From positions 1 through 64,000 of the forward strand of contig NZ_QEKQ01000006.1 of assembly GCF_003096655.1 (NCBI RefSeq): 64,000 nt of DNA. Reading direction: 5' to 3'. Positions within the stretch are counted from its first letter, which is position 1. Each line of letters starts with the position of its first letter. The stretch is from Tamilnaduibacter salinus. Its GTDB lineage: Bacteria; Pseudomonadota; Gammaproteobacteria; Pseudomonadales; Oleiphilaceae. The position numbers and the translations under genes were made by a program. The notes under the pieces were generated by a model. The model made no database searches and was not told where the DNA came from. It saw only the letters and a program-made list of their open reading frames with translations. Of the stretch, positions 1 to 64,000 are shown piece by piece.

Positions 1-95
1 GATGAACAAATAGACTGGGGATTTATCGCTGAAATCGGCTCATCTCCGGATAGAGACCGGGAATCGGTGTTCAAGCCCGGTTATTCAGAGGTTCC
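1..95. mobile_element. End of an insertion sequence (partial, runs off the left edge)
   Basis: Positions 81-95 read, on the minus strand, GGAACCTCTGAATAA. This matches the core GGAACCTCTGAA of the terminal inverted repeat of the MITE at 62593-62752. The motif resembles known ends of IS5-group elements (family knowledge, not searched here). The end lies inside a cassette reading frame that continues rightwards, so an element entering from the left is the simplest reading. No transposase fragment can be read in the 95 bases present, and the other end and any target duplication lie outside the window. Confidence 0.5.
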
Positions 96-151
96 TTAAC
101 CTCTTGCCCAACTAGGTCTTGCCAATGCGACTCTTCAGGTAGCTCGTACAT
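71..151 (-). pseudogene. Integron cassette gene cut by an insertion end (N-terminal fragment)
   Basis: An ATG at 151 lies about 11 bases past the R' end of the attC site at 162-252, the usual place for the start of the next cassette gene. The frame reads MYELPEESHWQDLVGQEVK for 19 residues, then enters the terminal inverted repeat of the element at 1-95 and stops at 71 after 26 codons. The acidic N-terminus has no recognisable family. The inference is a cassette gene disrupted by insertion. A longer antisense frame at 112-294 covers the attC site and is not a gene. Confidence 0.45.
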
Positions 152-161
152 ATCTCACGAA

Positions 162-252
162 ACATAACGCTGAGGTAACCGGCGCCGGAGCGACAGCGGA
201 GGGAACCAAAAGCGGTACGCTTTTGGCGTCCGGTTGACCGCCTGGTTATGGC
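162..252 (-). other. attC recombination site of the 246-596 cassette
   Basis: Read on the minus strand, the site starts with CCATAAC, which contains the TAA stop of the upstream cassette gene, and ends with GCGTTATG. The inner arms are GTCAACCGG and CCGGTTAC. These pair perfectly except for one unpaired C in the left arm, the extrahelical-base signature of attC sites. Length is about 91 bp with an imperfect palindromic centre. Overlap of the stop codon with the site, arm pairing and position all agree. Confidence 0.75.
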
Positions 253-596
253 CTCGCATGCCGAGCCACCGTGTGAATCACATACTTTCCGCAAGCCAAA
301 CTAATGACAAGAATTAGCAAAATTTGAATGGCGAAGTTCGCACCAACATACCACCAGTACTCCCGAGACACCTCTTTCTCTGCCGCTATCAGGCGGTCTG
401 AAAATCCCGGAGAGCGCATCAGTTCATTGGCTTCTTCTCGGGAAATATCTGCTATCGACCGACCATCCAGTGCCAATTCAACGGTCTCTTTCTTGACGTG
501 CTCTGTCAGTGCCTCCCCAAAAGATCCGCCGAGTGCGCTGACAAGGACTGCCAGTATGAGGCTGGCAAAAATGGATAGATAAACCTTCGTTTTCAC
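246..596 (-). CDS. Small two-helix membrane protein, integron cassette gene
   Basis: This 116-residue protein starts at a GTG at 596, preceded by a good AAGGAAG ribosome site. It has a hydrophobic segment at about residues 5-25, a charged central region (about 30-80, rich in Glu and Lys) and a second hydrophobic segment at about 86-105, ending in a short basic tail. The layout suggests two membrane spans with a soluble loop. I do not recognise the family. The gene sits between two attC sites with its stop inside the downstream one, so it is a complete single-gene cassette with no promoter of its own visible. Its base composition is clearly more AT-rich than the urease genes next door, as expected for a mobile cassette. 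Confidence 0.75.
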   Translation of the reverse strand: MKTKVYLSIFASLILAVLVSALGGSFGEALTEHVKKETVELALDGRSIADISREEANELMRSPGFSDRLIAAEKEVSREYWWYVGANFAIQILLILVISLACGKYVIHTVARHARP

Positions 597-611
597 TCGA
601 CTTCCTTGTAG

Positions 612-715
612 CCATAACGCCTTGTTTAGCGGCGGATTTTGCGTAGCGAAGCGGAGAAAAAGCCGTCCGGTGGAGGGCCGTTAGGCCCGGAACGTACTAC
701 AACAATTTGTTAGGC
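612..715 (-). other. attC recombination site of the 710-1060 cassette
   Basis: On the minus strand the site begins GCCTAAC (a perfect RYYYAAC core containing the TAA stop of the upstream gene) and ends GCGTTATGG. The inner arms TTGTTGTAG and CTAAACAA pair perfectly apart from one extra G in the left arm, the known attC asymmetry. Total length is about 104 bp. The next cassette's GTG start follows 16 bases after the cleavage point. Confidence 0.8.
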
Positions 716-978
716 ATGTTCCCCGATCCATACTTGGAAGATCCAAGTTGCCAGGTTTGGCCAGCTCTCTGCTGTTGACCCGTTGTGCGACCAAAATACC
801 ACCTCACCGGTTGGAGTTAAGCAGTAAAAATCGCTGTTGTCCTCACAAAAAGGAAGCAGCCTGGCAAGCCCCCGATATTCCAGACACCTGACGTATATCT
901 CCGGCCTGATTCTGTCGCCTACCTCCAAGAGACTAGAACTTTCTTTTCCTGAAATCAAAGCGTTACGGAACAACCTCT

Positions 979-1008
979 GGAGATAAGCGACAGGTGTCGT
1001 ATATCTCC
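979..1008. repeat. 30-bp nested palindrome at the cassette/urease junction
   Basis: The arms GGAGATA (979-985) and TATCTCC (1002-1008) enclose a second perfect inverted repeat, CGACA (988-992) and TGTCG (995-999), around a GG centre. It lies just downstream of the urease-operon terminator and just where the SUKH remnant loses similarity. It has no T-tract on either strand, so it is not itself an ordinary terminator. Confidence 0.55.
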
Positions 1009-1021
1009 GCCCCCGGACACG

Positions 1022-1049
1022 AAAAAGCCACCAGTCTCCCGGCGGCTTT
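1022..1049 (-). terminator. Rho-independent terminator of the urease operon
   Basis: On the minus strand AAGCCGCC pairs with GGTGGCTT (one G-T wobble) around an 8-base loop and runs into TTTTTC. It begins about 30 bases after the stop of the last gene of the urea cluster and so marks the operon end. Confidence 0.75.
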
Positions 1050-1078
1050 GGACCTTCCATTGTTTGTTCGGCGCTCGC

Positions 1079-1654
1079 TCAGACCGCAGCCAGATACGCT
1101 CCGGCCACAGTCACCACACCACCGAAGGCCCGGGTCAGGCGATTGTCGGCGCGGAGCATCAGCACTCCAAGTCCACGCCCAGCAAAGGTAATCCCCAACG
1201 TCGCAATTGAGAACCCAGCCAGATAACTGACCAGCCCCGCACCAGCGGGCATTTCGGTCCCGTGGGCGAAGCCGTGGCAGACCATGAAGGCTCCGACCAG
1301 GGTGCCGCCTATGGCGGTGGGCAGTTTGGCGAGTGTGGCGATGAGGATGCCGGCCAACAGCACGGAGACGGTGATGCCCGTTTCCGTGCCCGGCAGGCTG
1401 AGGCCGCCCCACGCGAGGCTGGCGCCGAGGATCATGCCGCCGATGACGAAGGCGGGGGTGGCGTTCTTGAGGACGGTGCTCTGGCGCACGCTCCAGAAGC
1501 CGATAGCGGCCATGGCCAGCAGGTGGTCGAGGCCGAGCATGGGGTGCAGCAGGCCGCTGGTGAAGCCGCCTTCGGCGTGGCCGGGGTGCGCGGCGGCAGT
1601 GGTAGCCGTGAGCAGCAGGCCGGCGGTGAGCAGGGTTTGGGTGAGTCGAGTCAT
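1079..1654 (-). CDS. hupE: HupE/UreJ-family nickel permease
   Basis: This 191-residue protein has a cleavable-looking signal sequence (residues 1-22, ending TAAAHPGHA) followed by about six hydrophobic helices. The family motif HPMLGLDHLLAM sits at about residues 37-48; its His and Asp residues are thought to bind nickel. HupE/UreJ proteins are small secondary nickel or cobalt transporters. As the last gene of the urease operon, before the terminator at 1022-1049 and 37 bases after ureG, it very probably supplies nickel for the urease active site. UreJ would be an equivalent name. Confidence 0.88.
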   Translation of the reverse strand: MTRLTQTLLTAGLLLTATTAAAHPGHAEGGFTSGLLHPMLGLDHLLAMAAIGFWSVRQSTVLKNATPAFVIGGMILGASLAWGGLSLPGTETGITVSVLLAGILIATLAKLPTAIGGTLVGAFMVCHGFAHGTEMPAGAGLVSYLAGFSIATLGITFAGRGLGVLMLRADNRLTRAFGGVVTVAGAYLAAV

Positions 1655-1691
1655 GGTGTGTCTCCGTTCGTGCGTTCTGTTCGTCGTAGGG

Positions 1692-2330
1692 TCAGGCTGT
1701 TGCCGACTGTTTCCCGGGTCGCCGCTCCGGCAGCATGCCTTTTTCGAGAATGAACCCGATGATGTCGTCCAGCCCCACGCCGTCGTAGAGGTTGGTGAAG
1801 ACGAAGGGCCGGTCGCCGCGCATGGTTTTGGCGTCGCGGTCCATGACGTCGAGCGAGGCGTGGACCTGTTCGGCGATGTCGATCTTGTTGATGATCAGCA
1901 GGTCGGACTTGGTGATGCCCGGCCCGCCCTTTCTCGGGATCTTGTCGCCGGCGGAGACGTCGATCACGTACAGGGTCAGGTCGGAGAGTTCGGGGCTGAA
2001 GGTGGCGGAGAGGTTGTCGCCGCCGGATTCGACCAGCACCAGCTCCAGGTCCGGGTGGCGGGCCTGGAGGTCGTCGATGGCTTCCAGGTTCATGGAGGCG
2101 TCTTCGCGGATGGCGGTGTGGGGGCAGCCGCCGGTTTCGACGCCGACGATGCGGTCGTCGCCGAGGGCGTTGTGTTTGAGGAGGAAGTCGGCGTCCTCCC
2201 GGGTGTAGATGTCGTTGGTGACGACGGCGAGGTCATAGTGGTCCCGCAGGGCCGAGCAGAGCTGGCGCAGCAGGGCGGTTTTGCCGGAGCCGACGGGGCC
2301 ACCGACTCCCACTCTCAGACAATGTGGCAT
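1692..2330 (-). CDS. ureG: Urease accessory GTPase UreG
   Basis: UreG hydrolyses GTP while it delivers nickel to apo-urease in the UreDFG-UreE maturation complex in the cytoplasm. The 212-residue product has the P-loop [11 protein letters not shown] at about residues 11-21, the switch/metal region with [15 protein letters not shown] and the NKIDI guanine-specificity motif. The start at 2330 ([11 protein letters not shown]) is chosen because AGGAGAA precedes it at good spacing. The open frame continues upstream only into a palindromic repeat. Length is normal for the family. Confidence 0.96.
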
Positions 2331-2372
2331 GGTGTGTTCTCCTGTTTTGATGCGATCCGACATTACGGAGTC

Positions 2373-2479
2373 GCGGTGCCGGGGAGTCCCGTCCGGGGAC
2401 GCGCCGTACATACATCCCTGTAGGCTACCTGCGGCGTCCCTGCCGCAGGATGTCCCCGGACGGGACTCCCCGGCACCGC
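2373..2479. repeat. Palindromic intergenic repeat between ureF and ureG
   Basis: Two 28-bp arms (2373-2400 and 2452-2479) are perfect inverted repeats of each other. The 51-bp spacer contains a second hairpin, CCTGCGGC (2429-2436) with GCCGCAGG (2442-2449). The block fills most of the 178-bp gap between ureF and ureG in an otherwise tightly packed operon. It looks like a REP/BIME or small MITE-type insertion; no coding role is visible. Confidence 0.75.
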
Positions 2480-2508
2480 TTTATGAGCTGGTTCGGATTG
2501 CGCCGTCA

Positions 2509-3195
2509 TCAGCTCCGGAACAATCGTGAGTACTGTGTTTCGTGTTGGGCGCTGGCCAGGGCCAGGCCCGGTAATATCGGGCCCAGGTCGTCGTCTTCGA
2601 GCGCCAGGGCCCGATCCACGATGCGGACCAGTTCCGGGCGCTGTTGTTCGATCAGGCGCTGGGCGGCGGTGTGGCCCAGTGGCAGGGCCTTGCAGGCGAC
2701 AGCGAGCTGGTTTTCCAGCCAGGCCCAACCGAAGCCGATCAGCGTCTGGCGCTCGGGCACGGCCCGCACATGGGCGGCCCAGGCGAACATGGTGACGTAG
2801 CCTGGCATCGCCGGCAGCGTCTCCGGAAGCAGCTCAAGCTGGCGCAGCAGGCGCACGAGCGCGGAGCCGAGGTAGCGGTCTTCTTCGCTCAGTTCCCGGG
2901 TCTCGCGCACGGCGCGGAGCCAGCCGTTCCAGTGCTCGACCGTTTCGGCGTCGCCCTCAGCCCAGGCGCGTTGCAGGCGCGCGAGCACGGGCAGTTCGCA
3001 CCGCCCGAGGCCGTCTTCGAGTACGCCGCCGAGCCACTCGCCCAGTTCCGTTTCGTTGTTGACCCAGCCCAGCTCGAAGGCGCTTTCCAGGCCCTGCGAC
3101 CAGGCGAAGGCGCCGATGGGCAGCGCCGGGCTGACCAGTTGCATCAGCCCAAGCAGCGACAGGTCGGTGACGTCAGTGGTGGTGGCTGTGGCCAT
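2509..3195 (-). CDS. ureF: Urease accessory protein UreF
   Basis: UreF bridges UreD and UreG on apo-urease and acts as a checkpoint in nickel delivery. The 228-residue, largely helical product carries the family signature near the N-terminus, LMQLVSPALPIGAFAWSQGLE (about residues 13-33), and the conserved C-terminal HETQYSRLFRS end. The start at 3195 overlaps the end of ureE by 23 bases. A longer upstream frame to 3411 is out of register with ureE and was rejected. Length is as expected. Confidence 0.94.
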   Translation of the reverse strand: MATATTTDVTDLSLLGLMQLVSPALPIGAFAWSQGLESAFELGWVNNETELGEWLGGVLEDGLGRCELPVLARLQRAWAEGDAETVEHWNGWLRAVRETRELSEEDRYLGSALVRLLRQLELLPETLPAMPGYVTMFAWAAHVRAVPERQTLIGFGWAWLENQLAVACKALPLGHTAAQRLIEQQRPELVRIVDRALALEDDDLGPILPGLALASAQHETQYSRLFRS

Positions 3196-3649
3196 GACTG
3201 TGCCCTGCCTGGTTGTACGCGCCCGGTTCCGGATCGAACGGGGCCTGATGGTGTTCCAAGGTGGCGCCGAGGCGCTGGGCCAGCTCTTCCAGCACGTGGT
3301 CGGGCGGGAAGCGCACCCAGCCCTGGCCGTCTCCGTCCTCGCCGATGGCCAGTGAGACGTGGCGGTTGCCGAGGTGGTAGCACAGCCGGGCCAGCGGCAG
3401 ACCATTGGCAATGCGCGCAGTGACGACGGGTTCGGCGGCGGCCCGGATGCGGATCACCTCGCCGCTGACGGCCTGCAGGCACTGCCCTTCGCGCAGCACC
3501 GGGCCGCGGTCGAGGAACAGTCCGGCGTCCCGGCCGGTGTCGGTGGCGGCGCGCAGGCGGCCGCGCTGGCGCTGCTCAAAGGGCAGCGTGAGGGTGTCGA
3601 AGATCTCGCTGCTTTCGACGGTGTCGAGTCGTTCGGTCAGTTCCAGCAT
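3173..3649 (-). CDS. ureE: Urease nickel chaperone UreE
   Basis: UreE binds nickel and passes it to UreG. The 158-residue protein has the N-terminal peptide-binding domain (about 1-70) and a C-terminal metal-binding domain with the conserved GNRH (about 92-95). It ends in a histidine-rich tail, GHSHGHSHHH, a nickel-storage feature seen in many UreE proteins. It begins 12 bases after the ureC stop and overlaps ureF, consistent with translational coupling within the operon. Confidence 0.95.
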   Translation of the reverse strand: MLELTERLDTVESSEIFDTLTLPFEQRQRGRLRAATDTGRDAGLFLDRGPVLREGQCLQAVSGEVIRIRAAAEPVVTARIANGLPLARLCYHLGNRHVSLAIGEDGDGQGWVRFPPDHVLEELAQRLGATLEHHQAPFDPEPGAYNQAGHSHGHSHHH

Positions 3650-3661
3650 CGTCGTTGATCC

Positions 3662-5365
3662 TCAGAACAGGTGGTAGCGTTGGGCCAGCGGCAGTTCCGT
3701 GGCCGGTTCACAGGTGAGCAGTTCGCCGTCGGCGTGGACCTCGTAGGTCTGCGGGTCGACGCTCAGCGTCGGGCAGGCGCTGTTGTGCTTGAGGTCTTTC
3801 TTGCGCACCTGCCGGACGTTCTTGCACGCCACCAGCCGGCTGCTCAGGCCCAGCTCCTCACCGATGTGGGCGTCCAGCGCCGCCTGGCTGACGAAGGTCG
3901 CGCGGGTGGCGGCGGAGGCCTTGCCGTAGGCGCCGAACATGGGCCGGTAGTGGACCGGCTGGGGCGTGGGGATGGAGGCGTTCGGGTCGCCCATGGGCGC
4001 GGCGGCGATCATGCCGGCCTTGAGAATCAGCGCGGGTTTGACGCCGAAGAACGCCGGGTCCCAGAGCACCAGATCGGCCATCTTGCCGACTTCCACCGAG
4101 CCCACTTCGTGCCCGATGCCGTGGGTGATGGCCGGGTTGATGGTGTACTTGGCGATGTAGCGCTTCGCACGCAGGTTGTCCGCGCCGATCTGTTCGTCTT
4201 CGGGCAGCAGGCCGAGCTGGACCTTCATCTTGTGGGCGGTCTGCCAGGTGCGGCAGACGACCTCGCCGACCCGGCCCATGGCCTGGGAGTCCGAGGCGAT
4301 CATGGAGATCACGCCCATGTCCTGCAGAATGTCCTCGGCGGCAATGGTCTCCCGGCGGATGCGCGAGTCGGCGAAGGCGACGTCTTCGGGAATTTTCGGG
4401 TCCAGGTGGTGGCAGACCATGAGCATGTCCAGATGCTCGTCGATGGTGTTCACCGTGTAGGGCCGCGTCGGGTTGGTGGAGGACGGCAGCACATAGTCCT
4501 TCTCGCAGGCGGTCATGATGTCCGGCGCGTGGCCGCCGCCCGCCCCTTCCGTGTGGTAGGTGTGGATGCAGCGTTCCTTGAAGGCCGCCAGCGTGTCCTC
4601 CACAAAGCCGGACTCGTTGAGCGTGTCCGTGTGGATGGCGATCTGCACGTCGAAGCGGTCGGCGACGGTCAGGGCGTTGTCGATTGAGGCCGGGGTGGTG
4701 CCCCAGTCCTCATGGAGCTTGAGGCCCATCGCTCCGGCGCGGATCTGCTGCTCCAGCGGTTCGGCCAGCGAGGCGTTGCCCTTGCCCAGAAAGCCGATGT
4801 TCATGGGCATCTCATCCACGGCTTGCAGCATGCGGCTGATGTGCCAGGTGCCGGGGGTGCAGGTGGTGGCGTTGGTGCCGGTGGCCGGGCCGGTGCCACC
4901 GCCAAGCATGGTGGTGATGCCGCTCATCAGCGCTTCATCCACCAGTTGCGGGCAGACGAAGTGGATGTGGGCGTCCAGCGCGCCGGCGGTGAGGATCTTG
5001 CCCTCACCGGCGATGATCTCGGTGCCCGGACCGATGACGATCTCCACATCCGGCTGGGTGTCCGGGTTGCCCGCCTTGCCGATGGCGGCGATGCGTCCGT
5101 TCTGCAGGCCGACGTCGGCTTTGACGATGCCCCACCAGTCGAGGATCAGGGCGTTGGTGATGACGGTGTCCATCACCGTGTCGTCGGCGCGCTGGCTCTG
5201 GCCCATGCCGTCGCGGATGACCTTGCCGCCGCCGAATTTCACTTCATCGCCGTAGTGGGTGGCGTCGCGTTCCACCTCGATCCAGAGTTCGGTGTCGGCC
5301 AGGCGGACCCGGTCGCCGGTGGTGGGGCCGTACATGTCACTGTAGGCGTCGCGGGAGAGCTTCAT
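3662..5365 (-). CDS. ureC: Urease subunit alpha (catalytic)
   Basis: UreC carries the binuclear nickel centre that hydrolyses urea to ammonia and carbamate. The 567-residue protein has the expected ligands: His-Ile-His at 133-135, the lysine to be carbamylated in GLKLHEDWG (Lys216), His245, [10 protein letters not shown] (His271) and the flap-region motif MVCHHLD. Length equals that of bacterial UreC proteins. Its ATG overlaps the ureB stop by four bases (5362-5365), a coupled arrangement. No missing active-site residue was noticed. Confidence 0.98.
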
Positions 5366-5688
5366 GCCTCACCTCCGTCGTCAGGCAGCGGGCCCATCAC
5401 CTGGCCATGGAAGCCGTAGATGTGGCGGCGGCCCGCGTAGGGAATCAGGGTGACATCGCGGGTCTGCCCCGGCTCGAAGCGGATGGCGGTGCCGGCGGGC
5501 ACATCCAGCCGGTAGCCGGTGGCGGCGTTGCGGTCGAAACGCAGCGCCGGGTTGGTCTCCGCGAAGTGGTAGTGGGAGCCGACCTGGATCGGCCGGTCGC
5601 CGGTGTTGGCGACGGACAGCACGATGCGCTCGCGGCCCTCGCAGAGGGTCAGATCGCCCTCGGCCAGTTGGTATTCGCCGGGAATCAT
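5362..5688 (-). CDS. ureB: Urease subunit beta
   Basis: This 108-residue structural subunit of the (alpha-beta-gamma)3 urease opens with [12 protein letters not shown] and contains the family segments [17 protein letters not shown] (about 30-46) and the C-terminal [20 protein letters not shown]. It lies 11 bases after ureA and overlaps ureC by four bases, the conserved ABC order of three-subunit ureases. Confidence 0.97.
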
Positions 5689-5699
5689 GGTGGCGCTCC

Positions 5700-6002
5700 T
5701 CAGGTAATGGGGTTGTGAACCGTGACCAGCTTGGTGCCATCGGGGAAGGTGGCCTCGACCTGCACCTCGTCGACCATCTCCGGCACGCCCTCCATCACGT
5801 CTTCACGGGTGAGCACTTCGGTGCCGGCGGTCATCAGCTCGGCGACGGTGCGCCCTTCCCGCGCTCCTTCGACGATCTCGTTGCTGATCAGCGCGACGGA
5901 TTCCGGGTAGTTGAGCTTCACGCCACGCGCTTTGCGGCGCTCGGCCAGCAGCGCGGCGGAGAACAGCAGCAGCTTGTCTTTGTCTCTGGGAGTGAGTTCC
6001 AT
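5700..6002 (-). CDS. ureA: Urease subunit gamma
   Basis: The 100-residue small subunit begins [23 protein letters not shown] and has the typical [14 protein letters not shown] and the end [15 protein letters not shown]. It lies three bases after ureD and 11 before ureB. Separate gamma and beta genes mean an (alpha-beta-gamma)3-type enzyme rather than the fused Helicobacter type. Confidence 0.97.
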
Positions 6003-6005
6003 GGT

Positions 6006-6902
6006 TCAGGTGCTCCAGATTCGGGGGCGACGGGCGGTCTGGCCCGTCAGTTGGGGTCTCAGGATCGTCCAGGCCTGTTCGCACAGGTCCCAGGCCTCGT
6101 TGCGGTCGTCGCCGATGTAGCGCAACAGCAGCACGCCCTGACGCTGGGTCACCGCCCAGCGCCCGCTGGCCGGCATGGCCTCACGCAGGGCCTCGATGGC
6201 GGCGCGGTCATCCTCCAGTCCAACCGCCCAGAGCGTGGCCTGAACGGTCGCGCCGCCCTGCCCCCAGGCACCGCGAAAACGCCGGTGATGCGGGTCCAGG
6301 GTCTGGCGCTCGATCCACAGCGGCTGGCCGTTGCGGGTGAGGTGGAAGCGTTGCTCCAACCGGCCCGTGACGAACGGCAGGTCGCTGGCCGGGCGGCCGA
6401 GGGCCAGCATTTCCCAGCCGAGGCAGCGGGCGCCGTCAGCCAGATCAATGCGGGTGCTCTGGGTGCCGCGTGAGCCGTTAAAGGCCAGGGTTTCCTGCGG
6501 CAGCCATTCGAGCGTCGCGCCCGGTTCCACGTGCAAATCCGCGTGCTGGGTCCAGGCGACGCCGTGGCTGTCGGTCTGGTAGAGCTTGGCGGCCGCCGGG
6601 GTGGTGACCAGCGCATGGGCACCGGTCTCGACGGTGGTGTGATAGGTCAGTGCATCGCCGCTCACCAGCCCGCCGGGCGGGTGCAGCAGGTAAACGTGGC
6701 AGCAGCCGTTCGGCCCCTCCGGATGGAACGGCCGCTGGACCCGTAGCGGCCCGTCGTGGGCGTTGCGGACCAGTTGCGTCACCGGGCCACGCCCGGACGG
6801 GCGCTGGGCGAACCGCAGGTCGAGCCAGGCGGCCCAGCGCCGAGCCGGGTCGAACCGGTGGCCGGAATCGGATTCGGGGCCAATGGGCTGATAGACCGTC
6901 AT
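6006..6902 (-). CDS. ureD: Urease accessory protein UreD
   Basis: UreD (UreH) is the scaffold that first binds apo-urease and recruits UreF and UreG. The 298-residue protein has the conserved core segments PFHPEGPNGCCHVYLLHPPGG (about 60-80), GAHALVTTPAAAKLYQT (about 93-109) and the middle region with WLPQETLAFNGS. It begins three bases after urtE, so importer and enzyme genes appear to be one transcript. Confidence 0.95.
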   Translation of the reverse strand: MTVYQPIGPESDSGHRFDPARRWAAWLDLRFAQRPSGRGPVTQLVRNAHDGPLRVQRPFHPEGPNGCCHVYLLHPPGGLVSGDALTYHTTVETGAHALVTTPAAAKLYQTDSHGVAWTQHADLHVEPGATLEWLPQETLAFNGSRGTQSTRIDLADGARCLGWEMLALGRPASDLPFVTGRLEQRFHLTRNGQPLWIERQTLDPHHRRFRGAWGQGGATVQATLWAVGLEDDRAAIEALREAMPASGRWAVTQRQGVLLLRYIGDDRNEAWDLCEQAWTILRPQLTGQTARRPRIWST

Positions 6903-6905
6903 TCG

Positions 6906-7604
6906 CTACACCGTCAGGTATTGCTTGATGAGGTCATCGGACAGCTCGTCGATGCCGCCCTGGGCCACTCGCCGGCCCCGGTCCATGATCGCGAAGCGGT
7001 CCGCGAAGCGCCGGGCGAAGGGCAGTTTCTGCTCCACCAGCAGCACCGTCAGGCCGTCCTCGGCGATCAGCCGTCGGATAACCTCGCCGATCTCCGCGAC
7101 GATGTTGGGCTGGATGCCCTCACCCGGCTCGTCGAGAATCAGCAGGCGCGGCTCGATCACCAGTGCCCGGCCGATGGCAAGTTGTTGCTGCTGGCCGCCG
7201 GAGAGGTCGCCGCCGCGCCGGTGCTTCATCTCGTCCAGCACCGGGAACAGGTCGTAGACCCGCTGGGGAATCCGCCGCACGCCATCGCCCCGCGCCGCCA
7301 GCCCGGTCTTGAGGTTTTCTTCCACCGTTAGCAGCGGGAAGATCTGACGGCCCTGGGGCACGTAGCCAATGCCGAGCCGAGCGCGATCCTCCAGCGGGCG
7401 TTTGGCCAGTTCGACATCATCGGCGTAGCGCATCTGGCCGTTGGCAATGGCTTCCTCGCCCATCACGCATTTCATCAGCGTGGTCTTGCCGACGCCATTG
7501 CGGCCCATAACGCAGGTGCACTGGCCGGTGGGCACATCGAGGTCCAGATCCCAAAGGGTGTGGCTCTCGCCGTAGTACTGGTTGAGTCCGTTGATCGACA
7601 GCAT
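6906..7604 (-). CDS. urtE: Urea ABC transporter ATP-binding protein UrtE
   Basis: One of the two ATPases of the Urt urea importer (branched-chain amino-acid-transporter family). The 232-residue protein shows Walker A GRNGVGKTT (about 35-43), signature LSGGQQQQLAIGRAL, Walker B LLILDEP and the H-loop-type segment, plus the UrtE-typical opening LNQYYGESHTLWDLDL. Its start shares a base with the urtD stop, so the two ATPases are coupled. Confidence 0.95.
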   Translation of the reverse strand: MLSINGLNQYYGESHTLWDLDLDVPTGQCTCVMGRNGVGKTTLMKCVMGEEAIANGQMRYADDVELAKRPLEDRARLGIGYVPQGRQIFPLLTVEENLKTGLAARGDGVRRIPQRVYDLFPVLDEMKHRRGGDLSGGQQQQLAIGRALVIEPRLLILDEPGEGIQPNIVAEIGEVIRRLIAEDGLTVLLVEQKLPFARRFADRFAIMDRGRRVAQGGIDELSDDLIKQYLTV

Positions 7605-8428
7605 CAGATCCCCTCCCCGAGATAGACTTCGACGACTTTGGGGTCATTGGAGACCGCATCCATGCTGCCCTCGGCCAGCACGCTGCCCTGGTGCAGGACG
7701 GTGACGGTGCGGGCGATGGAGCGCACGAAGCCCATGTCGTGCTCGACCACCACCACGGACTGCTGGCCCGCCAGGCCGGTGAGCAGTTCGGCGGTGCGTT
7801 CCATTTCCTGTTCGGTCATGCCGGCAACTGGTTCGTCCACCAGCAGCAGTCGCGGGCGCTGCATCAGCAGCATGCCGATCTCCAGCCACTGTTTCTGGCC
7901 ATGGGAGAGCACGCCCGCCTCGCGGCGCCAGAGATCCTTTAGGCCGGTCATCTCCAGCACCTCGCCGATGCGGTCGCGGTGCTCACCGGTCAGGCGCGCG
8001 GTGAGCGTGGGGAACACGCGCTTGTCGGCGGCCATGGCCAGTTCCAGGTTCTCGAACACCGACAGGGCCTCAAACACGGTGGGCTTCTGGAACTTGCGGC
8101 CGATGCCCAGCGAGGCGATGTCCGGCTCGTTCATGCGCAGCAGGTTGTGACGGCTGCCGAACCAGACCGAGCCGGTGTCCGGGCGGGTCTTGCCGGTGAT
8201 GATGTCCATCATCGTGGTCTTGCCCGCGCCGTTGGGGCCGATGATGCAGCGCAGTTCGCCGTCATCGATGGTCAGGTTCAGGTCGTCGATGGCCCGGAAG
8301 CCATCGAAGCTGACCGTGACGTCCTCCAGATACAGGATTGGGCCGTGGCGTACGTCCACCGGCGAGGCGGTGGGCGCGAGAAAGTCGAACACCCGGTCCC
8401 GTTCGGTGAATTCCGTGAAGATGCTCAT
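7604..8428 (-). CDS. urtD: Urea ABC transporter ATP-binding protein UrtD
   Basis: The 274-residue ATPase partner of UrtE. It has Walker A GPNGAGKTT (about 66-74), the family-typical IGRKFQKPTVFE, a signature region HGQKQWLEIGMLLMQRP, in which the usual LSGGQ is replaced by LSHGQ as in LivG/UrtD proteins, and Walker B LLLVDEP. An N-terminal extension of about 25 residues is normal for UrtD. It overlaps urtC by four bases and urtE by one. Confidence 0.95.
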   Translation of the reverse strand: MSIFTEFTERDRVFDFLAPTASPVDVRHGPILYLEDVTVSFDGFRAIDDLNLTIDDGELRCIIGPNGAGKTTMMDIITGKTRPDTGSVWFGSRHNLLRMNEPDIASLGIGRKFQKPTVFEALSVFENLELAMAADKRVFPTLTARLTGEHRDRIGEVLEMTGLKDLWRREAGVLSHGQKQWLEIGMLLMQRPRLLLVDEPVAGMTEQEMERTAELLTGLAGQQSVVVVEHDMGFVRSIARTVTVLHQGSVLAEGSMDAVSNDPKVVEVYLGEGI

Positions 8429-9567
8429 GCGGTGGCCTCCTGTGCGGTCGTGTCGCTGTCGTCGTCATCCGGCCGCTTTTTCTTGGGCAGCAGCCCGGCG
8501 ATGCCCTTGGGCAGGAACACGGTCACGAACACGAACAGGCCACCCAGCGCGAACAGCCAGGCCTCGGGCATGATGCCGGTGAACACCGACTTGGCGTAGT
8601 TGACCACCAGCGCGCCGATCACCGCGCCGTAGAGCGTCGCACGACCACCAAGCGCCACCCAGAGCACGATCTCGATGGAGAAGATGGGCGAGAACTGGTT
8701 CGGGTTGATGATGCCCGCCTGGGGCACATAGAGCGCCCCGGCCACGCCCGCCAGCATCGCGGAGACCACGAAAATGAACAGCTGCACACGCTCGACCCGG
8801 TAACCCAGGAAGCGGGTTCGGGCTTCGGCATCCCGACAGGCGACGCTCACCCTTCCGAGCTTGCTGGTGACGATGGCCCGGCAGAGCACGTAGCCGATGG
8901 CCAGGGCGACGCCCGTGGCGATGAACAGGCCCAGTCTTGTGCCATCCGTCAACAGCGAGAACCCGAGCAGGTCCTTGAAGTCCGTGAACCCGTTGTTGCC
9001 CCCGAAGCCCATCTCGTTGCGGTAGAACGCGAGCATCAGGGCGAAGGTCAGCGCCTGGGTCATGATCGACAGGTAGACGCCGGTCACCCGTGAGCGGAAG
9101 GCCAGATAACCGAACACGAACGCCAGCGCCGCCGGGGCCAGCAGCACCATCAGGAAGGCGAACCAGGCCATGTCAAAGCCGTGCCAGTACCAGGGCAGCT
9201 GATCCCAGTTGAGGAAGACCATGAAGTCCGGCAGTACCGGATGGCCGTACTCGCCCCGGGTGCCGATCTGGCGCATCAGGTACATGCCCATGGCGTAGCC
9301 GCCAACGGCAAAGAAGGCGCCGTGGCCGAGACTCAGGATGCCCAGATATCCCCAGACCAGATCCACCGCCACCGCCAGCAGCGCGTAGCACAGGTATTTG
9401 CCCATCAGCGTGACGGTGTAGATGCTCATGTGCAGCGCGTGACCTTCCGGGAAGACTAGGTGCATGAGCACCACCGCGGTCATGGCCGCCGCCAGCAGGC
9501 CTAGAAAGAGTCGGGTGGACCCTTCCGTCAGCGGACGGGTGAGCCACATTCGGTTGGAATCGGTCAT
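8425..9567 (-). CDS. urtC: Urea ABC transporter permease UrtC
   Basis: The 380-residue inner-membrane permease has about ten hydrophobic helices and the LivM-type motif SLGHGAFFAVGGYAMGMYL (about 95-113). The start at 9567 (MTDSNRMWLTRP) lies one base after the urtB stop. The open frame continues 96 codons further upstream, but that stretch only shadows urtB. A polar Lys/Asp-rich C-terminal tail (KKKRPDDDDSD) ends the protein. Confidence 0.93.
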   Translation of the reverse strand: MTDSNRMWLTRPLTEGSTRLFLGLLAAAMTAVVLMHLVFPEGHALHMSIYTVTLMGKYLCYALLAVAVDLVWGYLGILSLGHGAFFAVGGYAMGMYLMRQIGTRGEYGHPVLPDFMVFLNWDQLPWYWHGFDMAWFAFLMVLLAPAALAFVFGYLAFRSRVTGVYLSIMTQALTFALMLAFYRNEMGFGGNNGFTDFKDLLGFSLLTDGTRLGLFIATGVALAIGYVLCRAIVTSKLGRVSVACRDAEARTRFLGYRVERVQLFIFVVSAMLAGVAGALYVPQAGIINPNQFSPIFSIEIVLWVALGGRATLYGAVIGALVVNYAKSVFTGIMPEAWLFALGGLFVFVTVFLPKGIAGLLPKKKRPDDDDSDTTAQEATA

Positions 9568-9568
9568 A

Positions 9569-11152
9569 TCAGCCCTCCGCTGCCCGGCCCTTCTGCGGGA
9601 AGAGTCCGCGCGGGCGTTTCTGGATGAACAGGATGATGAAGACCAGCACCACAACCTTCGCCAGCACGGCGCCCGCCCAGGGTTCGAGCAACTGGTTGAT
9701 GGTGCCCAGCGACAGGCCCGCGACCAGCGTGCCCCAGAGGTTCCCGACGCCGCCGAAGACCACGACCATGAATGAGTCCACGATGTAGTTCTGGCCGAGA
9801 TTCGGACCGACGTTGGTGGTCTGCGAAAGCGCCACGCCGGCCAGCCCGGCCACACCGGAGCCCAGCGCGAAGGTCATGATGTCCACGCGGGTGGCGCGGA
9901 TGCCCATGGAGCGGGCCATGGCGCGGTTCTGGGTGACGGCGCGCACGTCCAGCCCGAGCCGGGTGCGGCGCATGACGAGCATCAGGCCCGCGAACACCAC
10001 CAGGGCGAAGCCGATGATGTAGAGGCGGTTGAGGGTCAGCGAGAGCGCCTCGTTGATCATGATCGAGCCGCTCATCCATTCCGGCGTGACGACGGTCCGG
10101 TTGAGCGGGGAGATGACGGTCCGCACCAGTTGCTGGAGGATCAGGCTCACGCCGAAGGTGGCGAGCAGGGTTTCCAGTGGGCGCCCCTTGAGGAACTGGA
10201 TGACGCTGCGCTCGATGATGATGCCCGCGAACGCGGACACCAGAAAGCCGGCCGGAATGGCCAGAATCAGCGCCAGCCCCGGCTGACCGGGCAGGAGCTG
10301 CTGCATGCCCCAGGCGGTATAGGCACCGAGCATGATGAGTTCGCCATGGGCCATGTTGATCACGCCCATGACGCCGAAGGTGATGGTCAGACCAATGGCC
10401 GCCAGCACCAGTACCGAGCCGAGACTGAGGCCGAAGTAGAGCGTCTCGGCGGCTTTGTTGAGCTTGAGCTTCTGCTCGATGGAGGCCATGGCCTCCTGCG
10501 CGGCCGCGGCCATCGCCGGGTCGTCGCTACCGGCGGCGCCATTCAGGGCCGAGCGGGCGTCACTGTTGAGGCTGCCCGACAGGACGGACACCGCACTGAC
10601 ATCGCCCTGCTCCACGCGGTAGATCGCCAGGGCCTGGGCCAGCTTTTCGCGCACATCCTCGTCGCTGGCCTGATTCATCAATGTCTCGACGGGGCCGACC
10701 AGGTCCTCGTCCACCTGCCCGCGCAGATCGCCGGCGGCCTGACGGCGCTGGTCGATGTCGTCCACGGTCAGGTCCAGCAGTGCCAGCGTGTTGGCGATCT
10801 GACTGCGCATGGCGTTGTTGATCCGGACCCGGTCGAGGTTACGGCGGGAGACTTCCCCGATCGCCTCACCCGTGAGGGCGTCCTCCACAGTCCAGTCGCG
10901 ACCGCGGTTTTCCAGAACCACCACGAACTGGCCGGAGTCTTTCATGCGGCTGAGCTTGTTGTCCGCGAACGCCTCCAGCCAGCGGCGGGCGCGGGGATCG
11001 CCACTCTCGGCAATCGCGGTGACAGCAGCGGCCTTGTCCCGCTCTGTCAGGTTGTTCAGTAGCGCCTGACCGTCCGTTTCAGCGGCGACCAGTCCGGTCC
11101 ATGCCATCAGCCAGGCAAGCAGCACCGGTGTGAGCCATCGACGGATGCTCAT
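9569..11152 (-). CDS. urtB: Urea ABC transporter permease UrtB
   Basis: A 527-residue permease. It has a signal-like N-terminus (about 1-24) and a roughly 200-residue soluble helical domain, as is typical of UrtB but not of LivH. A LivH-type membrane domain with about eight helices follows, including ITFGVMGVINMAHGELIMLGAY (about 258-279). It pairs with UrtC to form the urea channel. It follows urtA after an 81-bp gap with a strong hairpin. Confidence 0.94.
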   Translation of the reverse strand: MSIRRWLTPVLLAWLMAWTGLVAAETDGQALLNNLTERDKAAAVTAIAESGDPRARRWLEAFADNKLSRMKDSGQFVVVLENRGRDWTVEDALTGEAIGEVSRRNLDRVRINNAMRSQIANTLALLDLTVDDIDQRRQAAGDLRGQVDEDLVGPVETLMNQASDEDVREKLAQALAIYRVEQGDVSAVSVLSGSLNSDARSALNGAAGSDDPAMAAAAQEAMASIEQKLKLNKAAETLYFGLSLGSVLVLAAIGLTITFGVMGVINMAHGELIMLGAYTAWGMQQLLPGQPGLALILAIPAGFLVSAFAGIIIERSVIQFLKGRPLETLLATFGVSLILQQLVRTVISPLNRTVVTPEWMSGSIMINEALSLTLNRLYIIGFALVVFAGLMLVMRRTRLGLDVRAVTQNRAMARSMGIRATRVDIMTFALGSGVAGLAGVALSQTTNVGPNLGQNYIVDSFMVVVFGGVGNLWGTLVAGLSLGTINQLLEPWAGAVLAKVVVLVFIILFIQKRPRGLFPQKGRAAEG

Positions 11153-11195
11153 GATCGTGTCCTTGCTCGTTATCGGAATCGTGGGCGGGGAATGA

Positions 11196-11223
11196 GGGGC
11201 CGCGGCGTGGGGCCGCGGACCCC
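11196..11223 (-). other. GC-rich hairpin between urtA and urtB
   Basis: GGGG (11196-11199) plus CCGCGG (11200-11205) can pair with CCGCGG (11213-11218) plus CCCC (11220-11223), leaving a 7-base loop and one bulged A. No T-tract follows on the minus strand, so it is not a complete terminator. Similar hairpins after the binding-protein gene of ABC operons often stabilise that part of the transcript; here this is inference. Confidence 0.5.
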
Positions 11224-11233
11224 GATTGCGGTG

Positions 11234-12544
11234 TTATTCCGCTTCGGCAGCTTCCTGCTGACCGCCACACTCGCCCTTCACAACGTTGTAGTTGCCGCAC
11301 TTCATCGGAGCGCGCCAGTCGCTGATCAGGTCACGTGAGCCTTCGAGGTAGTCCGACCAGGCATCGCCCGCAACCGCACCCGGTGTGCGCGAGACGGTGG
11401 CGAACTGGCCGTTGTCCTGGATTTCACCAATCAATACCGGCTTGGTGATGTGGTGGTTCGGCATCATGGTGGCAATGCCGCCGGTCAGATTCGGCACGGA
11501 GACGCCGATAATGGCATCCTTCACCGCTTCCACCTCGGTCGTGCCGGCTTTCTCGACGGCCTGGGTCCACATATTGAAGCCGATGTAATGGGCTTCCATC
11601 GGATCGTTGGTCACAACCGTGTCGTCGTCGTTGTACTCGATCCACTGGTCGATGAAGTCGTAGTTGGCATCGGTGGGGACGCTCATGAAGTAGTTCCATG
11701 CCGCCAGGTGGCCGACCAGCGGGCCGGTATCGATGCCGGACAGCTCCTGCTCACCCACCGAGAAGGCGATGACGGGAATGTCGGTGGCTTCGATGCCCTG
11801 GTTGGCGAGTTCCTGGTAGAACGGCACGTTGGCGTCGCCGTTGATGGTGGAGACCACAGCGGTTTTCTTGCCCTGGTTCCCGAACTCCTTGATGTCGGAA
11901 ACAATGGACTGCCAGTTGGAGTGACCGAACGGCGTGTAGTTGATCATGATGTCGTCATCCGACACGCCGTGATCGTTCAGGTAGGTCTCAAGGATCTTGT
12001 TGGTCGTGCGCGGGTAGACGTAGTCCGTGCCCGCCAGCACCCAGCGCTCAACGCCCAGTTCGTCCTTCAGGTAGTTCACGGCGGGAATAGCCTGCTGGTT
12101 GGGGGCAGCGCCGGTGTAGAAGATGTTCTCGGAAGATTCCTCACCCTCGTACTGCACCGGGTAGAACATCAGGCCGTTGAGTTCCTCGACCACCGGCAGC
12201 ACGGATTTGCGGGACACGGAGGTCCAGCTGCCGAAGATCACGTCCACTTCTTCCTCGGCGAGCAGCTCGCGGGCTTTCTCGGCGAACAGCGGCCAGTCGG
12301 ACGCCGGATCGACGACCACCGGCTCAATGTCCCGGCCGAGCAGACCGCCTTTCTCATTCTGCTCCTCAATGAGCATCATGACGGTGTCTTTCAGGGTGGA
12401 CTCACTGATGGCCATGGTGCCGGACAGTGAATGCAGAATGCCGACCTTGATCGGGTCCTCATCCTGAGCGTGAACGCCGGTCGCGCCCAGCGCCAGGGAC
12501 GCGGCGGCCAGTACACTGGCAATGCGGGTCTTGGGTGTATTCAC
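11234..12544 (-). CDS. urtA: Urea ABC transporter substrate-binding protein UrtA
   Basis: The 436-residue periplasmic receptor has a signal peptide (residues 1-26, ending GATGVHAQ) followed by a Peripla_BP_6-type fold opening IKVGILHSLSGTMAISESTLKD. The segments GSWTSVSRKSVLPVVEELNGLMFYPVQYEGEE and FYTGAAPNQQAIPA are those of UrtA/AmiC-like urea or short-amide receptors. First gene of the cluster; the sigma-54 promoter lies about 85-100 bases upstream of its ATG. Confidence 0.95.
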   Translation of the reverse strand: MNTPKTRIASVLAAASLALGATGVHAQDEDPIKVGILHSLSGTMAISESTLKDTVMMLIEEQNEKGGLLGRDIEPVVVDPASDWPLFAEKARELLAEEEVDVIFGSWTSVSRKSVLPVVEELNGLMFYPVQYEGEESSENIFYTGAAPNQQAIPAVNYLKDELGVERWVLAGTDYVYPRTTNKILETYLNDHGVSDDDIMINYTPFGHSNWQSIVSDIKEFGNQGKKTAVVSTINGDANVPFYQELANQGIEATDIPVIAFSVGEQELSGIDTGPLVGHLAAWNYFMSVPTDANYDFIDQWIEYNDDDTVVTNDPMEAHYIGFNMWTQAVEKAGTTEVEAVKDAIIGVSVPNLTGGIATMMPNHHITKPVLIGEIQDNGQFATVSRTPGAVAGDAWSDYLEGSRDLISDWRAPMKCGNYNVVKGECGGQQEAAEAE

Positions 12545-12628
12545 GTCGTTCTCCTTGCAATCTCATTATGATGCTGCGCCGAACTGGCGCAGGCCGACAC
12601 GAATGCGCCGACGACGTGCACCTGCAAT

Positions 12629-12644
12629 TGCAAGCAATGTGCCA
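12629..12644 (-). promoter_or_regulatory. Sigma-54 (-24/-12) promoter of the urt-ure operon
   Basis: On the minus strand TGGCACATTGCTTGCA matches the RpoN consensus TGGCAC-N5-TTGCA at every fixed position, with the correct 10-base step between GG and GC. It lies 85-100 bases upstream of urtA and downstream of NtrC-like sites. This implies nitrogen-limitation control of urea import and hydrolysis. Confidence 0.87.
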
Positions 12645-12694
12645 CCGGAGAGAACGTATTTTTTGCGCATTTATTTCAAACGCTTGCAGCGTTG

Positions 12695-12711
12695 TGGCGA
12701 ATTTTTCGCCA
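12695..12711. other. Perfect hairpin in the urt regulatory region
   Basis: TGGCGAA (12695-12701) and TTCGCCA (12705-12711) flank TTT. A second small hairpin, AACGCT with AGCGTT, lies just to its left (about 12679-12694), next to an AT-rich stretch at 12659-12678. The position between the NtrC-like site and the sigma-54 promoter is where DNA bending, for example by IHF, would be expected; no confident IHF match was found. Confidence 0.3.
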
Positions 12712-12718
12712 GCCACTC

Positions 12719-12735
12719 AGGACCAGACTGGTGCA
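12719..12735. promoter_or_regulatory. NtrC-like binding site, proximal
   Basis: AGGACCAGACTGGTGCA matches the NtrC consensus TGCACCA-N3-TGGTGCA at 12 of 14 fixed positions, with a perfect right half. It is about 75-90 bases upstream of the -24 element, a usual enhancer distance. Confidence 0.65.
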
Positions 12736-12810
12736 TCCGAAATCGCAAAACGCACCAGCTCAGCACTCGAAAAACGGAAACGGCATGGTATTGGTGCGTG
12801 TTGTAAATGG

Positions 12811-12827
12811 AGTGCCAGAGTGGTGCA
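12811..12827. promoter_or_regulatory. NtrC-like binding site, distal
   Basis: AGTGCCAGAGTGGTGCA matches the NtrC consensus at 11 of 14 fixed positions, again with a perfect right half. A weaker version (9 of 14) lies at 12783-12799. Paired enhancer sites are usual for NtrC, which acts as an oligomer. Confidence 0.5.
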
Positions 12828-12849
12828 GACGGGAGAATAGAGAGGCGAC

Positions 12850-12873
12850 GTCGCCGCCGCAGTGGGCGGCGAC
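12850..12873 (-). terminator. Strong hairpin downstream of the exported-protein cluster
   Basis: GTCGCCGCC (12850-12858) pairs perfectly with GGCGGCGAC (12865-12873) around six bases, 20 bases after the stop of the gene ending at 12893. On the minus strand it is followed by GTCGCCTCTCTATTC rather than a clean T-tract, so termination is plausible but not certain. Confidence 0.4.
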
Positions 12874-12892
12874 ACGCAGATAGAAGCGTTTA

Positions 12893-13765
12893 TCAGGGAA
12901 TCGCCGGAATGGTGGCCTCATCATCCAGCTCATTTTCCAGCTTGCCGCCCAGGACGGCACTCTCCTCGCCCGAGGCCTTGTTCAAATGACCGCCAACGAC
13001 AACGGATTTGTTTCCTCGTGCCTCGTTGAAGTAACCGCCGACAACGACCGAGCGTTCACCCTCCGCCGTGCCGAAACGCCCGCCTGAGACGTGGCCATCC
13101 CGGCCCAGTACGGTATTCTGACGCCCCCCGCTGATCGTGCCATTCTCACCTCGCACGATATTAAGCGCCCCAAGGCTGATCGCGTTTTTTCTGGTGGTTG
13201 CGTTCTTGTACCCGACCGTCAGGCCGCCATTCCCACTGTAGGCATTCTCCCACCCGACCACGATGTTGTGCGAACCGCTCCGGTGGTCAGCCGACCAGAC
13301 TTCGCCCGCACCCTCGCAGGCCGTCCGGTCATCGTACTGTCCGTCCGAACAGACTTCGGGCACGGTGGAGGTCGCTTTGACTCGGGCACCACCGTACCCA
13401 ACAATCAGGTTACCGAGCCCGTTCGTCTGGTTGTTTTCCTGAGCGTTTTTCCCCGCTCCATCGGTCAGTTGGATGTTCACGCCCTCAAACACGATCCGCT
13501 GCTCATTCGGCTGAGCCGCATCCGCCTGCACCGTCACATGCTCGTTCATGTCCCGCAGGTTGGATGTCTGCTGCTCCAGCTGCTCGATTCGAGCCATCGC
13601 GTCGTTCAAGGCCGTGCGCAGGGCTTCAAAGTTTTCGTTCACTTCCTCGGCCCGCGCGGGTGTCCCCGACTGGAACTCGTTGGGAACGTTGACCTCGGCG
13701 TGACTCGCCACCGGCAGCAGGGTTGCCACCGTGATCGCGGCGGTGAAGGTTTTGATCGGTGTCAT
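12893..13765 (-). CDS. Exported protein with trimeric-autotransporter-head-like repeats
   Basis: A 290-residue protein with a signal peptide (residues 1-23, ending ASHA). The motif NEFQSGTPARAEEVNENFEAL (about 27-47) is common in phage tail-fibre-like and surface proteins. A coiled-coil segment follows (about 45-75). From about residue 180 there are 14-15-residue repeats such as GERSVVVGGYFNEARGNKS and GHLNKASGEESAVLGG, resembling YadA/Hia head repeats. No C-terminal beta-barrel anchor is present, so it is not a complete trimeric autotransporter. A start at 13765 is chosen for its AAAGGAG ribosome site. Last of three co-directional exported-protein genes; function unknown. Confidence 0.75.
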   Translation of the reverse strand: MTPIKTFTAAITVATLLPVASHAEVNVPNEFQSGTPARAEEVNENFEALRTALNDAMARIEQLEQQTSNLRDMNEHVTVQADAAQPNEQRIVFEGVNIQLTDGAGKNAQENNQTNGLGNLIVGYGGARVKATSTVPEVCSDGQYDDRTACEGAGEVWSADHRSGSHNIVVGWENAYSGNGGLTVGYKNATTRKNAISLGALNIVRGENGTISGGRQNTVLGRDGHVSGGRFGTAEGERSVVVGGYFNEARGNKSVVVGGHLNKASGEESAVLGGKLENELDDEATIPAIP

Positions 13766-13802
13766 GGTGATTGCTCCTTTCAGACCACATTGGACGGGGC
13801 GT

Positions 13803-13970
13803 CTACTGCCACTCGCCCTCATTCCATTTCATTTCGTTCCACTTGCCGGCTGCGGCGGGCTCGACAGAAGCGTCGCTGCCTCCGCCACCGCCACCACAGG
13901 CCGCCAGACCAAGGATGAACAGGGTCGCCAGGACCAGCAGGCCCCAGCGCCGTAGAAAAGAGGACTGCAT
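13803..13970 (-). CDS. Very small lipoprotein (55 residues)
   Basis: From the ATG at 13970 the frame gives a basic start (MQSSFLRRWG), a hydrophobic stretch and the lipobox LAAC at residues 22-25. A polyglycine linker follows, then a short tryptophan-rich tail containing WNEMKWNEGEWQ, and a TAG stop at 13803. Mature length is only 31 residues. The gene lies between two other exported-protein genes (gaps of 86 and 37 bases), and the clear lipobox argues that it is real. Function unknown; the repeated W-N-E pattern may be a binding tail. Confidence 0.7.
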   Translation of the reverse strand: MQSSFLRRWGLLVLATLFILGLAACGGGGGGSDASVEPAAAGKWNEMKWNEGEWQ

Positions 13971-14056
13971 AGGGGATACTCCTTTTCACAGGCGGGCTGA
14001 TCAGACCGCGACCGTCAGCCCCGCCCGTCACGGCAGCGCTGACGGCCGGAATCGCT

Positions 14057-15712
14057 TCAGGGCTGTTCCACTAGAATGCTGAGCTCCAGACTGGTGAGGT
14101 AATACGGGTCGCTCTCAAAAGTGGCGCGGTAACCGGTCCCGTTGAAGACCCGGACGACGTAGGTGCCGGCCGAGAGCGATCGCTCCAATGTGGTCGAGGT
14201 GCTGTCCGTGCCCGGACCACCCGTGAAGTCAAACCGTTCCTGATCGTTGAAGAACGTGATGCTGCCGTTGTTATCCTGATCTTCGAACAGTGCAATACGC
14301 ATGGAGCCCGAGCCCAGGTTGCTGTAGCCATCGACCGTGATGCGGTAGGTGCCATCAGTCGGCGCCTGGAACCGATAGTAACTGTAAGCCGGGAAGTCTG
14401 AACCAGAACCCACGTAGTTCCCGATCTTGCCGGCGAACCGCTCGCCCAGCGTCAGCGGCACCGCCTCGTCCAGTGACGGGCCGCCGTCGTTGAGCGGAAC
14501 GAGCCCGACGCGCAGCTCAGACGGACCGCCGTTGTCCGGAGTCGGTGCGTAGTAGACCTCGAGGCAGGTTCTCTCGTCATCATTGAGCCGGTTCGTCAGA
14601 CCCTCCACGACTGAGTCGCCGGTCGCACTGCCCTGCTCGGCCGACGACTCGCACTGCTCGCGGGTATCCTGATCATCAAAGTTGTAGAGCGTCCAGTTAT
14701 TGCCGCCAAAGGCGTTGCCAGACGACTTGGAGATTTCAATGCGGTAGTGACCGGCCGTCTCAAAAACCACGGCAGCGGCCGTGCGGGCCGTGTCAGACTG
14801 GCCCGGGGCGCCGCGATTGAGATCGGCCAGGGGGTCGTCGCTGGTACAGAGGATCTGGCGGTTGGACACGTTCAGACGGGTCTGCTCGCAGGCGCCGGGA
14901 ATCCAGCCGATGCCCGAGGCATCGCCGTTGGGCGGTTCGGTGTCGAACTCGGACTGGAGGTTGTCCCGGGCATCCTGAAGCAGCTGCGGATCCTGAGCCG
15001 CCGTTGTCACGGACTGATAGGCCGACTGGGCGTTGCCATTGATCTGTCCGTCGTCGGCAAAATCATCCCGCAGGCCGTCGAGATCAGTCTGGCTCAGGCC
15101 GGATTGCAGCACAGCGGCCGAGAACAGCAACAAACTGACATTGTCGCTCTCCGCTGACCCGGACTGTCCGTCCAAAAGATCCAGTTCGGTGGCCGGCGTG
15201 CTGGTGCCGACAATGGACTGCCATTCCTGCTCCGCCTGCGATCGGGCATCCGCAAAAGACTGGCCATTGCCCATCAGCGTGCGGACGCGCTGGGACTGGA
15301 TATGTGTGAAGAGGTTGATGTTGGCCTCACTGGCCTGGCTGGCCGCGATGACCGCGTCCAGATAGCGACTCTCACTGGAGAGACTGCCCTGCACTTCGTC
15401 GAAGAACGTGCCTTCAATGCGCAGCCGGGTGGCGCCACTCCATTCGAGGCCATCGAAGGCGTAGTTGCCCCGGCTGTCAGTGGTCGTCGTGGCAGCGGAC
15501 TGGGTGCCAATCGCGCCATCGGCCTGCAGGTTCCGGGCGGTCACATTGGCGCCCTGCTGGAACGGCCCCTTTTGGGACGTCCCCTGAACCGATGCGGCCT
15601 GCGAATCGCCCGGATCAACGCCACCACCGCCATCACTGCCACTATCCGCACACCCGGCCAGAGCCACCACCGCAGTGGACATCATCACGCATCGCCACGT
15701 CCATCCCGTCAT
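14057..15712 (-). CDS. Large lipoprotein with C-terminal PPC-like domain, unknown function
   Basis: A 551-residue protein with lipobox LAGC at residues 18-21, followed by a Ser/Asp/Gly-rich linker. An N-terminal part (about 40-110) resembles a carboxypeptidase-regulatory-like or Big beta-sandwich (TDSRGNYAFDGL). A helical middle (about 115-260) follows. The C-terminal region (about 410-550) has SYYRFQAPTDGTYRITVDGY and SAGTYVVRVFNGTGY, typical of bacterial pre-peptidase C-terminal (PPC) domains, which bind or stabilise in secreted enzymes. No protease domain is present. Start at 15712 has GGGAG nearby. Head gene of the three-gene exported cluster. Confidence 0.75.
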   Translation of the reverse strand: MTGWTWRCVMMSTAVVALAGCADSGSDGGGGVDPGDSQAASVQGTSQKGPFQQGANVTARNLQADGAIGTQSAATTTTDSRGNYAFDGLEWSGATRLRIEGTFFDEVQGSLSSESRYLDAVIAASQASEANINLFTHIQSQRVRTLMGNGQSFADARSQAEQEWQSIVGTSTPATELDLLDGQSGSAESDNVSLLLFSAAVLQSGLSQTDLDGLRDDFADDGQINGNAQSAYQSVTTAAQDPQLLQDARDNLQSEFDTEPPNGDASGIGWIPGACEQTRLNVSNRQILCTSDDPLADLNRGAPGQSDTARTAAAVVFETAGHYRIEISKSSGNAFGGNNWTLYNFDDQDTREQCESSAEQGSATGDSVVEGLTNRLNDDERTCLEVYYAPTPDNGGPSELRVGLVPLNDGGPSLDEAVPLTLGERFAGKIGNYVGSGSDFPAYSYYRFQAPTDGTYRITVDGYSNLGSGSMRIALFEDQDNNGSITFFNDQERFDFTGGPGTDSTSTTLERSLSAGTYVVRVFNGTGYRATFESDPYYLTSLELSILVEQP

Positions 15713-15854
15713 CGTCTCACTCCCATCCTGTCCCTGTTACATCGAGCAGGCTAAGACCTGCCACCCTCGAGACGAGTCTAGGGATGCGCCAGCCGTTCGG
15801 CTTCCTCATATATAGGGAGGCGACAAAAAACAGGTTGCCACGACGGGGTCGTCG

Positions 15855-16925
15855 TCACATGGGGTCACTGCTCCAGACATAGCGATTCATCAAGTCGCTC
15901 TTGCCGGTGACGCCAAGCTTGTCGTAGAGGTTGTTGACGTGGGTGATGACCGAGTTGCGGGAGATCGCCCAGCGTTCGGCCATGTCATGGAAAGAGGCGC
16001 CTTCGGCCAGCGCGCAGGCCGCCTGCCTCTGGCGTTTCGAGAGGTCCGCATCAAGGATCCGGCGGAACATGCAAAGACCGGCGGGGATGCGGCGGTGGCT
16101 GGTGAGGCCGATCACGCCAGAGTCAAGGAAGCGGTCGAGGGTGAGACGGAATGAGCCCCAGACACTGTCGACCATCATTGACCGCGGCGGGTCTTTCAGC
16201 GTCCTGGCCGCCTGCAACAGCTCCGGGGGAATCCGGAAGTCGAAATTCGCCGGTGTCGTGCCCGGCTCGGTCTGATTCTGCATGGCCAGATGCAGGCGGA
16301 AGGCACGGGTGGCCCGGATCAGGCCGCCGTCGGTGTCCAGCTCCGCCATCCCCGGAGCCACCTCATCCACGCCGGGCACCGCCTCCCGACTCCGGCATTG
16401 CAGGAGCCGGCCGATCAGATCGGCGCCGACATCCAGCGTTTTCAGCTCCGCGTTCGTGTAGGGAGGCGATCCGCCAGGGCGAAAGACCACCAGTCCCCCC
16501 AACGCGGCATCGCCGTGGCTCACCACGCATCGCGCCATGTCGTCGATTCCCCAGGGCGCGAGCATCTGCTGATAGACGTCGGTCCGGCGGAAGGCCTCAC
16601 GGGACATCTGGATGATATCCGTCAGACGCCGGGAGCGGGTCTGACGACGCATCTCCTGGCGGAATGTGGCGCCCGACAAGCTCTCCTCACGGGCGGTGTT
16701 TCCAAACCCCTCAGCGTAGGCTGCCAGCCCCTTTTCAATGCCGATGAGCCGGGAGAAACCACCCGCCACCTCGCCCGTTCCGGACGCCCAGATGAGCATG
16801 CTGCCCATGGTCTGGGGAATGGCGTCCTCCAGCAGATCAAGCGCGTCGGGCACAGCCGCCGCCGGTGCCATGGCGAGCCCGGTCAGTACCTCCAGCCTGT
16901 CACGAATCGCCTTTTCCATTGCCAA
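15855..16925 (-). CDS. LuxR-type transcriptional regulator
   Basis: A 356-residue protein whose last ~65 residues form a LuxR/GerE helix-turn-helix: LSKRQRQAACALAEGASFHDMAERWAISRNSVITHVNNLYDKLGV. The N-terminal ~280 residues have no obvious receiver domain (no phosphoacceptor Asp/Lys set) and look like a large sensory region, possibly GAF-like. It begins four bases after fadH stops, so it is co-transcribed with fadH and probably senses a fatty-acid-related signal; that role is inference. Confidence 0.8.
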   Translation of the reverse strand: MAMEKAIRDRLEVLTGLAMAPAAAVPDALDLLEDAIPQTMGSMLIWASGTGEVAGGFSRLIGIEKGLAAYAEGFGNTAREESLSGATFRQEMRRQTRSRRLTDIIQMSREAFRRTDVYQQMLAPWGIDDMARCVVSHGDAALGGLVVFRPGGSPPYTNAELKTLDVGADLIGRLLQCRSREAVPGVDEVAPGMAELDTDGGLIRATRAFRLHLAMQNQTEPGTTPANFDFRIPPELLQAARTLKDPPRSMMVDSVWGSFRLTLDRFLDSGVIGLTSHRRIPAGLCMFRRILDADLSKRQRQAACALAEGASFHDMAERWAISRNSVITHVNNLYDKLGVTGKSDLMNRYVWSSDPM

Positions 16926-16929
16926 CGAC

Positions 16930-19002
<2,073 letters not shown>

Positions 19003-19124
19003 TCATCAGGAGTGTCCGATTTTGGCGGCGGCTTTTGTGTCGTTCTTTCCAGCCGTCACTTTCCAAACCGGCTGGGAATGGTAGCATAGCGATCTTTCGA
19101 CGAAAGTATGAGGGCAAGTCACCC

Positions 19125-19940
19125 ATGAGCCACGAGAGCGTCGACCGGGTCCTGCTGGACATAGAAGACGGGATTGCGACCGTCATTCTCAACCGCCCGG
19201 ACAAATACAATGGCCTGGATATGCCCATGTTCGAGGCCATCACGCGAACGGCAAAGCGCCTTCGCCACGATCGATCCCTGCGGGCCGTGGTCCTGCTCGG
19301 CGCCGGCGACGCATTCTGTTCGGGGCTCGACGTCGCCACCGTCTCCAAGAACCCTCTCAATTTCCTCAAGCTGCTCGCCAAGCCGGGTCGGCGCATCAGC
19401 AATATGGCACAGGATGTCGGCTATCAATGGCGTCAGCTGCCGGTGCCGGTGATTGCGGTCACCCACGGCTACTGCTTTGGAGGCGGCCTGCAACTGGCAC
19501 TGGGCGCGGATTTCCGCTTTTCGACGCGGGACTGCGAATTCGCGATCATGGAGAGCAAGTGGGGGCTGATTCCCGACATGAGCCTGATGACCACCCTGCC
19601 CGATCTGATGCCGATGGACCAGGCAAAGGAACTGGCCATGACCGCCCGTCGTGTCAAGGGCGATGAAGCGAAATCGCTGGGGCTGGTCACACGACTGAGC
19701 GACGACCCGTTCAACGACGCGCGGGCGTTCGCGAAGGAACTGGCCAACCGGTCCCCGGACGCGATGTCCGCGACCAAGCAGCTGTTCAACAATGCCTGGC
19801 GGGCCGGCGACAAAACCGCGCTGGCCGAAGAGACGCGGCTTCAGAAGAAGATTCTGGCCCGAACAAACCAGCGCACAGCGGTTGCCAGAAACACCAGCGA
19901 CTCGGAGCGGCCCTACCACAATCGCCGCTGGGGCCTGTAA
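19125..19940 (+). CDS. Crotonase-family protein, probable delta3,5-delta2,4-dienoyl-CoA isomerase
   Basis: A 271-residue enoyl-CoA hydratase/isomerase. The oxyanion-hole regions are GDAFCSGLDVATV and HGYCFGGGLQLALGADFRF. The segment ESKWGLIPDMS keeps a Glu and an Asp eight residues apart, as in mammalian dienoyl-CoA isomerase (Glu196, Asp204). The third acidic residue of that enzyme (Asp176) is Gln here (GGGLQL). The hydratase Glu pair is not intact, so a plain enoyl-CoA hydratase is less likely. Divergence from fadH supports a role in degrading unsaturated fatty acids. The start at 19125 (MSHESVDR) fits family N-termini; frames from 19035 or 19108 do not. Confidence 0.8.
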   Translation: MSHESVDRVLLDIEDGIATVILNRPDKYNGLDMPMFEAITRTAKRLRHDRSLRAVVLLGAGDAFCSGLDVATVSKNPLNFLKLLAKPGRRISNMAQDVGYQWRQLPVPVIAVTHGYCFGGGLQLALGADFRFSTRDCEFAIMESKWGLIPDMSLMTTLPDLMPMDQAKELAMTARRVKGDEAKSLGLVTRLSDDPFNDARAFAKELANRSPDAMSATKQLFNNAWRAGDKTALAEETRLQKKILARTNQRTAVARNTSDSERPYHNRRWGL

Positions 19941-20004
19941 TCAAGCGGCCATACAAACCGGGAGATCCCCTTTCCTCGCCAACGGCGGCGACCAAGGCTC
20001 TGTC

Positions 20005-20032
20005 TTGACGTTTCCCTGAGTGGCCGTATGAT
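20005..20032 (+). promoter_or_regulatory. Sigma-70-type promoter of the first mrp operon
   Basis: TTGACG (20005-20010), a 16-base spacer and TATGAT (20027-20032) form a near-consensus promoter about 115 bases upstream of mrpA. No operator was recognised in the leader. Confidence 0.65.
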
Positions 20033-20147
20033 CGTTGGTCGCCACGAACGGTCGGCAGACCGGTGTCGTGTCGGCTAAGCTGTGTGCATTCCGGATACAC
20101 CGGTGTGCGGTCCACCCCATACCGACGAATAAACAACGAGGTGGTTG

Positions 20148-22958
20148 ATGTCGCTAGCGCTGGTCGTCATGCTCCCTTTTATGGGCGCGGTTATCGCGCC
20201 CCAGTTCGCCCAGGCCGGGCGAACAGCGATTGCGATCGCATCGAGCGTCCCTTCTCTGGTCGCTCTGATGACACTGTTCCCTTACTGGGAACGGCTCGCT
20301 GGCGGCAACGCAGTGATCCAGCATGTCGAATGGCTCCCTCAGATCGGACTGTCTCTGAGCTTCCGGCTGGATGGTCTGGCATTGCTGTTTGCCCTGCTGA
20401 TCCTGGTGATTGGCATCCTGATCATCCTGTACGCGCGCTATTACCTGAAGAAGCACGAGAACGTCGGCAAGTTCTATTCGCTGCTCCTGCTGTTTCAGGG
20501 CGCCATGCTGGGCATCGTGCTATCCAACAACCTGCTGCTGATGCTGGTGTTCTGGGAGCTGACCAGCGTCGTCTCGTTTCTGCTTATCAGTTTCTGGAAT
20601 CATAAGCAGGACGCCCGTCGCGGCGCCCGGATGGCGCTCGCCATTACCGGCGGCGGTGGGCTCGCCTTGATGGCGGGCGTTCTGCTCATTGGGCAGATCG
20701 TTGGCAGCTACGAGCTTGAGGTCGTTCTGGCCGCTGGTGATCAGATTCGCGCGCACGCTCTCTACCCGATCACTCTGGCGCTGATTCTTGTCGGAGCGTT
20801 CACGAAATCGGCGCAGTTCCCGTTCCATTTCTGGTTACCGCATGCGATGCAGGCCCCCACCCCTGTCTCGGCCTACCTGCACTCCGCCACCATGGTAAAA
20901 GCGGGTATTTTTCTGATGGCGCGCCTGTATCCGGCGCTGGCCGGAACAGAGCAGTGGTTCTATATGGTCAGCTTCACCGGAATGATCACCCTGCTGATTG
21001 GCGCCTACGTGGCCATGTTCAAGCACGACCTGAAAGGTCTGTTGGCTCACTCGACTGTCAGCCATCTGGGGCTGATTACTCTGCTGTTCGGCATGGGCAC
21101 CAAGCTGGCTGCGGTGGCGGCCGTCTTCCATGTCGTCAACCATGCCACGTTCAAGGCATCACTGTTCATGGCGGCCGGCATCATAGACCATGAAACCGGC
21201 ACTCGTGACATGCGCAGGATCAACGGCCTGTGGCGATACATGCCTCACACGGCCACGCTGGCCATGGTGGCGGCCGCGTCCATGGCGGGTGTCCCACTGC
21301 TGAACGGGTTCATCAGTAAAGAGATGTTCTTTGCCGAAGCCCTTGAACTGAATCTGCCCGGCATCTGGGCTTACCTGCCGCCCCTGGTGGCCACTCTCGC
21401 CGGTATATTTGCAGTCGCTTATTCGGCTCGCTTTATCCACGACGTCTTCTTCAATGGCCAGCCCAAGAACCTGCCCGTTTTTCCTCCTCATGAACCGCCC
21501 CGGTATATGAAGATTCCGGTCGAAATTCTGGTTTTCGCCTGCCTGGCCGTTGGCATGTTCCCGGCATTTTCCGTCGGACCGTTGCTCTTTATCGCCGCTT
21601 CCGCAACGTTGGGCGGGGAAGTCCCAGATTACACGCTAGCCGTGGCGCACGGATTCAATCTTCCTCTGCTGATGAGCTTTGCCGCGTTTTCAGGCGGGCT
21701 CGTCATGTACAGTCAGCGCCAGCGCTTCTTCGACTTTCACGAACGTTTCAAGGAGATTGATGAAAAGGCCGTGTTTGAATCCGTGGTGACGTGGGTCGGC
21801 AACCTCTCTGAACGCGTTACCAATAAACTGGAAAACGGCTCCCTGCAGCGATACGCCCTTCTTTTATTCCTGACCGCTTTCACGGTAACCCTCTGGCCGC
21901 TTACCGAACTCGGTTTCTCCATAGGCAGCAACGAGCTAAGCCCCGTCGATTATCCATCGGCACTGGGTGCGCTGGTGCTGATCGGAGCGGCCATCGGAAC
22001 CGTGGTCATGCACCGACAGAGATTGACGTCGCTCATTCTTCTGAGTGTGGTCGGGCTGCTTGTGGCCGTTGCCTTTGCCACATTCTCCGCGCCGGACCTC
22101 GCCTTGACTCAGCTGTCGGTTGAGGTCGTTACCATCATCTTGCTCGTACTGTCGCTGTTTTATCTGCCCGCCCAAACGCCGGTCGAAACAACAGCGTTCA
22201 CTCGCTGGCGGGATGTTGGCATTGCGCTGGCTGCCGGAATTGGCATGACGCTGGTAACGCTGGCCTTACTGACACGGCCGTTTTCGTCGATCTCAGAATT
22301 CTTTCTCGAAAACAGTAAGCCCGGAGGGGGTGGCACCAACGTCGTGAACGTCATCCTCGTGGATTTCCGTGGGTTCGATACGTTGGGTGAGATTACGGTT
22401 CTCGCCATTGCGGCGCTCGGTATCTATTCCATGATGAAGTACACCAAGCTGCAAGCACCCGCAACCGACCGACTGGGGAATCCGTGGAGCAAAGATCCCC
22501 ATCCGACGATGCTGATGCAGATTTCCCGGCCCCTCCTGCCGCTGGCTCTAATGGTGTCTGTCTTTATCTTCCTCCGGGGGCATAACCTGCCAGGTGGCGG
22601 CTTTATTGCTGGCCTGATCACTGCGGTGGCTCTGATATCCCAGTACATCGCCAGCGGCGTCGACTGGAGTGAACAGCGCGTGAAAACGCCCTACCAGATC
22701 GTGGTTGCACTTGGCGTTGCCATAGCCACATTGACCGGTGTTGGGAGCTATGCCTTTGGGTATCCATTCCTGACATCCTGGTTCACCTATGCCTCGCTTC
22801 CGGTGATCGGAAAATTTGAACTGGCGACTGCCATGATTTTCGACCTTGGTGTCTACCTGACTGTCGTTGGCGCCACTCTGCTCGCCCTCACGAGCCTTGG
22901 TAAGCTTTCTGATCCGTCAACCAAAGTCTCAGCGAGCCATAACGAGGGAGGGGTCTGA
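20148..22958 (+). CDS. mrpA: Mrp Na+/H+ antiporter subunit A with fused MrpB domain
   Basis: The 936-residue membrane protein is homologous to NuoL over its first ~500 residues, with the signature [36 protein letters not shown] in the antiporter core. Its C-terminal ~150 residues (from about 780, with [15 protein letters not shown]) form a complete MrpB domain. The operon therefore has no separate mrpB, the group-2 (PhaAB-like) layout. The complex exchanges cytoplasmic Na+ (or K+) for H+ and supports growth at high salt or pH. A start at 20148 is preferred over the in-frame TTG at 20145; GAGG lies upstream. Confidence 0.95.
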
Positions 22959-22959
22959 C

Positions 22960-23328
22960 TTGGAACTCGTATTTGCTTTAGCCATTGGCACACTGACCAG
23001 TACCGGCATCTACCTCATGCTGCGCGCCAGAACCTTCCCCGTCGTCCTTGGACTGACTCTGCTTTCCTATGGGGTGAACCTGTTCCTGTTTTCAACCGGT
23101 CGCCTCGTGCGTGATGGGCAGCCCATCATTGGCGGTGCCGATATTTACAGCGATCCGCTCCCTCAGGCGCTTGTGCTGACTGCCATCGTCATTGGGTTTG
23201 CGATGACGGCGTTTCTGGTGACGCTGGCGCTGCGCAGCCATGCCGATACCGGCGTGGACCATGTGGATGGGGCAGAACAGTCATCAACGACCAAAGAGTC
23301 GTCGGGTAGGGAGGAGGCCGACCAATGA
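22960..23328 (+). CDS. mrpC: Mrp antiporter subunit C
   Basis: A 122-residue NuoK-like subunit with three hydrophobic helices and the motif DPLPQALVLTAIVIGFAMTAF (about 64-84). The likely start is a TTG at 22960, one base after the mrpA stop, with GAGGGAGGGG as ribosome site. The frame extends further upstream but would overlap mrpA. The end overlaps mrpD by four bases. Confidence 0.93.
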   Translation: MELVFALAIGTLTSTGIYLMLRARTFPVVLGLTLLSYGVNLFLFSTGRLVRDGQPIIGGADIYSDPLPQALVLTAIVIGFAMTAFLVTLALRSHADTGVDHVDGAEQSSTTKESSGREEADQ

Positions 23329-24845
23329 ATAATTGGTTAACCGCACCAATCCTGATTCCCCTGCTTGGCGGCGTTTTGCAGATCTTCATGTCCTATGCGC
23401 CCATGCAGCTGCGCCGGACGCTGGCTCTGACAACGACCATCCTCACTCTGCTTGCCGCTATTGTTCTTCTGGGACTGGCGGACGATGGCAGTTATCGCGT
23501 CTACGCGCTCGGCAATTGGCAGCCGCCTTTTGGCATTATGCTGGTCCTGGATCGGCTGGCCGCGCTCATGCTGATTGTGACCGCAGTCCTGGCCCTGTTC
23601 TGCCACATTTACGCGTTTCAAAAAACAGACACCCAGGGGCCGCACTTCCACACGCTGTTCCTGTTCCAGCTCACGGGGCTGAACATTGCGTTTCTGACCG
23701 GCGACCTGTTCAACCTGTTTGTCGCGTTTGAAGTGCTGCTGATCGCGTCCTACGGCCTGCTACTGCATGGCGGCGGAACCACACGCACGGTAGCTGGCCT
23801 TCACTACGTCGTCCTGAACCTGATCGGCTCGGCACTGTTTCTCTTCAGCGTGGGTATGATCTACAGCGTGACGGGCACCCTGAACATGGCTGACCTGGCG
23901 GTGAAAGTCCCCCAGCTAAGCAGTGAAAATCTTCCACTCGTCAAGACTGGCGGCCTGCTTTTGCTGGTTGTATTCGGTCTGAAATCGGCAATCCTGCCAC
24001 TGTGCTTCTGGCTACCGCGGGCCTACTCCAATGCGACGGCTCCGGTCGCCGCTCTCTTTGCCGTAATGACCAAGGTTGGCATCTACGCAATCCTTCGAGT
24101 GTACACCCTCATCTTTGGCGAGAATGCGGGCGAACTGGCCCATCTGGGAATGAACTGGCTGTTCCCAACGGCACTGTTTACTCTTGCCATCGGAGTGATT
24201 GGATTGCTCGGTTCAAAGAAACTGAAAACCATGATTGCCTGGCAGGTCATTATATCAGTGGGCACCATGCTGGCCGCCATTGGCCTCACAACGCCAGCAG
24301 GTATTTCCGCCGCCCTGTTCTATCTCATCAATACAACCTGGGTTGTTGGCGGACTGTTTCTTCTTGCGGATCTGGTGTCCAGCCAGCGCGGTTCTGCCGA
24401 CGACAGGATTGTGACAGCGCCGAAGATGCGCAATAACGCATTGTTGGGCACTCTGTTCCTGATCAGTGCGGTGGCCGCTATTGGCCTGCCCCCACTGAGT
24501 GGTTTTTTCTCAAAACTGCTGATACTCCAGGCCGCAACTCCAGGCACCGAAATGGTGCTGCTTTGGTCCGTGATTCTGGTTGGGGGATTCTTTACCCTGA
24601 TCGCCTATAGTCACGCAGGAAGCATCGTTTTCTGGCGAAACAGCGAGGGCCATATAAAACATGACGGCAAGCTCGGTTTACCGGTGACCTTGTCAACAGC
24701 GGGCTTGGTCGGGCTCAGCCTTGTGATTGTCGCACTCGCTGGCCCAATAAATCGCTACACCGAGGCAACCGCCGCACAATTGAACAGCCCCGCGGGCTAC
24801 ACCGAAGTCCTTCAAATGCCTGTTGTTACGGAGAGCCGCCGATGA
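23325..24845 (+). CDS. mrpD: Mrp antiporter subunit D
   Basis: A 506-residue NuoM/NuoN-like proton-translocating subunit of about 14 helices. It has FNLFVAFEVLLIASYGLLLHGG (about 128-149), the conserved KSAILPLCFWLPRAYSNATAPVAALFAVMTKVG and PPLSGFFSKLLIL. ATGA overlaps couple it to mrpC and mrpE. Paralogous to the gene at 29279-30793 but clearly diverged. Confidence 0.95.
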   Translation: MNNWLTAPILIPLLGGVLQIFMSYAPMQLRRTLALTTTILTLLAAIVLLGLADDGSYRVYALGNWQPPFGIMLVLDRLAALMLIVTAVLALFCHIYAFQKTDTQGPHFHTLFLFQLTGLNIAFLTGDLFNLFVAFEVLLIASYGLLLHGGGTTRTVAGLHYVVLNLIGSALFLFSVGMIYSVTGTLNMADLAVKVPQLSSENLPLVKTGGLLLLVVFGLKSAILPLCFWLPRAYSNATAPVAALFAVMTKVGIYAILRVYTLIFGENAGELAHLGMNWLFPTALFTLAIGVIGLLGSKKLKTMIAWQVIISVGTMLAAIGLTTPAGISAALFYLINTTWVVGGLFLLADLVSSQRGSADDRIVTAPKMRNNALLGTLFLISAVAAIGLPPLSGFFSKLLILQAATPGTEMVLLWSVILVGGFFTLIAYSHAGSIVFWRNSEGHIKHDGKLGLPVTLSTAGLVGLSLVIVALAGPINRYTEATAAQLNSPAGYTEVLQMPVVTESRR

Positions 24846-25330
24846 ACGCACGCTTCGGCCTGCCGCACCCGCTACTGAGCTTCGCGCTTTTTTTTGTTTG
24901 GCTGATGCTGGCCGGAGCATCAGCGGGCTATGTCGTGCTCGGGCTGCTGCTCGCCTGGATCCTGCCACTGGTAACCCGTGGGTTCTGGCCTGATACGCCG
25001 CGTATCAAAAAGCCCTGGAAGCTCTTGCCCTACACCCTCAAGGTCATACTGGACATTATCATCGCCAGCCTGACCGTCGCGCGTCTGGTTCTGAGCTTCC
25101 GGCGCAAGCCACAACCCGCGTTCGTTTGTTACCCGCTGACTCTGACGGACCCAATGGGAATCACCATGCTGGCCAGCACGATCTCACTGACGCCCGGCAC
25201 CGTGAGCGCAGACGTCAGCGATGATCACAGAGTCCTGTTAATTCACGCAGTCGACGTCAGTGACGACCAGGAGCTCATTGAGGACATTCACGATCGATAC
25301 GAAAAGGCCTTGCTTGAGGTGTTCCAATGA
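24842..25330 (+). CDS. mrpE: Mrp antiporter subunit E
   Basis: A 162-residue MrpE/PhaE-family protein with two or three N-terminal helices and the conserved cytoplasmic segment TMLASTISLTPGTVSADVSDDHRVLLIHAVDV (about 101-132). MrpE is needed for assembly and full activity of the complex. It overlaps both neighbours by four bases. Confidence 0.93.
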   Translation: MNARFGLPHPLLSFALFFVWLMLAGASAGYVVLGLLLAWILPLVTRGFWPDTPRIKKPWKLLPYTLKVILDIIIASLTVARLVLSFRRKPQPAFVCYPLTLTDPMGITMLASTISLTPGTVSADVSDDHRVLLIHAVDVSDDQELIEDIHDRYEKALLEVFQ

Positions 25331-25596
25331 TTGAAATTGCCCTTAAGGTCACGATCGCTTTAATTGCGTTGGCTGTCGTGCTGAATGTCTACCGTCTGAT
25401 CCGGGGACCAGACGCCACAGACCGGGTGCTGGCCCTTGATACGCTATACATCAATGCGATTGCTCTGATCCTGTTGCTGGATATTCAGTTAGACACTCGT
25501 CTGTATCTCGAATCAGCCCTGCTCATCGCAGTCATGGGCTTTATCGGCACGGTCGCACTGGCGAAATATCTCAAACGCGGCAGCGTCATTGAATGA
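25327..25596 (+). CDS. mrpF: Mrp antiporter subunit F
   Basis: An 89-residue three-helix subunit with the family motif RLIRGPDATDRVLALDTLYINAIAL (about 24-48). Four-base overlap with mrpE; 52 bases before mrpG, the only loose junction in this operon. Confidence 0.92.
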   Translation: MIEIALKVTIALIALAVVLNVYRLIRGPDATDRVLALDTLYINAIALILLLDIQLDTRLYLESALLIAVMGFIGTVALAKYLKRGSVIE

Positions 25597-25648
25597 CTGA
25601 GCCTTCGCCTAAGGCAGAGCCGTGCCGCACCGACTGGAGGGAACATCG

Positions 25649-25981
25649 ATGACACTCGCAATCGAACTGGGTATCTCGATACTGTTGATCATCGGCGGTG
25701 TGTTTGCCCTTATTGGCGCAATTGGCCTCGCGCGCTTGCCAGACTTCTACACCCGTCTTCATGGCCCGACCAAGGCGACCACCATTGGCGTCGGAAGCAT
25801 TGCTCTGGCCTCGTTTGCATACTTTGCCGGCGCCAATGCCAGTTATGACCTGATTGAGCTGCTGATCATGGTCTTCCTTTTTATGACCGCACCGATCAGC
25901 GCGAATTTTCTGGCAAAAGCCGCGATGCACCTCAAAGTAAAGACCACGGATAACACCCGCGGCCAACCCTGGGACCAGTGA
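25649..25981 (+). CDS. mrpG: Mrp antiporter subunit G
   Basis: A 110-residue three-helix subunit with GLARLPDFYTRLHGPTKATTIGVGSI (about 25-50), the MrpG/PhaG signature. The start at 25649 is chosen because GGAGGGAAC lies just upstream; the frame to 25622 has no such site. It closes the first mrp operon. The 187 bases up to the next mrpA are AT-richer and hold the second promoter region. Confidence 0.92.
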   Translation: MTLAIELGISILLIIGGVFALIGAIGLARLPDFYTRLHGPTKATTIGVGSIALASFAYFAGANASYDLIELLIMVFLFMTAPISANFLAKAAMHLKVKTTDNTRGQPWDQ

Positions 25982-26092
25982 GTCCTCCGGTGTCTTTGAT
26001 TCAGTGCACGCGCTTACATCTAACGTCCTGCAAACTCTGAGGAATCTTGCCATCCCGAATGAGCTCGGATAGGCTCTAAACTCCTTTTTGTC

Positions 26093-26111
26093 GTTGACTC
26101 GTATTGTCAAC
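26093..26111. promoter_or_regulatory. Inverted repeat upstream of the second mrp operon
   Basis: GTTGAC (26093-26098) and GTCAAC (26106-26111) flank seven bases, 58 bases upstream of the second mrpA. A promoter-like TTGCCA (about 26047) with TAGGCT 17 bases later lies just upstream of it, so the repeat would sit downstream of that -10 and could be an operator. The regulator is unknown. Confidence 0.3.
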
Positions 26112-26168
26112 CAGATATCTGCCCGGAGGCGGAGCGCCTTTGCCTAGGTCTACAGGGAACACACTCGA

Positions 26169-28478
26169 ATGATGCTGCTGGCTGTGCTGTCCGGTTTTTT
26201 GCTGGCCTTGGCGGTACCCGTGCTTTACCGCTTGACAGGGCGTTATATCGGCTGGTTTCTGGCGCTACTGCCAGCCTCACTGACGGCTTACTTCGCTGGC
26301 CTGATTCCCGCAATTCGTGATGGCGGTTCTCTGCTGATTGAAAACCAGTGGATGCCAGGCCTCGGCGTGTCTCTCGATTTCTTGGTCGATGGCCTGTCTC
26401 TGGTGTTTGCGCTGCTGATCAGCAGCATTGGCACCTTCATCCTCATTTATGCCGGGTCCTACCTGAAAGGCCATCGGGATCTCGCCAGATTTTACGTCAT
26501 CATGCTGTCGTTCATGGCTTCAATGCTGGGGCTGGTGCTGTCCGATAACCTCATTGCGTTCTTTGTCTTCTGGGAACTGACCAGTATCACGTCCTACTTG
26601 TTGATCGGCTTCAACCATGAGGATGTCGAGGCGAGAAAGTGCGCGCTGCAGGGGTTATTCGTCACAGCCGGTGGCGGATTGGTCCTGATGGCGGGTCTCA
26701 TTCTGCTGATCTTCATTACTGGCAGTTACTCGTTCGCTGACATTCTGTCATCCGACGTTTCAATCCATGATCACGGATACTACACCGCCGCTGCGATCTG
26801 CATTCTGATTGGCGCCTTCACCAAGTCAGCCCAAGTGCCTTTCCATTTCTGGCTACCAAACGCCATGGCCGCCCCCACCCCGGTTTCGGCATTCCTGCAC
26901 TCAGCTACTATGGTGAAAGCAGGCATCTATTTGCTGGCACGCCTGAACTCGTCCATGGGAGAAACGCCCCTCTGGAGCCATACCCTGATGGTAGTTGGTA
27001 CGGTAACGATGATTACCGGCACCTATCTGGCGTTCAGCAGCACAGGCATCAAGAAGGTTCTGGCCTACTCGACCGTTTTTGCCCTGGGCACCCTGACCCT
27101 CATGATCGGAGTTGGGACAGAGCTGGCAATCACCGCCTTCGTCTGCATGCTCGTCGCTCATTCCCTTTATAAAGGCGCGCTGTTTATGCTCGCAGGCGCG
27201 CTGGACCATGAAACCGGCACCAAGGACCTCACCAAAATGGGGGGGCTCAGGCGTAGCATGCCTTGGACGTCCGCCATTGCCTGCATGGCGGTACTCTCGC
27301 TGGCCGGCATCCCGCCACTCTTTGGGTTCGTGGCCAAAGAACTCATTTTCGAGTCTCTGCTGAATGCGCCCGTTGGTGGTTGGGCACTGACGACATTCGC
27401 ACTGGTGTCTTCCATTCTTCTGGTGGCAGTGGCGTGTCTGGTGTTCTTCAAGCCGTTTTTCGGGCCACCCCAGGCCACGCCCAGACAGCCGCACGAAGCG
27501 CCTTTTTCAATGCTGATCGGCCCGGCCACACTCTCACTGTTCAGTCTGTTTTTTGGTCTGGCGCCATTCGTGCCGGAGGTGCTTCTTCTCAACCCCGCAG
27601 TGACTGCAATCTTTGGCGGTGATGTTCAGACGGCTCTGGCGCTGTGGCACGGCGTCAATATCCCGCTCATGCTCTCCGTTGTCAGCCTGCTGGCAGGCTC
27701 GCTCCTGTTTGCCCGCTGGCAGGCTCTGCAACCCGGACTTGCTATCATCAATACGGTCGCTGGCCGGGTTGGGCCGGAAGCCGCCTATTTCCGCATGATG
27801 CAGGGGATTACCCAGATCGCTGGCTGGCAAACACGCCTGTTGCAAAACGGCGTCCTTGGGGTTTATCTACTGACGCTTGTGCTGGTCACTTTCGGTCTGA
27901 CCGGCTATACGCTGTTCTCGCGAAACGGCATCCATCTCAGCCTCGATTTCAGCGACGGCTATTTCTACGAATTCGGCATCGCACTTCTGATCGTCACGGC
28001 AACCGTTTTTGCCAGCATTACCAAGTCCCGTCTGGGCTCTGTTGCATCCATGGGGGTTCTGGGTTTCGGGGTGGCACTGATTTTCATTCACTTCAGCGCT
28101 CCGGACCTTGGCATCACACAGTTGCTGGTTGAGACGCTCACCGTGATACTCCTGGTTCTCGTGTTGTTCAAGCTGCCGCCGTTCGCGAGTTTCTCTTCCC
28201 CGCTGGAACGCTGTCGGGATCTTGCGGTCGCCGTTTTCGCGGGTGTGGTCATGACCCTGCTGACACTTGCCGTTCTGGACATCCGGTACTTTGACAGTAT
28301 TTCGAGATACTACATTGAAAACAGCTATGAGATGGCGTTTGGAAAGAACATTGTCAATGTGATTCTCGTGGACTTCAGGCAACTGGACACACTGGGGGAA
28401 ATCTTCGTCCTCGGTCTTGCCGCAATCGGGGTCTACGCGATGGTCAAACTCAAGGCTGAGGACCAGCACAAGCCATGA
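26169..28478 (+). CDS. mrpA: Mrp antiporter subunit A, second operon
   Basis: A 769-residue NuoL-like subunit with [36 protein letters not shown] (about 217-252) and the C-terminal [28 protein letters not shown]. It ends without an MrpB domain, which is encoded separately by the next gene, so this operon has the seven-gene Bacillus-type layout. The protein is a diverged paralogue of the 20148-22958 product, not a recent copy. ATG at 26169 or 26172. Confidence 0.94.
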
Positions 28479-28894
28479 AGTCCAACACGCTCATTCTTCG
28501 CACCGCTGCGCTTGCCATCATGCCGCTACAGCTCATGTTTTCGGTATTCCTGCTGCTGCGTGGGCACGACGAGCCCGGGGGCGGGTTTATTGGTGGCTTG
28601 GTTGCGGCCAGCGCTTTCGTGCTCTATGCCTTTTCTTTCGGAGTGGGGTCCACGCGCAAACTGTTGCGTGTGAGTCCCAAAGACCTGCTTGCTGTCGGTC
28701 TACTGTTCGGACTGGCCTCAACCATCCCCTCGCTGCTGGCCGGCGAGGCGATGTTAACCGCCATGTGGTGGCAATTGCCCCTGCCCGGTGAAGGGTATCT
28801 GAAACTATCAACGGTACTGGTCTTCGACATTGGTGTTTATCTTGCCGTTCTGGGCACACTGATGACATTCGTAATCGGGCTGATGGAGTCATGA
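28475..28894 (+). CDS. mrpB: Mrp antiporter subunit B
   Basis: A 139-residue four-helix subunit with the MrpB signature [19 protein letters not shown] (about 27-45) and the C-terminal [20 protein letters not shown]. It corresponds to the C-terminal domain fused to MrpA in the upstream operon. Overlaps mrpA by four bases. Confidence 0.94.
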
Positions 28895-28934
28895 GAGTGA
28901 TGGGAACCGCGACCAACCTGCCGCGAGGAACTCT

Positions 28935-29282
28935 ATGGAAACCCTGATGGCGTATGTCATAGGCATTTTGTTCGCCGCCAGTATCTACATGATGCTCAGA
29001 CGATCCATCGTAAAATTGGTGATCGGCCTGATTATCCTGAGCAACGCGGCCAATCTCCTGATTTTTGTTGTCTCCGGGCTGACAAGAGGCAGCCCACCCC
29101 TGATACCGGACGGCGCAGGTGAGGTGACCGGCGTCGTGGCTGACCCGCTCCCGCAGGCGCTCATTCTTACAGCCATTGTGATCGCCTTCAGCGTGCTGGC
29201 TTTTGCCGTTGTTCTGATACGCCGAGCCTACGAAGTGGTGGGCACCGATGACCTGGATGAGATGAAGGATACGGACACTTGA
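28935..29282 (+). CDS. mrpC: Mrp antiporter subunit C, second operon
   Basis: A 115-residue NuoK-like subunit. The start at 28935 follows GAGGAA at good spacing. It contains the conserved [23 protein letters not shown] (about 68-90). Its end overlaps the TTG start of mrpD by four bases. Confidence 0.94.
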
Positions 29283-30793
29283 AGCTGGAAGTTGTTCTCC
29301 CGATTCTTATTCCCCTGACCGCAGGGGCTTTATCACTGGCGCTTTGGCGCTCTGTCCGCCTACAGCGCCTGCTTGGCGTTCTGGCCACCGGCCTTTTACT
29401 GGCGGCCGGAATCTGGCTCATGCGCTCGACCGTCGAACAAGGTTTTCTGGTGGTCGAAATGGGCAGTTGGCCAGCTCCCTACAGCATCGTGTTTGTATCC
29501 GATGTTCTCAGCGCCATTATGGTCCTACTCACTGGCATTATCGGCCTCGCCATCGCGATCTACTCTCTGGCCTCAACCCCCACAGGCCACGAAAAATTCG
29601 GCTATTACCCACTGATGCACCTTCTGCTGGCCGGAGTGGCGGGCGCTTTTCTCACGGGCGACATTTTCAACCTGTTTGTCTGGTTTGAGGTGATGCTGCT
29701 GGCCTCGTTTGCCCTGCTTACCCTCGGCGGTGAGCGCGCACAGATGGAGGGTGCAATCAAGTATGTGACCCTGAATCTGTTCTCGTCAGCCCTGTTCCTC
29801 TCCGCTGTCGGTCTACTCTATGGAATGGTCGGCACCCTGAACATGGCGGATATTGCGCAAAAGGTAAACAGCCTGGAAGACCCTGGGATGATCACCGTCG
29901 TCTCCCTGATGTTTATGATTTCGTTTGGCATCAAAGCCGCCGCTTTCCCTCTGTTTTTCTGGCTGCCCGCGTCTTATCACACCCCCCAGGTCGCTGTTTC
30001 GGCCCTCTTCGCCGGGTTGCTTACCAAAGTTGGGGTCTACGCTCTGTACCGGGTGTTCACGCTGATGTTCACCCAGGATATCGGTTACACCCATAACATC
30101 CTTTTGTGGGCTGCTGCACTGACCATGCTGACCGGCGTGCTCGGGGCAGCTGCGCAGTTCGAGTTTCGCCGTATTCTCTCATTTCATATTGTCAGCCAGA
30201 TCGGTTACATGCTTTTGGGACTCGCTCTGCTCTCGCCTCTGGCACTGGTAGGTGGGGTGTTTTACATCATGCACCATATCATCGTGAAGACGAACCTGTT
30301 CCTGGTCAGTGGCATCACCTATCGCCTGATGGGCAGCTATGAGCTGAAAGATCTCGGTGGCTTCTACCGTCAGCGACCTTACCTGGCAATCCTGTTTTTA
30401 ATCCCGGCGCTGTCACTGGCTGGTATTCCACCCCTGTCGGGTTTCTTTGCCAAGTTTATTGTTGTCCGGGCGAGTCTGGAGTCCAGTGAATACCTCATCG
30501 CCGCTATTGCCTTAGTGGTTGGCCTACTGACGCTGTATTCGATGATCAAGATCTGGGCCGAGGTGTTCTGGAAACAGGTTCCTGATCATGTGACTGATGG
30601 CGGCGGACTGAACTCGGGACTCCAACCGAGACACACCCTGGCCTATTATGCGCCGGTTATTGGCCTGGCCACCTGCACACTCATTATTGGCCTCTACGGT
30701 CAGCCAATATACTCACTCGCCGAAATGGCCGCCCATCAACTGATGAACCCGCAGCTCTATATCGACGCGGTTCTTGGGGGGCAAGCGAAATGA
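29279..30793 (+). CDS. mrpD: Mrp antiporter subunit D, second operon
   Basis: A 504-residue NuoN-like subunit starting at a TTG (29279) inside the mrpC stop region. Conserved segments are [56 protein letters not shown] and [13 protein letters not shown]. The rare TTG start may tune the amount made relative to MrpC. Confidence 0.94.
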
Positions 30794-31263
30794 TTGGTCT
30801 ATTCTGGAACCTCCTGCTCGCCCTGGCCTGGGTCGCATTGAGCGGCAGCGTCACGGGCATGAATCTGCTTGCCGGCTTTCTCTTCGGCTACCTTGCGCTC
30901 ATGGTCTTGCAGAATCAGATCCCCGTTCTCAAAGGTTATTCCCGGAGAATTCCCCGGCTTGGCGCGTTTCTGGTTTTTTTTCTGAAAGAGTTGGTGAAAT
31001 CGAACGTCCGGGTGGCTTATGACATTGCAACACCCGTTTGGTATATGAACCCGGGGGTGATCGCGTTCCCTCTGGAAGCGCGCACCGATATGGAAATCAT
31101 GTTTCTGAGCAGCGTCATTTCGCTGACACCAGGCACGTTGAGTCTGGACGTTTCCGACGATCGTCGTGTTCTGTTCATCCACGCCATGTTTCTTCAGGAT
31201 GAGGATCAGCTCAGAAACGACCTGAGGGAACTGGAGCACCGAATTCTGAAGATTATGCGTTAG
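30790..31263 (+). CDS. mrpE: Mrp antiporter subunit E, second operon
   Basis: A 157-residue MrpE with N-terminal helices and the conserved MFLSSVISLTPGTLSLDVSDDRRVLFIHAMF (about 98-128). Overlaps mrpD by four bases and precedes mrpF by nine. Confidence 0.93.
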   Translation: MIGLFWNLLLALAWVALSGSVTGMNLLAGFLFGYLALMVLQNQIPVLKGYSRRIPRLGAFLVFFLKELVKSNVRVAYDIATPVWYMNPGVIAFPLEARTDMEIMFLSSVISLTPGTLSLDVSDDRRVLFIHAMFLQDEDQLRNDLRELEHRILKIMR

Positions 31264-31272
31264 GAGCTTACC

Positions 31273-31539
31273 GTGCTCAGTATTGCTATTGATGTTGTCT
31301 ATTTCATGTTATCTCTGGCGTTGCTGTTTGCATTTATTCGTCTGACTCGGGGGCCTTCCCTGCCGGACCGGGTCGTTGCTCTGGAACTAATCGCATCGGT
31401 GGTTTTTGGTTACGTAGGCGTACACGCCATTGATACCGGGGTATCCAGTTTTCTGGATGTCGCCATTGTCATCGCCCTGACGGCTTTTCTGGCAGCGATT
31501 GGCTTTGCCAGGTTTGTGGAACGGGGGGCAAAGGAATGA
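31273..31539 (+). CDS. mrpF: Mrp antiporter subunit F, second operon
   Basis: An 88-residue subunit starting with GTG at 31273 after TAGGAGC. It has the signature RLTRGPSLPDRVVALELIASVVFGY (about 23-47). Overlaps mrpG by four bases. Confidence 0.92.
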   Translation: MLSIAIDVVYFMLSLALLFAFIRLTRGPSLPDRVVALELIASVVFGYVGVHAIDTGVSSFLDVAIVIALTAFLAAIGFARFVERGAKE

Positions 31540-31934
31540 GCGAGGCGGTTGTTTCGATCCTGCTGGTGGCAGGGGCTTCCTTCATGATGCTTGCCGCTAT
31601 CGGGATTCTGAGGTTGCCCGATTTGACCACCCGCATGCATGCCTCCACAAAGGCGGGCGCCATGGGTGCGATGCTGGTTATGATCGGCGTTGCAGTCCAC
31701 TTTGCTGATAGTGCCGTTTCGACAAGGGCCCTCGCATTTATCGTGTTTGTGTTACTGACTGCGCCGGTCGCCGCTCACGTGATTGCCAGAGCCGGTTACT
31801 TCACGGGCATCGATCTCTGGCCGGGATCGGTCAAGGACGAGTTGAGAGAGCGCTATGATCCGGACACTCACACGCTTTCCAGCGGACTTGAACACGATTC
31901 GCAGCACACGGAAAACTCGGAGCCGCCCAGCTGA
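31536..31934 (+). CDS. mrpG: Mrp antiporter subunit G, second operon
   Basis: A 132-residue subunit with GILRLPDLTTRMHASTKAGAMGAMLVMIGVAV (about 28-59). The C-terminal tail of about 35 polar residues is longer than in the first MrpG. Last gene of the operon; no clear terminator was seen in the 210 bases before the next gene. Confidence 0.92.
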   Translation: MSEAVVSILLVAGASFMMLAAIGILRLPDLTTRMHASTKAGAMGAMLVMIGVAVHFADSAVSTRALAFIVFVLLTAPVAAHVIARAGYFTGIDLWPGSVKDELRERYDPDTHTLSSGLEHDSQHTENSEPPS

Positions 31935-32144
31935 CAATCCGCCCCACCACGCAGTGCATTGACAGCAGACACCCAAAGCCTGCGTTCAGTTATGCCCCCA
32001 TTGCAGACGACCTCAAGAAGCACAGATTCAAAGTCATTACTGACATCGACGTCTCTTTTCGTGACATCTATCTGCCGGTGGAAATCTGTGGCAGATTGAG
32101 GGTTATCCGTTAACAAAACCAACAAACACGAGGAAGGGGCAACA

Positions 32145-33794
32145 ATGGCTAACACCCGCCTTCTGCCGTCGGCAGACAACGCCTACCAATATCCGCTGCT
32201 GATCAAACAGCTTTTGCTGTCCGGTCCACGCTACAACCCGGACCAGAAAATCGTCTACGCCGACCGCAGCGAGTACACGTATCGCGACCTGGTGGACCGC
32301 ATCCACCGGCTCGCCCATGCGCTGACCGATGCGGGCGTGAAGCCCGGTGACACGGTCGCGGTGCTGGACTGGGACACGCCCCGGTACCTGGAATGCTTCT
32401 TCGCGATCCCCATGATCGGCGCGATTCTGCACACCGTGAACGTGCGGCTGGCGCCGGAGCAGATCGTCTACACCATGAATCACGCCGAGGACGATCTGGT
32501 GATCGTTCACGACGATTTCGCCCCTCTCATCGAGAAAGTGAGCGGCGATTTGGAGACCGTGATCGGTTACATCCAGGTTACCGACAGCGAGCAGGCGGTC
32601 AGTACCGGCCTGAAGAACGTCAAAGGCGAATACGAGCAACTGCTGAGTCAGTCCGACAACAGGTTCGACTTCCCGGACTTTGACGAGAACAGCATCGCCA
32701 CGACCTTTTATACGACCGGCACCACCGGCAATCCCAAGGGCGTTTTCTTCAGCCATCGGCAACTGGTTCTGCACACGATGACGGCGGCCGCCACCATGGG
32801 CTGCAGCGATGAGATGCCGTTGCTGCGTTCATCCAGCGTTTACATGCCTGTGACCCCGATGTTCCACGTTCACGCCTGGGGTGTGCCCTACGCCGCGACC
32901 ATGATGGGCATCAAACAGGTCTACCCCGGACGCTATGAGCCGGAACTGCTGGTGGACCTGCTCAAGACCCACAAGGTGACCTTCTCCCACTGCGTACCGA
33001 CCATCATGCAGATGATGCTCGCCACCGAGTCCATCAAGACTGCGGACCTGAGCAACTGGCATGTGCTGATCGGCGGCAGCGCCCTGACCGAAGGATTGTG
33101 CAAGGCCGGCGCGAAGCTCGGAATCCGCATGTACACCGGTTATGGCATGTCCGAGACCGCCCCGCTGCTGGCCGCCACGTACCTCAAGCCGGAGGATCTG
33201 GAGTTGCCGCTGGAACAGCAGACCGACAAGCGCATCAAGACCGGCATTCCGGTCCCGATGGTGGATCTGCGCATCATCGACGGCAACGGCGAGTCGCTGC
33301 CCCATGATGGCAAGGCACAGGGCGAAGTGGTCGCCCGCTCACCATGGCTGACGCAGGGCTACCTGAAGAACCCGGAAAAGAGCGAGGAACTCTGGGACGG
33401 TGGCTGGCTGCATACGGGGGACGTGGCGTCCATCGAGCCGGACAACACGCTGGTGATCCGCGACCGCATCAAGGACGTGATCAAGACCGGCGGCGAGTGG
33501 CTGTCATCACTGGATCTGGAGAACCTCATCAGCCAGCATCCGGCTGTCGCGGCGGCCGCGGTGGTGGGTGTGCCGGACGAGAAATGGGGCGAGCGTCCCC
33601 ACGCGGTGGTGGTTCTGCAGCAGGGCCAGACGGCCACGCTGGAAGACATCCAGACCCATCTCCAGCAGTTCGTGGACCGGGGCGACATCAACAAATGGGC
33701 CATTCCGTCCGCCGTGGACTTTACCGAGGATATCCCCAAGACCAGCGTTGGCAAGGTCAACAAAAAGCTGATCCGGGATCAGATCCAGCAGTAA
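32145..33794 (+). CDS. Fatty acyl-CoA ligase (AMP-forming), AlkK-like
   Basis: A 549-residue member of the ANL superfamily that activates a carboxylic acid via an acyl-adenylate. Visible motifs are the phosphate-binding loop TFYTTGTTGNPKGVFFSH (about 186-203), GYGMSETAPLL (about 331-341), the adenylate-binding LHTGDVASIEPDNTLVIRDRIKDVIKTGGEWLSSLDLE and a C-terminal catalytic Lys in PKTSVGKVNK. Overall look is that of medium- to long-chain ligases such as AlkK; the exact chain length cannot be told. GAGGAAGGGG precedes the ATG. Confidence 0.87.
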   Translation: MANTRLLPSADNAYQYPLLIKQLLLSGPRYNPDQKIVYADRSEYTYRDLVDRIHRLAHALTDAGVKPGDTVAVLDWDTPRYLECFFAIPMIGAILHTVNVRLAPEQIVYTMNHAEDDLVIVHDDFAPLIEKVSGDLETVIGYIQVTDSEQAVSTGLKNVKGEYEQLLSQSDNRFDFPDFDENSIATTFYTTGTTGNPKGVFFSHRQLVLHTMTAAATMGCSDEMPLLRSSSVYMPVTPMFHVHAWGVPYAATMMGIKQVYPGRYEPELLVDLLKTHKVTFSHCVPTIMQMMLATESIKTADLSNWHVLIGGSALTEGLCKAGAKLGIRMYTGYGMSETAPLLAATYLKPEDLELPLEQQTDKRIKTGIPVPMVDLRIIDGNGESLPHDGKAQGEVVARSPWLTQGYLKNPEKSEELWDGGWLHTGDVASIEPDNTLVIRDRIKDVIKTGGEWLSSLDLENLISQHPAVAAAAVVGVPDEKWGERPHAVVVLQQGQTATLEDIQTHLQQFVDRGDINKWAIPSAVDFTEDIPKTSVGKVNKKLIRDQIQQ

Positions 33795-33799
33795 TCCGG

Positions 33800-34246
33800 C
33801 TACTGGTCCTCCGCCCCGCCGGACTCCGATGGGGCCGACAGGATGCGCGCCTCAATCACGCGCCGGATCGCCTTGTTCAGAGTGATCCGGCGCTTTTCCT
33901 GCGCATGGCGTCGAGCCCGCTCGCGGGCCAGTGACTGGCCGGAATCCGACACCACGGCCTGGAAATGCGTCCGGACCGCCTGGCGATACTGGTCGAACGC
34001 TGCCTCGCAGCCGGCCTGTGCCGCACGGGCGATGTCACTGGGCGGCGCGTCCGGGAAGCCGGCAAACCGGTCCACCTGCTCGGCCATGCAGGCCTGATAG
34101 GCGCCAAAGCGACTGCTGATGGCCTCTCGGTGGGCTTTCTCCCGCTCAGCAGAGACCGTCGGCTGCAGCGCACTGCAGCCGGTCAGCATCAGCAGGCCGA
34201 TGACCAGCCCGCCACGGCGAACCAGACCCGGCTCAGGCAAAGGCAT
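33800..34246 (-). CDS. Small lipoprotein, unknown function
   Basis: A 148-residue protein with a short hydrophobic leader and lipobox LTGC (about residues 21-24), followed by an all-helical, Arg/Glu/Ala-rich body with three further cysteines. It starts inside the 3' end of the glutathione transferase gene (overlap 14 bases if ATG 34246 is used; an ATG at 34264 is possible). No family recognised. Confidence 0.65.
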   Translation of the reverse strand: MPLPEPGLVRRGGLVIGLLMLTGCSALQPTVSAEREKAHREAISSRFGAYQACMAEQVDRFAGFPDAPPSDIARAAQAGCEAAFDQYRQAVRTHFQAVVSDSGQSLARERARRHAQEKRRITLNKAIRRVIEARILSAPSESGGAEDQ

Positions 34247-34898
34247 ACTCACCACCCGCTTCAAGCGCCCGCTGATAGGCCGGACGGGCCTGATAGCGCG
34301 CCACGTAGTCGCGGATGGCCGGTCGGTTGCCGACAGTGCCCCGCGCGACCGAGGCTTCCAGCGGGAAACTCATCTGCACATCCGCCGCCGTCAGCCGGTC
34401 CCCGACAAACCAGCTGCGCTCTTTCAGATGCGCCTCAATGAAGTCCAGATGCCGCTGGATCTGCGGCGCCAGGAAGGTGCTCTGGGTTTTGTCCGCAATC
34501 TGACGGGCAATCGGTTTGGCAAAAAACGGCATGGGGCTGTTCTTGATCTTCTCGAACACCAGTCGCATCACCAGCGGCGGCATCAACGATCCTTCCGCGT
34601 AGTGCATCCAGTAGCGATAGTCGATACGCTCCTGTGGTTCGTCGCCCGGTCGCATCATGCCATCGCCATAGGTGTCCGCCAGATACTCGAGGATGGCTCC
34701 GGATTCGGCGATGGTCAGCTCACCGTCCGTCAGCACCGGCGATTTACCCAGCGGATGCACGGCCTTGAGGCTTTCCGGCGCCAGCATGGTCTCCGGATTC
34801 CGCTCGTAGCGCTGGATTTCGTAGGCCTCGCCCAGTTCCTCGAGCATCCAGAGAACCCGCTGAGAACGGGAGTTGTTCAGGTGATGGACGGTAATCAT
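34233..34898 (-). CDS. Glutathione S-transferase family protein
   Basis: A 221-residue cytosolic GST-like protein. The thioredoxin-like N-terminal domain contains NNSRSQRVLWMLEELGEAYE (about 7-26, with the likely activating Ser) and the cis-Pro/SNAIL-type region SPVLTDGELTIAESGAILEYL (about 50-70). An all-helical C-terminal domain with LTAADVQMSFPLE follows. The start at 34898 gives correct spacing to AGGA. Substrate unknown. Between dadA and a small lipoprotein gene. Confidence 0.85.
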   Translation of the reverse strand: MITVHHLNNSRSQRVLWMLEELGEAYEIQRYERNPETMLAPESLKAVHPLGKSPVLTDGELTIAESGAILEYLADTYGDGMMRPGDEPQERIDYRYWMHYAEGSLMPPLVMRLVFEKIKNSPMPFFAKPIARQIADKTQSTFLAPQIQRHLDFIEAHLKERSWFVGDRLTAADVQMSFPLEASVARGTVGNRPAIRDYVARYQARPAYQRALEAGGEYAFA

Positions 34899-34957
34899 GA
34901 TCATTCCTTTGTTGGGTGAACGTAACCCCGTGGCTACGCCCTGACCGGCGGCACGGA

Positions 34958-36211
34958 TCAGACGCTGGTGAACGCGAAGTCGACATCCGGCTGCCGGCCC
35001 GAGATGATGTCCGCCAGTGCCGCCGCCGAACCACACGAATGCGTCCAGCCGAGTGTGCCGTGGCCGGTATTGAGATACAGGTTCCGGTAGCGGGTGCGAC
35101 CGATATACGGCACGTTGGACGGCGTTGCGGGGCGCAGGCCGGCCCAGAACTCGGCCTGGTCCCAATAACCGGCATCCGGCATGAGTTCGGCCGTGCGCCG
35201 GACGATGGCCCGGCAGCGCTGCAGATTGAGGTCCCGGTTGTAGCCATTCAGCTCGGCGGTGCCGGCCACCCGCATACGGTCACCAAGCCGGGAATAGACC
35301 AGTTTGTACTGATCATCCGTCAGGCTGACCTCATAGGCGACTTTCGGGTCCTTGACCGGCACAGTGATGGAGTAGCCCTTCGCCGGATAGATATTCAGCC
35401 GCACCCCGAGCGGGCGCGCCATGATCGGACTGTAGCTGCCCAGGCTCAGCACATAGCCATCGCCCCGCAGGGTACGGTGCGAGCCGTTGTGGATGACCCG
35501 GACACCGGTCACGTCGCTGCTGTTGTGCTCCAGGCCCACCACTTCGGTTTCGTAGAGAAACTCAACGCCCGCCGCCTCGGCCTTTTCCGACAGCGCCTGG
35601 GTGAATTTGCGGGCATCGCCGGACTCGTCCTGGGCGGTGTAGGTGCCACCGACAATCTGGTGGCGGGCCGGTCGCAGCGCCGGTTCGAGCTCCACCACCC
35701 GGTCGGCGTCGATCACATCCCGCTGGCAGCCCAGCTCGCGCATGATCCGGGCCGGTTCCTGGGCGCCCTCGAATTCCTTGTAGTTCGTGTAGAAGTGGAG
35801 GATGCCCTGCTCTCTCTGGTCATAGTCGAGGTTCAGGTCCTCCCGCAAAGCCTGGAGCCTCTGCCGGCTGTAGGTGCCAATGTTGACCATCTGGCGGATA
35901 TTGAAACGGGCCCGGGCGGCGGTGCACTGACGCAGGAAATTCAGCCCCCAGAGCCACTGAGCCGGATCCAGGCGCAATTTGAAGAGCAGGGGCGCCTCCG
36001 GGTCGCCCAGCCACTTGAGGAGCTTCAGGGGCGCCGACGGATTGGCCCAGGGTTCGGCATGGGACACGGAGACCTGGCCCCCATTGGCATAACTGGTTTC
36101 ACGGGCCGCACGGGTCTGGCGTTCGATGACCGTGACCTCGTGACCGGCCTGTTTCAGGTACCACGCGGTGGTCACCCCAACAACGCCCGCACCGAGAACC
36201 AGAATATGCAT
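34958..36211 (-). CDS. dadA: D-amino acid dehydrogenase small subunit (DadA)
   Basis: FAD-dependent oxidation of D-amino acids, mainly D-alanine, to 2-oxo acids with electrons to the respiratory chain. The 417-residue protein opens with the dinucleotide-binding MHILVLGAGVVGVTTAWYLKQAGHEVTVIER. It has ETSYANGGQVSVSHAEPWANPSAP (about 38-61) and the C-terminal GLRPATPSNVPYIGRTRYRNLYLNTGHGTLGWTHSCGSA, all typical of DadA. No alanine racemase (dadX) lies beside it, unlike the Escherichia operon. Confidence 0.92.
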   Translation of the reverse strand: MHILVLGAGVVGVTTAWYLKQAGHEVTVIERQTRAARETSYANGGQVSVSHAEPWANPSAPLKLLKWLGDPEAPLLFKLRLDPAQWLWGLNFLRQCTAARARFNIRQMVNIGTYSRQRLQALREDLNLDYDQREQGILHFYTNYKEFEGAQEPARIMRELGCQRDVIDADRVVELEPALRPARHQIVGGTYTAQDESGDARKFTQALSEKAEAAGVEFLYETEVVGLEHNSSDVTGVRVIHNGSHRTLRGDGYVLSLGSYSPIMARPLGVRLNIYPAKGYSITVPVKDPKVAYEVSLTDDQYKLVYSRLGDRMRVAGTAELNGYNRDLNLQRCRAIVRRTAELMPDAGYWDQAEFWAGLRPATPSNVPYIGRTRYRNLYLNTGHGTLGWTHSCGSAAALADIISGRQPDVDFAFTSV

Positions 36212-36270
36212 GGATGCACTCCTCCTGTGGCTTCAACAATATACGTCAGATATGGATCGGGGCCGGCCGC

Positions 36271-36633
36271 TCAACCGCCGGCTTTCTTCACGGTCCACCC
36301 TTCTTTCTCCAGAAGCGGCAGAAGAACGTCCCGCTGGTCGCCCTGAATCTCCACAATGCCATCCCGCACGGTGCCGCCCGTGCCGCATTTGGCCTTGAGT
36401 TTTTTGGCGTAGTCCTTGAGCTCTTTGCCGGCGAGCGGGATGCCGGTCACCAGCGTCACGCCCTTCCCTTTGCGCCCCTTGGTTTCGCGTTTGAGGCGGA
36501 CAATGCCGTCACCCTCCGGTACCGGCGACTCACTGCGACAACGACACTCATCCACGGGCTCGCGACAGTCCGGGCACATGCGTCCGCTCTCGGTGGAAAA
36601 CACCAGACCGCCATCGCGGTTTTTCTTTCCCAT
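36271..36633 (-). CDS. yciH: SUI1/eIF1-like translation factor YciH
   Basis: A 120-residue protein with an N-terminal Cys-rich knuckle (CPDCREPVDECRC, about 19-31) and a C-terminal SUI1 domain with KGVTLVTGIPLAGKELKDYAKKLKAKCGTGGTVRDG. YciH-type proteins are thought to affect start-site fidelity. ATG 36633 has AGGAGG four bases upstream; a GTG at 36636 is in frame. Confidence 0.93.
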   Translation of the reverse strand: MGKKNRDGGLVFSTESGRMCPDCREPVDECRCRSESPVPEGDGIVRLKRETKGRKGKGVTLVTGIPLAGKELKDYAKKLKAKCGTGGTVRDGIVEIQGDQRDVLLPLLEKEGWTVKKAGG

Positions 36634-36652
36634 CACCCCTCCTGTTCTGATA

Positions 36653-37003
36653 TCACGTTCCGAATAACCAGATGAGCAACGCGGCGAAGAACCCCTTTCT
36701 GGACCGGTCCCGAGCCAGCCGGCTCAGTCGCGGCGCCTCCCCGGTATCCCGGTACGCCTGCCCCGGGGCCAGGGACTCGTCCACCACGTCGGAACGGTCT
36801 TCACTCAACACGCGCTCGGCACGCTCGACATCGCCCTCATCCACCTGTAGCCGCACACCGCCCAGCGCATTGGAATAGAGCCACTGCATATGAATCGTGT
36901 GTTCGTCCGCGATAATGGCCTGAATGCCTTCGGATTCCAGGCGCCCGCGATCCAGATGCGCCTCCATCGGCAGTGTGTAGCGTCTCAGCGTCACCCAGCT
37001 CAT
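36653..37003 (-). CDS. DUF2007-domain protein
   Basis: A 116-residue protein with the DUF2007 (putative signal-transducing) pattern: LRRYTLPMEAHLDRGRLESEGIQAIIADEHTIHMQWLYSNALGGVRLQVDEGDVERAERVL (about 6-66). A short C-terminal hydrophobic tail (about 103-115, FFAALLIWLFG) may anchor it in the membrane. Molecular role unknown. 13 bases after the preceding lipoprotein gene. Confidence 0.82.
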   Translation of the reverse strand: MSWVTLRRYTLPMEAHLDRGRLESEGIQAIIADEHTIHMQWLYSNALGGVRLQVDEGDVERAERVLSEDRSDVVDESLAPGQAYRDTGEAPRLSRLARDRSRKGFFAALLIWLFGT

Positions 37004-37016
37004 CGCAATGGCCTGT

Positions 37017-37559
37017 TCAGGCGTCAGAACCGTCCGGGGGATAACGCTCGAACATCGCCCGGATCACCTCATCAATGACGTCGCGTCGCGTCTCGGGGGA
37101 CTGGTCTTCGTTCAGGTACCGTCGGCCAATGCCCTTCCAGATAACCTGATTACGGGCCCGATCCACCAGTTCCACCACGAGCTTACCTTCTTTGACTTCC
37201 TCGACGCGCGGCGGGAAGCTCAGGCCGAATCCGAAGTTCCCCCGGCCAAGCCCCAGCCCATAGGAGAAACCATCCGTCTCCAGACGCTGTTTCTGCTCAA
37301 TACGGTAGCGAACCATCAGGTCTGTCGGGCCGGCTTCCGCCAGCGACAGGGATTCACCCGCCATCGCGGTTTCAATGGCATCCCGGATGCGAGCGTCATC
37401 CAACCCCACGACTCCGGGCTTTCCGGACTCGTCGGAAGCCGACGCGAAACGCCAGGTCTGATAGTCGTCGAAGGGGGCGGCGACATCGTAATCCGTGGTC
37501 GCCAGGCTGGCGCATCCGGCCAGCCAGAACACCATGATAAGGCTCAGTACGGCACGCAT
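37017..37559 (-). CDS. DUF4136-domain lipoprotein
   Basis: A 180-residue predicted lipoprotein, lipobox LAGC at about residues 13-16, with the DUF4136 pattern YDVAAPFDDYQTWRF near the start, DARIRDAIETAMAGESLSL and DLMVRYRIE in the middle, and a GKGIGRR-like C-terminal region (WKGIGRRYLNEDQSPETRRDVIDEVIRAMFERYPP). Family members are envelope proteins without known activity. Same transcript direction and tight spacing with yigZ and the DUF2007 gene. Confidence 0.82.
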   Translation of the reverse strand: MRAVLSLIMVFWLAGCASLATTDYDVAAPFDDYQTWRFASASDESGKPGVVGLDDARIRDAIETAMAGESLSLAEAGPTDLMVRYRIEQKQRLETDGFSYGLGLGRGNFGFGLSFPPRVEEVKEGKLVVELVDRARNQVIWKGIGRRYLNEDQSPETRRDVIDEVIRAMFERYPPDGSDA

Positions 37560-37573
37560 GGGTTGTCTCTCCG

Positions 37574-38182
37574 TTATTCCGTTTCGGCCTGTCGTTCGAT
37601 GCCATTGGCCTGGCAGAACGACCGCAGCTCACTCTCAAGCACCGTGGGCAGACCCACCTGCATCAGAACGCCCTGTCCATAATCTACGTTCAATACGTCG
37701 GCTCCGTTCTGCTGACACCAGAGCCGGACCGGCTGCTCGTCAGCGAAGCCCATCGTCAGTTCGACGACCGAACGGGGCTGGCGTTCCTCCGTCGGCACGG
37801 CGGACAGAACCGATTCCGCCGCGCCGGCGTATGCCCGGACAAGCCCGCCGGCACCGAGTTTGATGCCGCCAAAGTAACGGATCACGACCACCATGACGTC
37901 ACCGAGGTTTTTGTGCTGAATGACGCCGAGAATCGGCTTGCCCGCCGTCCCCGAAGGCTCGCCGTCGTCATTCATCGCGGCCTGGGTGGCCGATTCGGGA
38001 GCGCCGATCTGGTAGGCCCAGCAATGGTGACGGGCATCCGGATGGTCCAGCCGGGCCTGGTCGAGGAAGGTCATGGCCTCATCCCGGTTCGTGACACGGG
38101 CAATGCGGGCTATGAAGCGGCTTTTGCGGACCACCGTTTCTCGCTCGATGGCCGCCGCCGGAATCGGATACGCTGTCGCCAT
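37574..38182 (-). CDS. yigZ: YigZ/IMPACT-family protein
   Basis: A 202-residue protein with the IMPACT N-terminal domain: KSRFIARIARV (about 20-30), HPDARHHCWAYQIG (about 48-61), NDDGEPSGTAGKPIL and VIRYFGGIKLGAGGLVRAYAGA. A short DUF1949-like C-terminal domain follows. Thought to act in translation or proteolysis control. The start at 38182 fits the family; the frame extends to 38230 without support. Divergent from the gene at 38248. Confidence 0.9.
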   Translation of the reverse strand: MATAYPIPAAAIERETVVRKSRFIARIARVTNRDEAMTFLDQARLDHPDARHHCWAYQIGAPESATQAAMNDDGEPSGTAGKPILGVIQHKNLGDVMVVVIRYFGGIKLGAGGLVRAYAGAAESVLSAVPTEERQPRSVVELTMGFADEQPVRLWCQQNGADVLNVDYGQGVLMQVGLPTVLESELRSFCQANGIERQAETE

Positions 38183-38247
38183 CGTCTCCCTGTCGGTTAC
38201 GGCAGTAATGACACTAGTGTACCAGTTCATCGTCCGGACGGAGCGTC

Positions 38248-39411
38248 ATGACAGGACCTTCACACACGCGGCTGCAACTCATCCCCATTGGCTCGGCCTG
38301 CGACATACCGCCGGAGCAATGGGACAGGTTCGCCAGTCGGGACAACCCATTCCTGCGTCATGCGTTCTTTCACGCGCTGGAAACCACGGGTTGCACAACG
38401 CGCGCAACGGGCTGGGAACCGGCGCATCTCTCTGTGGAACTGGACGGCGAGGCGGTGGGGCTGGTCCCCGCGTTCCGCAAGTACCACTCGATGGGCGAGT
38501 ATGTCTTTGACTGGGCCTGGGCCGATGCCTGGCAGCGGTACGGGCTGCCCTACTATCCCAAGCTGCTGATGGCCGTGCCGTTCACCCCGTCCACTGGCCG
38601 GCGACTGCTGCTGAGCCCGGAGGCACGTGGCCGCATACAACCGGCTGCCCTGCATGATGCCCTGAACGACGTGGCACAGGAGCTGGGCTGCCACTCCTGG
38701 CACCTGCTCTTCCCCAACGCAGAGGATCAGCCGTTACTGGGGCGTGACACCGGCCTGCGGCGCATCGGCTGCCAGTTCCACTGGTTCAACCATGGCTATG
38801 ACACCTTCGAGGACTTTCTTGCGACGCTGACATCCCGAAAACGCAAATCCATCCGCAAGGAGCGGCGCCGGATCGCCGAGCAGGGCATCACGTTCCAGCG
38901 ATTTTCCGGTCACGATCTGCCGGACGACGCGTTGGAAGCGTTCTACCTCTTCTACTCGGCCACCTACCTGAAGCGCGGGCAGCGGCCCTATCTCAACCAG
39001 GCCTTCTTCCAGGCGCTACGCGCCAATCAACCCGAACAGCTCCATGTGGTCATGGCCGTCCGGGACGACCGGTACGTCGCCGCGGCCCTCTTTCTGGCAG
39101 GCGACACCACACTGTATGGACGTTACTGGGGCTGCCTGGAGGAATACGACCAGCTCCACTTCGAGACCTGCTACTACCAGGGCATCGACCTGGCCATCGA
39201 CAAAGGACTGACCGGCTTCGACGCCGGTGCCCAGGGCGAGCACAAACTGGTACGCGGCTTCGAGCCGGTGATCACCCGTTCGTGGCACTGGGTGGCGCAC
39301 GAGGGGTTCCGGGAGGCAGTGGAACGATTCACCGAGGAGGAAGCCGAGGATGTGCTGGCGTATCGGGACGCCGCGCTGGAGGCGTTGCCGTTCCGGAAAA
39401 CGGAACCGTAA
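38248..39411 (+). CDS. GNAT/FemAB-like peptidoglycan-type acyltransferase (COG3146/DUF482)
   Basis: A 387-residue protein with the family pattern PFLRHAFFHALETTGC (about 29-44), FDWAWADAWQRYGLPYYPKLLMAVPFTPSTGRRLL (about 90-124), LTSRKRKSIRKERRRI and the C-terminal DAGAQGEHKLVRGFEPVIT. Related proteins are annotated as peptidogalycan-biosynthesis or N-acetyltransferase-like, with no proven reaction. It faces away from yigZ over a 65-base gap. Confidence 0.82.
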   Translation: MTGPSHTRLQLIPIGSACDIPPEQWDRFASRDNPFLRHAFFHALETTGCTTRATGWEPAHLSVELDGEAVGLVPAFRKYHSMGEYVFDWAWADAWQRYGLPYYPKLLMAVPFTPSTGRRLLLSPEARGRIQPAALHDALNDVAQELGCHSWHLLFPNAEDQPLLGRDTGLRRIGCQFHWFNHGYDTFEDFLATLTSRKRKSIRKERRRIAEQGITFQRFSGHDLPDDALEAFYLFYSATYLKRGQRPYLNQAFFQALRANQPEQLHVVMAVRDDRYVAAALFLAGDTTLYGRYWGCLEEYDQLHFETCYYQGIDLAIDKGLTGFDAGAQGEHKLVRGFEPVITRSWHWVAHEGFREAVERFTEEEAEDVLAYRDAALEALPFRKTEP

Positions 39412-39426
39412 TCACACAATCCCACC

Positions 39427-39455
39427 TTGATCCGGCCGAATCCGCGGGTTATTGT
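39427..39455 (+). promoter_or_regulatory. Probable promoter of ilvL-ilvG-ilvM
   Basis: TTGATC (39427-39432), a 17-base spacer and TATTGT (39450-39455) lie about 37 bases upstream of the leader-peptide ATG. Fair match to sigma-70; position fits an attenuated biosynthetic operon. Confidence 0.5.
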
Positions 39456-39491
39456 TTACCCCATATCAACCGAACAGAACGTCGTGATTTC

Positions 39492-39584
39492 ATGCTGAAC
39501 CGTCTTGTCCTCGTCATTGTGAACCTTGTCCTGGTGGTCGTGGTGCCATCCGGGGGTTTCTGCGTGGACGGACGATCGAACTGA
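39492..39584 (+). CDS. ilvL: ilv leader peptide (attenuator)
   Basis: A 30-codon ORF from ATG 39492 to TGA 39584 encodes a peptide with nine Val, five Leu and one Ile in its first 18 residues, including four Val in a row just before a Pro-Ser-Gly-Gly turn. Such runs of regulatory codons are the hallmark of the branched-chain amino-acid leaders ilvL and ivbL. It is followed by mutually exclusive hairpins (39550-39618 and 39609-39646) and then by acetolactate synthase genes. Ribosome stalling at Val/Leu codons when these amino acids are scarce would favour the antiterminator. Confidence 0.85.
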   Translation: MLNRLVLVIVNLVLVVVVPSGGFCVDGRSN

Positions 39585-39618
39585 CAAGACGACGACACCG
39601 AACACGAGAAGCCCCCGG
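39550..39618 (+). promoter_or_regulatory. ilv antiterminator pairing
   Basis: CCGGGGGTTTCT (39550-39561, inside the leader ORF) can pair over 12 bases, one G-U wobble, with AGAAGCCCCCGG (39607-39618). The second segment is also the 5' arm of the terminator at 39609-39640, so the two structures exclude each other, as attenuation requires. Confidence 0.75.
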
Positions 39619-39646
39619 CACCGACAGGTCCCGGGGGCTTTTTTTT
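39609..39646 (+). terminator. ilv attenuator terminator
   Basis: AAGCCCCCGG (39609-39618) pairs perfectly with CCGGGGGCTT (39631-39640), followed by an unbroken T-run to 39646. It lies between the leader stop and the ilvG start, and so is an attenuator rather than an operon end. Confidence 0.88.
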
Positions 39647-39698
39647 GCACCCGTTTTTTTCACCGAGACGTTTTTGACCAAAACACGGAGGAATCACA

Positions 39699-41399
39699 GT
39701 GAACGCCGCGCAGCATATTCTGGAGACGTTCCGGACTCACGGCATCGACACGGTCTTCGGCTACCCGGGCGGCTGCATCATGCCGCTCTACGATGCACTG
39801 GTGGAGAGTGACGTCCGGCATGTGCTGTGCCGTCACGAGCAGGCCTGCGCGCTGGCCGCCGGTGGCTACGCGCGGGCCAGCGGGCAGACGGGCGTCTGCA
39901 TTGCCACCTCCGGCCCCGGCGCCACCAATCTGGTGACCGGCGTCGCCGATGCCCATCGCGATTCGATTCCACTGATCGTCATCACCGGTCAGGTGGCCAG
40001 CGGCATGATTGGCACCGACGCCTTCCAGGAAACCGATGTGCTGGGCATGGCGCTGGGTGTGGTCAAACACAGCTACCTGGTCACCAATCCGGACGATATC
40101 CCCGACGTCATGGCCGAGGCCTTCGAGCTGGCCCAGAGCGGACGCCCCGGCCCGGTCTGGATTGATGTGCCCAAAGACGTCCTGCTGAATCCCGTTACGA
40201 CGCCAACAGCGTCTGGCGACGCCCCATCAGGCGACGCAGAGCAGACGCCGACAGATGTCTCCGGCATTCTCTCACGGCTTCGGCAGGCGGAACGTCCCCT
40301 GCTCTATAGCGGCGGCGGCATTCGCCTGGCGGGGGCGGAAACGGCATTCCGACGGTTCGCCTCGGCCTCCGGACTCCCTGGCGTTGTGACCCTCCACGGT
40401 ACCGGCAACCCCGGCCGGGGCTGCCCGGACAATCTGGGCATGCTGGGCATGCACGGTTCCCGCGCCGCCAATGAGGCGGTGGAAGCCTGCGACCTGCTGC
40501 TCGTCGCCGGAGCACGCCTTGATGACCGCGCGACCGGACATCTGGACGGGTTCGCCCCGAATGCCGGGGTAATCCACCTGGATACGGACCGGGCGGAACA
40601 TCATAAGCTGCGGACAGCGGACCTGGCTTCGGACGCGCCGCTGGCGCCGACACTCGACGCCTTGGCCGATGCACTCGAAGCCAGACCGCTGAATATTGAG
40701 CACTGGCGACAGCACTGCCGGGACCGGGCCAAGACCGCCGGCTTCCGGGCGGCCACCAACCACGAGCCGCTGGCCCCGATCACCGGTCCGGCGTTCGTTC
40801 GCCAGCTCTCCGAAACCCTGCCGCCCGAGGCCACCGTGGCCTGCGATGTGGGCCAGCACCAGATGTGGGTGGCCCAGTATTACGATTTCGACCACCCACG
40901 CCGGCACCTGACCAGCGGCGGGCTCGGTACCATGGGCTTTGGTCTGCCGGCCGCGATGGGCGCGCAGTTTGCCCGCCCGGATCAGCCGGTCGTGAATGTC
41001 ACCGGCGATGGGTCGTTCATGATGAACGCGCAGGAACTGGCCACCATTCGCCGCTACCGGCTGCCGGTCAAGATCATCGTGATGGACAACCAGTGTCTCG
41101 GCATGGTGCGCCAGCAGCAGGAGTTGTTCTACGAAAGCCGGGAAAGCCAGATCGATCTGGACGACAACCCGGATTTCGCCGCGCTGGCGCGCGCCTTCGA
41201 CATCCCCGCCCTGCACATTCGCCGCGCCGATCAGATGCGGCGCGGTATTGAGGCCCTGCTCGCCTTCGATGGGCCGATGCTGCTGCATGTGGCGATCGAC
41301 CGGCAGGAGAACGTCTGGCCCATCGTCCGCCCCGGCGCGGCCAACCGAGACATGATGGATGCGCACAACCACCACGCTGACAAGGAGACCCTGGCATGA
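39699..41399 (+). CDS. ilvG: Acetolactate synthase large subunit
   Basis: Thiamine-diphosphate enzyme making 2-acetolactate or 2-aceto-2-hydroxybutyrate, the first common step to Val, Leu and Ile. The 566-residue protein has VFGYPGGCIMPLYDAL (about 18-33), the catalytic Glu in CRHEQACALAAGGYARASG (about 46-64), the FAD region and the ThDP motif GDGSFMMNAQELATI...N. GTG start at 39699 with a strong GGAGG site. Paired with an 87-residue single-ACT partner, it resembles the AHAS II (IlvG/IlvM) isoenzyme; ilvB would be the alternative name. Confidence 0.92.
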   Translation: MNAAQHILETFRTHGIDTVFGYPGGCIMPLYDALVESDVRHVLCRHEQACALAAGGYARASGQTGVCIATSGPGATNLVTGVADAHRDSIPLIVITGQVASGMIGTDAFQETDVLGMALGVVKHSYLVTNPDDIPDVMAEAFELAQSGRPGPVWIDVPKDVLLNPVTTPTASGDAPSGDAEQTPTDVSGILSRLRQAERPLLYSGGGIRLAGAETAFRRFASASGLPGVVTLHGTGNPGRGCPDNLGMLGMHGSRAANEAVEACDLLLVAGARLDDRATGHLDGFAPNAGVIHLDTDRAEHHKLRTADLASDAPLAPTLDALADALEARPLNIEHWRQHCRDRAKTAGFRAATNHEPLAPITGPAFVRQLSETLPPEATVACDVGQHQMWVAQYYDFDHPRRHLTSGGLGTMGFGLPAAMGAQFARPDQPVVNVTGDGSFMMNAQELATIRRYRLPVKIIVMDNQCLGMVRQQQELFYESRESQIDLDDNPDFAALARAFDIPALHIRRADQMRRGIEALLAFDGPMLLHVAIDRQENVWPIVRPGAANRDMMDAHNHHADKETLA

Positions 41400-41659
41400 C
41401 TGAGTTCGGCCACCAACACCGCTTTCACTGCATCATGCAGGACGAACCCGCGGCCATGGAACGACTCTGCCAGGTGGTGCGCGTGCGGGGTTTCCGGCTC
41501 GAGGCTTTGGCGATGGGGCGTGACGCCGGGCGGCTGACACTGGCGTTTACCGCCACCGGTCAACGGTCTCCGGCCATGCTGCAATCCCAGCTTGAGAAGC
41601 TGATTTCCGTGGAATCGGTGACCTGCGCCCCTCCTGAATCCGCCCGGCAAACGGCCTGA
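41396..41659 (+). CDS. ilvM: Acetolactate synthase small subunit, IlvM-like
   Basis: An 87-residue protein that is essentially one ACT domain (about 6-80: FHCIMQDEPAAMERLCQVVRVRGFRLEALAM). The length equals the IlvM type and is about half of IlvN/IlvH, which argues for AHAS II. Small subunits activate the large subunit and carry feedback sites; IlvM types are usually insensitive to valine (family knowledge). Overlaps ilvG by four bases; ends one base before the convergent pncB. Confidence 0.87.
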   Translation: MTEFGHQHRFHCIMQDEPAAMERLCQVVRVRGFRLEALAMGRDAGRLTLAFTATGQRSPAMLQSQLEKLISVESVTCAPPESARQTA

Positions 41660-41660
41660 C

Positions 41661-43004
41661 TCAGTTGATCGGTGGACTCACACGGGTCAGAGTGGTTTGC
41701 CGAAGGTCACTCAGCCGGTCACTGATGGCGACGGGATAGCTCGCTGGCGCCAGCCCCCGAAGAGCCTCCGGCAGGCGCGCGATGCGATGATGCGCCTCGG
41801 CAACCGCGCTTTCGAACGGTACGATGGCATCACTCAGGCGCTCACCACCGACCATCACGGGCAACAACAACGGCTGGCCGGGGGCGGATTCATCGCGGGC
41901 GGTGACAACATCGCCGATGTACTGCCCCTGCCGGTCACTCTCACGCCAGACCTGTTTCCGGCCCGGATAGGACGCCTTGCCCGGGGAGTTTTTGAGCCGG
42001 GGCTGACCATCGTACTCGGTCAGCTTGTAGGCCAGTTCCAGCGAAGGCGCATCGCTCGCTGCACCGAGTGCCGTCCCGACGCCGAAACCATCCAGCGGCG
42101 CCCTTTCCGACAGAAGCCGGTGAATCCGGTCCTCATCCAGGCCGCCGCTGGCGAGAATACGCACATGACGAAAGCCTGCGGCATCCAGTGCTTTCCGACA
42201 TTGGCGGGCATCGGTGCCGAGGTCGCCGGAATCCAGACGAATCGCGCCGATGTCGACGTCCGGACAGGCCGTCATCCATCGGATCAGGTCCGCAACGGCA
42301 CGCTCTGTGTCGTAGGTATCAACCAGCAGCGTGGTGCCGGGATACAGGTGGGCGTAGGCCCGGAACGCCGCCATCTCGTCATCGTGCGCCTGAACGAAGC
42401 TGTGGGCCATGGTGCCGCGGACGGGCATGTTGAAGTCCAGCCCGGCCTGAACGTGGCTGGTGCCGTCCAGCCCCGCCAGCCGGAATGCCCGCACGCCCCG
42501 CCAGGCCGCATCCAGCCCATGCATCCGCCGCATGCCGAAATCGATCACCGGTCGACCGGCCGCGGTCTGCTTGAGTCTCAGCGCCTTGGACGCCATTACC
42601 GTTTCGAGGTGGATGTAGTTCATAACGAGGCTTTCCAGAAGCTGGGCCTCGGCGATTGGGCCCTCGATTTCGAGGATGGGCTCCTGTGGGAACACAGGCG
42701 TGCCTTCCGCAAGCGCATGGATGGTGCCACTGAACCGGAACCGGGCCAGCCAGTCCAGAAACCAGGGCTGGAAGCGCTCCAGCGTCGCCAGCCGGCGGAG
42801 CTGGTCGTCGGAAAACCGTAGCCCCTCGATCAGCCGGACAACCTCCGTCTGACCACAGGCCAGCATGACATTGCGGTTCCTCGGCAGGGTGCGAAAGAAC
42901 AGGCTGAACGCCGCCGTGCCGTTCATGGACTCGGCCTGATAGGCCTGCGCCATGGCCAGTTCGTAGAGATCCACCGTCAGAGACAGGTCCTGCTCGCCAA
43001 TCAT
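41661..43004 (-). CDS. pncB: Nicotinate phosphoribosyltransferase
   Basis: Converts nicotinate and PRPP to nicotinate mononucleotide in NAD salvage. The 447-residue protein has LTVDLYELAMAQAY (about 8-21), FFRTLPRNRNVMLACG, the catalytic-His segment GTMAHSFVQAHDDE (about 198-211), the PRPP-binding RLDSGDLG and ILASGGLDE. ATG 43004 follows AGGGAG; the frame to 43076 lacks support. It lies 49 bases after pncA, giving a two-step nicotinamide-to-NaMN module. Confidence 0.93.
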   Translation of the reverse strand: MIGEQDLSLTVDLYELAMAQAYQAESMNGTAAFSLFFRTLPRNRNVMLACGQTEVVRLIEGLRFSDDQLRRLATLERFQPWFLDWLARFRFSGTIHALAEGTPVFPQEPILEIEGPIAEAQLLESLVMNYIHLETVMASKALRLKQTAAGRPVIDFGMRRMHGLDAAWRGVRAFRLAGLDGTSHVQAGLDFNMPVRGTMAHSFVQAHDDEMAAFRAYAHLYPGTTLLVDTYDTERAVADLIRWMTACPDVDIGAIRLDSGDLGTDARQCRKALDAAGFRHVRILASGGLDEDRIHRLLSERAPLDGFGVGTALGAASDAPSLELAYKLTEYDGQPRLKNSPGKASYPGRKQVWRESDRQGQYIGDVVTARDESAPGQPLLLPVMVGGERLSDAIVPFESAVAEAHHRIARLPEALRGLAPASYPVAISDRLSDLRQTTLTRVSPPIN

Positions 43005-43053
43005 GCACGCTCCCTGAGCCAGTTCATGGTCGGAATCGTCCCGGTGAGGATAC

Positions 43054-43605
43054 TCACACGATCCGTGCACCTGCATCTTTCAGTGTGCCGAGAACCCTGT
43101 TGGTCGCCTCTGGCTCGACCGCGCGTGTGGCGTCCGCAACCAGTTCCACGCCAAACCCTTCGCCCAGGGCGTCATCGACGGTGGCCTGCACGCAGACATC
43201 CAGCGCCAGACCAGCGATGCGTACCTGTTCCACGCCCAGCCGTCGGAGGTAGCCGGACAGCCCGGTGCCATCAAAGGCGGAATAATTGTCCTGATCAAAG
43301 GACGTGCCCTTGCTGACGCGCACGGCATCGTCCGGCAGATCCATCTCCTCGTGGAAGGCGGCACCGTGGCTGTCCTGAATACAGTGCACCGGCCAGGGGC
43401 CACCCCAGGACTCAAAGCTGCAGTGATCGACCGGATGCCAATCCCTGTATGCAATAATCGGCTCGCGGGCTTCCTCGGCCTCGGCAATCAGCCGGTTGAT
43501 GGCTGGAAAGACCGCCTGACTGTCGGGTACAGACAGACTGCCTCCCTCGCAGAAATCATACTGAACATCCACCAGTAACAACGCGGTTTTCGGTGTTGCA
43601 CTCAT
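43054..43605 (-). CDS. pncA: Nicotinamidase
   Basis: Deamidates nicotinamide to nicotinate. The 183-residue isochorismatase-fold protein has the Asp of LLVDVQYDFCEGGSL (about 10-24), the metal-binding YRDWHPVDHCSFESWGGPWPVHCI (about 53-76), the Lys in VSKGTSFDQDNYSAF and the nucleophile Cys in GLALDVCVQATVDDA (about 132-146; many homologues have ALDYCV). GAGG precedes the ATG. Head of the pncA-pncB pair. Confidence 0.94.
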   Translation of the reverse strand: MSATPKTALLLVDVQYDFCEGGSLSVPDSQAVFPAINRLIAEAEEAREPIIAYRDWHPVDHCSFESWGGPWPVHCIQDSHGAAFHEEMDLPDDAVRVSKGTSFDQDNYSAFDGTGLSGYLRRLGVEQVRIAGLALDVCVQATVDDALGEGFGVELVADATRAVEPEATNRVLGTLKDAGARIV

Positions 43606-43711
43606 GCGCCACCTCCTTTTAACCGGATGTGTCTTTCATGATACGCCGGTAATCCGGTGTCATTCACCCCGGCAACCGACACACACGCCGAAGCCACGCG
43701 GATTACACGAA

Positions 43712-43729
43712 CGTAAGCTTTTTCCTACA
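43712..43729 (+). promoter_or_regulatory. GacA-box-like upstream activating site
   Basis: CGTAAG-N6-CCTACA matches the GacA/UvrY box TGTAAG-N6-CTTACA with one mismatch per half. It lies about 56-73 bases upstream of the inferred start of the GGA-rich RNA at 43785. In Pseudomonas and relatives the response regulator GacA activates rsmY/rsmZ through such sites. Confidence 0.65.
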
Positions 43730-43750
43730 GGCCAGAGGGGCAGTCTCGGA

Positions 43751-43778
43751 TTGGGCTGAGCCTGACGATCCGTACACT
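43751..43778 (+). promoter_or_regulatory. Promoter of the Csr/Rsm-type RNA
   Basis: TTGGGC (43751-43756), 16 bases and TACACT (43773-43778). A weak -35 with a decent -10 is what is expected for an activator-dependent promoter under a GacA box. The start is inferred near 43785. Confidence 0.5.
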
Positions 43779-43784
43779 GATCAT

Positions 43785-44006
43785 CAGCAGGGAGGCAATC
43801 GCAGGAAGCGATAACGGCCACAGGGAATGGGCCGCGCCAGAAGGAATCTGGCACTCAGGGACGATGGCTCGACGGACCGGGCTCGATAGGGACATGAGCG
43901 CCTGATGGACCAGGCAAAAGCCACGGATCGGGTGAACAGGGAGACGTTTACCCGCTTTCCGTGACTTCCCCCGGCAGGGCATGTGTTTCACATGCCCTCT
44001 TTTTTT
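43785..44006 (+). ncRNA. CsrB/RsmZ-family small regulatory RNA
   Basis: About 220 nt with roughly ten GGA motifs (43791, 43804, 43824, 43844, 43859, 43874, 43890, 43907, 43925, 43940). Five sit in loops of strong stems: ATCGC-AGGAA-GCGAT (43798-43812), CGGCC...GGCCG (43815-43834), GCCAGA-AGGAA-TCTGGC (43836-43852), GCCTG-ATGGAC-CAGGC (43900-43915), and CGGGTGAAC with GTTTACCCG around AGGGAGAC (43929-43954). It ends in a strong terminator, AGGGCATGTG with CACATGCCCT and seven Ts (43976-44006). RNAs of this build bind and titrate the translational regulator CsrA/RsmA. No ORF is evident. The GacA-like box and promoter upstream complete the picture. The 5' end is inferred. Confidence 0.85.
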
Positions 44007-44094
44007 GCCCCGCACACGCACTGAGCCCTTCGGATCGCAGCAGTCCGTCACTCCTGAGCCATCCATCAAGGAAAGACAACACAGGAGATCACTC

Positions 44095-44400
44095 ATGACA
44101 TCACTGATCCGCGCCATGCTGATCGTACTGGCTCTCGGCACCGCGCCTGCGATGGCCAACGAGGCCGCATCCGGGTCCGCGGCCGACGACACAACCGCCA
44201 CTGAGGCCATCAACATCAATACGGCCGACGCGGCCACACTGGCCGAACACCTGGACGGCGTCGGTAGCGTCAAAGCAGAAGCGATTGTGTCCTTCCGTGA
44301 GGAGAACGGCCCCTTTGCGTCCGCCCAGGAGCTGACCAACGTTACGGGTATCGGCCCGAAAACCGTGGACGCCAATCAGGCGGGCATGGTCGCCCAATAA
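44095..44400 (+). CDS. ComEA-like helix-hairpin-helix DNA-binding protein
   Basis: A 101-residue protein with a signal peptide (residues 1-21, ending PAMANEA) and, after a short acidic linker, two helix-hairpin-helix motifs: ININTADAATLAEHLDGVGSVKAEAIVSFREENGPFASAQELTNVTGIGPKTVDAN (about 40-95). This is the compact ComEA form of Gram-negative bacteria, a periplasmic DNA receptor in natural transformation, although many relatives have no proven uptake role. ATG at 44095 has AGGAGAT upstream. It lies 88 bases after the Csr-type RNA terminator. Confidence 0.88.
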   Translation: MTSLIRAMLIVLALGTAPAMANEAASGSAADDTTATEAININTADAATLAEHLDGVGSVKAEAIVSFREENGPFASAQELTNVTGIGPKTVDANQAGMVAQ

Positions 44401-44402
44401 AA

Positions 44403-44438
44403 GAGAAAGGCCCGCCACCGTGGGGTGCGGGCCTTCTC
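44403..44438. terminator. Bidirectional terminator between comEA-like gene and gloA
   Basis: GAGAAAGGCCCGC and GCGGGCCTTCTC form a long stem around ACCGTGGGGT between two convergent genes. Short T/A-rich ends on both sides suit termination in both directions. Confidence 0.65.
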
Positions 44439-44455
44439 CTGATCCATTCCGTGGT

Positions 44456-45004
44456 TCACTCGCCTTTGCGCTGGCGTTCGAGCATGTCCGGCTGAAGGAT
44501 CTCAATCCAGTAGCCATCAGGGTCTTGGATGAACGCCAGTCCCTTCATCTTCCCGTCATCCGGTCGCTTGACGAACGGCACGCCAAGCGATTCAAACCGC
44601 TCAGCCGCCTGATAGACATCCGGCACGGCCACGCCAATATGGCCAAACCCCTGCGGCTCATCATTGCCATTGTGGTAGGCAAACGATTCGTCGTTCTCCG
44701 TCCCCCAGTTATGCGTCAGCTCCAACATCGCCTCGCGACCAAACGTGAACATCGTTCGATGCCCGTCGTCCGAAGGCACACTTTGCGCCTGACGATCGTC
44801 GAGGTACGCCAGAAAGTAGAGCGTGAACTGCATCTCCGGGAATTCGAGCTTACGGACCAGCCGCATCCCCATCACGCGGGTGTAGAAGTCCAGGCTGCGC
44901 TCCGGGTCCTTGATGCGCATCATGGTCTGATTGAACACGTACCCTTCCGTCGCGGGATCGGCATCCTCGCAAAGACCGGGGGCGTCCTCAAAGTGGCGAG
45001 TCAT
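44456..45004 (-). CDS. gloA: Lactoylglutathione lyase (glyoxalase I)
   Basis: Isomerises the methylglyoxal-glutathione hemithioacetal to S-lactoylglutathione. The 182-residue protein has [27 protein letters not shown] (about 26-52), [10 protein letters not shown] (about 98-107), [12 protein letters not shown] with a metal-ligand His, and [13 protein letters not shown] with a metal-ligand Glu. The insertion and length are those of the larger, eukaryote/Pseudomonas-type GloA. The start at 45004 (MTRHFED) follows AGGAG; the frame extends to 45043 without support. Confidence 0.93.
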
Positions 45005-45192
45005 GAACAGGCTCCTGTGACGTGGGGTGGGTGATGACATCACGATATCGAGCGACAGTCAGTGCGCCGCTCAACTATGGCACGACGTTGGGATGAATCC
45101 CCTCATTTCAAGGCGGGCCCGTGCGCCACACCATCCCGACGTGCGGAAGCGCTGTGGTAGACTCCCGTCGTCTTTGACGGAGTGGATCACTC

Positions 45193-45855
45193 ATGGAATT
45201 CCAGGCCCCGAACACACTGGCAGAACAAATCGCCAACTATCTGGCCGACCGCATCATGACCGGCGACATCGCCCCCGGTGCCCGCGTGCATGAAGCGACC
45301 ATTGCCAGTGATCTGGATGTCAGCCGGGCTTCGGTAAAGGAAGCGCTGTACACGCTGGAGCGCTGGCATCTGGTGGACATCACCCCCCGCAAGGGCGCCA
45401 CGGCCACCGTTATGGACGCCCACCATGCCTCCGAGCTCTATGATGTCTACATGCACCTGCTGATTATGCTCGCACGGCGGCTGTGTGAGCGCTGGGAAGA
45501 GCAAGATCGCGAATTACTTCTGGCGCGCATCCGTTCCGTGACCGATACGCTCCGCAACACGACCCCCGACATCAGCGCCGTGGTCCAGGCCAGCTTCGGC
45601 GTTATGGACATCAGTTGCGACGTGGTGAACAACCCGTATCTGACGGAGGCCCTGTCCAATTTCAAGCCGGCGGTCAGTCGTACCTTCTACTTCAGCGCTG
45701 ATCGCTACCGGCAGGATCTGGACCGCACCAGTGCGTTCTTCACCCAACTGACCCAGGCGGTGCTGCGGCGCGACAAGGACGAGGCCGAGCGCCAGATTGT
45801 GCAGTTTGCGGAACACCAGAAGACACTGATTATCCACGCACTCGACAACAAGTGA
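45193..45855 (+). CDS. GntR-family (FCD) transcriptional regulator
   Basis: A 220-residue protein with an N-terminal winged helix (LAEQIANYLADRIMTGDIAPGARVHEATIASDLDVSRASVKEALYTLERWHLVDITPRKGATAT, about 9-71) and a helical FCD effector domain (about 78-215) with the conserved Asp/His-type positions partly present. FadR/FCD regulators sense small organic acids. Divergent from gloA over 188 bases, but target and ligand are unknown. Confidence 0.87.
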   Translation: MEFQAPNTLAEQIANYLADRIMTGDIAPGARVHEATIASDLDVSRASVKEALYTLERWHLVDITPRKGATATVMDAHHASELYDVYMHLLIMLARRLCERWEEQDRELLLARIRSVTDTLRNTTPDISAVVQASFGVMDISCDVVNNPYLTEALSNFKPAVSRTFYFSADRYRQDLDRTSAFFTQLTQAVLRRDKDEAERQIVQFAEHQKTLIIHALDNK

Positions 45856-46016
45856 CCTGCTGACACGCCTTCGCCCTCACCTTCCCCTGGCGTGACCCTC
45901 ATCACAGACGACAGGTTACCCCGCCCGTAACGTAACGGTATGTAACCATCGGAGACGGTACCGGTTGCCGCGACTCAACAAACCGATAACAACAACAGCT
46001 GACAGGGATCGAAGAC

Positions 46017-47015
46017 ATGAGACCGCTTCGGGTAACGGGCCTCGCCATCACACTGAGCCTGGTGCATGCACCAGCCATCGCGGACATTCGGGCACTGAAT
46101 GACTCGGTCATGAGCGAGGTGACCGGTCAGTCAGGCGTCACCATCGAACTCCAGAGCCGCATCGACGTCGATCGAATCAGTTGGACCGATGAGGGGACCA
46201 TCGGTATTGACAACCTCACCCTCTCCGACCCGGACGGCTCCCCACTTGATAATCTCAAGGCCACCATCGACATTGCCGGTGACGGCGAGGTGCTGACCCA
46301 TGGCTTCTCGGAACTGGCCCGCCGGGGCGGTCAGGGGCTCATCGACGCCAATGATCCGGACGTTGCGGATGTGATCAGCCGTTACGATCAGGGGGGGACC
46401 TATGGTCGCCAGTACGGGAGTGGCGACGTGGCGATCCACATCGGTCCGACCGACAGTGGCGACGTCACGTCCATCGACGACTACCTGAACGCGGTCGACT
46501 TCGGGCTGACGATCGATGGCATCAACACCAACGGCTCCGAAGGCAGTGCCTCGATGTTTTCCGACATCAATCTGCAGGGCAACATCGGCCCGACGGATCT
46601 GGTGATCACCAACAATGGGAACGGCACCCGCACGTTGGCCAACGGAACGCAGGTGGGCGAGTCGGAGCTGCAGTTCAGCACGCACTTTGATGTTGATCAG
46701 GGCTCTCTGAACTGGGATGCCGCCGACGTAATCCTGCTGTTCAACTTCGCCGGTGTTCGCATTGAGGGCATGCAGATTCACAACCGCCGGGGCCAGGACA
46801 CCACCGGTCACTTTGGCATGGCCTACGCCCAGGCCAACGTCGCACGGGGCATCAGTGCGGCGACCGGGAAGGAGGGGCTCTCCCTGCATGATGTGGAATT
46901 CCGCGCCGACATCGACATGCCCACATTCAAGATTGGCGGGACCAGCATCGGTTCGGTCCAGTTCACCGACTTTGTGATCAAGAACACCAACGCTGTCGTC
47001 TACGGGCATCAATAG
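46017..47015 (+). CDS. Exported DUF6160-like surface protein, unknown function
   Basis: A 332-residue protein with a signal peptide (about 1-22, LVHAPAIA) followed by the motif RALNDSVMSEVTGQSGVTIELQSRIDVDRISWTDEG (about 25-60). This resembles the N-terminal signature of DUF6160-type proteins of Acinetobacter/Marinobacter-like bacteria, which are sometimes linked to pili or surface filaments. The rest is predicted beta-rich with many Asn-Gly and Asp-Gly turns. Family assignment is by eye and function is unknown. Stands alone; 97 bases before the flippase-like gene. Confidence 0.6.
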   Translation: MRPLRVTGLAITLSLVHAPAIADIRALNDSVMSEVTGQSGVTIELQSRIDVDRISWTDEGTIGIDNLTLSDPDGSPLDNLKATIDIAGDGEVLTHGFSELARRGGQGLIDANDPDVADVISRYDQGGTYGRQYGSGDVAIHIGPTDSGDVTSIDDYLNAVDFGLTIDGINTNGSEGSASMFSDINLQGNIGPTDLVITNNGNGTRTLANGTQVGESELQFSTHFDVDQGSLNWDAADVILLFNFAGVRIEGMQIHNRRGQDTTGHFGMAYAQANVARGISAATGKEGLSLHDVEFRADIDMPTFKIGGTSIGSVQFTDFVIKNTNAVVYGHQ

Positions 47016-47112
47016 GCGATTCCGGCCAACATTATTACCAGAACGCCAGATCACTTGCCCTCGCCCCCATGGGTCACAGTAAACTGCTGCCGCTTTGACT
47101 GCGGAGTGGCCC

Positions 47113-48165
47113 ATGGCCCATTACCCTGATGTGTCTCAACAGCCGGACACCTCGGCCAGACGGCTGGCCGGTTTTCTTTCCCTGTTCCTTCTGCTGAGTG
47201 GCCTGGGCACCTGGGCAATCTACGACCGGTTTGCGGGCCGGGACGTCCGCTTTGACGAGCGTCTGCTCGCCCCGGAGACTCTACTGGCCGCGCTGGGGCT
47301 GCTGTTGGTCTATTTCCTGGCAGACGGCCTGCGCCTGCACTTCACGCTGCGAGCCCTCGGTCACCATCTGGCCTTCCGGCCGATATTCCGGCTGGTGTTC
47401 ATCAATATTTTCTTTTCCAACGTGACGCCATTGGCCACCGGTGGCGGTTTTGCACAGATCTGGTACCTGCACAAACGTGGCGTGCCCATCGGTACCGCGA
47501 CCGCCGCCACCACCATCCGGACGATACTGGCCATCCTGTTCATTTTTTCGGTCACGCCCGTCTGTCTGCTGTGGCTGGATGCCCTGCAGGGTCGCCCGGT
47601 CGTCGACAGGCTGTCCGGGCTGCTTGCGCTGCTGATATTGCTGTATCTGGCCTTCTTTCTGGTGGTGTTGTTCCGGACCCGATGGCTTTCGCCGTTACTG
47701 ACCGCCGTGGTCAATGGCCTGCATCGGCTGCACCTGATCAGCGACGCCCGCGCGCATCGCTGGCAATTCAAGCTTCGGCGCGAACTGCTGCGCTTCGCCC
47801 GCAGTTTCTCGACGTATCTCAGGGGCGACTGGCGTTTCGTACTACTCTCAATCGCCTTGACGCTGGTGTTCCTGATCAGCCTGTTCAGTTTCCCGGCACT
47901 GTTGATGTGGGCGCTCGGTTATTCGGTGGACTACGTGACCGTGCTGGGTCTGCTGTTCGTGACCACCTTCATCATGTATTTCGCCCCCACCCCCGGCGCC
48001 TCCGGTATCTCCGAGGGGGTCTTTGGCAGCTTTTTCAGCCCCCTGCTCGGCTCGACGCACCTGGTGCTCGTGACTGTGGCCTGGCGGTTCCTGACCATCT
48101 ACCTGGGCATGCTGATTGGCCTGATCGTTACCCAGTTTGAAGTGACCCGACGAGGACGCTCATGA
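47113..48165 (+). CDS. Flippase-like membrane protein (UPF0104/LPG-synthase TM family)
   Basis: A 350-residue integral membrane protein with about eight helices and family motifs INIFFSNVTPLATGGGFAQIWYL (about 96-118), TTIRTILAILF (about 134-144) and MYFAPTPGASGISEGVFGSFFSP (about 289-311). The family includes AglD-like and MprF flippase-type domains that move or modify lipids. ATG 47113 has GGAG upstream. It overlaps the GT4 fusion gene by four bases, so the two are translated together and may serve one lipid- or glycolipid-linked step; that is inference. Confidence 0.82.
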   Translation: MAHYPDVSQQPDTSARRLAGFLSLFLLLSGLGTWAIYDRFAGRDVRFDERLLAPETLLAALGLLLVYFLADGLRLHFTLRALGHHLAFRPIFRLVFINIFFSNVTPLATGGGFAQIWYLHKRGVPIGTATAATTIRTILAILFIFSVTPVCLLWLDALQGRPVVDRLSGLLALLILLYLAFFLVVLFRTRWLSPLLTAVVNGLHRLHLISDARAHRWQFKLRRELLRFARSFSTYLRGDWRFVLLSIALTLVFLISLFSFPALLMWALGYSVDYVTVLGLLFVTTFIMYFAPTPGASGISEGVFGSFFSPLLGSTHLVLVTVAWRFLTIYLGMLIGLIVTQFEVTRRGRS

Positions 48166-50405
48166 TCCAGCGCCGGTCCCTGAAAGCGCTTTACTACCTC
48201 TGCCTGCTCGCGGTTGCTGGCCTGCTGGGCTACAAGGTCTACCTGAATTTCTTCGAGCCGGAGTTCGAGGCGGTGCACGCGGAACAGGTGGAGCGCCTGC
48301 ACAGCGCTTTGGAGGGCAAAACATCGTTCCGGTTCGCCGTTGTCGGGAACATCAACAACTCAATCGGGGTGTTTGAACGCCGCATTGTCCCCATGCTCAA
48401 TTCGACTGACCCGGCGTTCGTCGTCTCCCCCGGCAATGCGGTGAGCAGCGGTGGAGAAGACAAGTACCGGGCTATCCACGGGTCACTCGGCTATCTGGAC
48501 ATGCCCTATCTGCTGACCTTCGGTGACAACGAATTCAGCAACTTCGGCAGCTTCCGGTTCTACAAGCACTTCGGACCGCATTTCTGGACGGTGCAGGTGG
48601 CCAACAGCCGCCTGATCTTTCTCGACTCAACCGGCAAGACACCCTACCGCTGGCAGCTGCGCTGGCTCGGCGACCTGCTGCGCAGCGACACCAGCAAACA
48701 TACGTTCGTGTTCCTCGGACACCCACTACGCAAACCGGACGCCGACCCCCTCTTCGACTACGAGGACAACGATCTCAAGCCGGACGCGTTCCGCCAGGCA
48801 CTGATCGAGCAGTTCGAAGCTCACCAGGTGGACGTCGTTTTCTCCGCGAACCTGCCCCTTTACGACAGCCAGACGGTGAACGGGGTACGGTACATCACCA
48901 CCGGGGGTGGCGGCGGCCTGGTCATGAACAACGACACGAGCTTCTATCACTACCTGACCGTCACCGTAACCCCGGAAGACATCGGGCTTGAGCTGCACAA
49001 ACTCGACATTGGCCAGCAACCGATTCTGAAAACGCTTGAGAGCCTGTGGTTCTTTGTCCACTCCCTGTTCTTCGTGGGCTATCTGAACTTCATCCTGATT
49101 CTGTGTTTCTTTATCGCCCTCGCGATCCGGCTTCACGCGCTGGTTTTCGTTGACCGCGATTATTACCCGGACTTTGATCTGGACCCCTCGCCCTGGCAGC
49201 AACGGACCCTGCGCATCGCCCAGTTCACCAATAACTATCTGCCGTTCATTGGCGGTGTGCCGTTGTCGATTGACCGGCTGCACCGCGGTCTGAAACAGGC
49301 CGGAGACAAGGTCCGGATCGTCGCACCGCGATACCGTGACCAGCCGCAGCCGGAGGAGGAGCCGGACGTGATACGGGTCCCCTCCATCCTCGCCATGGGC
49401 GAGAATCGCGAGTTCCGACTGGCCAATATTTTTCTGCGTCGCATTCGTCGGCAGATCAAGGACGTCAATCCAGACCTGATCCACGTGCATCACCCCTTCT
49501 GGCTCGGGTCACTGGGGTTGTGGATCGCAAAGATCATGCGGGTACCGGTCGTCTACACCTATCACACCCGGCTGGAACACTACGCGCACTTTGTCCCCCT
49601 GCCGGGCCGGCTGTTCCGGAATCTGATTTCCCATGCCCTGATCAAGCGCTTCGCCAATCGCTGCGACGGGGTCATTGTGCCGACCTATTCGGCCGAGGAA
49701 TACCTGCGCATGATCGGGGTCAAGAGCCTGACGTTCGTTCAGCCGACCGGCATCGAGTACGACCGGTTCCGGGCGGTTTCCCATTCGGCGGTGGAATCGC
49801 TCCGGCAGGAACTGGGTATCGGCGATGAACATGTATTTGTCAGCGTGTCCCGTCTGTCGACCGAGAAGAACATTGATTTCATGATCGATGCCATCGCCAG
49901 CCTTCGGGAAAAGACCGACCATCGGTTCCGCTTCCTGATGATTGGCGAGGGACACGAACACGCCCGGCTGGCCGAGCGTATCCGCGACAAAGGGATTGAG
50001 GGCTGCTTCACGCTCGTCGGTGCCGTACCACCGGACCGGATGCCCGTGTACTACTCACTGGGCGACTCATTCCTGTTCGCCTCAAAGTCCGAGACTCAGG
50101 GCATGGTCATCCTGGAGGCTATGGCGGCCGGTCTGCCGGTGGTGGCCGTGCGCTCCAGCGGTATCGATGATGTGGTGCGTGACGGCTATAACGGCTTCAA
50201 GACACCGGAGAAGATTGGTCCATGGCGGGACTCGGCACTGCGATTGATGTCGGACGAGCCGCTGCATCAGACGCTGTCGGCAAACGCGCTGTCGTTCTCG
50301 AAAGACTTCTCGGTGGACCACTTTGCGCGGGATGTGCACGGTATCTATGCTGAAGTACTCGCGGATTTCCACAAGAAGAAAACGGATTCAGACCACGATT
50401 CGTAA
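48162..50405 (+). CDS. Degenerate phosphoesterase domain fused to a GT4 glycosyltransferase
   Basis: A 747-residue protein. A membrane helix (about 9-28) is followed by a calcineurin-like phosphoesterase fold (about 55-290), membrane helix region (about 300-335), and a GT4 glycosyltransferase (about 350-735). GT4 features are FTNNYLPFIGGVPLSIDRLHRGLKQ, VYTYHTRLEHYAHFVPLP, TGIEYDRF and the E-x7-E of SETQGMVILE; the pattern resembles diacylglycerol glucosyltransferases. The phosphoesterase part has lost its metal ligands: GDxH is GNIN (62-65), GD is GN (91-92), GNHE is GDNE (121-124), and GHxH is SANLP (228-232). Only GH at 186-187 remains. It is probably a binding, not catalytic, domain on the outer side of the membrane. 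Overlaps the flippase-like gene by four bases. Confidence 0.85.
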   Translation: MIQRRSLKALYYLCLLAVAGLLGYKVYLNFFEPEFEAVHAEQVERLHSALEGKTSFRFAVVGNINNSIGVFERRIVPMLNSTDPAFVVSPGNAVSSGGEDKYRAIHGSLGYLDMPYLLTFGDNEFSNFGSFRFYKHFGPHFWTVQVANSRLIFLDSTGKTPYRWQLRWLGDLLRSDTSKHTFVFLGHPLRKPDADPLFDYEDNDLKPDAFRQALIEQFEAHQVDVVFSANLPLYDSQTVNGVRYITTGGGGGLVMNNDTSFYHYLTVTVTPEDIGLELHKLDIGQQPILKTLESLWFFVHSLFFVGYLNFILILCFFIALAIRLHALVFVDRDYYPDFDLDPSPWQQRTLRIAQFTNNYLPFIGGVPLSIDRLHRGLKQAGDKVRIVAPRYRDQPQPEEEPDVIRVPSILAMGENREFRLANIFLRRIRRQIKDVNPDLIHVHHPFWLGSLGLWIAKIMRVPVVYTYHTRLEHYAHFVPLPGRLFRNLISHALIKRFANRCDGVIVPTYSAEEYLRMIGVKSLTFVQPTGIEYDRFRAVSHSAVESLRQELGIGDEHVFVSVSRLSTEKNIDFMIDAIASLREKTDHRFRFLMIGEGHEHARLAERIRDKGIEGCFTLVGAVPPDRMPVYYSLGDSFLFASKSETQGMVILEAMAAGLPVVAVRSSGIDDVVRDGYNGFKTPEKIGPWRDSALRLMSDEPLHQTLSANALSFSKDFSVDHFARDVHGIYAEVLADFHKKKTDSDHDS

Positions 50406-50473
50406 ATAGGGTGAGACGCGTCAGGCAAGTATTGACAGGCCTTGACCAGCACCACGACCCCCGAGGACATCAA

Positions 50474-51418
50474 ATGAGCGAAATACCCGTCGGCATCAGC
50501 GCCTGTCTTCTGGGCGCCCAAGTCCGCCATGATGGCGGTCACAAGCATTCCCGGTTCTGTACCGGCATTCTGGCGAAGCATTTTTCCTTCAAGTCGGTCT
50601 GCCCGGAACTGGAAGCCGGCCTAGGCGTTCCCCGCCCGACCATCCATCTGCGCCAGTACGACGATGGTCTGCGTCTGACGGAAACGAAGAACGGGACCGA
50701 CCACACCCAGCGGATGCGTGACTGGATCACCGGCATCATGCCCGAGCTGGCGCACCTGCGCGGCTACATCCTGATGGCCAAGTCGCCCAGTTGTGGCATG
50801 GAACGAATCAAGGTGCATAACCCGGAGGGCAACGTCATTGCCCGGGACGGCCGCGGCCTGTTTGCCGACGCCCTGATCCAGGCGTTTCCGGATATGCCGG
50901 TCGAGGAGGAAGGCCGCCTGAATGACGCCCGGCTTCGGGAGAACTTCATCGAGCGGGTTTACGCCTACGACGACTGGATGACCCTGCGGGAAAACGGCCT
51001 GACCCGCGGCGGGCTCGTGGACTTCCACACCCGGCACAAGTTTCAGTTACTGGCCCACGACGAGCCGACCTATCGCCGGTTGGGCCCGATGATCGGTGAC
51101 CTGAAATCCGCACCGCTGGAGGACATCGCCGACGAGTACATCCGCGAGTTCATGGCCGCCATGAGCCAGAAGATCAAGCCCGGCGCCCACGTGAACGTCA
51201 TGCAGCACATGATGGGCTTCCTGCGCGATGCGTTGTCGGACGCGGACCGGCAGATGCTGATGGAACAGATTGAAGCCTACCGCCGCGAGGAAGTGCCCCT
51301 GGTCGTCCCGATGACGCTGCTGCGCATGGCCCAGCGCCGCGAACCGGTCGACTACCTGGAGAAACAGCAGTACCTCACGCCGTACCCGGACGAGCTGGGA
51401 TTGCGCAACCAGGTCTGA
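50474..51418 (+). CDS. DUF523-DUF1722 (YbgA-type) protein
   Basis: A 314-residue two-domain protein. DUF523 (about 1-140) has GISACLLGAQVRHDGGHKHS, the cysteine-containing SVCPELEAGLGVPRP and LMAKSPSCGMERIKV. DUF1722 (about 175-310) has LVDFHTRHKFQLLAHDEPTYRRLGPMI. The three conserved cysteines suggest metal or cluster binding. DUF1722 proteins are linked to light- or stress-responsive operons with photolyase or MerR in other genomes; none is here. Start at 50474 (MSEIPVGISAC). Confidence 0.88.
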   Translation: MSEIPVGISACLLGAQVRHDGGHKHSRFCTGILAKHFSFKSVCPELEAGLGVPRPTIHLRQYDDGLRLTETKNGTDHTQRMRDWITGIMPELAHLRGYILMAKSPSCGMERIKVHNPEGNVIARDGRGLFADALIQAFPDMPVEEEGRLNDARLRENFIERVYAYDDWMTLRENGLTRGGLVDFHTRHKFQLLAHDEPTYRRLGPMIGDLKSAPLEDIADEYIREFMAAMSQKIKPGAHVNVMQHMMGFLRDALSDADRQMLMEQIEAYRREEVPLVVPMTLLRMAQRREPVDYLEKQQYLTPYPDELGLRNQV

Positions 51419-51534
51419 TCACCAGAAGCACGACGTATTTTGGACGGCCATCGGATCGGGTCCACCCTGAATCCAAACCCGGTGGCGCTGTTTCCGGTGC
51501 TACAGAAGCGACGTTCGATCCAACAGACTCCCAG

Positions 51535-52518
51535 TCAGGATGCCCGCTCGGCCTGCCGGCGGCGCTCCCGCCGCTTCTCAGCCTTGCGGGCTTCGATGAC
51601 AGCGCCGGCGTCCCCGCCGACGTGGACCTCGCCCCGCTCCCGCGCCAGGCGGATCTGCTTCTCCCGCTCGGCAAAGCGGGCTTTCTGCTCCGGCGAGTGT
51701 TCGTCCACACACTGATGGCAACTCACACCCTGCTCGTACTCCGGCCGCCCTTTGTCGTCCTCGGTAATCGGGCGACGACAGGCGTGGCACTGGTCGTAGC
51801 CACCCCGCTCCAGCCGGTGATTGACCGTGACCCGATCATCGAACACAAAGCACTCGCCCCGCCAGCGGCTTTCAGACTCGGGAACATGCTCCAGATAATT
51901 CAGGATGCCGCCCCTGAGGTGATAGACCTCGTCAAAGCCCTTCTCACGCAGCAGCGCGGTGGACTTCTCGCAGCGGATACCGCCGGTGCAGAACATGGCG
52001 ACCTTGCGGTGCTGGTTCGGGTCCAGAGCCTGATCCACGTACTCCGGGAATTCCCGAAAGGTGTCCGTGGACGGGTTCACCGCGTTCTCGAAGGTGCCGA
52101 CTTCGACTTCGTACTGATTGCGGGTGTCGATGACGAGCACTTCCGGATCGGCAAGAAGCCGATTCCACTCGTCTGGTTCGACGTACGTGCCGGCAGAATG
52201 GTTCGGATCGATGTCCTCGACGCCCATGGTCACGATCTCTTTCTTGAGCTTCACCTTGGTGCGCTTGAAGGGCTGAATATCCGCCAGCGATTCCTTGTAG
52301 TCGATACCGTCAAACCGGGCATCCCGGGCGAGCCATTGCTGGATGGCATCAATACCCTCGCGGGAACCGGCAATGGTACCGTTGATGCCTTCATGGGCGA
52401 GCAGCAGGGTGCCGCGCACGCCGTTCTCCTGCATCCGATCCAGCAGCGGCTGTCGCAGCTGTTCAAAGTCGTCCAGCGCCGTAAACCGGTACAGCGCGCA
52501 TACCACGATCTCATTCAT
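51535..52518 (-). CDS. trhO: tRNA uridine(34) hydroxylase TrhO (rhodanese-type)
   Basis: TrhO (YceA) makes 5-hydroxyuridine at the tRNA wobble position using oxygen. The 327-residue protein has the N-terminal acylphosphatase-like domain ([32 protein letters not shown]) and the rhodanese domain with [17 protein letters not shown]. The catalytic Cys is in [20 protein letters not shown]-terminal Cys-rich region CHACRRP...CHQC and a basic, Arg-rich tail follow. Start at 52518 (MNEIVVC) preferred over the unsupported frame to 52548. Confidence 0.93.
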
Positions 52519-52665
52519 CGTTTTGTCTCCTGCGGGCCGGATCGTCAATCCGGAGCAAGGTGTGTGTCCGACGGGACGGGGACCTGAGCCGCCGCCCCGA
52601 AAAGAGCGCAGAGTTTAACCAACGCCCGTAACAAACGAAAGTCAGGGAATGGCGTTGCTTCTCAT

Positions 52666-53394
52666 TCAGTTCCTGTCATTCAGTTCGCGTTCCACAACCG
52701 CCTGGAGCTGGGACCAGCCCGGCCGACTCAACGGAATGTTGTCGACGTAGACCGTCGGTGTGCTCGACACCTGAAGCTGGCGTGCCAGCCCAACACTCTC
52801 ATCGATGGTTTCCGCATGGAGCCGTGTCTCCATGCAGCGACGGAAGCGACGCTCATCAAGCCCCATCTCGCCGGCATAGCGTGTAAAGGTGCCCTGGGGA
52901 TCGGCATTGGTGTCCCACTCGCCCTGCTGCTCGAACAGGCGCTCATGCATGGGCCAATAGGCCGACTGATCACCGGCACAGCGAGCGGCCATCGCCGCCG
53001 GACGCGCGTTGTCGTGCATACGCAGAGGCAGATCGAAGAAAACAAACCGGACCTGCCCACTCTCCACATACTGCTCACGCAGCTCATGGGTGGCCGGGGC
53101 GAACCGGGCGCAGGCGGGGCACTGGTAATCCGCGAATTCCCGGACGACCACGGGGGCCTCCGGATCGCCGATTGAGACACCCACCTCATCGCGCGCGGCC
53201 GGAAACGCCGGCGTGTCGTCACTGACATCCGGTAACGCCGTGGACGTGGGTTCCGGTGGTTGCATCAGCCACCAGAGACCGGAGCCGACCACAATGACCA
53301 CACCGAGCACAAGCAGCCCGATGCCCCAGCCTTTACCGGATCCGGACCGGGTCGGACCCTGACCTTTCGCCTGACGTCGTTTTGCCTCACCCAA
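52666..53394 (-). CDS. Membrane-anchored DsbA-family thiol oxidoreductase
   Basis: A 242-residue protein with a basic N-terminus, one membrane helix (about 25-45), a Pro/Thr linker and a periplasmic DsbA/thioredoxin_4 domain (about 72-240). The active site is CPAC in EFADYQCPACARFAP. The cis-Pro is in SSTPTVYVDNIPL. The CPAC pair and layout resemble DsbA-like or ScsC/BdbD-type proteins that oxidise or isomerise disulfides. No DsbB partner lies nearby. Confidence 0.88.
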   Translation of the reverse strand: MGEAKRRQAKGQGPTRSGSGKGWGIGLLVLGVVIVVGSGLWWLMQPPEPTSTALPDVSDDTPAFPAARDEVGVSIGDPEAPVVVREFADYQCPACARFAPATHELREQYVESGQVRFVFFDLPLRMHDNARPAAMAARCAGDQSAYWPMHERLFEQQGEWDTNADPQGTFTRYAGEMGLDERRFRRCMETRLHAETIDESVGLARQLQVSSTPTVYVDNIPLSRPGWSQLQAVVERELNDRN

Positions 53395-53482
53395 GAGACA
53401 CCTCCTTTGTTATCTGAACGAACGCTGTAATGCAGCCAATAGCACCCGCCATCATAGCGTACTGATGCGTTTCGACCGGTCC

Positions 53483-53502
53483 GCAGGGGAAGGTTCCCCT
53501 GC
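53483..53502. promoter_or_regulatory. Perfect 20-bp hairpin in the 53395-53556 divergent region
   Basis: GCAGGGGAA (53483-53491) and TTCCCCTGC (53494-53502) flank GG, about 55 bases upstream of the nitronate monooxygenase ATG and 90 upstream of the DsbA-like start. It lacks a T-tract. An operator or mRNA-leader hairpin is possible; nothing identifies the regulator. Confidence 0.35.
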
Positions 53503-53556
53503 CAACGAAATTTCCGTATTGTTTCAAAGGCCTGTTGATGGACTGTAGGAGTTTCC

Positions 53557-54522
53557 ATGCCGCTACCGAAGACGCTCCGGAATCAGCTCGACATTCCGGT
53601 CATTGCCGCCCCCATGTTCCTGATCTCCGGCCCGGAAATGGCGCTGGCCTGCTGCCGACAAGGCATCGTCGGAAGCTTTCCGGCGCTCAATGAGCGCACC
53701 AGTGACGGCTTTGAGCAGTGGCTGATCCGGATGAACAACGGACTCGACGAGACGAAACAGGCACAGCCGGAGCGCACGGTCGCGCCGTACGCGGTGAACC
53801 TGATCGTCCACCGGACCAACCCACGCTGGGAAGCGGATCTGGAACTGTGCGTGACGCACAAAGTGCCGATCGTGATCACCTCACTCGGCGCGGCAAGCCG
53901 AGTCGTCGAGGCGGTTCACAGCTACGGCGGCCTGGTGTTTCACGACGTCACCAACCATAAGCACGCCCGCAAGGCGGCAGAGGCAGGAGTGGACGGCATC
54001 ATTGCAGTCACCGCCGGCGCCGGTGGCCACGCCGGCACGACCAACCCGTTTGTGCTGGTGGAGGAAATCCGCGACGTATTCGACGGCACCATCATTCTGG
54101 CCGGTTGCCTCTCACGGGGCAGCGATGTGCTGGCCGCTCAGGCCATGGGCGCCGATTTGGCCTACATGGGCACGCGTTTTATCAACACCGAAGAATCCCA
54201 GGCGGACGCGGCCTACCGGAACATGATTCTGGAGGCCGTCTCGGATGACATCATCCATACGCCTGCCGTGTCCGGCGTGCCGGCCAACTTCATGCGCCAG
54301 AGCCTGGAGGCCGCCGGTTATCCGATGGACCGCCTCAATGAGGCCGGCAACATCGACTATGGCCAGAAACTCAAGCCCATGGACGATGAGGCCAAGGCCT
54401 GGAAAACCGTCTGGTCCGCCGGCCAGGGCGTCAGCCGTATTCACGATGTTCTGCCCGTCAAAACGCTGGTCGACCAGTTGAAGGACGAGTACCGGACCGC
54501 CCAGGCCCGACTGGCTCCCTAA
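53557..54522 (+). CDS. Nitronate monooxygenase family protein
   Basis: A 321-residue FMN-dependent TIM-barrel enzyme. It begins LDIPVIAAPMFLISGPEMALACCRQGIVGSFPALNERT (about 11-48) and has VFHDVTNHKHARKAAEAGVDGIIAVTAGAGGHAG (about 127-160). It also has LAGCLSRGSDVLAAQAMGADLAYMGTRFINTEES. The His of AGAGGHAG is the expected catalytic base. Such enzymes oxidise alkyl nitronates such as propionate-3-nitronate; the substrate here is not known. GGAG precedes the ATG. Its stop overlaps the convergent cbpM end by four bases. Confidence 0.9.
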   Translation: MPLPKTLRNQLDIPVIAAPMFLISGPEMALACCRQGIVGSFPALNERTSDGFEQWLIRMNNGLDETKQAQPERTVAPYAVNLIVHRTNPRWEADLELCVTHKVPIVITSLGAASRVVEAVHSYGGLVFHDVTNHKHARKAAEAGVDGIIAVTAGAGGHAGTTNPFVLVEEIRDVFDGTIILAGCLSRGSDVLAAQAMGADLAYMGTRFINTEESQADAAYRNMILEAVSDDIIHTPAVSGVPANFMRQSLEAAGYPMDRLNEAGNIDYGQKLKPMDDEAKAWKTVWSAGQGVSRIHDVLPVKTLVDQLKDEYRTAQARLAP

Positions 54523-54863
54523 AAATCCTCCCCGGTCATCTGCCGGAGCTGCTGGTGCAGGCGATTGACCTCCTGACGCAGGGACCGGACGTCGTCCAGC
54601 AGGTCCAGCGATACCGCCAGGCCAGGGACGTTCAGCTTCAGGTCGCGCTGAAGTCGACGGGCTTTCTGCAGCCGGGTCAGTGCGACGGCATCAAAACGCC
54701 AGTCGCCGAGTTGCCCCTCTTCCACCGGCGCAATCACCCCGTAGTTGACCAGCTTGACCACAAACTCGGCGTGAACGTCGGAGCGCTCGCACAGCTCCCG
54801 GAGTGTGAAAACCGCCCGGTCGCCGAGGACTTCAACCTGCCATGTTGTCTGCTCGCGTCTCAT
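54519..54863 (-). CDS. cbpM: Chaperone modulator CbpM
   Basis: A 114-residue MerR-HTH-like protein ([32 protein letters not shown], about 19-50, then [36 protein letters not shown]) with a C-terminal coiled coil. CbpM binds the J-domain of CbpA and blocks its co-chaperone and DNA-binding activity. It overlaps cbpA by four bases, the conserved pair order. Confidence 0.92.
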
Positions 54864-55834
54864 GATGCGGCCTCCCTGGCGCCGTGCAGGTGACGTCGTG
54901 GATCAAAGGACTGCTCGACTTCCGACAGCTCCCGATAGAGTGCCTCGGCCCGTTCCGAATGCTGCTTCGGCATCGCGACCTGCAACGTGACGATGAGGTC
55001 GCCGGGCGGCTTGCCGGGCATACCTTTGCCTTTCAGTCGTAACTTCTGGCCACCCGTCGCCCCCTTGGGCACTTTCAGTCGCAGTCGGCCACCAAGGGCC
55101 GGCACTTCCACCGACGTGCCCAGCGCGGCCTCCCACGGCGCCACCGGCAGGGTCATCAGCAAGTGGCGATCCTCGACCGTGAACAACGGATGGGGCGCCA
55201 GATCCACTTCGATGAAGAGATCGCCCGGGTCGCCGCCGCCGAAGCCCGGCGAGCCCTGCCCCTTCAGTCGCAGGGACTGGCCTTGGCGCATGCCGGCCGG
55301 GATCGTCACTTTCAGGCTCTTGTTGCGGCGCCGGGGCACGCCCTGGTCGTCCGGCTCGGTCACCTCGAACCGGAGAGTCTTCTGACAGCCCTCGTAGGCT
55401 TCCTCCAACAACAAGGCCAGCCGGGCATGAACATCCTCACCCCGCATGCGCATGGATTGTCCGAAGCCACCAAACCCACCGGTTCGACGACCGCCCCCGA
55501 AAATGGACTCGAAGAAATCACTGAACTGCGCTGAATCGGCGTCCGTAAACCCGCCACCACCGAAGGATGACGCGCTCTCCCAGCCGGGCGGCGGTTCGTA
55601 CTGGCCACCATGCTGGGCGCCGTACTGACGGATCTGGTCGTATTCCGCGCGCTTTTCCGGATCTTTCAGCACTTCGTACGCTTCGCCGACTTCCTTGAAC
55701 CGGTCAGCGGCGCCCTCCTCCTGACTGACGTCCGGATGGTACCTGCGCGCCAGCTTGCGATAGGCTTTCTTGATCTCCTCGGGCGAGGCGTTTTCATCCA
55801 CCCCGAGGACCTGATAGTAATCCTTGAATTCCAT
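54860..55834 (-). CDS. cbpA: DnaJ-like co-chaperone CbpA
   Basis: A 324-residue type II J-protein. The J-domain [38 protein letters not shown] (1-38) contains the HPD motif, followed by a G/F-rich linker (about 75-120). Two C-terminal substrate-binding domains with [17 protein letters not shown] and no zinc-finger cysteines complete it. It stimulates DnaK and may bind curved DNA. Start at 55834 is preferred because GGGGGAG lies just upstream. Confidence 0.94.
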
Positions 55835-55968
55835 GGACTCCCCCATGAATGCGCTCGATCCACTTCAAGCGAGTGTGTACCGTTTTTGACGGCGTCTCCT
55901 AATGACAACCAATAAGGTCGTAAACACGCAATACAAGGGGTGTGGCGGGACGACGGAAAGAAAGGCGG

Positions 55969-55999
55969 GAAAAACGGCCGGGACAAGCCGTCCCGGCCG
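55969..55999 (-). terminator. Terminator downstream of fba
   Basis: On the minus strand CGGCCGGGAC pairs perfectly with GTCCCGGCCG around five bases and is followed by TTTTT, seven bases after the fba stop. It closes the tkt-epd-pgk-fba run. Confidence 0.9.
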
Positions 56000-56006
56000 C
56001 AGGCGA

Positions 56007-57071
56007 TCAGTTGACCTTGGGGTCCAGCTCGCCGTTGTCGTAGCGCTGGTACATAGCTTCCAGCCCGATCGGCCGGATCTTGCTGGCGTTACCGGCCGTA
56101 CCGAAGGCTTCGTAGCGCGCCACACAGATCTCACTCATGGCGGCAATGGATTCCTTCAGGTATTTGCGCGGGTCAAATTCCGCCGGGTTCTTCGCCAGGA
56201 AGCGGCGAATCGCGCCCGTGGACGCCAGACGCAGGTCGGTGTCGACGTTGACCTTGCGGACGCCGTGCCGGATGCCTTCGACGATTTCCTCAACGGGAAC
56301 ACCGTAGGTTTCCGGAATCTCGCCACCGTATTCGTTGATGATGTCGAGCCACTCCTGCGGCACCGAGCTGGAGCCGTGCATCACCAGATGCGTGTCCGGA
56401 ATGCGCTCGTGAATCGCCTTGATCTGCTCGATGGCGAGAATGTCGCCCGTGGGCGGACGGGTGAACTTGTAGGCGCCGTGACTGGTACCGATGGCGATGG
56501 CGAGGGCATCCACGTGCGTCTGCTTGACGAAATCGGCCGCCTCTTCCGGATCGGTCAGCATCTGGTCGTGGCTGAGCTTGCCCGCCGCACCAACGCCGTC
56601 TTCTTCACCGGCTTCGCCGGATTCCAGCGATCCGAGGCAACCCAGCTCGCCTTCCACCGACACGCCGCAGGCGTGGGCAATGTCGACGGTCCGGCGGGTG
56701 ACGTCCACGTTGTAGTCGTAGCTGGCGGGCGTTTTGCCATCTTCGCCCAGTGAGCCGTCCATCATCACGGAACTGAAACCGAGCTGGATGGAACGCTGGC
56801 AGACCGCCGGGCTGGTGCCGTGGTCCTGGTGCATGACTACCGGAATGTGCGGCCATTCTTCGGTCGCGGCCTGGATCAGGTGGCGCAGGAACGGCGCACC
56901 GGCGTACTTACGGGCGCCGGCCGACGCCTGGACAATCACCGGCGAGTCGGTCTTGTCCGCCGCCTGCATGATGGCCCGCATCTGCTCGACATTGTTCACG
57001 TTGAACGCGGGAACGCCGTAATCGTGCTCGGCCGCGTGATCGAGCAGCTGGCGCAGTGAAATGAGTGCCAT
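56007..57071 (-). CDS. fba: Fructose-bisphosphate aldolase, class II
   Basis: Zinc-dependent aldol cleavage/condensation of fructose 1,6-bisphosphate, in glycolysis and gluconeogenesis. The 354-residue protein has the metal-site [30 protein letters not shown] (about 78-107), [28 protein letters not shown] and NVDTDLRLA. It belongs to the longer class IIB/CbbA-like type. It lies 23 bases after pgk. Confidence 0.95.
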
Positions 57072-57094
57072 GAGAGGTCTCCTTTAAGAATGAA

Positions 57095-58255
57095 TCAGGC
57101 GCCGCGGGCTTCCAGCGCAGCGACGGCGGGCAGCGTCTTGCCTTCGACAAACTCGAGGAACGCGCCACCGCCGGTTGAGATGTAGGAAATCCGGTCACTC
57201 ACGCCGTACTTGTCGACGGCCGCAACCGTGTCGCCCCCGCCAGCCAGTGAGAAACCGTCACTGTCAGCAATCGCCTCCGCCAGCGCTTTGGTGCCGCTAC
57301 CGAACTGGTCGATCTCGAACACGCCGACCGGGCCGTTCCAGAGGATGGTTTTCGCCGAGCGCAGCAGGTCGCCAAACGTCGCCGCCGTTTTCGGGCCAAC
57401 GTCGAGAATCATGTCGCCGTCGGTGACCTCATCGATGAACTTGGTCACCGCCTCGGCTGACTCCGACACATCAGAGGCCACGATCACGTCTTCCGGCAGC
57501 GGGATGTTTACACGGCTGGCAATGTCGCGGGCGGTGTCAAGAAGGTCGTGTTCGCACAGCGAGTTGCCGACAGGGTGACCGGCAGCCGCCAGGAAGGTGT
57601 TGGCAATACCGCCGCCCACGATCAACTGGTCACAGATCCCGGACAGGGCGTTGAGCACATCCAGTTTGGTGGAAACTTTCGATCCACCGACGATGGCCAC
57701 CAGCGGCTTTTCCGGTTTTTCCAGCGCTTTCTCGAGCGCCTCCAACTCGCCGGCAAGCAGCGGCCCGGCGCAGGCTTCCGGCGCGAAACGGGCAACGCCA
57801 TGGGTGGAGGCCTGGGCCCGGTGTGCGGTTCCGAAGGCGTCCATCACGTAGACATCGCAGAGGTTGGCGTACTGTTTCGCCAACGCCTCGTCATCCTTCT
57901 TTTCGCCCTTGTTGAAGCGCACGTTCTCGCACAGAACGACCTCGCCATCGGCCAGCTCGACGCCCTCGAGATAGTGTTTCTCAAGACGCACCGTCCCGCC
58001 AAGCAGCTCGCTGAGATGCTCGGCCACCGGTTTCATGGACGACTCTTCATCGTACTCGCCCTCGGTCGGGCGCCCACGGTGGGACATCAGCAACACCTTG
58101 GCGCCAGCATCCCGCGCTGCCTTGATGGTCGGCAGCGAGGCACGGATGCGCGCATCACTGGTCACCCTGCCGTCTTTGACCGGTACGTTCAGATCCTCGC
58201 GGATCAACACACGCTTGCCGACCAGATCCAGATCGGTCATTCGTTTGATGGCCAT
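57095..58255 (-). CDS. pgk: Phosphoglycerate kinase
   Basis: Transfers phosphate between 1,3-bisphosphoglycerate and ADP. The 386-residue protein shows [34 protein letters not shown] (about 9-42), [27 protein letters not shown], the hinge region and the C-terminal nucleotide site [16 protein letters not shown] and [16 protein letters not shown]. Start at 58255; the frame extends 24 codons upstream into an AT-rich repeat and has no support there. Confidence 0.96.
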
Positions 58256-58294
58256 AGTCAGGTTCCGTTGTTTAATGGGTTTAAAAGTCAGAGA

Positions 58295-58362
58295 GTCTGA
58301 AAGTTTTAAAGTCGAAGCGCCCGCCACTTCCTTCAGACCTTCAAACTTTAAAACCTTCAGAC
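58295..58362. repeat. AT-rich inverted repeat between epd and pgk
   Basis: GTCTGAAAGTTTTAAAGT (58295-58312) and ACTTTAAAACCTTCAGAC (58345-58362) are inverted copies with one mismatch, separated by 32 bases. Shorter related pieces (TTTAAAAGTCAGAGAG, CCTTCAGACC) surround them. The block is far more AT-rich than either flanking gene, and fills most of the 114-base gap. It has no T-tract typical of a terminator; a mobile or processing element is possible. Confidence 0.6.
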
Positions 58363-58369
58363 CCTTTAG

Positions 58370-59380
58370 CTATCGCTCCAGCCATACCTTCGACGCGTCC
58401 AGCATCCGGTTCGCAAACCCCCACTCGTTGTCGAACCAGCAAAGCACCTTCACCAATTGCCCGCCGGTCACGCGGGTCTGACCGCCATCGACGATGGTCG
58501 AATGCGGGTCGTGATTGAAGTCGACACTGGCCAGCAGTTCATCGGTGTAGCCGACGATGCCGGGCAGACGGTCCGCCGTTGCTTTCAGCAGGCCATTCAC
58601 CGAGGCGACATCCGTCGGTTCGCTGACCCGTACCGTCATGTCGATGGCCGAGACGTTGGTGGTCGGCACCCGCATGGCGACGGCGCTGAACCGGTCTTTC
58701 ATGTGGGGCAGCAATCGTTCGATACCCCGGGCCAGCCCCGTGTCCACCGGCACGATATTCTGCAGGGCACTGCGGGTCCGGCGCAGGTCCTGGTGGTGAT
58801 AGGCGTCGATCACCGGCTGATCGTTCATGGCGGCGTGAATCGTCGTCGTCGAGCCATGTTCCACGCCCAGTGCCTCATCCAGCGCCTGAATCACCGGCAC
58901 AATGCAGTTTGTCGTACAGGAGGCGTTGGAGACAATGCGATCATCGGCCTGGAGGGTGTCCTCATTGACGCCGTAGACAATGGTACGGTCGTTGGCCGGT
59001 TCGCCCGGCTGCGAGAACAGCAACCGGCGGGCACCGGCCGAGAGATGCTGCTCGGCCGACGCCCGATCCCGGAATGCGCCGGAGCACTCCAGCACCAGAT
59101 CGATGCCCAGCTCGTCCCACGGCAGCGTTGCGGCGTCGCGCTCCCGGAAGACATCAATCCGGTCTCCGCAGACCCGCAGCCCGCCCTCTTCCACCTGGAT
59201 CTCGCCCTGAAAGCGACCGTGGGTGGAATCGTAGCGGGTCAGGTGGGCAATGGTGTCCAGGTCCGACAGCTCATTGATGGCCACCACCTGCATATCATCG
59301 CGGTAGCCATTCTCGTAGAGCGCTCGCAGGACACACTGCCCGATCCGACCGTAGCCGTTGATCGCCAGTCGATGCGCCAT
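58370..59380 (-). CDS. epd: Erythrose-4-phosphate dehydrogenase
   Basis: NAD-dependent oxidation of erythrose 4-phosphate to 4-phosphoerythronate, first step of the DXP-dependent pyridoxal phosphate pathway. The 336-residue protein is GAPDH-like. Its motifs match Epd rather than Gap: [26 protein letters not shown] (about 33-58), the catalytic [46 protein letters not shown] and [19 protein letters not shown]. It starts directly after the tkt stop, as in the tkt-epd-pgk-fba order of other gammaproteobacteria. A GAPDH role cannot be fully excluded. Confidence 0.88.
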
Positions 59381-61381
59381 TTACTGATCCAGCAGTTCGG
59401 AGGCGACCGTCACCACATGATCGGCAGTGAAGCCAAAGTGCTCGAACAGGTCACCGCCCGGAGCGGATTCACCAAAGGTCCGCATGCCGACGACGCGACC
59501 GTCGATGCCGACATAGCGGTACCAGAAGGTGTCCGCCGCCGCTTCGACCGCCACCCGGTTGAGCACGTCCATCGGCAGGACCGACTGCCGGTACGCGGCA
59601 TCCTGGTCGTCAAACACATCCGTGGACGGCATGGACACGACCCGCACCTTGTGCCCCTGAGCGCGCAGGGTCTCGGCGGCTTCCATGGTGATCGGCAATT
59701 CGCCGCCCGTTGCAATCAGGATCAGGTCCGGGTGGCCATCGCTGTCGGACAGGATGTAGCCGCCGCGCTTGATGTTGGCAAGCTGCTGCTCGGTCCGGTC
59801 CTGATGGGGCAGGCCCTGACGTGAGAACACCAGTGAGGTCGGCCCGTGGTGGCGCTCCAGCGCCGCCTTCCAGGCAACGGCCGACTCCACATCATCCGCC
59901 GGGCGCCAGACACTCATGTTGGGAGTCGCACGCAGCGTAGTGAGCTGCTCGATCGGCTGGTGTGTCGGGCCGTCTTCGCCCAGACCAATGGAGTCGTGGG
60001 TATAGACGAGAATGGACCGCTGTTTCATCAGCGCCGCCATACGGGTGGCGTTGCGGGCGTAGTCCATGAAAATCAGGAAGGTGGCACCGTACGGGGCAAA
60101 GCCACCATGGAGCGCGATGCCGTTCATCATCGCGGTCATGCCAAACTCACGCACGCCGTAGTAGATGTAGTTGCCACTGGCGTCTTCGGCTGTGAGGCCT
60201 TTGGCACCGTCCCAGATCGTGAGGTTGGAGCCGGCCAGGTCGGCGGAGCCGCCCAGCAGCTCCGGCAACATCGGGCCATAGGCATTCAGGGTCTTCAGGG
60301 ACGCTTTGCGGCTGGCAATCTTCTCGCCGTTGGCCTGGGTTTCCTTGATGAAGGCATCGGCCCGTTCGGAGAAATCCGCCGGCAGCAAGCCCTTCATGCG
60401 GCGCTCAAATTCGGCAGCCAGCTCCGGGTGCGCCTGGCGATAGGCTTCGAACCGGTCCTGCCACTGACGCTGAGCGGCCTGCCCCTTCTCGCGGGCGTCC
60501 CAACCAGCGTAGATCTCGTCCGGCACCTCGAACGGCGCGTGGGGCCAACCAATGTTTTCGCGCGTCGCCGCCACTTCATCGTCACCAAGCGCGGCGCCGT
60601 GCACACTCTCGCTGCCCTGCTTGTTGGGCGCGCCAAAACCAATCACGGTCTTGCAGCAGATCAGCGTGGGCTGTTCGGTATTGCCCCGGGCCTGTTCGAT
60701 CGCATCGCGAATGGCCGCCGGATCGTGGCCGTCCACATCCGCAATGACCTGCCAGTTGTAGGCCCGGAAGCGCCCCGGCGTGTCATCGGTAAACCAGCCG
60801 TCCACGTCACCGTCGATGGAAATGCCGTTGTCGTCATAGAAGAAGATCAGCTTGCCCAGCCCCAGCGTGCCGGCAAGAGACGCCACTTCGTGGGAGATGC
60901 CCTCCATCAGGCAGCCATCGCCGAGGAACGCATAGGTGTAGTGGTCCACGATTTCATGACCATCGCGGTTGAACTGGGCCGCCAGGGTCTTTTCAGCGGC
61001 GGCAAAACCGACGGCGTTGGCAATCCCCTGACCCAGCGGGCCGGTGGTGGTCTCAACGCCCGGCGTATAACCATACTCCGGATGCCCCGGGGTGCGGCTG
61101 TGCAGCTGGCGAAACTGCTTGATGTCCTCAATGCCCAGATCGTAGCCACTCAGGTGCAGCAGCGAGTACTGCAGCATGGAGCCGTGACCGTTGGACAGAA
61201 TGAAGCGATCCCGGTCCGGCCAGGACGGGTCCACCGGATTGTGCTTCAGGTAGTCATTCCAGAGCACTTCCGCGATATCAGCCATGCCCATCGGGGCGCC
61301 CGGGTGACCGGACTTGGCTTTCTGGACGGCATCCATACTGAGCGCGCGGATGGCGTTGGCAAGATCGTTTCGCGAGGGCAT
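59381..61381 (-). CDS. tkt: Transketolase
   Basis: Thiamine-diphosphate enzyme of the pentose phosphate pathway; it makes erythrose 4-phosphate, the substrate of the next gene's product. The 666-residue protein has [21 protein letters not shown] (about 47-67), the ThDP motif [38 protein letters not shown] (about 153-190), and the Tkt signature with [26 protein letters not shown]. Full length. First gene of the minus-strand run, with GGGAGAG upstream. Confidence 0.97.
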
Positions 61382-61535
61382 TCAGTCTCTCCCGGAGGTG
61401 TTCAGAATTTGAGCGGCGAAGCCAGTTTGGAAAAGCCGACATTTTCGCCGATTTCGGGCTGGCGGAGCAAATGCCCCTTGCCGATGCATCGCGCCATGGC
61501 GCCCGATCAGGGACATTCCACAACCCTAAAACTCT

Positions 61536-61555
61536 ATATCAATTTTTTTTGATAT
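61536..61555. promoter_or_regulatory. Palindromic operator in the tkt / ArsR-methyltransferase intergenic region
   Basis: ATATCAA (61536-61542), six Ts and TTGATAT (61549-61555) form a perfect 7-bp inverted repeat in an AT-rich patch, 42 bases upstream of the regulator ATG. ArsR-family dimers bind such palindromes, so autoregulation is likely. A promoter-like TTGAAA (61561-61566), 17 bases, TACACT (61584-61589) follows; used as such it would give an almost leaderless message for the regulator. Confidence 0.55.
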
Positions 61556-61597
61556 TGCTCTTGAAACCCAACAGGCACCGGCATACACTCGAGTGCC

Positions 61598-62665
61598 ATG
61601 ACCCAGAATGCACCGGACACACGACTCAACTCTCTGGCCCCCGTGTTCAAGGCCAGCGGTGATCCGTTGCGTCTGGAAATTCTGCGGGTTCTGGAGCGGG
61701 ACACGTTCGGCGTACTGGAGCTGAGCCACATTTTCGACATGCGCCAGTCCGGTATGAGTCATCACTTGAAAGTCCTCAGCCGGGCCGGGCTGCTTGAGGC
61801 CCAGCGCGAAGGCAACGCCATTTTCTACCGCCGCCCGCTTCACGGCCGGGATGACAGCACCAGTGGCGCGGCAGTGCGGCAGGTGTTTGAGCTCGTCGAC
61901 CGGATGCCGTTGGCGAAGGAGCGGCGGGACCGGATCGACGCCATCCGCAAACAACGTGCGGATCAGTCCCAGGCGTTTTTTGCCCGGCATGCAGATCAGT
62001 TTCGAGAGCAGCAGGAACTGATCGCCGCTTTTGATCGGTATGCCGGTCCGGTGACGCGACTGTTGCGGGACCATCCCGACCGGACGGGCTGGCAACGGGC
62101 CCTGGAGATCGGCCCCGGGGAGGGCGCCTTTCTTGACACGCTCAGTGAACTGTGTACATCGGTGACCGCACTCGACAATTCCTCGGACATGCTGTCGCGC
62201 AGCGAGGAAAGCTGCCGACAGGCCGGACTGGACAATGTGGACTTTGTGCTCGGCTCAACGGATGCGCTGGCACCGGACGCGACCACGTCGTACGATCTCA
62301 TCGTTGCCAACATGGTGCTGCACCACGTGGCCAGCCCGGCGGCCATCCTGTCAGACAGTGCCCGTTTGCTGGCAGGCGGCGGCACCCTGATCGTCAGCGA
62401 TCTGTGTCGCCACGACCAGAACTGGGCCCGCAACGCCTGCGGTGATCTCTGGCTCGGGTTCGAGCCGGAGGAACTGACAGCGTGGGCCGGCGATGCCGGC
62501 CTCGATGCCGGTGAGACACTGTTTATCGGTTTACGTAATGGCTTCCAGATTCAGGTCCGTGAGTTCCGGAAGCCGTCACACACCGCTACCCAGGGAACCT
62601 CTGAAAAAGTTTCTGATGCGGTGAAGTTCGAGGCGCACGGAGCGCAGAAAGCGAGGCATACCTGA
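61598..62665 (+). CDS. ArsR-family regulator fused to a SAM-dependent methyltransferase domain (SahR-like)
   Basis: A 355-residue protein. The ArsR winged helix (about 8-95) contains LNSLAPVFKASGDPLRLEILRVL and LSHIFDMRQSGMSHHLKVLSRAGLLEAQREGNAIFYR. A class I methyltransferase domain (about 140-320) has the SAM motif ALEIGPGEGAFLDTLS and VTALDNSSDMLSRS. Regulators of this build beside metK are known as SahR-like controllers of methionine/SAM recycling that sense S-adenosylhomocysteine (family knowledge). The stretch from codon 332 to the stop is encoded by the MITE starting at 62593, so the last ~24 residues (ending GAQKARHT) are foreign. Function is probably kept because the fold ends earlier. 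Confidence 0.85.
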   Translation: MTQNAPDTRLNSLAPVFKASGDPLRLEILRVLERDTFGVLELSHIFDMRQSGMSHHLKVLSRAGLLEAQREGNAIFYRRPLHGRDDSTSGAAVRQVFELVDRMPLAKERRDRIDAIRKQRADQSQAFFARHADQFREQQELIAAFDRYAGPVTRLLRDHPDRTGWQRALEIGPGEGAFLDTLSELCTSVTALDNSSDMLSRSEESCRQAGLDNVDFVLGSTDALAPDATTSYDLIVANMVLHHVASPAAILSDSARLLAGGGTLIVSDLCRHDQNWARNACGDLWLGFEPEELTAWAGDAGLDAGETLFIGLRNGFQIQVREFRKPSHTATQGTSEKVSDAVKFEAHGAQKARHT

Positions 62666-62752
62666 CTGGTAGGTGAGCTTTTGACCGAGGGCGCGCACGC
62701 CCATCGCGTAACGAAGAAATTCGCCGTAGCAGGGACTTTTTCAGAGGTTCCC
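62593..62752. mobile_element. 160-bp MITE with perfect 18-bp terminal inverted repeats
   Basis: The left end GGGAACCTCTGAAAAAGT (62593-62610) is repeated inverted and perfect at 62735-62752. The interior has no complete gene. It encodes the last 24 codons of the upstream regulator and ends 53 bases before metK. The ends match the insertion-sequence end at 81-95 in their core, so an IS5-group transposase elsewhere in the genome is the likely mover. No convincing target duplication is seen at the flanks. Confidence 0.85.
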
Positions 62753-62766
62753 AGTCATTTTTAGAC

Positions 62767-62779
62767 GCGCATATTGCGC
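62767..62779. promoter_or_regulatory. Palindrome just upstream of metK
   Basis: GCGCA (62767-62771) TAT TGCGC (62775-62779) is a short perfect palindrome 27 bases before the metK ATG, between it and the MITE. It could be a hairpin or operator in the metK leader. It differs from the ATATCAA palindrome in front of the regulator. Confidence 0.3.
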
Positions 62780-62805
62780 ACACACAACAAAAGGGTTGAT
62801 TCACT

Positions 62806-63996
<1,191 letters not shown>

Positions 63997-64000
63997 GGCC

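Follow-up and report, generated by a model that had tools for sequence, protein, structure and literature searches.

How a secreted fibre protein that carries the head repeats of a trimeric autotransporter, and is without a membrane anchor, might be held at the cell is the question raised by a locus of Tamilnaduibacter salinus. The window analyzed here is a stretch of 64,000 nucleotides (contig NZ_QEKQ01000006.1), and the ORF reading of this window places three ORFs at 12893-15712 on the minus strand, all of which are present, consecutive, and co-directional, as the initial annotation had described. Transcription on this strand runs from a LuxR-type regulator (15855..16925, minus strand; GerE HTH, PF00196, E=3.2e-8), which may regulate the cluster, to a 551-aa PPC-like lipoprotein (14057..15712, minus strand), a 55-aa lipoprotein (13803..13970, minus strand), and the head-repeat protein (12893..13765, minus strand). 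The near neighbours of the cluster are a periplasmic binding protein downstream and the LuxR-type regulator and an FMN/FAD oxidoreductase upstream, and no phage structural gene cluster was found among the near neighbours examined. A weak hairpin resembling a terminator is present at 12844-12860; as four sites of this kind were detected where 3.4 are expected, it is no proof of a terminator.

The smallest product is a predicted lipoprotein with a lipobox (LAAC, lipid Cys at residue 25), a Gly/Ser/Ala linker, and a C-terminal end, KWNEMKWNEGEWQ, that contains three Trp residues (WNEMKWNEGEW, 13809..13841, minus strand), referred to here as the Trp triad and proposed to be a docking peptide. The initial annotation of this ORF as a tiny Trp-rich lipoprotein holds, and relatives occur in two other genera. 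The largest product was described as a PPC-domain lipoprotein; the lipoprotein part of this description is backed by a lipobox-like signal (VALAGC) at the N-terminus, whereas the PPC match is sub-threshold (PF04151, E=0.011, 17 bits vs a cut-off of 25.9). The best Pfam match of the 551-aa protein, CarboxypepD_reg (E=3e-5), is likewise below cut-off.

The start of the head-repeat protein is best read as the ATG at 13765 (290 aa) and not at 13822 (309 aa), because an AAAGGAG sequence lies directly upstream of the former. The protein is predicted to contain a signal peptide, an N-terminal domain here termed the VN domain, a coiled coil, and a YadA-like head. The VN motif, VPNEFQSGTPARAEEVNENF (13628..13687, minus strand), is an exact match to the pattern given below and marks a proposed docking domain. 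AlphaFold2 (AF2) modeling predicts an extended hook followed by a long helix or coiled coil at residues 39-74 (13544..13651, minus strand), with block means of 78-92 over residues 21-60. The YadA/UspA1-like beta-roll head (approximately residues 165-272; 12950..13273, minus strand) matches UspA1 (3pr7) with E=1.1e-12 in phmmer and is modeled as strands with block pLDDT mostly 82-87. The model as a whole has a mean pLDDT of 69.6 and a pTM of 0.49; the VN hook, the helix, and the beta-roll are confidently modeled, and residues 101-160 poorly so. Fold searches were less informative, as Foldseek returned nothing at E<=0.001 against the PDB, and VIA-align returned generic beta-helix and other repeat rows (Z<=6.8) with no YadA-like head among them; assignment of the head is consequently based on sequence (phmmer). 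The VN domain of the window protein is named by no Pfam, NCBIfam, or PHROG model, and comparison of the VN part with Protein Data Bank chains gave no convincing match, the best being a coiled-coil protein (E=0.047). Searches with the window fibre gave no match in plasmids and one weak match in annotated phages (E=8e-3), between the head region and an annotated tail fibre; a phage VN peptide likewise gave one weak match in annotated phages.

The conservation of this locus was probed first at close range. The fibre protein was matched in 6 of the 58 genomes searched, including that of the window, and in Halospina denitrificans (G008) and a Marinobacter MAG (G015) a tiny lipoprotein lies directly upstream of the fibre relative, with last residues EWDEMQWDEGKWQ and QWDQMHWDQGRWG, respectively. 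Used as a query, the 55-aa protein gives many chance matches to the signal peptides of other lipoproteins; these two genomes were used as their gene context matches. The Halospina cluster also contains, in the same direction, relatives of the LuxR-type regulator (45% identity) and of the PPC-like lipoprotein (36% identity), making it the one further genome in which all three genes of the proposed module co-occur. The pattern W[DN]xMxW[DN]xGxW, the most common form of the C-terminal triad W-x4-W-x4-W, was found at the DNA level in 9 of 369 genomes of the class and in none with the reversed control. The presence of relatives at the same place in two genera and the recovery of the C-terminal motif against an empty control indicate that the 55-aa ORF is more than a chance reading frame.

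A scan of genome contigs for the triad motif recovered 106 stretches, in which the motif lies at the C-terminus of an ORF (72), near the N-terminus (25), internally (1), or outside any ORF with a start codon (8). An HMM of the partner N-terminal domain identified a VN gene within 2.5 kb of 64 of the 72 triad-ending ORFs; this HMM was trained partly on the same loci, and the VN-only counts in bacteria and phages described below are independent directions. The partner is on the same strand at 63 of these loci (48 downstream, 15 upstream) and on the opposite strand at one, so that both gene orders occur. Among the eight unpaired ORFs, L129 and L134 are at contig ends, L139, L146, and L070 look truncated or diverged by eye, L122 is an apparent chance match, and L046 and L144 are real misses. 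Based on record titles, which were available for 80 of the 106 stretches, the paired loci belong to Gamma- and Betaproteobacteria, Myxococcales, Nitrospirae, Aquificales, Campylobacteraceae, Helicobacteraceae, Planctomycetota, and Candidatus Desantisbacteria. In pairs from Nitrospirae, Desulfobacteraceae, and Verrucomicrobia the motif is found directly behind the signal peptide instead of at the C-terminus. The pairing counts include related species and several loci from single MAGs and do not represent independent events. Some triad matches without a VN neighbour arise by chance, and a looser pattern, W-x4-W-x4-W-x-stop, was discarded as it matched 385 of 398 genomes and offered no discrimination.

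The association was also approached from the side of the fibre. The VN pattern, (I/V)PxxFx5AxAxxVNxNF, was found in 17 of 369 genomes, with no match for the reversed control. Of the 25 bacterial VN loci, one of which lies in the window, 19 have a small ORF (no longer than 200 aa) that terminates in W-x4-W-x4-W, and no triad protein was found in the flank searched at the other six. Trp spacings of 3, 4, 6, 7, and 8 are found at 0, 0, 1, 1, and 0 of these loci, respectively. The linkage of triad and VN genes is thus specific to one Trp spacing, and in variants such as CSWNESDWDECDWG and FWDVTRWDSMVWN the Trp spacing alone is kept.

After removal of 7 duplicate fetches from 76, 69 non-duplicate pairs were available for comparison. 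A single residue follows the last Trp in 61 of the 69, and a lipobox was recognised in 49, with a linker of mostly 10-28 residues between the Cys and the triad. Under the E. coli sorting rule, a residue other than Asp after the lipid Cys is a sign that a lipoprotein goes to the outer membrane. As none of the 49 lipobox-bearing pairs has Asp at this position, the triad lipoproteins are predicted to head for the outer membrane. The same 69 pairs define the extent of the conserved unit. The PPC-like lipoprotein and the LuxR-type regulator are found near the pair in 2 of the 69, the window and Halospina (flanks of up to approximately 8 kb), and a conserved unit of three genes was consequently rejected. 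The original interpretation, in which the lipoproteins hold the head-repeat protein at the outer membrane, is therefore partly supported: the conserved unit consists of two genes encoding the 55-aa lipoprotein and the head-repeat protein, the proposed role of the tiny lipoprotein fits the phylum-wide pairing, and the PPC-like lipoprotein is a lineage-specific companion.

In contrast to its N-terminal end, the C-terminal portion of the fibre is swappable. The bacterial partners have the VN end in common, and the 65 C-terminal regions behind it fall into 18 clusters, the largest of which (30) is the head type of the window protein. This head type is one protein family that extends from Gammaproteobacteria to Aquificales (21 sequences). 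Ten partners were scanned for known domains, in some cases with matches below the Pfam cut-off, revealing Peptidase_S74 in two (E=9.4e-12 and 1.6e-12), FGE-sulfatase together with Fibritin_C in one, Fibrinogen_C in one, a CBM-like domain in one, and beta-roll or UspA1 repeats in three; one of the remaining partners has coiled-coil matches only and one has no match at E<=0.01. The head repeats noted in the initial annotation are indeed present but are one of several alternative C-terminal regions; that annotation overlooked that the parts which are conserved and related to phages are the N-terminal domain and the Trp triad.

The relationship to phages emerges from viral contigs. The VN-only pattern identified at least 120 stretches in IMG/VR, and most of the phage VN proteins among the matches listed lack a signal peptide and have the motif only a few residues from their start. 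These proteins include a tail collar protein (PF07484, 4e-18), an Mtd-like protein (PF21916, 5.5e-18), a protein with a tail-fibre match (phrog_4492, 7.7e-57), and a beta-helix protein. Across 104 loci, W-x4-W-x4-W is present in 34 of the 85 distinct genes immediately upstream of a signal-less phage VN gene and absent from the other 51, compared to 0 of 66 genes immediately downstream and 1 of 641 other genes on the same strand. Excluded from these counts were VN proteins in which the motif is preceded by more than 12 residues (a signal peptide or an extended N-terminus) and genes that duplicate another over the first 60 residues. Trp spacings of 2-4 and 6-9 each occur in 0 or 1 of the upstream genes. 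The upstream enrichment is significant by the Fisher test (6.9e-34), a value that overstates independence as nearly all of the hits belong to one ring-protein family. Specifically, 32 of the 34 triad-bearing genes fall into a single similarity cluster with 63 members (median length 537 aa), and the remaining two each fall into a separate cluster. Tested members of the 63-gene cluster match a virion structural PHROG, and relatives are annotated as phage stabilization protein. A VN gene also adjoins the triad in L156, L157, and L160, which are contigs recovered with the Trp motif.

Results from both the bacterial and the viral searches suggest a mechanism in which the VN domain docks on the triad peptide and the lipoprotein anchors a phage-like fibre in the membrane. 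The simplest reading of a spacing-specific triad that adjoins a VN fibre in phage tails and outer-membrane lipoproteins alike is that the two bind, and this mechanism is considered probable. First, after export and lipidation at Cys25, the lipoprotein would be sorted to the outer membrane, where its flexible linker would end in W-x4-W-x4-W. The fibre would be exported via Sec and would trimerise through its coiled coil and beta-roll head, presenting three VN domains at the membrane-proximal end. Next, the VN domains would bind the Trp triad, such that the lipoprotein serves as an anchor supplied in trans, while the head, or a different C-terminal region in other species, would contact the outside. 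In many phages, tail fibres would be attached to the ring protein in the same manner, making the docking pair common to bacteria and phages. An AF2 monomer model of a read-through of the Halospina pair (61 further aligned rows) shows a confident VN hook-helix (blocks 92-94, the last 88) and a helix at residues 86-118, with the Trp tail at a pLDDT of approximately 56 and thus no docking seen on the monomer, a result that weighs neither for nor against docking on a trimer.

The same pairing could also be explained by a lipoprotein that acts as a secretion pilot or assembly chaperone, binding the VN domain in the periplasm so that the fibre is delivered or folded before the fibre is released or attached elsewhere. 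The pairing data fit any dedicated VN-binding function, and the lipoprotein is barely more than a tether and a peptide; however, the triad is also found on phage ring proteins beside fibre genes, where structural attachment is the simpler explanation, making this alternative unlikely. Less probable still is a wholly periplasmic structure, such as a spacer between the outer membrane and the cell wall, in place of a surface fibre. Export signals are present on both proteins, and no route through the outer membrane was found for the fibre in a YadA_anchor search of the genome or in a SlipAM search, which gave no match and whose control also matched nowhere. The C-terminal regions argue against a spacer, as they are of receptor-binding kinds (UspA1-like, FGE-like, fibrinogen-like, S74) and vary among species, as expected for parts in contact with the outside.

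Small lysis lipoproteins that adjoin genes for exported proteins are known, raising the idea that the pair is a toxin/immunity or lysis system in which the lipoprotein confers protection from the larger protein or causes its release. This idea is very improbable, as the lipoprotein tail is constant while the C-terminal region of the partner changes, the reverse of a cognate immunity pair, and the 55-aa lipoprotein matches no toxin/immunity or lysis family in Pfam, NCBIfam, or PHROG. Docking of the VN domain on the triad remains the preferred reading. Its broadest form, a new and widespread mode of display on the surface of diderm bacteria in which the short triad lipoprotein would be a universal socket for trimeric secreted fibres whose tips can be exchanged, and in which the same docking pair fixes tail fibres to the tail ring of many phages so that one 12-residue motif serves virions and cells, is slightly favoured.

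The recurrence of the partnership between triad lipoprotein and VN fibre in many bacteria and bacterial viruses points to a possible, so far unnoticed means of fixing fibres to the surface of the cell. As far as the literature and database searches made here extend, the pairing is strongly supported and undescribed: a literature search with the string EVNANF gave no match, and searches on lipoproteins, tail fibres, tryptophan, docking, and autotransporters returned nothing on a Trp-triad/VN pair. If correct, the proposed docking would provide a structure-free marker of the fibre-docking site in many phages from the environment, would assign a function to a class of lipoproteins that are approximately 50 aa long and can be lost to length filters, and might yield a portable tag for anchoring. 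The way in which phage-like fibres are anchored on bacterial cells is, according to the MAT study, a question still standing for the MAT fibres of Bdellovibrio (PMC10769870); for another family of fibres, genomics here points to a candidate socket, one small enough for a test with a synthetic peptide.

The window fibre was also compared with known systems. The trimeric autotransporter adhesins (YadA, UspA1; type Vc) share head repeats and a predicted coiled coil with the window fibre. In contrast to these adhesins, the window fibre has no YadA_anchor beta-barrel, and its order is N-domain, coiled coil, and head at the C-terminus. The Pfam scan of the fibre found no anchor domain, in line with the initial annotation, and no hidden beta-barrel partner of the YadA type was found elsewhere, as PF03895 had 0 matches in the genome while the same profile matched in the E. 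coli control; membership in the trimeric autotransporters was consequently rejected. A trimeric autotransporter with a separate lipoprotein is found in SadA/SadB, where the lipoprotein gene adjoins the head-bearing fibre gene as in the window. Unlike the window fibre, SadA has its own barrel anchor. The phage VN fibre/ring pairs from IMG/VR have the same VN motif at the N-terminus of the fibre and the same W-x4-W-x4-W in the protein of the adjacent gene, but they are signal-less, belong to a structural gene cluster, and carry the triad in a loop of a ring protein of approximately 540 aa, whereas the triad of the window is at the end of a lipoprotein.

The MAT fibres of Bdellovibrio bacteriovorus are described as surface fibres with a constant N-domain and variable tips, some of which bear S74; the N-domain is beta-rich, approximately 130 aa in length, and located right after the signal peptide, and the surface element it binds is stated to await identification (PMC10769870). 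A signal peptide, a constant N-terminal end, and likeness to phage tail fibres are common to the MAT fibres and the window fibre family. The variable MAT tips, displayed at the surface, include S74 and a C-type lectin fold, and the VN partners have 18 C-terminal clusters, with S74 in two partners. The beta-rich N-domain as described there is absent from the window fibre, in which the VN domain is predicted to be a short hook and helix with a lipoprotein partner encoded next door. The window fibre is thus filed under neither the MAT fibres, based on its N-domain, nor the trimeric autotransporters, based on its anchor, and the MAT fibres of Bdellovibrio are the closest known system.

In four Nitrospirae/Magnetobacterium stretches, the tryptophan motif (W-x4-W-x4-W) lies immediately after the signal peptide (L044, 991-2535; L052, 5431-6009; L055, 96-1700; L082, 1982-2977), and in three of these four proteins it is followed by long Pro-Thr repeats. 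A VN-like gene (VN being the N-terminal domain of the secreted fibre protein which partners the triad lipoprotein in the window) adjoins the W-motif gene at all four loci. This is the same W-motif/VN pair in another layout.

W-motif proteins of Marinicella and its relatives (L061, L065, L085, L086, L121 and others) are approximately 130 residues long and carry an extra domain; no lipobox was recognised in these proteins, and their genes are located directly behind a VN gene. In UBA6915, L039 and L118 represent a single locus wherein two VN genes flank a triad lipoprotein encoded on the opposite strand, and one of the two VN proteins contains a fibrinogen-like C-terminal region. Additionally, the Met/Gly positions of the triad tail are replaced by Cys in a sub-type found at L287, L291, L298 and L302 (for example, CVWGESEWDDCDWS), and these tails are possibly disulfide-bonded.

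Within the window itself, an Rfam search matched RF02514 (5' ureB small RNA) to 4933-5219 on the forward strand (E=3.6e-25), a match that may stem from conserved urease coding sequence instead of an RNA.

In Halospina denitrificans (L010), the PPC-like lipoprotein is followed by a 1001-residue protein (13741-16746) that contains repeats of the CSLREAVNSAN type and, close to its C-terminus, a stretch resembling a lipobox. In the Marinobacter MAG (L009), open reading frames run along both strands of the region 14903-16302 and encode short peptide repeats (TPPRAWGR, NTPTCVGKT); the region looks like a CRISPR array.

Follow-up and report, generated by a model that had tools for sequence, protein, structure and literature searches.

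Tamilnaduibacter salinus encodes a membrane protein of 747 residues in which a calcineurin-like metallophosphoesterase domain, stripped of its metal site, is fused to a GT4 glycosyltransferase. The gene overlaps that of a flippase-like protein. The domain's pocket is strongly conserved in a rebuilt form among the homologues that we aligned. Taken together with the usual flippase pairing, this conserved pocket suggests that the domain serves as a sensor or docking site and, from across the membrane, controls how glycolipid is made. All coordinates refer to the analysed window, 64,000 nt of T. salinus (GCF_003096655.1, contig NZ_QEKQ01000006.1, positions 1-64,000, forward strand).

Architecture of the fusion protein

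From N- to C-terminus, the protein consists of a first membrane segment (TM1), the calcineurin-like fold (about residues 55-285), a second membrane segment (about 294-328) and the GT4 domain (about 350-735). The features of the locus are as follows:

47095-48165, + strand: flippase-like gene of the LPG_synthase_TM / UPF0104-YbhN type (PF03706, TIGR00374), 356 aa from a TTG start
48162-48165, + strand: 4-nt ATGA start/stop overlap between the flippase-like gene and the fusion, read from the sequence and indicating translational coupling
48162-50405, + strand: fusion protein ORF, 747 aa, ATG start
48174-48233, + strand: TM1, about residues 5-24, hydropathy peak at residue 15; N-terminus probably inside
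48324-49016, + strand: pseudo-metallophosphoesterase domain, residues 55-285, from PF00149 matches of orthologues, profile and AF2 fold; probably periplasmic
49041-49145, + strand: membrane segment, residues 294-328, from hydropathy and moment; amphipathic start (ESLWFF ... NFIL)
49209-50366, + strand: GT4 glycosyltransferase domain, residues 350-735, from Pfam and NCBIfam matches; probably on the cytoplasmic side

Structure modelling places helices at residues 287-304 and 307-329, around the second membrane segment. Averaged over 96 aligned homologue rows, net charge is +2.6 for residues 1-10 and -2.2 for residues 32-50, and by the positive-inside rule the pseudo-phosphoesterase domain would be periplasmic and the GT4 cytoplasmic. 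The first-pass annotation had likewise placed the domain outside the membrane; its order of phosphoesterase-like part, membrane helices and GT4 was recovered here, and its claim of coupling to the flippase-like gene is borne out by the ATGA overlap. A homologue search showed that the fusion itself is conserved, with the N-domain present in all full-length homologues aligned, from Marinobacter through Rhodobacterales plasmids.

Residues 1-333 of the fusion gave no match in Pfam at E ≤ 1 or in NCBIfam at E ≤ 0.1. PF00149 was weakly matched by nine of 11 orthologous N-domains (best E 2.6e-5), the window protein itself staying unmatched at E ≤ 1, and a profile built from orthologous N-domains retrieved ordinary metallophosphoesterases. 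In Foldseek, the AF2 model of the domain (pLDDT 81, pTM 0.84) matched GpdQ, Rv0805 and purple acid phosphatases with E values down to 3e-11; Vps29 and GAP50 chains were also in the list. Alignment of the model with GpdQ (2zo9) in VIA-align gave a Z of 21.5 and an rmsd of 2.8 with 217 aligned residues. A phosphoesterase fold had earlier been claimed for residues 55-290, and structure prediction returned a confident fold rather than its absence; at the level of a predicted model, a calcineurin-like metallophosphoesterase fold is confirmed for residues 55-285. Model confidence is lowest in the active-site loops (pLDDT about 47-61 for residues 122-141 and 59 for residues 92-101), and for this reason the pocket geometry is to be read as predicted only.

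The GT4 domain scored 112.5 bits for PF00534 (gathering cut-off 26.4) and 109.3 bits for PF13439 (28.5) over residues 363-709. G365, H468, R564, K569, E644 and E652 are invariant, each in 96 of 96 rows. We take E644 and E652 to be the E-x7-E motif, and R564 and K569 to be the phosphate-binding R/K. Read from this alignment, the GT4 catalytic residues are intact. The best family model was NF049988, alpha-monoglucosyldiacylglycerol synthase, which covered the full domain with 210.3 bits (cut-off 400, not reached); the GpgS model gave 117.2, below its cut-off of 480. Since the domain falls below the curated cut-off of all lipid-glycosyltransferase models seen, its acceptor may differ.

Loss and conservation of the former metal site

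The canonical di-metal ligands, which we take to be D, H, D, N, H, H and H, are also visible in the relatives compared: ordinary phosphoesterases covering the site keep D92 in 32/32, N122 in 32/32 and H123 in 31/32 cases. At most two of eight canonical positions are kept in any of the 96 homologue rows, from which identical sequences had been removed, and the same holds for 44 broader rows. D63 is lost in 96/96 rows and D92 in 95/96; among 120 orthologous ORFs, a set that includes some genomes twice, D63 occurs in none and D92 in one. The corresponding motifs, with counts over the 120 ORFs, are:

48345-48362, + strand: pseudo-motif 1, GNINNS, residues 62-67 (canonical GDxH); N63 120/120, N66 120/120
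48426-48470, + strand: pseudo-motif 2, SxGNAVSxGGEDKYR, residues 89-103 (canonical GD); N92 119/120, lowest entropy of the domain
48510-48533, + strand: pseudo-motif 3, LLTFGxxE, residues 117-124 (canonical GNHE); E124 120/120
48717-48725, + strand: motif 4, GHP, residues 186-188, the one ligand motif largely kept; H187 99/120
48843-48857, + strand: pseudo-motif 5, SANLP, residues 228-232 (canonical GHxH); N230 111/120

Pseudo-motif 3 varies (N122 in 4/120; position 123 is H in 59/120 and N in 53/120), the canonical residues of pseudo-motif 5 are rare (H230 4/120, H232 3/120), and three plasmid rows (L173, L174, L176) carry E63 instead of N63. The first-pass annotation had read GNIN, GN, GDNE and SANLP correctly as replaced ligand motifs and had overlooked the GHP; its claim of ligand loss survived a search of homologues for intact sites, which found none. 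The alignments confirm that loss of the metal site is conserved across the homologues seen. Among homologues from 369 class and 398 phylum genomes there were no intermediates with a live metal site, and profile scores in the same genome sets stepped from about 48 bits for ordinary phosphoesterases to about 400 bits for the fusion.

The most conserved stretches of the domain are the pseudo-site loops GNINNS, SAGNAVSxGGEDKY, LTFGxxE and TGGAGG, and its 5-residue windows of lowest entropy start at 91, 117, 62, 63, 89, 90 and 247. Mean entropy over the 12 columns of motifs 1-3 is 0.33, against 1.05 for the whole domain; 20 of 20,000 random column sets were equally low. Codons vary synonymously while the residue stays constant (AAC/AAT 67/28 for N63, 60/35 for N66 and 46/48 for N92, with one GAT at 92). 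Invariant or nearly invariant polar residues include N66, S67, Y102, E124, D155 and H263. A domain that conserves its pseudo-active-site loops above everything else is not in decay; judged by column conservation, the pseudo-site is under strong selection in its rebuilt form. The earlier label 'dead' understates this.

Flippase-like partner, distribution and origin

The flippase-like protein matched PF03706 with 129.3 bits (cut-off 33.4) and TIGR00374 with 96 bits (cut-off 43.2); its GpgF model score of 37.7 lay below the cut-off of 320. Among 97 related genomes, 28 carried fusion and flippase and 69 neither. In 80 loci (L007-L086) the junction was ATGA in 60, GTGA in 6 and otherwise spaced in 8, and 6 loci were without flippase. 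Rhodobacterales plasmids carry the pair too, with the 4-nt overlap, and the annotated plasmid copies examined bear just the name 'glycosyltransferase'. Nine genomes held the fusion without a flippase match (E ≤ 0.001), which means that the flippase is not obligatory for the fusion; this count excludes L021, where a flippase fragment lies on a different contig of that genome, and L175, a Halomonas plasmid, was assessed at the locus only. The pocket is essentially unaltered in the flippase-less rows L038, L041, L067, L072 and L081. In the tree, the Rhodobacterales plasmid rows group together and flippase-less rows are scattered.

Over 90 rows, N-domain and flippase distances correlated beyond the glycosyltransferase (partial r 0.37; 0/500 permutations as high), and the GT4-flippase partial correlation was higher, at 0.67; such correlations may stem from shared descent too and are weak evidence. 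Beyond the flippase, and save for local synteny, the compared loci showed no further neighbour family that recurs in many genera. The simple ORF picker used for this comparison overlooked the flippases of L179, L174, L176 and L186, which were found by match search or annotation; that of L179 directly adjoins the fusion. No phage copies of the fusion were found, in PHROGs likewise.

PlcP-Agt lipid remodelling (PMC4796936, PMC8528852) resembles the fusion in that a glycosyltransferase works in the same membrane-lipid pathway as a phosphoesterase, but there both are active, exist as individual proteins and have Pho boxes. The fusion, in contrast, is a single protein with its metal site lost and no Pho box near it. 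As an origin, this analogy, drawn in the first-pass annotation, found no support: among solved structures the fold comes closest to GpdQ/Rv0805 and purple acid phosphatases, the T. salinus genome has six metallophosphoesterase loci and no GT4 lies within about 1.5 kb of any of them, and the Pho-box match nearest to the pair (≤3 mismatches) lies at 44542-44559, about 2.5 kb upstream, with matches in the window at chance level (7 found vs 4.7 expected). In a Rosetta-stone test, eight stand-alone GT4 relatives (31-36% identical) likewise had no phosphoesterase or flippase match nearby (0/8 loci).

Proposed role and known systems

We tentatively favour, at somewhat less than an even chance, a membrane-bound glycolipid synthase in which ligand binding by the periplasmic pseudo-phosphoesterase would govern the GT4 on the cytoplasmic side. 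Fusion and flippase-like protein would form a two-gene glycolipid module. Two membrane segments would anchor the GT4 at the cytoplasmic face, where it would glycosylate a membrane lipid; diacylglycerol is the likeliest acceptor and a hexose the likeliest sugar. The partner may carry the product to the outer leaflet. In the periplasmic domain, the di-metal centre would have been abandoned and Asn, Glu, Ser and Gly would now line the rebuilt pocket, so as to bind a ligand, most likely an outer-leaflet lipid headgroup (flipped product or phospholipid) or, alternatively, the flippase. The ligand state could then be relayed via a membrane segment to the GT4, a built-in transmembrane sensor setting glycolipid output.

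Pocket conservation fits a small ligand and a protein partner alike. The domain could instead be a rigid, VPS29-like protein-protein module that tethers the GT4 to the flippase or an envelope protein, with a protein loop in its pocket. Such docking has a precedent in VPS29 of retromer, an inactive protein of metallophosphatase fold with a scaffolding role (PMC3101248), and draws on the GAP50 and Vps29 Foldseek matches, the flippase pairing in 28/28 genomes and the N-domain/flippase correlation. We nevertheless hold it to be unlikely on balance, given the nine flippase-less genomes, the unaltered pocket in five such rows, and a GT4-flippase correlation that exceeds the N-domain's where shared descent also yields correlations. 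Lipid handling without signalling, in which the domain offers the flippase or a later enzyme an acceptor or product lipid at the outer leaflet, or withdraws it, would suit two neighbouring genes of one pathway, the conserved pocket and the membrane-adjoining helix 287-304 with its amphipathic start; the persistence of the fusion in genomes without flippase makes it distinctly improbable.

Residual or new catalytic activity, either metal-free or based on different metals, might employ E124, D155, H187, H263 and the Asn cluster, and the many invariant or near-invariant polar residues, with H187 in 99/120 and H123 in 59/120, lend it some appeal. The key ligands D63 and D92 are lost, however, and H187, H123, H230 and H232 vary freely, which leaves such an enzyme very improbable. 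Hardly any weight can be given to a passive relic, whether decaying passenger or mere membrane anchor: the N-domain is less conserved overall than the glycosyltransferase (1.05 vs 0.67 and 0.97 for its two halves), but with the former active site as its most conserved part and the domain retained in every full-length homologue aligned, this idea is largely refuted.

To our knowledge, how bacteria gauge which lipids make up the outer leaflet and tune glycolipid synthesis accordingly is poorly understood. If the sensor reading is true, transmembrane control of lipid synthesis would become testable within one protein, in a minimal two-gene unit of culturable marine bacteria. It is quite unlikely, in our estimate, that the fusion typifies a class of one-protein controllers whose periplasmic pocket senses the outer leaflet and gates a GT4 without a two-component system, mobile on plasmids with the flippase. 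The N-domain, outside all Pfam and NCBIfam models at the thresholds used, would add a bacterial, membrane-linked example, with a rebuilt site under selection, to the few catalytically dead metallophosphoesterases.

In the open-licence PMC literature, we found no description of such a phosphoesterase-GT4 fusion. GpdQ, Rv0805 and purple acid phosphatases share the fold of the N-domain (Z 20-21.5; 14-19% identity in structural alignments) and, unlike it, are active di-metal enzymes. NF049988 differs in spanning the glycosyltransferase part alone and not the N-domain. HexSDF of Clostridioides difficile shares a glycosyltransferase and a flippase-like gene that produce a glycolipid; it differs in the annotation of HexS, monogalactosyldiacylglycerol synthase, and in having a deacetylase as third gene, and the cited part of the paper mentions no phosphoesterase-like domain (PMC10128005). 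In GpgSDF of Pseudomonas aeruginosa (GlcN-PG), a lipid glycosyltransferase of GT4 type likewise shares its operon with a flippase-like gene (UPF0104/YbhN), but the operon also has a separate deacetylase gene, and GpgS is predicted to be cytoplasmic, with GT4 the sole domain listed in the table cited (PMC12713373). VPS29 and GAP50, although eukaryotic, without a fused glycosyltransferase and without close sequence kinship, share with the N-domain a metallophosphoesterase fold put to non-catalytic use, and GAP50 is called an anchor in its PDB title.

A phosphoesterase-like fold with a rebuilt pocket

The fusion is encoded in the window by a single reading frame.

48162–50405, + strand: fusion ORF, 747 aa, start within the stop codon of the upstream flippase-like gene (ATGA overlap)

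This start/stop overlap in the window sequence agrees with the translational coupling claimed by the first-pass annotation. The GT4 half is the only part recognised by Pfam; for residues 1–333, neither Pfam (E ≤ 1) nor NCBIfam (E ≤ 0.1) yielded a match. Searched against the PDB as a single sequence, the N-terminal domain gave no more than weak matches to purple acid phosphatases (E 0.27), while a profile of 11 orthologues reached E 7e-4 and nine of the 11 matched PF00149 individually (best E 2.6e-5). The top Foldseek matches to an AF2 model of residues 32–290, built from 56 orthologues (pLDDT 81, pTM 0.84), were Rv0805, GpdQ, GAP50 and purple acid phosphatases (E 3e-11 to 2e-10), and VIA-align superposed it on GpdQ with Z 21.5 and an rmsd of 2.8 over 217 residues. 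The full-length model was poorer (pLDDT 74, pTM 0.50, 11 sequences) and was relied on for element order only.

The first-pass annotation had proposed this fold, which structure prediction thus corroborates, and a loss of metal ligands, which the homologues conserve. No more than two of the eight canonical ligand positions are kept in any of 96 distinct full-length rows (two in 55, one in 32, none in nine); Asp occurs at position 92 in L086 alone and at position 63 in no row. Among 120 orthologous ORFs, a set that counts some genomes twice, N63, N66 and E124 are invariant, N92 is kept in 119, N230 in 111 and H187 in 99. When the alignment was extended by Halomonas-like and Rhodobacterales copies (44-row set), position 63 was Glu, still not Asp, in the three Rhodobacterales plasmid rows. 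Ordinary ligands are present in nearly all of the 44 distant relatives from the same profile that cover the site (D63 4/4, D92 32/32, N122 32/32, H123 31/32, H230 13/16, H232 13/16).

Mean entropy was 0.33 in the columns of motifs 1–3, the former metal-site loops, versus 1.05 for the whole domain, and 20 of 20,000 random sets of 12 columns were equally low. Within the domain, entropy is lowest in the windows at the former active-site loops and at the TGGAGG turn; AAC and AAT codons are both freely used at N63, N66 and N92. Since these loops should be the first to be lost from a passive relic, the alignment indicates that the site is rebuilt rather than decaying. In the GT half, G365, H468, R564, K569, E644 and E652 are each kept in 96/96 rows, so this half is probably active.

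A usual but not obligatory partner

The upstream gene encodes an LPG_synthase_TM/TIGR00374 flippase-like protein (LPG_synthase_TM 129.3 bits). Among 97 related genomes, including the window's own, 28 carry the full-length fusion (at least 885 bits), the same 28 carry the flippase (at least 394 bits), directly adjoining by coordinates, and 69 carry neither. The two genes overlap by 4 nt in 66 of the 80 named loci and are otherwise spaced in eight; six loci have no flippase. Nine fusion-bearing genomes lack a flippase match at E ≤ 0.001 (those behind L038, L041, L081 and the MAG loci L067 and L072, plus G255, G458, G750 and G831), which makes the flippase a usual rather than an obligatory partner. 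In a flippase-less Halomonas-like group (L175, L180–L183), the membrane entry helix (ESLWFF) and the GGEDKY and FYHY motifs are changed together; this might mark flippase-contacting residues, though the change is seen in a single clade.

The N-terminal domain profile exceeded 400 bits in 7/369 genomes of the class sample and 7/398 of the phylum sample, the own genome included in each. L067 and L072 are Thermodesulfobacteriota, a phylum other than that of the window's relatives; contamination of these MAGs is possible, though other genes surround the fusion in L067. A tblastn search found 33 plasmid records (30 Pseudosulfitobacter and one each from Sulfitobacter, Alloyangia and Halomonas). Four were examined: three have the 4-nt overlap of flippase and fusion, and the fourth is unannotated. 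In the tree, the Rhodobacterales rows cluster together with good support.

On two Rhodobacterales plasmids, L173 (4338–11229) and L176 (5551–15824), the pair adjoins ion-transport genes. A calcium/sodium antiporter gene lies nearby in both, alongside CorA and an alkaline phosphatase D family gene in L173 and YbaL, TerC and a hemolysin-family gene in L176, a setting that might point to an envelope stress island concerned with ions or alkalinity. On the Pseudosulfitobacter plasmid L174 (6101–12535), IS3 and IS110 transposase genes flank the two-gene unit, as if it had moved as a cassette. In the window, 46017–47015 encodes a DUF6160 protein that weakly matches FilA-like pilus proteins (PF19657 74.9 bits; NF050077 30 of 220); many Marinobacter loci have its gene upstream of the pair. 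Directly downstream of the fusion, 50474–51418 encodes a 2-thiouracil desulfurase (TudS-like) plus DUF1722 protein, syntenic across most Marinobacter loci. In a fusion-less relative (G095:C1:2794812-2797723), a GT4 lies about 1 kb from a weak flippase match, a distance that would fit a gpgSDF-like operon.

Predicted membrane topology and possible function

Mean net charge over the 96 rows is +2.6 for residues 1–10 and −2.2 for residues 32–50. By this bias, the N-terminus is predicted to lie inside and the phosphoesterase-like domain outside the membrane, a placement that matches the one inferred in the first-pass annotation. The second hydrophobic stretch (about residues 294–328), amphipathic at its start, would bring the chain back and let GT4 reach nucleotide sugars. 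These 35 residues could in principle form a hairpin, leaving GT4 outside, but such a location is unlikely for an enzyme of the GT4 type.

Most likely, the periplasmic domain would bind a putative ligand in its rebuilt pocket and feed back on the GT; this ligand might be the headgroup of the flipped lipid. The main rival is that the domain may serve as a scaffold, by analogy with VPS29, for which the source describes such a role (PMC3101248).

The suggested analogy with PlcP and Agt was not supported, as judged from metal site, Pho boxes and gene neighbourhoods. PlcP and Agt are described as separate enzymes having Pho boxes (PMC4796936, PMC8528852), whereas here a single fusion lacks the metal site. 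A Pho-box search found no match near the pair, none of the six metallophosphoesterase genes of this genome adjoins a GT4 gene, and none of eight stand-alone GT4 relatives adjoins a phosphoesterase.

Of the family models, that of alpha-monoglucosyldiacylglycerol synthase matched the GT best, along its full length, at 210 bits against a cut-off of 400. The glycolipid systems gpgSDF and hexSDF, as their sources describe them (PMC12713373 and PMC10128005, respectively), each contain a GT alongside a flippase-like gene. Given this match and these precedents, we read the window pair, which likewise combines a GT gene with a flippase-like gene, as a putative glycolipid synthase and its exporter.
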